DNA of 37,265 bases from positions 1 through 37,265 of the forward strand of contig RFXU01000003.1 of the NCBI GenBank assembly GCA_009921505.1, written 5' to 3'. Below, in pieces: positions 1 through 37,265 of the stretch. The notes under the pieces are model-generated. The model had not been told where the DNA came from. It searched no databases and saw only the letters and a list, made by a program, of their open reading frames with translations. This stretch comes from Flavobacteriaceae bacterium. Its GTDB lineage: Bacteria; Bacteroidota; Bacteroidia; Flavobacteriales; Flavobacteriaceae. Each line of letters starts with the position of its first letter. Position 1 is the stretch's first letter. The position numbers were made by a program, and so were the translations under genes.

Positions 1-1849
1 GCCATAGAGCAGCATTGTCATTTGTGTCCTCTGCACTACTCCAGAACCACTGACCTGCAAGTCCAAATTCCATTACGGCGGCAACAGAAATCCAATAACG
101 TGTATCAGGGTTAAGCGTTGCCTCAATTACTTGTGCAGGTTCTAGGGTAAAGTTACCATCCGCATCAGCATCAACACTGCCTGGAAAAGATTCTTGGTAA
201 CGGATGTCACCAGGAATACCATTATCATCGTTATAGATGGTTAATTGTACAGTACTGTTTGGATCACCAGGAAGACCAGGTGCACCCGCAGAATAACGTC
301 CTTGAATATCGATAGAACAAATAAGTCCAGCATCACCAGTAAAAATTACATCATCCACAGCGATACTTGTGAAATCTGGGAAGTCAGGGAAAATCTGTGC
401 TGGTGGTCCACCACCTGTTGGCACTTCATTTACATAAGAGAAGTCACCACAACCTGCAGGCTGAGTTCCAATCACAACATTTCCTAAAGCCCCTTCATTG
501 GCTGAACTAGCGTTAAGACCTACTACATACCAGCCGTATTGAACGAAAGTATCATCTGGCTCAACGTTCGTGTAACTCACTTCAAAATATTCGCCTTCGA
601 TTAGTGGAGCCGTCTCAATTTTCAGCACCGAGAAATTAGCGTTAAACACCTTAATGAATGCTTCAGCTTGATATGAAGGATCAATAGTATTGGAAAGCAC
701 ATAACCAGTCCAAATCAATTCTTGCTGAGCAAGAGAAGGATCGTCGACATAAGTATTAGCCTCCATTGTCTTATTCCCTAGACCAGTAGTTTGGTCGACC
801 CAGAATGGATCTGTTGGGTTATCATCATAGGTATTGAAGTTAGGATAAATAGTCACTGATCCATCTACAGGAGTAGGATCTACTACTGTTTTAAGATCTG
901 GCACCCCCCAAGGGCTTCCAAATACGAAACCACCTCCATTGGCAGGCGTTTCAAAAACGTTCATATACCCAATATAGTTGGCAGCAGGGTCAAAGTTAAT
1001 TACTGTTGCATTGCTTCCTGAACTACACTGACCAGAAAATGAATAAACCCCATCGAGAGTTGGATCAGCAACAGCACCATTTTGGAAAGAAGGTTGTCCT
1101 TCAATAGAGGCTGATGTAACTTCCCAAAACAACGGCCCACCTAAACTAGATACACCATTGTTTAAAGAGACCCAGTAAGTACCTTCACTTAAGGTTACAG
1201 GGGGCATATTCAACACAACTTCACTACCATCAAAACCAAAATTACCTCCGATGACAGTTTGAGAAGTAGGTGCTACACCCGCGAAGGAAGCAATTACCGC
1301 TCCTGGAGCCCCTCCTGCATCTTCCTTGATTTCTACATCTACAGAAACTACAGTCTCGCCTGGAGCAATGAATGTGTTATAGGTAATTTGATCAAAATCA
1401 AAGGTAACACCTGACTCAACGACAAAATCGTTTTCCACCGCACCGAAAGCTCCACCGTAGTTAAAACCGTTTTCCCATCCGTTACTTGGATTAGCATAGG
1501 TGCAAGGAGCTTGCTGTAGGCGATCAATGTTACTCTGACGTAAGACTACTGGATTACTCTGAGTAACACCTCTAGCGGCAGCATCCAAAACAAGAGTCGC
1601 ACTACTTGGTCGCTGAACAATTTGCTCAACAGAAATTTGATTCGTCTGCACTGATCTTTGAGCATTCTGAAGATAGTCAGAAAAAAAGGCTTCATTCCCA
1701 AGAAGACTTTGAACCTGATCACTACTTTCATTTGCCTGAGTTTGTTGCCCGGCAGCTACCCTATCTAATGAGGGAACGCGCTGCTGCATACGCTGACCAA
1801 AACTAGTCGCGAACGCAAACAAAGCGAAAATTAAAGTAATTTTTTTCAT
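1..1849 (-). CDS. Large secreted protein, partial (C-terminus beyond window start); signal peptide plus duplicated beta-sandwich-like domains
   Basis: The reverse complement from ATG at 1849 reads open to base 1: MKKITLIFALFAFATSFGQRMQQRVPSLDRVAAGQQTQ...PGAVIASFAG...TYWVSLNNG...GIPGDIRYQESFPG...TRYWISVAAVMEFGLQGQWFW. It is absent from the ORF track because no stop lies in the window. Confidence 0.85.
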   Translation of the reverse strand, partial: MKKITLIFALFAFATSFGQRMQQRVPSLDRVAAGQQTQANESSDQVQSLLGNEAFFSDYLQNAQRSVQTNQISVEQIVQRPSSATLVLDAAARGVTQSNPVVLRQSNIDRLQQAPCTYANPSNGWENGFNYGGAFGAVENDFVVESGVTFDFDQITYNTFIAPGETVVSVDVEIKEDAGGAPGAVIASFAGVAPTSQTVIGGNFGFDGSEVVLNMPPVTLSEGTYWVSLNNGVSSLGGPLFWEVTSASIEGQPSFQNGAVADPTLDGVYSFSGQCSSGSNATVINFDPAANYIGYMNVFETPANGGGFVFGSPWGVPDLKTVVDPTPVDGSVTIYPNFNTYDDNPTDPFWVDQTTGLGNKTMEANTYVDDPSLAQQELIWTGYVLSNTIDPSYQAEAFIKVFNANFSVLKIETAPLIEGEYFEVSYTNVEPDDTFVQYGWYVVGLNASSANEGALGNVVIGTQPAGCGDFSYVNEVPTGGGPPAQIFPDFPDFTSIAVDDVIFTGDAGLICSIDIQGRYSAGAPGLPGDPNSTVQLTIYNDDNGIPGDIRYQESFPGSVDADADGNFTLEPAQVIEATLNPDTRYWISVAAVMEFGLAGQWFWSSAEDTNDNAALW

Positions 1850-1906
1850 AATTATCGATATAAATTAGTTATTAGACGTAAATGTATTTATAAAATTGAA
1901 ATTAAC

Positions 1907-1954
1907 AAAGCGTTTTTAATCGGAATTTGCACCTATTCCGATTAAAAACGCTTT
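1907..1954. terminator. Perfect 20-bp inverted repeat with 8-nt loop, probable terminator downstream of fabI
   Basis: AAAGCGTTTTTAATCGGAAT-ttgcacct-ATTCCGATTAAAAACGCTTT, 25 bp past the fabI stop. Confidence 0.75.
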
Positions 1955-1978
1955 TTTTTCGAGCAATGAATTCTGAAG

Positions 1979-2794
1979 TTATTGTTCGGTAAAATATTCC
2001 ATAACCGCGTCGCTTACCCCCATGTTAGAAAAACCACCGTCGTTGTAAAGATTTTGAAGGGTCACACGTTTTGTTAAATCACTAAACATGGCAACAGTAT
2101 AATTCGCACAATCAAGAGCCGTTGCATTCCCCAAAGGTGACATTTTCTCAGCATAAGCAATAAAACCATCAAATCCTTTAACCCCTTGACCTGCAGTAGT
2201 CGGTGTGGGCGATTGTGATATAGTATTCACGCGCACTTTTTTATCTCGTCCAAAAAAGTAGCCAAAACTTCGCGCTATGGACTCTAGATAAGCCTTATTA
2301 TCGGCCATATCGTTGTAGTCTGGAAATACGCGCTGGGCGGCCATGTAGGATAAGGCAACAATGCTCCCCCACTCATTCATTGCATCCTGTTTATAGAGCA
2401 CTTGCATGGTTTTGTGAAAAGATCCCGCTGAAACATCCCACCCTTTGTGGGTCCAATCGTAATTTTGATCCGTATAATGCTTCCCTTTACGCACATTTAC
2501 AGACATCCCAATGGAGTGAAGTACAAAATCAAGTTTGCCTCCGAGTATTTCCATGGATTGACTGACCAAGTTATTTAAATCGTCGAGACTTGTTGCATCA
2601 GCAGGAATAATTTGAGCGCCTGTAGCTTTGGCCAGCGCATCAATTTGTCCCATCCGCATGGCAATCGGGGCATTGGTCAAAACAAATTGTCCCCCTTCTT
2701 CATGAATGCGTTCTGCTGTTTTCCAAGCGATGGAATTCGGATCAAGTGCACCAAAAATAATACCCTTTTTTCCTTTAAGTAAGTTATAGGCCAT
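1979..2794 (-). CDS. fabI: Enoyl-[acyl-carrier-protein] reductase (NADH), FabI-type SDR
   Basis: 271 aa. LKGKKGIIFGALDPNSIAWKTAERIHEEG, LHSIGMS, and ARSFGYFFGRDKKVRVNTISQSPTPTTAGQGVKGF are typical of FabI. Confidence 0.93.
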   Translation of the reverse strand: MAYNLLKGKKGIIFGALDPNSIAWKTAERIHEEGGQFVLTNAPIAMRMGQIDALAKATGAQIIPADATSLDDLNNLVSQSMEILGGKLDFVLHSIGMSVNVRKGKHYTDQNYDWTHKGWDVSAGSFHKTMQVLYKQDAMNEWGSIVALSYMAAQRVFPDYNDMADNKAYLESIARSFGYFFGRDKKVRVNTISQSPTPTTAGQGVKGFDGFIAYAEKMSPLGNATALDCANYTVAMFSDLTKRVTLQNLYNDGGFSNMGVSDAVMEYFTEQ

Positions 2795-2818
2795 GAATTC
2801 AAAAATTGGTTAATAAGG

Positions 2819-2826
2819 CAAATATA
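2819..2826 (-). promoter_or_regulatory. Putative -7 box TATATTTG for fabI, next to the recN stop codon
   Basis: Minus strand TTGAGTTATATTTGCC matches the Bacteroidota TAnnTTTG consensus. Confidence 0.5.
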
Positions 2827-2828
2827 AC

Positions 2829-4481
2829 TCAATTCAACAATTGACGGGCATGTGCCTTTGCAGAATCTGTAAGCTCATGACCTCCAATCATTTGGGCGAT
2901 TTCTAAAACGCGCTGTGGCGCATCAAGATCTTGAATGAATGTCTGGGTTTTATCCCCTTGTGTTTTCTTAAAGATTCGTTTGTGAAAACGTCCCTTTGCC
3001 GCTGTTTGTGGGAGATGGGTCAGGCAAAACAATTGGCCACGGGCGCTTATTTGAAGTAAAATTTCTGCCATCTTTAGCGCTGTATCGCCAGAAATACCCG
3101 TATCAATTTCATCAAAAATTAAAGTGGGAAGCTGCTGATATTCAGCCAAAACGGCTTTAACAGATAAAGTCACCCGGCTCATTTCTCCGCCCGAGGCTAC
3201 TTTTTCAATTGGACGTAGCTCAATACCTTTATTGGCTGAAAACCATATTGAAGAACGTACCCCCCCATCTGCATTTAATATTGGGGTTCGCTCGAGTTTA
3301 AAATTCAAACGGGCTTCGGGAAGGGCGAGTTCTCTGAAAAAATTCATTAACCGATTTTCTATCTCGGGAATCACGGCTAATCGACTTTCAAACAGTTGAT
3401 CCGCTTGTATCTCCAAGCCCTCTTTCATGGCCGAAAGATCACGCTCTAATTTTGTTATGGCTTCATCGAGTTCACCTGAATCTTGAAGTCTTTGAGATAA
3501 GTCGTCACGCAGATCAATAAGCTCAGCAACAGTTTGCATGCCATGCTTGCGTTGTACACGATAAAGCTCATCGAGCAACTGCTCGATTCGCGCAAGTTCT
3601 TCGGGTTCGTGCTCCGTAGAATCAAGTTGAGCGTCCAAAGTTGATTGAATATCCTCAAGTTCAATACGTACTGCGTCAATTCTATGGGTGAGCTGCAAGA
3701 ATTCATCGGCCACTTTTCCAATTGAATTGATGCGCTGACGAATCTGAAAAAGTCGATCGAGTAAACCAAGCTCGTCCTGTCCTATCAAGGCAGCAACTTC
3801 CTGAACAACATTTTGAATTTGTTCTTGATTCTGCGCCATATTCCGGCTTTGCTCTAACTGCTCCTGATCAAGATTATCAAGATTTAGGGCATTGAGTTCC
3901 TCCAATACAAATTTTTGATAATCCTCTTCTTGTAAAGCCTTTTGACGGCGCCCCACGAGACTTTCATATTCTTCTTTGGTTTTTTGCCAAAGCCTATACT
4001 CATTAGTGTATTTTTTGACGGCCCCTTCTAAGCCGGCTATGGTGTCTAAAAAATTAAGTTGAAAATGCTCATTCTCCAAATTATGGGTATCACTTTGATG
4101 ATGAATCTCGACAAGATACTTTTTGAGCTCTTGAACTTGATTGAGACTAACGGGAGAATCATTTACAAAAGCACGCGACTTACCACTGGGCCATATCTCG
4201 CGACGTAATATTGTATTGTTGTCGTAATCTAATTCTAATTGTTCAAATAAAGACTGAAGGTGATAAGATGCAAGATCAAAATGAGCCTCCACGATGCATT
4301 TTTGCTCTGGATTCCGCATCACCTTGGTGTCTGCACGACGACCAAGGACTAAATCAAGTGCCCCCAAAAGTATGGACTTCCCTGCTCCAGTCTCACCGGT
4401 GATTACCGTAAAACCAGTATCAAATGAGGCTTGAAGATCCTCAATTAACGCATAATTTTTTATGATTAATGACTTGAGCAC
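2829..4481 (-). CDS. recN: DNA repair protein RecN (GTG start)
   Basis: SMC-like ATPase. N-terminal MLKSLIIKNYALIEDL, Walker A GETGAGKS, C-terminal LPTLIFDEIDTGISG and CLTHLPQTAAKGRFH. Confidence 0.95.
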   Translation of the reverse strand: MLKSLIIKNYALIEDLQASFDTGFTVITGETGAGKSILLGALDLVLGRRADTKVMRNPEQKCIVEAHFDLASYHLQSLFEQLELDYDNNTILRREIWPSGKSRAFVNDSPVSLNQVQELKKYLVEIHHQSDTHNLENEHFQLNFLDTIAGLEGAVKKYTNEYRLWQKTKEEYESLVGRRQKALQEEDYQKFVLEELNALNLDNLDQEQLEQSRNMAQNQEQIQNVVQEVAALIGQDELGLLDRLFQIRQRINSIGKVADEFLQLTHRIDAVRIELEDIQSTLDAQLDSTEHEPEELARIEQLLDELYRVQRKHGMQTVAELIDLRDDLSQRLQDSGELDEAITKLERDLSAMKEGLEIQADQLFESRLAVIPEIENRLMNFFRELALPEARLNFKLERTPILNADGGVRSSIWFSANKGIELRPIEKVASGGEMSRVTLSVKAVLAEYQQLPTLIFDEIDTGISGDTALKMAEILLQISARGQLFCLTHLPQTAAKGRFHKRIFKKTQGDKTQTFIQDLDAPQRVLEIAQMIGGHELTDSAKAHARQLLN

Positions 4482-4534
4482 AAAAATCGATTAAGGCCCC
4501 CATGAATCAAAAGTTCATAAGATTCGGCCTGAGG

Positions 4535-5425
4535 TTAAAGTTTAATTTTATTCCAATTGTCACTCTTGGTCGGCGCAATACGCTTAAGAATTTCAACCAA
4601 CTCTGTGATTTCAATGGTCGGCCCATCTGAAAAAATCTGCTGAATTTCATCAGACTTAGCATCAAAAAATGTCCGCATTAAAAACGAATTGGGTCGACGG
4701 TCATTGACTTTTTTTAGAAGAATTACCGCATCACGCACCCCTGTTTTTCCATTTTTAAGATTAGAGGACATCAAATCCAATCCAGCACGATGATAATCGT
4801 ACATTGCCTGCCTAAAGTCTTGATAAACATTAGACAAAACGGCATCATTAAATCGATAACGGGATTGTGTTCCATCCACGGCTTTCCAGCCTTGATAGTT
4901 GCTCGAAGCAGCAGTATTTACGATTTGTCTGGCCTGTGAAAAGTAGGGATCTCCACCATTTAGAGAGAAAGTATCGGCATCAAGACCAATAATGGTATAA
5001 ACATGATAGGCCAGTATAGACACCAAATTAGAATCAAAATTGTTGATGTTGAATACCAGCGGTTGAAATTCAGAATATTCAAATACGAATTGTCGATCGT
5101 TGTAATTATAAACGGGACTGTCATATGTGGAACCATAAATTGTCCGAGAAGACTGTACTTGAAGGCTTCCTGAAAATGTGGTGGATTCAAAGCTTTGTAG
5201 AATCAGGGTGAAATTACAATCGATGCGCTCCTGATTAGTAAAGGTTCGATTGGTCCATTGTGTTTCATTCAATAACTCCGTTAATTGATCCTTCAAAGTT
5301 CGAAAAACCTGTGCATTGGGTTGACCGGTCTGTTCTGCGTCAATAGTTACTGTGGCATTGAGTTCTTGCCCTTGAACAAGTGTAGTAAAACATCCCAGAA
5401 AAAGGAGAATAACTATGTTACGCAT
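4535..5425 (-). CDS. porD: DUF4835 / PorD-like protein
   Basis: Preferred start MRNIVILLFLGCFTTLVQGQELNATVTI at 5425; the ORF track start at 5566 overlaps coaBC. Sits directly after coaBC. Confidence 0.75.
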   Translation of the reverse strand: MRNIVILLFLGCFTTLVQGQELNATVTIDAEQTGQPNAQVFRTLKDQLTELLNETQWTNRTFTNQERIDCNFTLILQSFESTTFSGSLQVQSSRTIYGSTYDSPVYNYNDRQFVFEYSEFQPLVFNINNFDSNLVSILAYHVYTIIGLDADTFSLNGGDPYFSQARQIVNTAASSNYQGWKAVDGTQSRYRFNDAVLSNVYQDFRQAMYDYHRAGLDLMSSNLKNGKTGVRDAVILLKKVNDRRPNSFLMRTFFDAKSDEIQQIFSDGPTIEITELVEILKRIAPTKSDNWNKIKL

Positions 5426-6626
5426 CTTTAATTTGTCTGATAAAGTCAATAATATCTTGAGCGACCAATTCCTTTGATTTGAGTTCATACTCGTGTTGGT
5501 TCTGGCTTCGATCAATAATCGTAATCTTGTTTGTGTCCGCCCCAAAAGCAACGCCTTGGTCTTCAAGCGAATTTAAAACAATTAAATCTAAATTCTTTTT
5601 CTCAAGCTTGCTTTTTGCATGCTTTAAAGCGTCTTGAGTCTCAAGGGCAAAACCTACCAAACACTGATTTTGCTTGATACTCCCAAGATGAGCCGCGATA
5701 TCAATCGTAGGACTCAGCTCAATGGACAACGATTCTGTTTTGCTTTTTATTTTATGTTGTGCCACTTCTTTTGGCCTAAAATCGGCCACCGCGGCACATA
5801 ATATAACCACATCGCAATCATTGAAGTGCGTCAACACCCCTTTGAGCATCTCTTCTCCTGTCACCGTATTTATTTTTTTAATTCCGGGGACCAATAGAAG
5901 ATCTCGTGTAGGACCTGAAACAAGCACAACCTCAGCGCCCAAGCGGGCTGCTGCATTGGCTATGGCGTAACCCATTTTACCGCTGGAAAAATTTCCGATG
6001 TATCGGACTGGATCAATGGGTTCAAAAGTTGGTCCAGCAGTGACTAAATAGCGTTTACCTGCCAAGGGTAATTTCGTCGATAAATCATTTTTTAAAAAGG
6101 CCAAAATATGTTCAGGCTCTGCCATTCGGCCTGGGCCAATGAGACCGCTGGCCAGAGCACCATGCTCCGATGGGATCATGATGTTGCCAAACTCCTTTAA
6201 TCGTTTAAACGACGTTTGAGTGGCAGGATGTTCGTGCATATCAAGGTCCATTGCTGGAGCAAAATAAACATCACATTCTGCAGACAAATAAGCGGCTAAT
6301 AATAGATTATCGCAAGCGCCATTAGCCATTTTGGATAGCGTGTTCGCCGTTGCTGGAGCAATTAAAAAAAGATCCGCCCATCGACCTAAATGAACATGAT
6401 TGTTCCATAGACCTTGATCCGGCGAATCTTCATCGGTAAATGTCCAATAAACAGGGTTTTCGGATAATACGGAAAGGGTTAACGGCGCGACAAATTCTCG
6501 GGCATCAGGAGTCATAATCACACGAACCTCAGCACCTTCCTTTTTTAGTAAACGCACCAAAGCCGGGGTCTTGTAGGCGGCTATTCCCGCTGTAACTCCC
6601 AACAAAATGTGTTTACCCGCTAACAT
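5418..6626 (-). CDS. coaBC: Bifunctional phosphopantothenoylcysteine decarboxylase / phosphopantothenate-cysteine ligase
   Basis: 402 aa. MLAGKHILLGVTAGIAAYKTPALVRLLKKEGAEVRVIMT, FAPAMDLDMHEHPATQ, RYLVTAGPTFEPIDPVRYIGNFSSGKMGYAIA. Confidence 0.95.
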   Translation of the reverse strand: MLAGKHILLGVTAGIAAYKTPALVRLLKKEGAEVRVIMTPDAREFVAPLTLSVLSENPVYWTFTDEDSPDQGLWNNHVHLGRWADLFLIAPATANTLSKMANGACDNLLLAAYLSAECDVYFAPAMDLDMHEHPATQTSFKRLKEFGNIMIPSEHGALASGLIGPGRMAEPEHILAFLKNDLSTKLPLAGKRYLVTAGPTFEPIDPVRYIGNFSSGKMGYAIANAAARLGAEVVLVSGPTRDLLLVPGIKKINTVTGEEMLKGVLTHFNDCDVVILCAAVADFRPKEVAQHKIKSKTESLSIELSPTIDIAAHLGSIKQNQCLVGFALETQDALKHAKSKLEKKNLDLIVLNSLEDQGVAFGADTNKITIIDRSQNQHEYELKSKELVAQDIIDFIRQIKDA

Positions 6627-6638
6627 TGCTCGAGGCGT

Positions 6639-6971
6639 TTAGTCGATTACCTCGTCCTTGGTGTTACGATGGTAAATTTTTTGTTCAAGCCATTCTTGAA
6701 CAGCTAAAGCGTGTGGCTTGGGCAGACGTTCGTAAAATTTAGAAACTTCGATTTGTTCCTTGTTCTCGAAAATTTCTTCCAAACTGTCATTGTACGTCGC
6801 GAACTCATCTAACTTCTCAGTAAGTTCCTTTTTAATATCTCCGTTAATCTGTACTGCGCGCTTGGCGATAATGGAGATTGCCTCGTAAATATTGCCGGTA
6901 GGGGCATCTAATTGATTTTTATCAATAGTTGTTGTGTTTACTGGGGCGTCCGAATTTCTGATATCACTCAT
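6639..6971 (-). CDS. rpoZ: DNA-directed RNA polymerase omega/RPB6-like subunit (Bacteroidota type)
   Basis: 110 aa. GNIYEAISIIAKRAVQINGDIKKELTEKLDEFATY...VSKFYERLPKPHALAVQEWL; lies between bamD and coaBC. Confidence 0.8.
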   Translation of the reverse strand: MSDIRNSDAPVNTTTIDKNQLDAPTGNIYEAISIIAKRAVQINGDIKKELTEKLDEFATYNDSLEEIFENKEQIEVSKFYERLPKPHALAVQEWLEQKIYHRNTKDEVID

Positions 6972-6983
6972 AGAGATGGTATA

Positions 6984-7799
6984 TTAGTTTGTAGATAAAG
7001 TCTGTTCTTGTAATTGGGTATTGATTTGAAGTAATATTTCTTCTGCAGCGCCACGCTGTGCACTACTGCTGTAATACTTCATGAAACTGTCAAAATATTT
7101 TTTAGCCATTTCGAGGCGTTCTTTCACCAGGTAAGAGACACTGTTCTGAGCCAACTCATAGGCAGACGCTAAGCGTCCGAAATAAGCCTCTTCGCGGTAA
7201 ATTGACCCGGGGTGGTCTAATATGAAATTATCAAAGGCCTTGATTGCGGCTTTGTAATCACTAATGCGGCGGTATTGTTTGGCCGTTTCTATGTCCTTTT
7301 TCTCCAGCTTTACTTTTAACTCTTGCACCATGTCGTTACACTGCGCCCGATATTCAGATTCAGGATAGTTATCGACAAAGCCCTGCAATTTCTCCAAGGC
7401 GATATAGGTGTCTTTTTGATCCAAAGAGTAGCGTGGCGATAATTCGTAATAGCTCCTAGCGGATTTGTAAGCCGCCATTTCTAATGAATCGCTTTTTGGA
7501 TAAGAAACAACAAAACGTTCAAATTGATAACCGGCCAGATAATAATCTTCTAGATTGTAAAACGTATTTGCGTAGCGATACATCAAAGGCTCTGCTTGAG
7601 GCTTACCCCGGTAAATGGGGACAATTTGCTCCATTAAGGGCAAGGCCTTTTTGTATTTTTTCGCTTTGTAAAGCGAGTCGGCCATATTGTATTTTGCTGC
7701 CGTATCGTCTGAGCGCAACAGTTTTTGATACTCACTGCAGCCAGAGAGCAAAATACTCAAAACAAGTACACTAGCAAATTTCAGGTCCTTCCAATTCAT
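6984..7799 (-). CDS. bamD: Outer-membrane assembly lipoprotein BamD
   Basis: Lipobox LLSGCSEYQKLLRSDD, TPR-like repeats (FYNLEDYYLAGYQFERFVVSYPKSDSLEMAAY). Confidence 0.9.
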   Translation of the reverse strand: MNWKDLKFASVLVLSILLSGCSEYQKLLRSDDTAAKYNMADSLYKAKKYKKALPLMEQIVPIYRGKPQAEPLMYRYANTFYNLEDYYLAGYQFERFVVSYPKSDSLEMAAYKSARSYYELSPRYSLDQKDTYIALEKLQGFVDNYPESEYRAQCNDMVQELKVKLEKKDIETAKQYRRISDYKAAIKAFDNFILDHPGSIYREEAYFGRLASAYELAQNSVSYLVKERLEMAKKYFDSFMKYYSSSAQRGAAEEILLQINTQLQEQTLSTN

Positions 7800-7803
7800 C
7801 GGG

Positions 7804-7811
7804 CAAAAGTA
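7804..7811 (-). promoter_or_regulatory. Putative -7 box TACTTTTG, 4 nt upstream of bamD ATG
   Basis: Minus strand TTACTTTTGCCCGATGAAT. Confidence 0.5.
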
Positions 7812-7920
7812 AGCAATTAATGACAGTATTAAAAAAGAATTTTCGACCGTTAAATTACCCTATCAACATGAAGGAACGCCCGTCTTTGGTAAAAGTTTAA
7901 CACCGATGGAAATGTAAATC

Positions 7921-8793
7921 TTATCGCCCATCTGAAAAGACTTTTATGCGCTCGGCTAAAGCATCATCTACGGGGACCAAGGGCAGTCTAAGACTATTTT
8001 CACAAAGTCCTTTTTTACTGAGTAAGGCCTTGATTCCCGCGGGGTTACCTTGTTCAAAAATCATGTCGATTATAGGCATTAAATCGTAATGGAGTTCTTT
8101 AGCCCTTGCGCTATTCCCATCCAACCCAGCTTGAATCATTTGACTAAATTCTTCGGGATAGGCTTGACCAATTACAGAAATAACTCCATGTCCGCCCATA
8201 AGGGTCATCGGCAAGGCAATGAGGTCGTCTCCAGAGATGACTAAAAAACCCTCAGGAGCTGAGCGCAGGATCTCCATAGCCTGACCTAAGTCTCCAGAGG
8301 CCTCCTTAATGCCAATAATATTTTTGTGGGCCGCAAGTTTTAACACTGTTGAGGGCATCATATTGCTCGCGGTACGCCCCGGAACATTGTACAGTAGCAC
8401 GGGCACAGGACTCGCCTGAGCAACCGCTGTAAAATGAGCAATTAATCCAGACTGCGATGGTTTATTGTACATAGGAGAAACCGAGAGCACTGCAGAAATG
8501 TGATCCGGATTAACCTGGTTTAATTGTTCGACTACGGCTTTAGTGTCATTACCGCCAACGCCCAAAACAATAGGTACTCTGTTGGCATTTACAGCGAGAA
8601 CAGCAGATAAAACGGCCTCCTTTTCTTGTTTTGTCAAGGTGACACTTTCTCCCGTTGTGCCCAAAACCACTAAATAATTAATTCCCTTATCTATTTGAAA
8701 ATTAACAATTCGTTCTAAAGCTTGAAAATCTATAGCGCCTTGATTGTCAAACGGTGTAATTAAGGCAACACCCGTACCGATTAAATTGGTCAT
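7921..8793 (-). CDS. dapA: 4-hydroxy-tetrahydrodipicolinate synthase
   Basis: LIGTGVALITPF, VVLGTTGESVTL, LLYNVPGRTASNM, IIGIKEASGD. Confidence 0.96.
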   Translation of the reverse strand: MTNLIGTGVALITPFDNQGAIDFQALERIVNFQIDKGINYLVVLGTTGESVTLTKQEKEAVLSAVLAVNANRVPIVLGVGGNDTKAVVEQLNQVNPDHISAVLSVSPMYNKPSQSGLIAHFTAVAQASPVPVLLYNVPGRTASNMMPSTVLKLAAHKNIIGIKEASGDLGQAMEILRSAPEGFLVISGDDLIALPMTLMGGHGVISVIGQAYPEEFSQMIQAGLDGNSARAKELHYDLMPIIDMIFEQGNPAGIKALLSKKGLCENSLRLPLVPVDDALAERIKVFSDGR

Positions 8794-9326
8794 AATTTTT
8801 TATTTAATATACTCATGTATTTGACAAATTCACTGCGCATCAGCGCCAAACGTTCCGGCGCCACAGCCAATGACAAGTCAAATAATTCTTGGTTCAATCC
8901 TTGACTGCCCACCTTGAACTTACTCTTGCTTTTGGCCACAACTAAATCAAGCAGCTTATTGCCAGGTTCGTAAAGAGCGAGCAGAACATCGAATGGGGTG
9001 TCAATAAATTCTATTGCCCCGGGATTATCGATATGACCTTGCCAATCAAAATCAGTATTGGTTAACTGGTTTTGTCTCAATGTAGGCAACTTTTTTTTGA
9101 CCTCTAAATAAGTGAAAACCTTAATGTCTTTTGGCGCCATATTTAAATCGGCATACCAATCATAAAGCACATCGAACTCGGGAACCATACGCTCATCAAT
9201 CAATACTCCTAGAGTATGGCATTTGGTATTTAAGCCCGAACGATCGCGATGCCTTAAGGCTTGATCTAAATCGCGACTTAACCACTTTCGTTTAATCCAT
9301 TCTTTGAGGTTGTGAAGAATATCCAT
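8790..9326 (-). CDS. Conserved hypothetical protein, DUF6913-like
   Basis: 178 aa, overlaps dapA by 4 bp. LGVLIDERMVPEFDVLYDWYADLNMAPKDIKVFTY; conserved neighbour of dapA/ligA in Bacteroidota from memory. Confidence 0.6.
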   Translation of the reverse strand: MDILHNLKEWIKRKWLSRDLDQALRHRDRSGLNTKCHTLGVLIDERMVPEFDVLYDWYADLNMAPKDIKVFTYLEVKKKLPTLRQNQLTNTDFDWQGHIDNPGAIEFIDTPFDVLLALYEPGNKLLDLVVAKSKSKFKVGSQGLNQELFDLSLAVAPERLALMRSEFVKYMSILNKKL

Positions 9327-9329
9327 GAC

Positions 9330-11354
<2,025 letters not shown>

Positions 11355-11413
11355 TCATTAGGCTCGAAACCGAGTTCCATAACAATAATTACATTCATAC
11401 TAATCATTCAGAA

Positions 11414-12259
11414 TTATGGTTTTAACCCCGAAACAAAACGCCATTTACCCCACTGGTCCTTCCACTTTTTAACATGGATATACCCGTTCTCTTGCATTTG
11501 AACAGCAACCCCTTGAGCAAATTCAAAATGACATTCAAAATATAAACCTCCACCGTGATTCAAGCATTTAAATCCCTTTTGAATGATCTCGGTATAGAAT
11601 TTTAATGGATCCTCTTGCGGCACAAAAAGAGCCAAGTGTGGTTCATAATCAACCACATTTTGATCCATACTGAATTGTTCCTCTTGCGGAATATAGGGCG
11701 GATTTGACACAATCAAATCATAATTCTCTTGGGGCCAAGGTTTTAAAACATCTTGTCTTTGCCAATGAACTTGTTGTTTAAATTGCTTTTGATTTCGCTT
11801 AGCGACGGTCAGGGCCATAGTCGAAACATCCCATGCAAACCACTGTGTTTTGGGCATTGAATGCGCTAGGCTAAGCGCGATGCAGCCCGAACCTGTGCCT
11901 ATATCAAGGGCAGTTCTCACCTCTTTCCCTTTGAGGTGTTCTAGCAAATACATCACCAATTCTTCTGTTTCCGGCCTAGGAATCAATACATCTGGGGTTA
12001 CCAAAAACTTCTGATCACAAAACCACGTATACCCCAAAATTTGTTGCATCGGCTCAAGGGACTGAAGTCTTTTAAGAACATTGTTTAACCATTCCAGGTC
12101 GAGGCTCGATATGACCGTTTCCTTTTGGGTAATTAAATCAATAGCGGACCAATTAAAACGATCCGTGAGGGCCATTATAAGCAAGCTCCGAATTTCCTCC
12201 TTTGGATATGTACCGTTAAGGGTTTGATTCCAATGCGCCTGACATTTACCTAGGGTCAT
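11414..12259 (-). CDS. prmC: Peptide chain release factor N5-glutamine methyltransferase
   Basis: VLIPRPETEELV, ALDIGTGSGCIALSLA, LIVSNPPYIPQEE. Confidence 0.95.
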   Translation of the reverse strand: MTLGKCQAHWNQTLNGTYPKEEIRSLLIMALTDRFNWSAIDLITQKETVISSLDLEWLNNVLKRLQSLEPMQQILGYTWFCDQKFLVTPDVLIPRPETEELVMYLLEHLKGKEVRTALDIGTGSGCIALSLAHSMPKTQWFAWDVSTMALTVAKRNQKQFKQQVHWQRQDVLKPWPQENYDLIVSNPPYIPQEEQFSMDQNVVDYEPHLALFVPQEDPLKFYTEIIQKGFKCLNHGGGLYFECHFEFAQGVAVQMQENGYIHVKKWKDQWGKWRFVSGLKP

Positions 12260-12741
12260 TAAAATAAGGTTTTTAGCATCTGAATTCCACAGGCATGGTG
12301 CCCGGTATCCCCTAATGGCCCATCGATATAATCAAACCCTGATTGTTGATAGAGTTTTTGAGCCTGCTCCATGTATTCCATAGTCTCCAAATAACAATGA
12401 CTATAGCCCATGGAACTGGCAAAACTCAGGCACAAATTCATCATATTTCGACCATAACCCTTTCCGCGTACCCTTTTGTCAAAATACATTTTTTGTAGTT
12501 CACAGTAGCTGTCTAGATAATTTTCCAATGGAGCGATACCGCCTCCACCATAAATGCTTTGTCCATCTGTAAGAATAAAATATCGAGTCTTCTCTTTTTG
12601 ATAGGTCTCAAACATACAATCAAGCGAGGGGTCCGCATAGGCCGTACCGACTTTTGGCACATTGAATTCCACTAAAACTGAGCGAATGAGTTGCCCGATT
12701 TCGGGATCGTCTTCTGGTTGAATCAATCTTATTGCTAACAT
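12259..12741 (-). CDS. GNAT family N-acetyltransferase
   Basis: MLAIRLIQPEDDPEIGQLIRSVLVEF...MYFDKRVRGKGYGRNMMNLCLSFA; start/stop overlap with prmC. Confidence 0.88.
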   Translation of the reverse strand: MLAIRLIQPEDDPEIGQLIRSVLVEFNVPKVGTAYADPSLDCMFETYQKEKTRYFILTDGQSIYGGGGIAPLENYLDSYCELQKMYFDKRVRGKGYGRNMMNLCLSFASSMGYSHCYLETMEYMEQAQKLYQQSGFDYIDGPLGDTGHHACGIQMLKTLF

Positions 12742-12771
12742 TGAGGGTATAAAATTTTCGCAGTACTTTTG
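12741..12771 (+). promoter_or_regulatory. Putative ribD promoter: TTG-N20-TACTTTTG
   Basis: TTG 12741-12743, TACTTTTG 12764-12771; starts ATG 12773 / GTG 12776. Confidence 0.6.
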
Positions 12772-12772
12772 A

Positions 12773-13741
12773 ATGGTGAAGATACACGAAAAATTTATGG
12801 CCCGCTGTCTTCAATTGGCGGAAAATGGCAAAGGCACAACCTATCCAAATCCAATGGTAGGCTGCGTGATTGTAAAAAACAATTCTATTTTATCTGAAGG
12901 CTGGCATCACCGTGCTGGCGAGCCCCATGCGGAGGCCCAAGCCATTAATAATATCGACGCAAAGGACTTAGCGGGCGCCACTTTATATGTCAATTTGGAG
13001 CCCTGTAATCATGTGGGACGTACGGCTGCTTGTGCTCCTTTGATTGTCACCTCTGGTATAAAAAAAGTAGTGATAGGAAGTCTCGATACGCATCACAAAG
13101 TAAATGGATCAGGAATCGAGCATTTAAAAAAACATGGGATTGAGGTCGTGTCGAATATATTGACTCAACAGTGCCGGTCTTTAAATAAGCGGTCTTTCAT
13201 GTTTCATGAACAGCATCGTCCTTATGTGGTCTTAAAGTGGGCAGAAACAAAAAATGGCCTGGTGGCACCACTTGCCAAAAACCAGCTGCGCCCGGTGTGG
13301 ATCAGCAATGAATACGCCCGACAACATACCCATGTATTGCGCAGTAATGAACACGCCATTTTGGTGGGACACAGAACTTGGGCACTGGACAGCCCAAAAT
13401 TATCAGCCTATCGTTGGAATGAAAATAACCCTCAAATCGTTGTTCTAGGTGGAGAAAAACCAATAAAGCAAGAGGTAATTTGGTTGAGCTCAGAACAATA
13501 TAAAACCGCGGAACAGGTTTTATCAAAATTGTATGAATTGGAATTACAAAGTGTACTTGTCGAGGGAGGACCTGAAACCCTTCAACGTTTTATTGACGCC
13601 AATCTTTGGGATGAATGCTTTGTCTATAAAAGTCAAGACTATTGGAATGACGGGCTTCTAGGGCCAAAATTAAATAAAAGCCTCTCTCCCATTGCAACCT
13701 TCCAGGACAACGTCTTATACCACGGAAAAAACCAATTATGA
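12773..13741 (+). CDS. ribD: Bifunctional diaminohydroxyphosphoribosylaminopyrimidine deaminase / uracil reductase
   Basis: TTYPNPMVGCVIV, GEPHAEAQAI, NLEPCNHVGRTAACAPLI; C-terminal reductase domain VLVEGGPETLQ. Confidence 0.94.
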   Translation: MVKIHEKFMARCLQLAENGKGTTYPNPMVGCVIVKNNSILSEGWHHRAGEPHAEAQAINNIDAKDLAGATLYVNLEPCNHVGRTAACAPLIVTSGIKKVVIGSLDTHHKVNGSGIEHLKKHGIEVVSNILTQQCRSLNKRSFMFHEQHRPYVVLKWAETKNGLVAPLAKNQLRPVWISNEYARQHTHVLRSNEHAILVGHRTWALDSPKLSAYRWNENNPQIVVLGGEKPIKQEVIWLSSEQYKTAEQVLSKLYELELQSVLVEGGPETLQRFIDANLWDECFVYKSQDYWNDGLLGPKLNKSLSPIATFQDNVLYHGKNQL

Positions 13742-14361
13742 GTTCCACTCAGGACCTTAAAACAATTGAGAAGGGCGCCTTTGATATCATCTACAAAGAC
13801 AAAGGAAGTAAGTTCATTGGGTTTGCCAAACATGTCGATAGCCCTGAAGAGGCGACAGCTTTTTTTGAACTTTTAAAAAAGCAGCATCATGGAGCCAATC
13901 ATTGCTGCTATGCCTACCGGCTAGGTGCTCAGGGGCAAGAGATGCGCGCCAATGACGACGGAGAACCGACCCACAGTGCGGGGACTCCGATCTTAGGACA
14001 AATTCAATCATTTGGTCTTACCAATACCGCCGTAGCGGTCATCCGCTATTTTGGCGGAACAAAACTTGGCGTTGGGGGCTTAGTAAAGGCCTATAAAGCG
14101 ACCGCTCAATTAACCTTGGAGGCTTCTTCATTTAAGTTAGAAGTTGTTTATCAAAAAGCTCAATTAAATTTTAAATATCGCGATATCGGTGCAGCCATGA
14201 ATTGGCTCAAACAAGAGCAGTGTCTCATTATAGAGCAGCATCTCGATCAAAAATGTCGCATTCAATTCAATCTACCCGCCCTCAAAGTGGAGCAGGCTCA
14301 GGAATTTTGGAACAGTCAACCCGAACTCTATTTTGAAGTTTTAAACAATGACGACTATTGA
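13738..14361 (+). CDS. IMPACT/YigZ family protein
   Basis: FIGFAKHVDSPEEA, CCYAYRLG, RANDDGEPTHSAGTPIL, VAVIRYFGGTKLGVGGLVKAY. Confidence 0.93.
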   Translation: MSSTQDLKTIEKGAFDIIYKDKGSKFIGFAKHVDSPEEATAFFELLKKQHHGANHCCYAYRLGAQGQEMRANDDGEPTHSAGTPILGQIQSFGLTNTAVAVIRYFGGTKLGVGGLVKAYKATAQLTLEASSFKLEVVYQKAQLNFKYRDIGAAMNWLKQEQCLIIEQHLDQKCRIQFNLPALKVEQAQEFWNSQPELYFEVLNNDDY

Positions 14362-14366
14362 TTGAG

Positions 14367-14777
14367 TTAGTCCATACACTTTGCAATGGCCTCGATTAAA
14401 TATTCTGGAGCCGGGGTAATTTTCATGGTGTTTTTATCGACAAAAGCGAGCGTAGTTTCGGCAGTGATCAATTGTTTCTGGTCTTCATTAAAAATCGCGT
14501 AAGAAAACTGAATCTTTACCCCCGGCATTTTGACCAAAGTCGTCTCAATTAATAACAGATCGTCATATCTTCCTGGAGCATGATAATTGATACTGAATTG
14601 AGTCACAGGAAGTAAGATGTTTTGAGCTTCCAACTCCTTGTATGATAAACCCATTTTTCTCAGCCAATCGGTCCGCCCTTGCTCTAGGTATAATGCGTAA
14701 TTTCCATAGTAAACAAAGCCCATTTGGTCGGTTTCACCGTATCTTACGCGAATCTCAGTTGTTGTTTTACAAAGCAT
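14367..14777 (-). CDS. Acyl-CoA thioesterase (4HBT / YbgC-FadM family)
   Basis: IRVRYGETDQMGFVYYGNYALYLEQGRTDWLR. Confidence 0.9.
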   Translation of the reverse strand: MLCKTTTEIRVRYGETDQMGFVYYGNYALYLEQGRTDWLRKMGLSYKELEAQNILLPVTQFSINYHAPGRYDDLLLIETTLVKMPGVKIQFSYAIFNEDQKQLITAETTLAFVDKNTMKITPAPEYLIEAIAKCMD

Positions 14778-14984
14778 ATTGAATTTTGAAATTATGAACC
14801 TTGTTTATATTAATCAATGCCTTCTAATAATGATGAAAAAAAAATCAAAATTCAATAGGCTTTCTATTTTTTTTTTAGATTTTTTGTTCACATATTTGTA
14901 GTGTTAAGAAAATGTTAGCAAATCTTCTTAGAAAGGCTAATTTCATTCTATTTTTTAACTAAAATTAAAACGCTTTAACTAATT

Positions 14985-16412
14985 ATGGGGAGAACTGCGG
15001 AAACAGTTTGGGGAAATTGCTTGTCATTTATCGAAGACAATATTTCTACGCAAGCCTATAAAACCTGGTTCGAACCGATCAAAGCGGTTAAACTTGTGGA
15101 CAATGCCTTAAGCATTCAAGTTCCGAGTAAATTCTTTTACGAATGGCTGGAAGAGCATTACGTAAAACTCCTCAAAGTTTCTTTGACTCGTGAATTAGGG
15201 GCAAAAGCAAAATTGGTGTATATCATTAAGATGGAAAACACCTATGGAAACAAACAACCCTTTACTGAAAAAATCCCAAGCGCTAATAGAGGTCAACTTA
15301 AGGATCAGGAGGTCGACGTGCCGCTGAAGCACAAAAGCCCTGAGCTAAAAAACCCTTTTGTGATTCCTGGGATCCGTAATGTAAAAATTGAATCCCAGCT
15401 CAATCCGAATTATAATTTTGAGAATTTCTTAGAAGGCGACTCTAACCGACTGGCTCGTTCTGCAGGTTATGCCGTGGCAAACAAACCCGGAGGCACTTCT
15501 TTTAACCCATTACTTATTTTCGGAGGCGTCGGTCTAGGAAAAACCCATTTGGCGCACGCGATTGGGGTAGAAATCAAGGAAAAGTATCCAGAGAAGACCG
15601 TATTGTATATCTCTGCAGAAAAATTTACGCAACAATACATTGAGTCTGTTAAAAAGAACAACCGAAACGACTTTATTCACTTCTATCAGATTATTGATGT
15701 TTTGATTGTTGATGACATTCAGTTGTTGTCAGGTAAAGCAGGAACACAGGATGTTTTCTTCCATATTTTCAATCATTTACACCAAAACGGAAAACAGGTT
15801 ATCCTTACAAGCGATAAGGCCCCTGTGGACATGATGGATATTGAACAGCGCCTGCTTTCAAGGTTTAAATGGGGGCTTTCTGCCGAACTCAATCATCCAG
15901 ATTACGAAACTCGTGTGGCTATAATTAAAAATAAACTCTATCGCGATGGTGTTGAAATGCCTGAAGAGATTATTGAGTTCTTGGCCAACAACATCAAAAC
16001 AAATATCAGAGAACTCGAGGGCGCAATTATTTCGCTCATAGCCCACTCTTCATTTAACCGAAGAGAGATCACCATCGACCTGGCTAAGAAAATCGTTGAT
16101 AATTACGTCAAGCATACCAAACGCGAGGTTTCTATAGATTACATTCAAAAAGTAGTCAGCGAGTATTTCCAAATGGATGTGGATACCTTACAGTCAAAAA
16201 CCAGAAAACGACATATCGTTCAGGCGCGACAATTGGCGATGTTCTTTGCCAAAAAGTTCACCAAAGCCTCTTTGGCCTCCATTGGGTCTCAAATCGGCCA
16301 AAGGGATCATGCCACAGTGCTACACGCCTGCAAAACGGTGGACAATCTATCCAGCACTGATAAGCAGTTTCGAAAATACGTCGAAGACTTGAATAAAAAA
16401 TTAACCCTATAA
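14985..16412 (+). CDS. dnaA: Chromosomal replication initiator protein DnaA
   Basis: NPLLIFGGVGLGKTHLAHAIG, VLIVDDIQLLSGK, C-terminal GQRDHATVLHACKTV. Confidence 0.98.
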   Translation: MGRTAETVWGNCLSFIEDNISTQAYKTWFEPIKAVKLVDNALSIQVPSKFFYEWLEEHYVKLLKVSLTRELGAKAKLVYIIKMENTYGNKQPFTEKIPSANRGQLKDQEVDVPLKHKSPELKNPFVIPGIRNVKIESQLNPNYNFENFLEGDSNRLARSAGYAVANKPGGTSFNPLLIFGGVGLGKTHLAHAIGVEIKEKYPEKTVLYISAEKFTQQYIESVKKNNRNDFIHFYQIIDVLIVDDIQLLSGKAGTQDVFFHIFNHLHQNGKQVILTSDKAPVDMMDIEQRLLSRFKWGLSAELNHPDYETRVAIIKNKLYRDGVEMPEEIIEFLANNIKTNIRELEGAIISLIAHSSFNRREITIDLAKKIVDNYVKHTKREVSIDYIQKVVSEYFQMDVDTLQSKTRKRHIVQARQLAMFFAKKFTKASLASIGSQIGQRDHATVLHACKTVDNLSSTDKQFRKYVEDLNKKLTL

Positions 16413-16440
16413 ATCCCGAACCTTATCGGGATTTTCCTTT
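16411..16440 (+). terminator. Rho-independent-like hairpin at dnaA stop codon
   Basis: AAATCCCGA-accTTA-TCGGGATTT, then TCCTTTTTC; includes the last two bases of the dnaA TAA. Confidence 0.65.
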
Positions 16441-16443
16441 TTC

Positions 16444-16914
16444 ATGAAAAAGACAAAAATTTTGATGGTGTGCCTTGGGAATATTTGTCGATCGCCCTTG
16501 GCTGAAGGAATTCTTCAAGACAAATTAGATCCAACACGATTTTCGGTGTCGTCTGCGGGCACAGGAAGCTGGCACGTGGGCAATCCGCCTGATCCGCGCA
16601 GTATTGACATTGCTAAAAAGCGAGGCTTGGACATAAGTCGTCAAACGGCCCAGCAGTTCAAAGCTTCTTTTTTCGATGAGTTTGATCTGATTTATGCTAT
16701 GGACCAAAGCAATTTCAGCGATCTCAAAGCCTTAGCAAAAACCCCAGAGCAACTCGACAAACTAAGTCTAATACTCGATGCTATTTTTCCTGGAGAAGGC
16801 GTGGATGTTCCTGATCCCTATTACGGAGGAGCATCTGGTTTTTCAGAGGTCTATGATCTCATTGATCGGGCCTGTATTGCCATTGCTCATAGGATCGACA
16901 AAAAAAATGATTAA
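16444..16914 (+). CDS. Low molecular weight protein-tyrosine phosphatase
   Basis: ILMVCLGNICRSPLAEGIL (CX5R P-loop), DVPDPYYGGASGFSEVYDLI. Confidence 0.94.
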   Translation: MKKTKILMVCLGNICRSPLAEGILQDKLDPTRFSVSSAGTGSWHVGNPPDPRSIDIAKKRGLDISRQTAQQFKASFFDEFDLIYAMDQSNFSDLKALAKTPEQLDKLSLILDAIFPGEGVDVPDPYYGGASGFSEVYDLIDRACIAIAHRIDKKND

Positions 16915-16976
16915 CTTCACCAAGACACCGTCCTGCTCAAGGACATAAAACTCATCAGTCTTATAATTTTTAAATC

Positions 16977-18347
16977 ATGCGCCTAATATACCGCTTAGCC
17001 CTTATTACAATCATAAGCAACTTATCCCTGAGTGCTCAATCCTTTAGTCTTAGTCCAGTGGCCAATGGCTTTAACGCCCCGTTAAATATTCAAAACGCGC
17101 AGGACGAGCGGTTATTTATAGTAGAGCAAGGGGGGCGAATTAAAATATTAAACCCTGACGGCAGTGTAGAATCGACCCCATTTTTAAACCTAAGCAGCTC
17201 AATATCCAGCGGTGGTGAGCGCGGTCTTTTAGGACTTGCCTTCCATCCAAACTATACTGATAATGGCTACTTTTTTGTGAACTATACCAACCCCAATGGC
17301 AATACGCAAATATCACGTTTTAGTGTGGACCCGTTGAATCCTAATTTGGCCGATCCGACCTCAGAATTGCCTTTAATCACTATTGTTCAGCCCTATGCAA
17401 ACCATAATGGCGGTTGTATTGCTTTTGGTCCTGATGGCTATTTGTACATCGGTATGGGTGATGGAGGCAGTGGCGGGGACCCTCAAAACTACGCGCAAAA
17501 TACAAGCAGTTTATTGGGAAAATTATTGCGCATTGATATTGACAATCCGTCGGGCAACCTAAATTATAGTATTCCTCAGGACAACCCATATTTTGGAAGT
17601 ACCACTCAGGCTCAAGAGATTTGGGCCTATGGTTTACGTAATCCATGGAAATTTAGTTTCGATAGAGATAATGGTGATTTATGGATTGCCGATGTTGGAC
17701 AAAATGCTTTTGAAGAAATTAATAAAGTCTCTTACACTCAGGCAGACATTAATTACGGATGGCGCTGTTATGAAGGCGATGAGAGTTACAACACAAGTAA
17801 CTGTGCAGATCCTTCAGGCATGGAATTTCCTTTGGCCGTTTATCCACACAGTATTGGAAGTTCAATAACCGGCGGATACGTTTATCGAGGTCCTGAAAAT
17901 AGCCCACTACAAGGTCATTATCTTTTTGCGGACTTCGTCTCTGGTTATTTAGGGGTCTTGGATCCAGCGAGCGGTAATGTTGTTTTTGATCAAAATTTAA
18001 ATCAAAACTGGGCTTCTTTTGGAGAAGGAATTGATGGTAGTCTTTACCTAACCGCTTTTAATGGGGTTGTATATAAGATAGAGCCCGAGATAGTCTTAGG
18101 GCAAACAGACCTCGTAAAAGGTTTACAAATATCCCCTAATCCTGCGCACGATCAGGCTTTATTCAATACCACAAACATTAGTGGATACGTGATTTATAAT
18201 CTCAAAGGGCAAAAAATTACCTCGGCCAAAATTAACCAAGACCGCACGGTACTCAACACCACGGACTGGCCCTCTGGCCTTTATTTGATTCAAGCTAAGT
18301 ACAATGATGGAGGAATAAGTATACAGAAACTAATGGTGCACCATTGA
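16977..18347 (+). CDS. PQQ-dependent sugar dehydrogenase-like (GDH/YliI/HHIP fold) secreted protein with T9SS C-terminal sorting domain
   Basis: Signal peptide, SGGERGLLGLAFHPNY, GPDGYLYIGMGDGGSGGDPQNYAQN, AYGLRNPWKFSFD; C-terminal NPAHDQALF..YNLKGQ..WPSGLYLIQ. Confidence 0.9.
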   Translation: MRLIYRLALITIISNLSLSAQSFSLSPVANGFNAPLNIQNAQDERLFIVEQGGRIKILNPDGSVESTPFLNLSSSISSGGERGLLGLAFHPNYTDNGYFFVNYTNPNGNTQISRFSVDPLNPNLADPTSELPLITIVQPYANHNGGCIAFGPDGYLYIGMGDGGSGGDPQNYAQNTSSLLGKLLRIDIDNPSGNLNYSIPQDNPYFGSTTQAQEIWAYGLRNPWKFSFDRDNGDLWIADVGQNAFEEINKVSYTQADINYGWRCYEGDESYNTSNCADPSGMEFPLAVYPHSIGSSITGGYVYRGPENSPLQGHYLFADFVSGYLGVLDPASGNVVFDQNLNQNWASFGEGIDGSLYLTAFNGVVYKIEPEIVLGQTDLVKGLQISPNPAHDQALFNTTNISGYVIYNLKGQKITSAKINQDRTVLNTTDWPSGLYLIQAKYNDGGISIQKLMVHH

Positions 18348-18350
18348 TTT

Positions 18351-19061
18351 ATGAAAAAAGGGCAAATATTTTTAATCCCCTGTCCGCTCGGAGAAGTCGC
18401 CCCCATGACGGTTCTTCCTTTAACTGTGCTGAAGGTAATTGAAGACACGGACCATTATGTGGTTGAACATGAAAAAAATGCCCGTCGCTTTATAAAATCG
18501 ATTTGCCCTCAAAAAAATCAGGCAGAGCTTAAACTGAGTACCATCAATAAGTTTACCGATCCCCTTGAAATTCCTGAGTTCATTCAACCCTGTCTCGAGG
18601 GCTTTGACCTAGGGATTATCAGTGATGCTGGTTGTCCCGGTGTAGCGGATCCTGGTGCGGAAATTATTCATATTGCCCATAAATATGGAATAAAAGTAGT
18701 TCCCTTGGTAGGACCTTCGTCTATTTTACTCGCCTTAATGGCCAGTGGACTAAATGGCCAAAAATTTGCCTTTCACGGCTATTTGCCTATTGATAAAGAT
18801 GAGCGTAAACAAAGCCTAAAACAATTAGAAAAGCAATCTCAGCAAGAAGGGCAAACCCAAATTTTTATTGAAACGCCTTACCGCAATAATCAACTCCTTG
18901 AGGCTATGACAAAGAGCCTAAAAGGGGATACTCTGCTATGCGTGGCTTGTAATTTAACTTTGCAAGATGAATTTATCTTATCTCAGGAAGTAAACCTTTG
19001 GCAACCTGCGGCGCACGATTTACACAAAAAGCCCTGCATCTTTCTTTTCCTGGCCAAATAA
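18351..19061 (+). CDS. SAM-dependent methyltransferase, tetrapyrrole methylase family (RsmI-like)
   Basis: GQIFLIPCPLGE, GIISDAGCPGVADPGAEIIHIAHKYGIKVVPLVGPSSILLALMASGLNGQKFAFHGYLP. Confidence 0.85.
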   Translation: MKKGQIFLIPCPLGEVAPMTVLPLTVLKVIEDTDHYVVEHEKNARRFIKSICPQKNQAELKLSTINKFTDPLEIPEFIQPCLEGFDLGIISDAGCPGVADPGAEIIHIAHKYGIKVVPLVGPSSILLALMASGLNGQKFAFHGYLPIDKDERKQSLKQLEKQSQQEGQTQIFIETPYRNNQLLEAMTKSLKGDTLLCVACNLTLQDEFILSQEVNLWQPAAHDLHKKPCIFLFLAK

Positions 19062-19079
19062 AAAAATAGACGATCAATT

Positions 19080-19733
19080 TTATAGATCAATCCATTGATC
19101 TTGCGCAGGAATTGACGATGTATTGTAATGCGCAAAGTCTTTTAAATAGGCTTCTATACTGGTTCCGAAGGCATCTTCAAAATCAAAATTTCCCCCGCTA
19201 CGCAAGTACTTTTTAACATTCCCTGCTCCAGCTAAATGAGCCGCCGCCAAAATTCCTGACTCCGTAATTTCAATACCTTTTATTTGCCTTCCGACACTGC
19301 GTTTCAAATCTTTTCTCAAAATCCATTTGTTCCTTGCCGTATACCAGAAGAAAGCCTGCTCTTGTAACTCGGATTGCTCTAAAAATCTTTCTTTATCGTG
19401 AATCCCTAAAAGAGAAAGCGTATTGATATTGAACTGATATTTACCCAAATATCCGAGACGATTTATGGCTTGATAATCACCGCGAGATTCTTTGAAAGCC
19501 AAAGCCTCTTTAAATGCGACAAAGGAATTGTCTAATACAGGAGCATGGTTTGAGTCCTGTGGGGCACTATTAGAGGAATTGAGAGGAACATGATAACACA
19601 GTGAAGCATCATCAAAATTGTCAAATGTTCTGTTCGATTGATCGAAACGAGAAACTCCAACAAAACCCATCAGACCGGCAAATATACCAACGAGCCAGTG
19701 GGAAGCTAGCCCTTTTTGTCTTAGGTCAATCAT
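19080..19733 (-). CDS. Membrane-anchored or secreted protein with lysozyme/transglycosylase-like domain
   Basis: N-terminal hydrophobic segment, KESRGDYQAINRLGYLGKYQFNINTLSLLG, GILAAAHLAGAGNVKKYL. Confidence 0.65.
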   Translation of the reverse strand: MIDLRQKGLASHWLVGIFAGLMGFVGVSRFDQSNRTFDNFDDASLCYHVPLNSSNSAPQDSNHAPVLDNSFVAFKEALAFKESRGDYQAINRLGYLGKYQFNINTLSLLGIHDKERFLEQSELQEQAFFWYTARNKWILRKDLKRSVGRQIKGIEITESGILAAAHLAGAGNVKKYLRSGGNFDFEDAFGTSIEAYLKDFAHYNTSSIPAQDQWIDL

Positions 19734-19866
19734 AACGTAGGTTAATTAAGATTGGCCCGCAAAAGTAAGTAAAATTTTAATTATTTGATTATCAGCTGCT
19801 TAATTATACTTTCTGAAGAATTTAAGTGGTGGCAAAATCTGCCGCTTTCAGGGCCGATACAATCAA

Positions 19867-20904
19867 TTAGCGTTTAATGCCTTGAGCACTTATCCATTTG
19901 ATGTAATCCTTGCGTTTTGCGTTGTGTTCACTTAAAGACTTCGAGAAGCTGTGGAAACCTGGGCGCTCAGGATCTGCTACAAAGTAATAATAGCCATGAG
20001 ATTCCGCGTTAAGTACGGCATCAATTGAAGATATATCGGGCATGGTAATGGGCCCTGGTGGCAATCCTTTGTATTTGTACGTATTATACGGCGAATCTAA
20101 GGTTAAGTCTTTATAGAGTACGCGACGAATAACTTGCTCAAAGTCTTGATCCATTTTCTTTTTGGCATAAATTACTGTGGGGTCTGCCTGTAAGGGTATA
20201 TTACGTCGGATTCGATTTAAATAGACCCCAGCGATCGTTGGGCGTTCTGAAACCTTAACCGATTCTTTTTGGACTACCGCGGCTAGCGCTGATACCTCAA
20301 GAGGACTTAAGCCAATAGTTTTGGCCTTTTTTAGTCTATTCTTATTCCAAAAGGCTTTATACTCCCCAAGCATCCTTTGTCTAAAACGTTCAGCATCCGT
20401 ATTCCAATATATTTCATAGGTATTGGGGATGAACAAACTAAGGAGTTGATCAGGAGATACCCCAGCCACTTCAAGAAAATCTGGATCTTTAAAAGCCTCA
20501 AGCAAGGTTAAACTATCAGGTTCAATCTTTCGTGCCAGGACTCCGGCTAGGTCCTCAATGCGCTCTTGATTATTGAACTTGAGTAATATTGGTTCATTTT
20601 TACTGCGGAGTACGTCGATGATTTCACTATTATTCATACCCTGCTCTAACACATATCTTCCCGCCTTGGGAAATTCCTTAAGCCTTTTGACACGAGCCAT
20701 TAACTCAAAATCCGACATACGGGTAATATAAGGTCTTACAGCGTTTAAAACCGTCTCAAAGTCTGGCTCAGAACCAATAAACACATCCACTTTGGCCTCA
20801 TTCAAAGATAGGTTTTCAGCCCAAATCAAACGATAAGTATAGCGCCCAATGAAGACCAGACCAGTCAATAACATTACCCCTAAAAAAACGCGTTTTGACC
20901 TCAT
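19867..20904 (-). CDS. mltG: Endolytic transglycosylase MltG (YceG-like)
   Basis: LFIPNTYEIYWNTDAE, ALAAVVQKESVKVSERPTIAGVYLNRIRRNIPLQADPTVIYA, SPYNTYKYKGLPPGPITMPDISSIDAVLN. Confidence 0.95.
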   Translation of the reverse strand: MRSKRVFLGVMLLTGLVFIGRYTYRLIWAENLSLNEAKVDVFIGSEPDFETVLNAVRPYITRMSDFELMARVKRLKEFPKAGRYVLEQGMNNSEIIDVLRSKNEPILLKFNNQERIEDLAGVLARKIEPDSLTLLEAFKDPDFLEVAGVSPDQLLSLFIPNTYEIYWNTDAERFRQRMLGEYKAFWNKNRLKKAKTIGLSPLEVSALAAVVQKESVKVSERPTIAGVYLNRIRRNIPLQADPTVIYAKKKMDQDFEQVIRRVLYKDLTLDSPYNTYKYKGLPPGPITMPDISSIDAVLNAESHGYYYFVADPERPGFHSFSKSLSEHNAKRKDYIKWISAQGIKR

Positions 20905-21434
20905 TATTTACCTCTAAATTTTTGATAAATCAGCATATCCTGAAATTCATCATTGTGCTTGCTCCACCAACCTTTGAGCTGAGCACCCTGTTCAAATGAA
21001 AGGGACATAAACAAACCAATACTCGCTTTGTTATCGGGCGCAATAAGCGAATAGACTTGATGACAATCCAGGGCATCAAAGGCATAATCGATCATTAAGC
21101 GCGCAGCTTCCTGCCCTAAACCCTGTTGTCGAAATGATGGCTCACTAATTAAAATTCCTAGAGCAACCCGTTTGTTGTTGGGATCAAAATCGAATAGATC
21201 GATCAGTCCTATGGGCTGATTGGTTAATTTGTGATGGATGACTAATCTCAGCTGTTGCGACTGAAAAATGGATTGGTGTGCCTGATCGATATAAGCCTTA
21301 AGGAGATTTCGACTATAGGGAGGATGTTGATCACCAAATAGAGCAAATGCTGGATCATTTTCAGTACGGTATAGATAATCCAGATCCTCAGGTTCTAAGG
21401 CTCGCAAAAAAATATTTGTACCAATTAAATTCAC
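20904..21434 (-). CDS. GNAT family N-acetyltransferase (RimJ-like)
   Basis: NIFLRALEPEDLDYLYRTEND, LGILISEPSFRQQGLGQEAARLMIDYAF; overlaps dapF and mltG by a few bases. Confidence 0.88.
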   Translation of the reverse strand: MNLIGTNIFLRALEPEDLDYLYRTENDPAFALFGDQHPPYSRNLLKAYIDQAHQSIFQSQQLRLVIHHKLTNQPIGLIDLFDFDPNNKRVALGILISEPSFRQQGLGQEAARLMIDYAFDALDCHQVYSLIAPDNKASIGLFMSLSFEQGAQLKGWWSKHNDEFQDMLIYQKFRGK

Positions 21435-22198
21435 TGAAATTCTCCTTTAAAAACCCTCCTTACTGGACCTGTCAGCCAGATATCAAGATAGGCAGAATTG
21501 TCACGAACACAAGAAACCGTGAGAACACCCCCCAAGGTCTCAAGAGCTATTGACGCTTCATTAACCGCTGTCGTTTCCATTATGGCAATCGCCACAGCAG
21601 TTGCTCCTGTACCACAGGATAGTGTTTCCCCTTCTACACCGCGCTCATAGGTCCGCATGCTGTATCCATCATTATTTTTACAAACAAAATTCACATTAAC
21701 GCCCCCGGGTTCGAATTCATTTCTCAATTTACGGCCAAGTGTGGTGACATCCAAATCCTGTATGTTATCGCGAAAACATATCAAATGCGGAGATCCGGTA
21801 TCTACAAACAGTCCTTGTTTGACCGTCTTGATTTCGGATACATTCCCCAAGGAAATACTGATTTCGTTTTGGCCCACGCGAAATTGATGCAAGCCATCTG
21901 GACCTTCAAAAAGGCCTTCATTGCCGACGTATCCCAATTCATGAGCCAAATGGGTCACACAACGCCCACCATTGCCACACATACTGCCCACATGCCCATC
22001 AGCATTAAAATAAACCATTTTGAAATCTGCTTGAGTCGAGGATTCGAGAAGAATTAACCCATCAGCACCAATGCCAAAATGACGATGACATAATTTTGAA
22101 ATTCGCTCAGCGGACTGGTCCCTAAAGGCTCCTTTTGTGTTGTCCACCAGTATAAAATCATTACCGGTTCCGTGGTATTTATAAAAATGCACTGCCAT
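21431..22198 (-). CDS. dapF: Diaminopimelate epimerase
   Basis: FYKYHGTGNDFILVD, NADGHVGSMCGNGGRCV, YERGVEGETLSCGTGATAVA. Confidence 0.96.
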   Translation of the reverse strand: MAVHFYKYHGTGNDFILVDNTKGAFRDQSAERISKLCHRHFGIGADGLILLESSTQADFKMVYFNADGHVGSMCGNGGRCVTHLAHELGYVGNEGLFEGPDGLHQFRVGQNEISISLGNVSEIKTVKQGLFVDTGSPHLICFRDNIQDLDVTTLGRKLRNEFEPGGVNVNFVCKNNDGYSMRTYERGVEGETLSCGTGATAVAIAIMETTAVNEASIALETLGGVLTVSCVRDNSAYLDIWLTGPVRRVFKGEFQ

Positions 22199-22203
22199 AA
22201 CTA

Positions 22204-22211
22204 CAAAAGTA
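22204..22211 (-). promoter_or_regulatory. Putative -7 box TACTTTTG, 5 nt upstream of dapF ATG
   Basis: Minus strand TACTACTTTTGTAGTTATGGCAG. Confidence 0.5.
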
Positions 22212-22330
22212 GTAAAACCAATGCCTCTAGAGTCTTTTCAATCTTTGTTAAATCGTCGTTAATTAAGAAATTTGTTAACATCCAAACGTTTAATCTGTCG
22301 TTAATTTTAAAACAAAAAAACTTAAAATTT

Positions 22331-23716
22331 ATGAAGCGATTTTTTTCAACCCTAGGAATTAGCGCGATAACAGCAGTCACCAGTCTTGCTGTTTATGATC
22401 ATTATCAGGAGAAAAATCAATCAAATCCTACAGCGAGTCCCGTACCCATGGTACAAACTAATTTTAGCTCGATTAACTCCGAAGTTTTGGACACAGATTT
22501 TACGCTTGCTGCCGAAAAAACGGTCCATGCGGTAGTCCACGTTAAAAATACCTCAATATCGAGACAACCCGGCAATATGATGGAATTGTTTTTTGGTGGG
22601 GGCACCCCAAGAGCCATGGTCGGTACCGGTAGTGGGGTCATCATAAGTCCAGACGGCTACATTATCTCTAACAATCATGTTATTGAACGGGCTACAAATT
22701 TGGAAGTGACCCTAAACGATAACAGAATTTACACCGCTGAAGTCATCGGAACCGATCCGAAAACGGATATTGCCCTGCTCAAAATTGAATCGGACGACCC
22801 CCTGCCCTATATCCCTTTTGCAGACTCCGACGCCGTTAAGATTGGACAATGGGTTTTAGCAGTGGGCAACCCCTTTAATCTAACCTCAACCGTGACCGCC
22901 GGTATCATCAGCGCAAAAGCGCGGGACCTTAATGAATTTGACAATAATCCACAGTCATTTATACAAACTGATGCTGCCGTAAATCGCGGGAATAGCGGTG
23001 GTGCATTGGTCAATACAAACGGAGAGCTCGTTGGCATCAATACCGCGATTACCAGTGAGACTGGTTCCTATGTGGGATATTCATTTGCCGTACCCTCAAA
23101 TACGGCCAGAAAAGTTATTGAAGATCTACTGGAGTACGGAAACGTTCAGCGCGGTTTTCTCGGCATCCAAGGCAGTGGTTTAGATGCCAAGCGGGCTCAA
23201 ATGCTTGGCGTGGATGACACGCAAGGAGTCTATGTAGCTAGTGTAGAAGCCGATAGCGGGGCAGAACAAGCCGGACTCAAAGAAGGCGATGTAATCAAAA
23301 ATATTGATGGCATCAGTATTTATAAATTCTCAGATCTCACAGGATATCTCAACGCTAAAAGGCCCAATGACATCGTTTCACTCACCTTAAACAGAAAAGG
23401 TGAAGAAATGACCAAAGATGTCGTCTTGCGTAAAATTGACACCTACACTATTGCGGATTTAGGCTTGACGGTAAAAAACACCTCAAAAATGCAGCGGGAG
23501 AAACGCTCCGTGGATCACGGAGTGATCGTGACGAACGTCAATAACTCAGAACTCCTGAGCATAGGACTTGAGGGCGCCATTATCACCCACGTCAATGATG
23601 TGGCAGTAAATACTATTGACGATCTAAAAAATACCGTTGAGAATAAATTTGGCGGGCCCATGAAATTAACGTTTTATGATCGCAATGGAGAAAAAAGCTC
23701 GATACTATTTCGATAA
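22331..23716 (+). CDS. HtrA/DegP/DegQ-family periplasmic serine protease with PDZ domains
   Basis: Start set at ATG 22331 (MKRFFSTLGISAITAVTSLAVYDH); the track start overlaps dapF. Triad motifs SNNHVIE, KTDIALLKI, NRGNSGGALV; PDZ segment GAEQAGLKEGDVIKNIDG. Confidence 0.94.
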   Translation: MKRFFSTLGISAITAVTSLAVYDHYQEKNQSNPTASPVPMVQTNFSSINSEVLDTDFTLAAEKTVHAVVHVKNTSISRQPGNMMELFFGGGTPRAMVGTGSGVIISPDGYIISNNHVIERATNLEVTLNDNRIYTAEVIGTDPKTDIALLKIESDDPLPYIPFADSDAVKIGQWVLAVGNPFNLTSTVTAGIISAKARDLNEFDNNPQSFIQTDAAVNRGNSGGALVNTNGELVGINTAITSETGSYVGYSFAVPSNTARKVIEDLLEYGNVQRGFLGIQGSGLDAKRAQMLGVDDTQGVYVASVEADSGAEQAGLKEGDVIKNIDGISIYKFSDLTGYLNAKRPNDIVSLTLNRKGEEMTKDVVLRKIDTYTIADLGLTVKNTSKMQREKRSVDHGVIVTNVNNSELLSIGLEGAIITHVNDVAVNTIDDLKNTVENKFGGPMKLTFYDRNGEKSSILFR

Positions 23717-23814
23717 TTTATAGCATCAAAAGGGTTTAATTTCCCTAAGGGTCCTTTTAAACGCCACTGATTTATCACATTTTTTTCAATACTGCGATTA
23801 AATCATACCCAAAT

Positions 23815-23860
23815 AAACACTGGAGTTAGCTTTGATTATTAGCTCCAGTGTTTTTTTTCG
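23815..23860 (+). terminator. Hairpin terminator upstream of GAPDH gene
   Basis: AAACACTGGAG...CTCCAGTGTTT followed by T-run (23815-23825 / 23843-23853). Confidence 0.75.
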
Positions 23861-23933
23861 CATTTATTTTACGAAAACGTTTTAGTTATCTAATTTTGCC
23901 CCCAAAATAAACACAACCAAAGCCAATTTTCTC

Positions 23934-25382
23934 ATGAATTTTGATCAGACCTACAAAAAAGAACTTTCCTTTCAAACCGACCGAAGACGAGCTACCGTTG
24001 AACTCATTAAATACATCAGTGACTTATGGTACGAGCATTCCATTGAACTTGTTTTGTTCAGGAATCAACTATTGGATCGCAACGTAAGTGAAATTCTCAA
24101 CCTTCATGAATATGCTGGGGCCTTTGTGGGTAAATCAATTTCAATATTTGAAAGCGTAGATATAGCCAAAGCGATTTTACAATTAAATCTTCCCGCAGCT
24201 AAAATCGATATTGGTAAACTCACACACGAATTTCAACTCAGCAGTCATACAGAGCAAAGTTGTGTTGACTTTGTCAGTCAAAAACTTAAGGGAGCTAAAA
24301 AACAAAAATCCATTGTTCCGCAAGATGTTGTCCTCTATGGTTTTGGGCGAATCGGTCGCCTGGTCGCCAGAGAATTAATGACGCGCACTGGAAAGGGCAA
24401 TATGATGCGCCTGCGCGCTATTGTGACGCGTGGCAAAATGGATCAAAATACCTTAGAAAAAAGAGCTTCGTTACTGCAATACGATTCTGTCCATGGAGAT
24501 TTCCCTGGAACTGTCGCTGTAGATCTAAAAAACAATGCTTTGGTCATCAACGGCACGACGGTCCATATGATTTCTGCCAATGGCCCTGAAGAAATAGACT
24601 ATACGCAATACGGGATAAAAAATGCTTTAGTCATCGACAATACTGGAGCCTTTCGCGATCATGAGGCACTCAGTCGCCATTTAACTTCAAAAGGCGCCGC
24701 ACGTGTTTTGCTCACCGCACCAGGAAAAGGCATCCCAAACATCGTCTATGGGGTAAACCATTTAGAACACAGCCCTAAAAATACACCGATCGTTTCAGCT
24801 GCATCTTGCACCACCAATGCCATTACCCCAGTTTTAAAAGTCGTAGACGATCATCTCGGAGTCATTAATGGGCATTTAGAAACCATTCACGCTTATACCA
24901 ATGACCAAAATTTAGTAGACAATATGCACAGCAAATACCGTCGTGGTCGTGCTGCCGCACTTAATATGGTTATTACCGAGACCGGAGCGGGGCAGGCGGT
25001 CAGTCGTGCCCTTCCCCATTTTGATGGCAAACTTACGTCAAATGCGATCCGCGTGCCCGTGCCTAACGGATCTCTGGCGATTCTCAATTTAAATCTTGAA
25101 AAAGAGACAAGTCCAGAGGCCCTTAATGAACTGATCAAAAAAAATGCCTTAGAAGGTCCGCTTGTCGAGCAAATCAAATATTCTTTAAATAACGAACTGG
25201 TCTCAAGTGACATTATCGGCTCCTCTGCCCCATCTATTTTTGACAGCCACGCCACTATTGTACGTCCTGATGGTAAAAATGTTATCTTATATGTCTGGTA
25301 CGACAATGAATACGGCTACAGCCATCAGGTAATCCGTTTAGCACGTTATATAACAGAAGCCCGCCGATTTACTTATTACTAA
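23934..25382 (+). CDS. Glyceraldehyde-3-phosphate dehydrogenase, long (482 aa) form
   Basis: VLYGFGRIGRLVARELM, VSAASCTTNAITPVLKVVDDHLG, WYDNEYGYSHQV, preceded by ~125-residue N-terminal extension. Confidence 0.94.
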   Translation: MNFDQTYKKELSFQTDRRRATVELIKYISDLWYEHSIELVLFRNQLLDRNVSEILNLHEYAGAFVGKSISIFESVDIAKAILQLNLPAAKIDIGKLTHEFQLSSHTEQSCVDFVSQKLKGAKKQKSIVPQDVVLYGFGRIGRLVARELMTRTGKGNMMRLRAIVTRGKMDQNTLEKRASLLQYDSVHGDFPGTVAVDLKNNALVINGTTVHMISANGPEEIDYTQYGIKNALVIDNTGAFRDHEALSRHLTSKGAARVLLTAPGKGIPNIVYGVNHLEHSPKNTPIVSAASCTTNAITPVLKVVDDHLGVINGHLETIHAYTNDQNLVDNMHSKYRRGRAAALNMVITETGAGQAVSRALPHFDGKLTSNAIRVPVPNGSLAILNLNLEKETSPEALNELIKKNALEGPLVEQIKYSLNNELVSSDIIGSSAPSIFDSHATIVRPDGKNVILYVWYDNEYGYSHQVIRLARYITEARRFTYY

Positions 25383-25427
25383 TGGACAAAGCCAGTCCTG
25401 TCTGGTCGGATCTATATCATTATCGAC

Positions 25428-26840
25428 TTAAAGGGCCCAGCCTTCTCGGTAACTTCCTTTGACCCACTTATTGGCGTAATCCCAATTCGTTACACGCATG
25501 GCCTCTCCATCCCATAAGATGGTTTTACGTCCAGGATAGTTGTAAGGGGACCAATCGTTTGGACCTTTACCCTCTTTGAGGACTTTATACTGGAAGCCTT
25601 TTATGGCTAAATTACCCATAAGCACAGCCTCTGTAAGCGGGCCGCCGTAGGAGAACGGAGAAGACGTTTCACCGCCGTTTAAACAGGCCTCAACAAAGTT
25701 ACCGGCATGGGTCGTGGTCACCCGGGTTAAGCGTTGCTCGGGCGCAACAAAATCCAACATGCGCTCTGAAGGCAGTAAGCGAGGATTGCGCGAATAGGTA
25801 TCCGTTACCATAATACCATCAGAACCATGGAAAATACTTCCTCCACTAACATCACCGGGCATCTCACCGTCTTTGAGTTCTGGCGGAAGATCAGGCATAA
25901 TTCCCCCATCATACCAGTTTAAACTGATATCATCTTGTAGATTGTTTTTAAATTTTAAACGGACAATAGATGAAGGAGGGCATGCCTCGGGGTAATTGGC
26001 CTCAACAAAGTCATTCGACCAAATGGTGGTACAACTCGCCTCTGCTTCATACGGGAATTTTAATCCCAATATTTTAAATGGAGTCTCCATAATATGGCAT
26101 CCCATGTCCCCCATTGACCCCGTACCGAAGTCCCAAAATCCACGCCACTTAAAGGGTAAATAATTTTCGTTATACGGACGCATTGCGGCTGGACCGAGCC
26201 ACAGATCCCAATCTAAGGTCTCTGGAATAGGGTCTGCTGTGGTGATGTGTTTAAACCCTTGCGGCCAAACAGGGCGATTGGTCCAACAATCAACACGGTG
26301 TACTTTACCGATAACGCCGGCATCAATCCATTCTTGAGCCGTTCTAATTCCGTCTCCTGAGGATCCTTGATTCCCCATTTGGGTAACGATCCCCATCTGG
26401 GCGGCCACCTCAGCCATGAGTCTGGCTTCATTAATATTATGCGTCAATGGTTTTTCAACATAGGCATGTTTTTTTTCGCGCATGAAGGGCAAAGCTATGG
26501 TGGCATGGGTATGATCAGGCGTGGCCACCATAACGGCATCCATTTCTCCAAGATGATTATCATATAAATGACGGAAATCTCTGTAGCGTTTGGCCTCTGG
26601 ATGCGCATCATATGAATTTTTTGCCCGTTTGTCATCGACATCACACAAGGCAACAAATTTCACTCTGCCTGTTTCATATAATTCTCTAACGACACTTTCA
26701 CCGCGTCCTCCAACTCCGACGGCGCCTATATATAATGTGTCACTAGGAGCTACGTGAGACTTTCCAAGGACAAAACTCGGAACAATAGTAAAGGCCGCAG
26801 AGGCTGCTGCAGATTTCTGTATAAAGGATCTTCTTTTCAT
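25428..26840 (-). CDS. Gfo/Idh/MocA family oxidoreductase with Tat signal
   Basis: MKRRSFIQKSAAASAAFTIVPSFVLGKS (twin-arginine), IGAVGVGGRGESVV, VATPDHTHATIALPFMREKKHAYVEKPLTHNINEARLM. Confidence 0.93.
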   Translation of the reverse strand: MKRRSFIQKSAAASAAFTIVPSFVLGKSHVAPSDTLYIGAVGVGGRGESVVRELYETGRVKFVALCDVDDKRAKNSYDAHPEAKRYRDFRHLYDNHLGEMDAVMVATPDHTHATIALPFMREKKHAYVEKPLTHNINEARLMAEVAAQMGIVTQMGNQGSSGDGIRTAQEWIDAGVIGKVHRVDCWTNRPVWPQGFKHITTADPIPETLDWDLWLGPAAMRPYNENYLPFKWRGFWDFGTGSMGDMGCHIMETPFKILGLKFPYEAEASCTTIWSNDFVEANYPEACPPSSIVRLKFKNNLQDDISLNWYDGGIMPDLPPELKDGEMPGDVSGGSIFHGSDGIMVTDTYSRNPRLLPSERMLDFVAPEQRLTRVTTTHAGNFVEACLNGGETSSPFSYGGPLTEAVLMGNLAIKGFQYKVLKEGKGPNDWSPYNYPGRKTILWDGEAMRVTNWDYANKWVKGSYREGWAL

Positions 26841-27029
26841 GGATTGCGTTGTTTTAATTGGTCGATGAACTAAAGATAACAAACTTCATTAATAATTCAT
26901 GATCCACCAGATAAAAAGCATATGACACTCATTGCAAGGATGCTATTGCGCATTTATTTTCTAAGTTTGCAACACCAACACTGTCATGGACAGAATACCT
27001 ATTGGATAACCTTTAAGAGCAGCACAGAA

Positions 27030-27722
27030 ATGCGCATAGATATCATTACCGTATTACCCGAACTCATGCGCAGTCCTTTCGAAGCATCGATTCTTAAACG
27101 CGCTATTGAAAAAGGACTCGTTGAGATTCATTTTCACAACTTACGGGATTACAGCACAAATACCTACAAACAAATTGACGATTATCAATTTGGGGGTGGC
27201 GCAGGAATGGTTATGATGATTGAGCCCATAGACAAATGCATTAGTCGCCTGAAAAAAGAGCGGGATTATGACGAAATCATTTATATGACCCCGGACGGCT
27301 CTCGCTTTGAGCAAAAAACGGCCAATGAGCTCTCCTTAAAAAAGAACCTTATCATCTTATGCGGGCATTATAAAGGGGTAGACCAAAGGGTTCGCGATCA
27401 TTTTATCACCCGTGAAATTTCAGTAGGAGATTTTGTGCTCAGCGGAGGTGAACTTGCGGCAAGTGTGGTTTGTGATGCCATAATACGCCTTATACCTGGG
27501 GTACTCAGCAATGAGACCAGTGCTCTGACGGACTCATTTCAAGATGATTTACTCGCTCCTCCTATTTATACCCGACCTGCCCAATACAATGGTTGGGACG
27601 TTCCTCAAATACTGCTCAGCGGAGACAGTAAAAAAATTGATCAATGGCGTGAAGACCAAGCCATAGAACGAACCAAAACTAGACGACCAGATCTTTGGTC
27701 AAAGCATCAGCAGGAAGAATAA
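27030..27722 (+). CDS. trmD: tRNA (guanine37-N1)-methyltransferase
   Basis: Start set at [13 protein letters not shown] (27030). [40 protein letters not shown]. Confidence 0.96.
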
Positions 27723-27732
27723 TCCAGAGGGA

Positions 27733-27757
27733 TATTCAATAATTCATCTATTGAATA
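27733..27757 (+). terminator. 9-bp inverted repeat downstream of trmD (weak terminator candidate)
   Basis: TATTCAATA-attcatc-TATTGAATA; no clear U-tract. Confidence 0.35.
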
Positions 27758-27818
27758 CTCTTGTGCAAAAACCAAAGGCGCATTCCGATAATAAATTCCA
27801 ATTATTTTAGTCAAAGCC

Positions 27819-27848
27819 TTGCAGGTCATGCATTTTTAACTATTTTTG
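27819..27848 (+). promoter_or_regulatory. Putative rplS promoter TTG-N19-TATTTTTG
   Basis: TTG 27819-27821, TATTTTTG 27841-27848; fits the Bacteroidota primary-sigma consensus. Confidence 0.65.
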
Positions 27849-27916
27849 CCCACGATTTGCGATAACCTCTGGCGATAGACGTGAATGTTGCGCAAACTAA
27901 ACAAGATGCATAAAAC

Positions 27917-28267
27917 ATGGAATCTTTAATCAAATTTGTTCAAGACGAATTCGTAACAAAAAAGGAATTTCCTGAGTTCTCAGCGGGAGATACCATTACG
28001 GTTTACTACGAAATCCGTGAAGGTGAAAAAACGCGTACTCAGTTTTTCCGCGGAGTCGTAATTCAGGTAAAAGGAACAGGAAGTTCAAAAACTTTTACCA
28101 TCAGAAAAATGTCAGGTACTATTGGTGTAGAACGTATTTTCCCAATTAATTTACCAGCATTACAAAAAATTGAAGTCAACAAACGCGGTAGTGTCCGTAG
28201 AAAACGTATCTACTACTTCAGAGAATTGACCGGTAAAAAAGCTAGAATTAAAGAAAAGAAATACTAG
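27917..28267 (+). CDS. rplS: 50S ribosomal protein L19
   Basis: FSAGDTITVYYEIREGEKTRTQFFRGVVIQ, TIRKMSGTIGVERIFPINLP, VRRKRIYYFRELTGKKARIKE. Confidence 0.98.
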   Translation: MESLIKFVQDEFVTKKEFPEFSAGDTITVYYEIREGEKTRTQFFRGVVIQVKGTGSSKTFTIRKMSGTIGVERIFPINLPALQKIEVNKRGSVRRKRIYYFRELTGKKARIKEKKY

Positions 28268-28289
28268 TTTTTATTCAGCCAAAACTTCT

Positions 28290-28320
28290 AAAGGCAGTCC
28301 AGATAAGGGCTGCCTTTGTT
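28290..28320 (+). terminator. rplS terminator
   Basis: AAAGGCAG-tccagataaggg-CTGCCTTT followed by GTT. Confidence 0.75.
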
Positions 28321-28379
28321 ATTTACAATTGTTGATAACCCCAGTTAAAAAGCTGTTGTTATTTACCCCCTTCAAAAAT

Positions 28380-28955
28380 TTTGTAAATTCAAAAAGCTCA
28401 GTACTTTAGAACCATCAAAGCGAGACTAATCGCTGCGATATTAAGCAACGTTCTTAAATATACTTTCATGAAAAAAGTCAATTTCTGCACTAGGGGATTT
28501 TGGCCTTTTTATTGAAAGGTGAGTCGGTTCCCCTTCAAGGCGAAGTTTGAGAAAATTGATCGGCAAAAGCTGCCACCAGCAAAAGCACTAGCAATAGAGC
28601 CTGCAAAAGTCAGCGAAACAGTAATATCTGACTAGAAATAGAACAGAATTACAGAAAGCCATGTTCAACGCATCAAAAAGAGGATTCAACGAGGCTGAAA
28701 AGTTTATTAGAAGCAGCAATGTATCTAAGGACGAAAGCCCAAAAGAAAAAACCTCAGGTGTGTCAGGAGCAAGATTTAGTTATCATGCCCCTGTTATCAA
28801 ACCTCAAAATCCTTTTGGGAATGTCGCTTAAAAAGCAAGTCACAATTGCGGGGGTTTAATAAACCTGCTTCAAACCGTAAAGGTTAATTGGTAACGGCTA
28901 GACTCACAAGGAGCCATATCAAAGTATTCGTACGATGATATGGCTTTTCTTGTTT
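28380..28955 (+). other. Orphan transcription-unit candidate (structured RNA, small proteins or decayed gene) between rplS and icd
   Basis: Bounded by the rplS terminator and its own 10-bp terminator. Contains hairpin AGTCAG..CTGACT (28608-28633) and short ORFs; no recognisable family. Confidence 0.35.
28661..28831 (+). CDS. Small ORF, 56 aa, no recognised family
   Basis: MFNASKRGFNEAEKFIRSSNVSKDESPKEKTSGVSGARFSYHAPVIKPQNPFGNVA*, ending ~80 nt before a terminator hairpin. Confidence 0.3.
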   Translation: MFNASKRGFNEAEKFIRSSNVSKDESPKEKTSGVSGARFSYHAPVIKPQNPFGNVA

Positions 28956-28957
28956 TT
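28912..28957 (+). terminator. Terminator of the orphan locus
   Basis: AGCCATATCA-aagtattcgtacga-TGATATGGCT (10 bp) followed by TTTCTTGTTTTT. Confidence 0.75.
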
Positions 28958-29018
28958 GGCCCCCTCTACTTAGGCTCAAAAAAAGCGTTTTTTTGCATTA
29001 CGCTTCTGCTTCATTTTT

Positions 29019-29049
29019 TTGAGGCCTTCATCCCTATTCACTATATTTG
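29019..29049 (+). promoter_or_regulatory. Putative icd promoter TTG-N20-TATATTTG
   Basis: TTG 29019-29021, TATATTTG 29042-29049. Confidence 0.65.
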
Positions 29050-29090
29050 CAAGCCTTTAAAGAACTCCTAATTGCTAAACGCACAGCACA

Positions 29091-31316
29091 ATGAATTCAA
29101 CCCCTGATATCTATTATACCATTACCGACGAAGCTCCTTTTTTAGCCACCTATTCACTTTTACCAGTGGTTCAGAAATTTGCAAAACACGCTGGAATAAA
29201 TATTGATACGGCAGATATTTCTTTAGCGGGGCGTATTTTGGCTAGCTTCAACGATTATCTGAATGAAGACCAAAAAACAACAGATGCGCTGCACATGTTG
29301 GGAGAATTGGCAAAACGACCCGAGGCAAACATCATAAAACTTCCAAACATAAGTGCTTCGATGCCTCAGCTTTTAAGTGCCATTGAAGAACTTCAAAATA
29401 AAGGCTATGCCATTCCTGATTATCCTCATCAGCCACAAAACGATAAGGAACAGGCCATTAAAGCAACCTACGACAAAATAAAAGGAAGCGCGGTTAATCC
29501 CGTCTTAAGAGAGGGAAATAGCGACCGCCGAGCACCAATGGCCGTGAAAAATTTCGCTAAAAAGCACCCCCACAAGATGGGCGCTTGGCAGGAGGGCTCA
29601 AAGACCAGAGTAGCCACCATGAACCGTGGGGACTTTTTTCACAATGAACAATCAAAGACTTTTGCTGAGCCCAATGCCTTGAGTATTGTGTTAAAATCCG
29701 ATACAGGAGCGCAAACGTTTTTAAAAGATAATATTAAGGTCCTTCAGGGAGAAATCGTCGATGCGTCATTAATGCAGCGCCAAGAATTAACAAAATTCTT
29801 GAGCGACTCGATTGATCAGGCGCAAAATGAAAAGCTTTTACTCTCATTACATATGAAGGCGACCATGATGAAGGTAAGCGACCCTATCATCTTTGGTCAT
29901 GCGGTAAAAACGTTCTTCGCGCCAGTTTTTGAACAATACGGAAGCGTTTTCAAAGATTTAAACGTAAACGTAAACAATGGATTTGGTGATCTAATCAGTA
30001 AAATTCAAAATCTTCCACAGGATCAAAAAAACGCTATAGAAAAAAGTATAAAGGATTGTTACAACAATCGTCCTGACCTCGCGATGGTAAATTCGGACCA
30101 AGGAATCACGAATCTCCACGTACCGAGCGATGTAATTATCGACGCCTCGATGCCTGCCATGATCCGCAACTCGGGTCAGATGTGGGATAAAGATGGGGCT
30201 GTCCAAGACACATTAGCCGTTATCCCGGACAGTTCATATGCTGGGGTGTATCAAGCGACTATCGATTTTTGCAAGGCACATGGTGCCTTTGATCCAGCTA
30301 CAATGGGAACCGTCCCCAATGTTGGCTTAATGGCTCAAAAAGCTGAAGAATATGGTTCTCATGATAAAACATTTGAGATAGACCTCGCGGGTCAAATTCA
30401 GGTTTTAGACCAGCAGGGCAATACGGTATTTGCATTTCAAGTTCAAGCTGGAGATATCTTCAGGATGTGTCAGGTTAAAGATGCTCCAGTTCAAGATTGG
30501 GTTAAATTAGCCGTTTCAAGAGCGAAAGCCACCGGTTGGCCAGCTGTGTTTTGGTTAGATGAGCAACGTGCGCATGACTTTGAGTTAATCAAGAAAGTTC
30601 ATCTTTACCTCGAAGATCATGACACCAAAAATTTAGAGTTAAAAATTCTCGCACCTCAAAAAGCTACAGAATATACCCTGGAGCGTTTGGCCCGCGGGGA
30701 AAATACAATATCGGTTACGGGGAACGTACTGCGTGATTACTTGACCGATTTATTTCCAATTTTGGAGTTAGGAACAAGTGCTAAAATGTTATCCATTGTT
30801 CCCTTAATGAACGGTGGTGGTTTATTCGAAACGGGCGCTGGAGGCTCTGCGCCAAAACATGTCTCTCAATTCACTTCAGAAAATCACCTCAGATGGGATT
30901 CTCTCGGAGAATTTTTGGCGCTCGCTGTGTCTTTTGAACATTTTGGTGAAAAAAACAATAACCAAAAAGCCATTATTTTGGCAGAGGCCCTTGATAAAGC
31001 CACAGAAAAATTACTCGATCAGCAAAAGTCTCCCTCGCGTAAAGTGCACGAATTAGATAATCGGGGCAGTCATTTCTACCTTGCTCTTTATTGGGCTGAG
31101 GCTTTGGCCCATCAAGATAAAGATCAAGCCTTAAGCGAACACTTTAGTCCTATTGCTAAAAGCTTATTAACGCAGGAGCAAACCATCGTAAACGAACTCA
31201 ACCAAGTGCAGGGACATCCCGTAGATATAAATGGCTATTACGCCCCAGATATTCAAGCGGTCACCCAGCATATGCAGTGCAGCCTAACCTTTAATCAAAT
31301 ACTCAAAGGAATTTAA
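29091..31316 (+). CDS. icd: NADP-dependent isocitrate dehydrogenase, monomeric type
   Basis: 741 aa. [59 protein letters not shown]-like [16 protein letters not shown]. Confidence 0.97.
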
Positions 31317-31335
31317 TGGCGTAGACGCATAAAAC

Positions 31336-33759
31336 ATGAAATACAAACACATACGATTTGCCCTCTTTCAAAAAGAGCGCAAAAACCGACTATTTAGCGG
31401 TCTATTTGCCTTGCTTTTTTGCCTAGGAATAGTCAATGCCTTTGGTCAACAAGAATACACCATAAGTGGGGTGGTTACTGACCTGAATACAGGAGAAACG
31501 CTAATTGGCGTCAATGTTTTGATTCCTGAACTTCGCGCTGGGGTCATCACGAATGCTTACGGATTTTATTCCATTACTTTACCGCAAGGCGCTCATGAAT
31601 TGATTTACAGCACTTTGGGCTATACCTTCGAACGAAGAAGTATTGAGTTAAATGCTTCTATGGTGATCGATGTGGCTCTTGGGGAAAATGCAGAAGAACT
31701 TGATGAGGTGGTCATAAAAGCGGATGTAGAGGCCCTCGACATTACCACTCCTCAAATGAGTGTCAATAGTCTCACAGCGCAAACCATAAAAAATATTCCA
31801 GTCGTTCTAGGTGAAGCTGACGTAATTAAGTCACTATTGTTATTACCTGGGGTGAGTAACGCCGGTGAAGGGGCTTCGGGATTTAATGTGCGTGGTGGTG
31901 CTGTCGATCAGAACTTGATTTTACTGGACGAGGCGACTATTTTTAATTCCTCCCACCTATTTGGTTTCTTTTCGGTATTTAATCCAGATGCCATTAAAGA
32001 CCTTAAGCTTTATAAAGGAAGTATTCCGGCGCGCTATGGATCACGAGTTTCTTCGGTATTAGATATCTATCAAAAAGAAGGAAATAGTAAAAATTTCAAA
32101 ATGAGTGGTGGTATCGGTGCGGTAGCCAGTCGTCTTTTGGTCGAAGGCCCGATAAAAAAGGATCAAGCTGCCTTTTTAGTCGGTGGTCGTGGTTCCTATG
32201 CGCATTTATTTCTTCCTTTATTCGACATCGAGAACACGGCTTATTTTTATGATTTAAACACTAAAATCAACTATAAAATAGACGATAGCAACAGTCTTTA
32301 TTTATCAGGGTATTTTGGTAGAGATTACTTCGGGATACAAGACAGTTTTATCAATAGTTATGGTAATGCGGTCATTAATTTCCGATGGAATCATAACTTT
32401 TCAGACAAGCTCTTTTCAAATTTGTCTTTAATTTATTCCAATTATTATTATGGTTTAGAACTCGATTTTGTTGGGTTCAAATGGGATTCTGGTATAGAGA
32501 ATTTCAATCTTAAATACGATTTCAATCACTATTTAAGTAAAGGTTTGCAGCTCAATTATGGGCTTCAAAATATCTACTATGGTTTTAATCCTGGAAAGAT
32601 AATTCCCAACAGACCAGACTCGGGAATTGTCGCGGATCAACTCACGCAAAAATATGCTAATGAAGCGGCTCTATATATAGACGTGGAGTGGGAAATTTCA
32701 CAACGCTTAAGGGCTGAAGTCGGTCTACGTGGCAGTCATTTTATGCGTTTTGGTCAAGATGAATTTCAGCTTTATGCCAATGATGCCCCAGTGACTTTTG
32801 ACCCGTTTCTTCTTATTTACAAAGAGGCAGATCCCATCGAAACCATTCGTGTGGATCGCTGGGAGCGATTAAAAACCTATAGCAATTGGGAGCCGCGTAT
32901 TGCCGCCTCATACACGATAACAGACGATATTTCACTCAAGGCGAGTTACACAAAGCTTTCACAGTACTTACACCTATTGTCCAATACCAGCAGTCCCACT
33001 CCGCTTGATGTTTGGACTCCGAGCGGCCCTTATGTTAAACCACAGCGCCTTGATCAATACGCTGTCGGGGTCTTTAGTTTTTTGAAGGACCGTGCTTATT
33101 CCCTTGAAGTCGAGGCCTATTATAAGGATGTTCGTCACCGAATTGACTACATTGATGGGGCTAATTTAATCGCCAACAATGCTATTGAACAAGTCATTCT
33201 AGATGGTAACGCACGTGCTTATGGACTTGAGGTTTTATTGCGCAAAAACCAAGGTGCTTTCCAAGGATGGATTGCCTATACCTTATCAAAAAGTGAGCAG
33301 AAAACATCGCCTAGAAATGAAAATGAAATTGGGATCAATAATGGCCAGTGGTATAATACCCCTTATGATAAGCCGCACGATTTATCCATATATGGTACAT
33401 ATACCTTGAACGATCGCTGGAAAATAAACAGCAATTTTATTTATCAAACCGGTCTGCCTACTAATTATCCCATCGGACAATTTGATTTTCAAGGTATAGT
33501 GGTTCCTTATTATGGTTTGCGCAATGAACAGAGGTTACCTGATTACCACAGAATAGATTTATCGGCCACCTATACGCCTAAGCGTAAATCAAATGCCCTG
33601 TATCAGAGTGAGTGGGTCTTCAGCATTTACAATGTCTACAACAGAATGAATGCGGCGTCGATTAATTTTAGGCAAAACGCTGATACCGGGGTTAATGAGG
33701 CCGTACGCACCTCCATTTTTGGCCTTGTTCCAGCGGTTACTTATAATTTTAAATTTTAA
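31336..33759 (+). CDS. TonB-dependent receptor with N-terminal carboxypeptidase-regulatory-like domain
   Basis: ISGVVTDLNTGETLIGVNVLIPELRAGVITNAYGFYSITLP; plug domain PGVSNAGEGASGFNVRGGAVDQNLILLDEATIFN; beta-barrel repeats; terminal F. Confidence 0.94.
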   Translation: MKYKHIRFALFQKERKNRLFSGLFALLFCLGIVNAFGQQEYTISGVVTDLNTGETLIGVNVLIPELRAGVITNAYGFYSITLPQGAHELIYSTLGYTFERRSIELNASMVIDVALGENAEELDEVVIKADVEALDITTPQMSVNSLTAQTIKNIPVVLGEADVIKSLLLLPGVSNAGEGASGFNVRGGAVDQNLILLDEATIFNSSHLFGFFSVFNPDAIKDLKLYKGSIPARYGSRVSSVLDIYQKEGNSKNFKMSGGIGAVASRLLVEGPIKKDQAAFLVGGRGSYAHLFLPLFDIENTAYFYDLNTKINYKIDDSNSLYLSGYFGRDYFGIQDSFINSYGNAVINFRWNHNFSDKLFSNLSLIYSNYYYGLELDFVGFKWDSGIENFNLKYDFNHYLSKGLQLNYGLQNIYYGFNPGKIIPNRPDSGIVADQLTQKYANEAALYIDVEWEISQRLRAEVGLRGSHFMRFGQDEFQLYANDAPVTFDPFLLIYKEADPIETIRVDRWERLKTYSNWEPRIAASYTITDDISLKASYTKLSQYLHLLSNTSSPTPLDVWTPSGPYVKPQRLDQYAVGVFSFLKDRAYSLEVEAYYKDVRHRIDYIDGANLIANNAIEQVILDGNARAYGLEVLLRKNQGAFQGWIAYTLSKSEQKTSPRNENEIGINNGQWYNTPYDKPHDLSIYGTYTLNDRWKINSNFIYQTGLPTNYPIGQFDFQGIVVPYYGLRNEQRLPDYHRIDLSATYTPKRKSNALYQSEWVFSIYNVYNRMNAASINFRQNADTGVNEAVRTSIFGLVPAVTYNFKF

Positions 33760-33762
33760 GCC

Positions 33763-34617
33763 ATGAAGCGATTAATTTTTACATTATCTATTTTCTCTCT
33801 TCTATGGACTTCATGTCAAGAAGTAATTACAGTGGACCTCCCAAGTCAAGAGCCTAAGCTTATTGTAGATGCTTTAGTACGTATTGACACCTCTGAGAGC
33901 ACAACACTCGTCTCGATTGAAGTGCGACAGACAAGTGATTTCTTTGGAGAAATCGCACCGGTTTCAGTTGACCAAATGACTCTAAGTAACCTTGATAACC
34001 CCGGCAATAATACTGATCAGGTTCTCGATGAAACCGAACCAGGATCTGGTGTTTACCAGCAAGTATTTTCAACACAAGAACTTGCCCGAGATCGCTGGTT
34101 TCTACAAATTGATTATCAGGGCGAGCTTTATGTCGCTGAATCACGCATGCAATACTCTGTACCCATTGATCAATTGACTATTGGTGACGGCAGTTTATTT
34201 TCAGAGGAATCGACAGAATTGCTCGTTCAATACTCTGATATTGGGGATCGTCAGGACTATTATTTATTTGATTATGGAAATGGAGACTTTTTTGCCTCTG
34301 AAGACGTCTTTTACGATGGACAACAGTTTGCATTCTCTTATTTCTACGATGAGGAATTTGATCCGGGAGAAATCCTAACAGTAAGTATCATGGGGATTGA
34401 TCGAGACTTTTTTAATTATATGAATCTCCTGCGCGAACAAAATGAAGGCGGTTTTGGGCCTTTTGCCTCCCCTGCGGTTTCGGTGCGAGGAAATTTGATT
34501 AATGCCACCGATATTGACAACAATAACAATTACAATAATGTCAATAACCCAGATAACTACGCCTTAGGTTATTTTGCTTTGGTTCAAGAGTATCGTGAGA
34601 GCATAGTAGTAGAATAA
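33763..34617 (+). CDS. DUF4249-family lipoprotein
   Basis: Lipobox LLWTSCQEVITVDLPSQEPKLIVDALV; immediately downstream of TonB receptor. Confidence 0.85.
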   Translation: MKRLIFTLSIFSLLWTSCQEVITVDLPSQEPKLIVDALVRIDTSESTTLVSIEVRQTSDFFGEIAPVSVDQMTLSNLDNPGNNTDQVLDETEPGSGVYQQVFSTQELARDRWFLQIDYQGELYVAESRMQYSVPIDQLTIGDGSLFSEESTELLVQYSDIGDRQDYYLFDYGNGDFFASEDVFYDGQQFAFSYFYDEEFDPGEILTVSIMGIDRDFFNYMNLLREQNEGGFGPFASPAVSVRGNLINATDIDNNNNYNNVNNPDNYALGYFALVQEYRESIVVE

Positions 34618-34681
34618 ATTAACTGGCGAAGCTTTTAGTTTGAATTAGGTTTAACTATCTTCATGACTCTAAACTATTATT

Positions 34682-35491
34682 TTGTTGCCAACCAGCACTA
34701 CCGAGTCCGATTCACTCCACAGAGATTTAGAAAAAAAATCTATTTCTGAACTCCTATATTTAATGAATGAAGAGGACCAAAAGGTCCCTTTAGCCGTAAA
34801 TGCGGTTATTCCTGAGATTGAAGCGATCGTCTCTGTTATTGTTGAAAAAATGAAACAAGGCGGGCGGCTATTTTATATCGGCGCAGGGACAAGTGGCCGT
34901 TTAGGCATACTTGATGCCAGTGAATGTCCACCAACCTTTGGAGTGCCGCACGATTTAGTTATTGGACTAATCGCTGGCGGCGATGGTGCCATTAGAAAGG
35001 CCGTAGAATTTGCAGAGGACAGTGCAACCCAGGCGTGGATTGATTTACAAGACCATGGAATTTCTAAAAATGATGTGGTTATCGGTATCGCAGCCTCAGG
35101 GCGTACCCCCTACGTCGTAGAAGGGCTGAATATGTGTAAATCAAATGGAATTGTAACCGGAGGAATAAGTTGTAACCTAGACAGTCCACTCGCAGCCATT
35201 GCTGACTTTCCCATTGCAGTTAATGTGGGGCCAGAATTTCTTACGGGCAGTACGAGACTCAAAGCAGGTACAGCGCAAAAACTCATACTCAATATGATTA
35301 CCACGACAACGATGATACAATTGGGGCGTGTGCAGGATAATAAAATGATAGACATGCAATTGAGCAACAATAAACTCGTAGAACGCGGTATTATTATGCT
35401 TATGGATTTTGGTCAGATTACCAGAGAACATGCGATAGCACTGATTAAGACGCATGGCAGTGTGCGAGAAGCTTTAAAAACACTCCAATGA
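34682..35491 (+). CDS. murQ: N-acetylmuramic acid 6-phosphate etherase (non-ATG start, TTG)
   Basis: DLEKKSISELLYLMNEEDQKVPLAV, GGRLFYIGAGTSGRLGILDASECPPTFG, GIAASGRTPYV, TGSTRLKAGTAQKLILNM. Confidence 0.95.
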   Translation: MLPTSTTESDSLHRDLEKKSISELLYLMNEEDQKVPLAVNAVIPEIEAIVSVIVEKMKQGGRLFYIGAGTSGRLGILDASECPPTFGVPHDLVIGLIAGGDGAIRKAVEFAEDSATQAWIDLQDHGISKNDVVIGIAASGRTPYVVEGLNMCKSNGIVTGGISCNLDSPLAAIADFPIAVNVGPEFLTGSTRLKAGTAQKLILNMITTTTMIQLGRVQDNKMIDMQLSNNKLVERGIIMLMDFGQITREHAIALIKTHGSVREALKTLQ

Positions 35492-35706
35492 ATAAAAAGT
35501 CAGTGCTCATTCAAGCCATCAAAATACTGGGTTTTGGCTTAATACTTTTAGTCATAAGTACCTACTTGTTGAATTTTGCCTTTATCAACAAAAATATAAT
35601 TCCCCTTTACGTAGTGTTACCCCTCGGGATTATTGGTGTTGCAGCAACGATATACACTTTATTTCGTGGCATACGCAAGTTTGTCTCCGTCTTTTTTGAC
35701 CATTAG
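35488..35706 (+). CDS. Small two-TM membrane protein (DUF6095-like)
   Basis: 72 aa, two hydrophobic segments, overlaps murQ stop. Confidence 0.6.
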   Translation: MNKKSVLIQAIKILGFGLILLVISTYLLNFAFINKNIIPLYVVLPLGIIGVAATIYTLFRGIRKFVSVFFDH

Positions 35707-35764
35707 CGGATCAAGGATAGATCATCATAACACCCCTCACGAGTAATAGGGTGAGCAGAAAGAT

Positions 35765-37105
35765 CTACTGCCGCATCAGCTCAAGTGTTTTTTCACCTTT
35801 TTTACCGGAAAATTTAATAAAGTATACTCCACTGGGTAAGGAAGAAACATCGATACGCCCTTCAAAACCTTGAACGGAGTCTTCTATAAGCATTTGACCC
35901 ATATTATTAAATACACTAAAATGCTGAACGAAGTTTGAAGCGCTGAAATTAACCACATTAGCAGCTGGGTTTGGAGCAATTTTTATGACTCCATCCGCCC
36001 ATTCAGATATTCCCAGGACATTAATTGTAATCGTAACCGCCAGTGGTAGACTCGGACAACCATCTACAATTTGTATGGCATAATAAGTAGCATTATCAAG
36101 GAGTGTCCCTGGGGCTAATGGATTTGTATTATTTAAGGCATCGGATTCTGTGGCAAACCAAATTACATCGCTAGGATCAACCACAATGTCCTCAATAGTA
36201 GCGCCTTCATTAAACGTTTGATTCGCAGCACCAACTGGAGTCGGTGGGGTGTTACAGGGCGATAGGTTTAGTTTGGTAAAATATTGTGAGGACTCCGGCC
36301 ATAATTGGGTCGTATTGCCACTTGATGGATCCAATATCTTTACGCCGTAATTGGTTCCGGCACTGACTAATATTTGACCGTTACCTAATGGCATTACGCC
36401 GCGTAAACTCCCCTCTTGCCAGAAATCAACAATAGTCCCATTCACGCGACTGAATTCATATAGCCCCGCAATATTTGCTCCATTATTACTAAATACAGCG
36501 GCAAAAACAGAATTATTGTTTGGAGCTAGTTCCAATTGTTGAATAAACGTGACCACTCCCGTCTGTACTAAGTCCCCCAACAAATTGCCCTGATAATCCC
36601 GTCTTTCAATTCGGGTATCATTACCTATATAAGAGATATAGACTTCATTATTTCCAACATCGAGAATATCAAAAGATGAACCTACAGTCGGTAAATTACC
36701 CAAAACATTCCCTTGGTAATCCAGTCGCACTATAGCTGAACCTGGTGCTCCGTTGTTCGTGCCAGCATTGGTCACCCAAACTTCACTACCTATAACCGAC
36801 AATCCTTTTATATTATCAAGGCCCGTATCGATGGTACTCAAATAAACACCTGTCAAATCAAAGCGATCTATACGATCCGCAGTTTGATCAGTAATCCAAA
36901 TTTCCTCCCCAACTTGAGTGATGTCTTTTGGCTGACCCTGATTTAAAGGTGTTAAATCGATGAAGGAAGGATTTATAATCGACCCATCAAAAGGATCTAA
37001 TAAAACAATATTGGGCTCATTAATAACCGCAATAACATCTTGAGCAGTTATCTTGAAAACACTTATGATAAAGAATAGACTAAGGGATAACAGTTTTTTA
37101 TTCAT
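35765..37105 (-). CDS. Secreted beta-propeller/NHL-like protein with T9SS C-terminal sorting domain
   Basis: Signal peptide MNKKLLSLSLFFIISVFKITAQ; repeats such as LDNIKGLSVIGSEVWVTNAG; C-terminal IAPNPAANVVNFS..VFNNMGQ..SSLPSGVYFIKF. Confidence 0.88.
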   Translation of the reverse strand: MNKKLLSLSLFFIISVFKITAQDVIAVINEPNIVLLDPFDGSIINPSFIDLTPLNQGQPKDITQVGEEIWITDQTADRIDRFDLTGVYLSTIDTGLDNIKGLSVIGSEVWVTNAGTNNGAPGSAIVRLDYQGNVLGNLPTVGSSFDILDVGNNEVYISYIGNDTRIERRDYQGNLLGDLVQTGVVTFIQQLELAPNNNSVFAAVFSNNGANIAGLYEFSRVNGTIVDFWQEGSLRGVMPLGNGQILVSAGTNYGVKILDPSSGNTTQLWPESSQYFTKLNLSPCNTPPTPVGAANQTFNEGATIEDIVVDPSDVIWFATESDALNNTNPLAPGTLLDNATYYAIQIVDGCPSLPLAVTITINVLGISEWADGVIKIAPNPAANVVNFSASNFVQHFSVFNNMGQMLIEDSVQGFEGRIDVSSLPSGVYFIKFSGKKGEKTLELMRQ

Positions 37106-37166
37106 AAAGTAAAATACCTATCGTAAAACTTAATTCAACAAATTCATTACAAATTTAGCAAAAAAA

Positions 37167-37194
37167 AAGCCCGCTATATTACTATAGCGGGCTT
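37167..37194 (-). terminator. rRNA operon terminator
   Basis: Minus strand AAGCCCGCTATA-GTAA-TATAGCGGGCTT followed by U-run. Confidence 0.9.
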
Positions 37195-37198
37195 AGAA

Positions 37199-37265
37199 GA
37201 AGGCGGCGACCTACTTTCCCACAGGAATGCAGTATCATCGGCGCAGTCGGGCTTAACTTCCCTGT
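37199..37265 (-). rRNA. rrf: 5S rRNA, partial (3' portion; remainder beyond window)
   Basis: Minus strand ACAGGGAAGTTAAGCCCGACTGCGCCGATGATACTGCATTCCTGTGGGAAAGTAGGTCGCCGCC matches the 3' part of Bacteroidota 5S rRNA. Confidence 0.93.

Follow-up and report, generated by a model that had tools for sequence, protein, structure and literature searches.

A probable stand-alone structured RNA gene between rplS and icd in Flavobacteriaceae

What is encoded in the approximately 590 nucleotides that follow the rplS terminator in this flavobacterial genome and contain no long open reading frame? The window, by which we mean the whole 37,265-nt stretch of contig RFXU01000003.1 that was analyzed, carries this region between rplS and icd (Table 1). 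A first-pass annotation had placed the rplS terminator at 28290-28320, a 10-bp terminator hairpin at the far end of the region and an icd promoter further downstream, and had offered a structured noncoding RNA, a small-protein gene or a decayed gene as possible contents. These landmarks were recovered. The rplS terminator is at 28289-28318, the longest open reading frame in 28330-28960 has 56 codons, the hairpin arms AGCCATATCA and TGATATGGCT lie exactly at 28912-28945 and are followed by U-runs, and the -7 box of the icd promoter is located beyond them. The RNA strand folded better than all 20 of its shuffled versions (z -4.8). Judged from sequence, the locus is very likely a real noncoding RNA gene, the first of these options: it is conserved in many genera, its base pairs covary, and it has a promoter and a terminator. 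The full description, a stand-alone, sigma-A-transcribed, trans-acting structured RNA gene, we consider probable.

Table 1. Positions of the RNA element, its parts and its neighbors in the window.
Feature	Position	Strand	Description or basis
rplS	27917..28267	+	upstream neighbor; Pfam PF01245
rplS terminator	28289-28318		3' of rplS, before the RNA element
Conserved block upstream of promoter	28325..28365	+	spaced direct repeats of (T/G)GTTNATAA
Repeat copies	28330-28338; 28343-28351; 28354-28362	+	TGTTGATAA (first copy); other two degenerate
Promoter, sigma-A type of Bacteroidetes	28381..28409	+	-33 TTG 28381-28383, 18 nt, -7 TACTTTAG 28402-28409
Predicted RNA gene, ~540 nt	28414..28957	+	conserved start ATCAAA and conserved terminator; ends predicted
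P1 hairpin	28420..28433	+	GCGA-GACTAA-TCGC; 4/5 pairs changed on both sides in A2 homologs
P2 hairpin	28441..28457	+	TTAAG-CAACGTT-CTTAA; loop CGTT(C) nearly invariant
P3 helix	28462..28520	+	ACTTTC.../...GAAAGGT around CACTAGGGG segment; genus alignment
Variable middle	28540..28813	+	GNRA-loop hairpins CTAGCAATAG (28588-28597), CTAGAAATAG (28632-28641), CAGCAATG (28714-28721); window genus
Three-way junction	28843..28890	+	closing helix CAATT/AATTG; hairpins 28848-28868 (loop GGTTTAATAAA) and 28873-28885
Segment GGTAACG	28890..28896	+	3' of junction; GGTAA invariant in A1 and A2
Rho-independent terminator	28907..28957	+	CAAGGAGCCATATCA...TGATATGGCTTTTCTTGTTTTT; alignments, covariation, pattern control
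icd promoter	29042-29049		-7 TATATTTG; 3' of RNA-element terminator
icd	29091..31316	+	downstream neighbor, monomeric isocitrate dehydrogenase; Pfam PF03971

The element is conserved beyond the species. A DNA search located it in the rplS-icd interval of each of the seven congeners, and also in that of further Flavobacteriaceae genera. Running the exact terminator pattern over 257 billion bases of genome contigs identified at least 117 stretches, and all 117 of the matches listed adjoin rplS and/or share a short contig stretch with icd. Among the matches listed with rplS in view, 412-799 nt separate the rplS stop codon from the start of the terminator. Hosts among the matches listed include Zobellia, Maribacter, Arenibacter, Cellulophaga, Gelidibacter, Psychroserpens and Winogradskyella, as well as Algibacter, Eudoraea, Muriicola, Aequorivita, Kordia and Leeuwenhoekiella. 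Within the family, the strict terminator pattern was present in 86 of 400 genomes (57 of 237 genera), and the reversed pattern, used as a control, had no matches in the same 400 genomes. A covariance model of the 3' domain matched 219 of the 400 at E<=0.01, a number that may be inflated because two weak matches of the model in an order-wide scan (in genus g148 and family f5) proved to be unrelated simple terminators when read. The true frequency of the element is probably between 86/400, the conservative figure, and 219/400. Genus g148 is probably Flavobacterium, since no other genus in the sample has as many species. Its gap from rplS to the next gene, icd in most cases, is only ~200-280 nt and does not contain the RNA element. 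The adjacency of rplS and icd is therefore broader in distribution than the RNA. In other genomes without the element (G027, G030 and family f5), other genes follow rplS.

The first-pass annotation had overlooked two features of the locus: a promoter belonging to the element itself and, upstream of that promoter, direct repeats that form a conserved block. When approximately 30 homologs were aligned at the predicted start, they shared TTG, a spacer of ~18-20 nt, TAnATTAG or TAnnTTTG, and then ATCAAA. The sigma-A consensus of flavobacteria is TAnnTTTG (PMC9723704), and the promoter of the aligned homologs matches it. At the other end, CAAG...CTTG pairs lengthen the terminator hairpin to 28907-28952, and U-runs occupy 28945-28948 and 28953-28957. 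A consensus terminator scanner did not list the 28912-28945 hairpin, probably because of the scanner's loop limit of 8 nt. At the sequence level, the element has both the promoter and the terminator of its own that mark a noncoding RNA gene.

These features bear on two readings that would attach the element to a neighboring gene. Its position directly after rplS in most genomes would fit a 3'-UTR-derived or processed RNA of rplS that is not a separate gene. However, in the window and in the aligned homologs, the rplS terminator and then the sigma-A-type promoter come before the element, and the gene upstream of the element is not rplS in some members, making such an origin quite improbable. 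The element could also be a cis-acting leader or attenuator of icd, with a transcript that runs into icd and the 28912-28945 hairpin as a conditional terminator. It lies directly before icd in most genomes, and the distance from terminator to icd is 91-386 nt in most of the matches listed. Against this, icd has a promoter of its own after the terminator; the distance from element to icd is 576-950 nt in 14 counted loci and 6.1 kb in one, sometimes with another gene in between; in genomes that lack the element, icd still comes after rplS, across just a short gap; and no alternative antiterminator pairing was seen. We regard a leader function as unlikely. The element behaves as an independent gene, since its upstream gene is not rplS in some members and it is 0.6-0.95 kb from icd in others.

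The block of repeats upstream of the promoter is found in relatives as well, in the form AACAATTGTTAATAACNNNNGTTCATAANNTGTTGAT. Sampling of 800 kb in two relatives gave a three-copy cluster of the repeat only in the rplS intergenic region of one. The TGTTNATAA repeats resemble DnaA boxes, and dnaA itself (window 14985-16412) is ~12 kb upstream of rplS, which would be compatible with a DNA element, either a replication origin or a cluster of DnaA boxes, in place of an RNA. But the GC skew of two complete relatives flips elsewhere and not at the rplS locus, the conserved parts carry compensatory changes of the RNA type, and the repeats precede the promoter and are not part of the RNA. A DNA element is very improbable. 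A replication origin was rejected on the GC skew of the two complete genomes, and no box cluster was found in the sampled stretches outside the rplS intergenic region.

Evidence for an RNA gene also comes from the fold. We analyzed two alignments, A1 (the 3' domain of the window clade, 25 sequences) and A2 (full-length short homologs, 22 sequences). In A1, 95% of cells were paired and 22 pairs were changed on both sides, compared to 10.7 in shuffled alignments; in A2, the values were 98% and 19 pairs, compared to 10.3. None of 500 shuffles of either alignment reached the observed pairing, number of double changes or covariation score. Slid controls were 30-42% paired for A1 and 30-49% over A1 and A2 together. 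Four parts make up the A2 fold: the hairpins P1 and P2, a three-way junction whose three helices covary, and the terminator. In the three-way junction (helices 2-4), 13 of 14 pairs had changes on both sides. The GGTTTAATAAACC segment pointed out earlier (28853-28865) is present and falls within a hairpin with strong covariation. The stem sequences of P3 differ in the genus alignment yet stay complementary, as judged by eye.

P2 is common to all clades, with a loop, CGUU(C), that is nearly fixed while the stem varies. Among 95 homologs there were 17 types of P2 stem, with 6.02 of 7 paired, compared to 5.64 (sd 0.08) when shuffled. Clades III (Maribacter/Zobellia type) and IV (Psychroserpens/Gelidibacter type) retain the P2 loop, the terminator and a covarying structure. 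Compensatory changes were present in 22 of 55 predicted pairs in clade III and in 31 of 84 in clade IV, where the predicted fold includes a long-range helix. Homology between clades rests on the locus, P2, the terminator and the upstream block, and not on one alignment of the whole RNA.

The same patterns of conservation bear on coding potential. An ATG-started open reading frame of 56 amino acids (28661-28831) does exist in the window, and it or a similar frame could be a small-protein gene. This frame is in the least conserved part of the locus, with no full-length counterpart in congeners and short fragment matches in one of them; none of the small open reading frames of the locus is conserved or has a Pfam match, and the conserved parts carry compensatory base pairs. 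A protein product is very improbable. The suggestion of a decayed gene fails because such a gene would not keep the compensatory base pairs found here.

In the window genus, both ends of the RNA are 94-97% conserved, and the middle (28540-28813) is 27-68% conserved in 25-nt bins. The AGTCAG/CTGACT hairpin of the first-pass annotation is present (28608-28613/28628-28633) and is inside this poorly conserved middle. GNRA hairpins are above the shuffle level in several members. We considered the idea that the RNA is a sponge acting through these hairpins and rejected it: members have anywhere from 0 to 5 of them, and in clade III there is almost no excess over shuffles. Hairpins of the CTAGCAATAG type are repeated inside the RNA of the window genus, with several in loci L007 and L086 and one, TTTAGCAATAAA, in L008/L009, which suggests internal duplication of a module.

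We compared the element to known RNAs using Rfam release 15 (4227 models), searching the window at the gathering threshold, the locus at E<=5 and nine homologs drawn from several clades at E<=1. The sole significant match was the L19-Flavobacteria ribosomal leader (RF03130), and there was none for the RNA element or the nine homologs. This leader, at window 27863-27890 and above the gathering threshold, belongs to the same locus but is a separate 29-nt cis leader located 5' of rplS. Like the element, RNase P RNA (RF00010), tmRNA (RF00023) and 6S-Flavo RNA (RF01685) are intergenic structured RNAs of these genomes. In 11 element-carrying genomes they were found elsewhere; tmRNA was over the cut-off in 10 of the 11, and the match in the window genome was weak (27 bits, below the cut-off).

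OLE, ROOL and GOLLD are large structured bacterial RNAs whose function is unknown or was recently assigned. The element resembles them in being stand-alone and several hundred nucleotides long, with an elaborate covarying fold and no open reading frame. It differs from them in sequence and host group, in the lack of an Rfam match at a useful score, in its size of ~300-690 nt and in a middle that varies by lineage. Another conserved, strongly folded flavobacterial RNA is Rfp18, a small RNA of Flavobacterium psychrophilum reported for the genus Flavobacterium (PMC9723704). A comparison of loci speaks against Rfp18 being the element: the rplS-icd gap of g148, probably Flavobacterium, does not contain such an RNA. 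In Rfam and the literature searched, we found no description of the element. The element is best called a new family within a known kind, the large structured bacterial noncoding RNAs of unknown function.

How might such an RNA work? From its gene anatomy, the element is likely to act in trans, and its transcript may be a folded regulatory or scaffold RNA. Near-invariant single-stranded motifs (the P2 loop CGUU(C), the GGUWUAAUAAA loop and GGUAACG) would be displayed on a rigid body made up of P1, P2, P3 and the three-way junction, and may contact a protein partner or target RNAs. Such contact sites are suggested because the near-invariant loops sit in a covarying frame; the invariant motifs had no covariation that would point to a partner. 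The middle of the RNA would expand in some lineages and contract in others, and the repeat block that precedes the promoter could be a binding site that controls transcription. Any specific contact, such as a pseudoknot of the P2 loop, is a tentative assignment at best. The P2 loop and GGUAACG (CGTT with AACG) are complementary in most members. We treat their pairing as a guess, since it is not backed by covariation and in several members one side is disrupted with no compensating change. It is possible, but rather doubtful, that the family is an RNA machine, that is, a single-copy 300-690 nt RNA with a conserved three-dimensional architecture (three-way junction, GNRA hairpins and invariant loops) in mostly marine Flavobacteriaceae, acting as a dedicated RNP or riboregulator with transcription set by its own repeat array.

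Marine Flavobacteriaceae rank among the main degraders of algal polysaccharides, and to our knowledge few regulatory RNAs have been described from them. A large RNA that is absent from Rfam and found at one locus across Zobellia, Maribacter, Arenibacter, Psychroserpens and Gelidibacter is likely to have a selected role. The element occupies a fixed address as a single copy, its start and stop are precisely predicted, and some lineages naturally lack it, so its function is open to deletion tests in genetically tractable Flavobacteriaceae.

Several loci had unusual arrangements. In three (L233, L238 and L230), the gene after rplS appears, as recognized by eye, to encode a different type of isocitrate dehydrogenase and not the monomeric enzyme, an apparent in-place replacement of icd by a non-homologous enzyme. 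Two contigs titled Candidatus Rokubacteria (OMJU01000036.1, L049) and Chlorobiota (JAADHG010000093.1, L034) carry a flavobacterial rplS-RNA-icd region and are probably mislabelled or contaminated bins. At locus L144 (genome G032), rplS is followed by another terminator, TGCCCATGAGAAAG...CTTTTTCATGGGTA, and the repeat block occurs a second time further along. This may be a much diverged version of the element, with one or two related RNAs.
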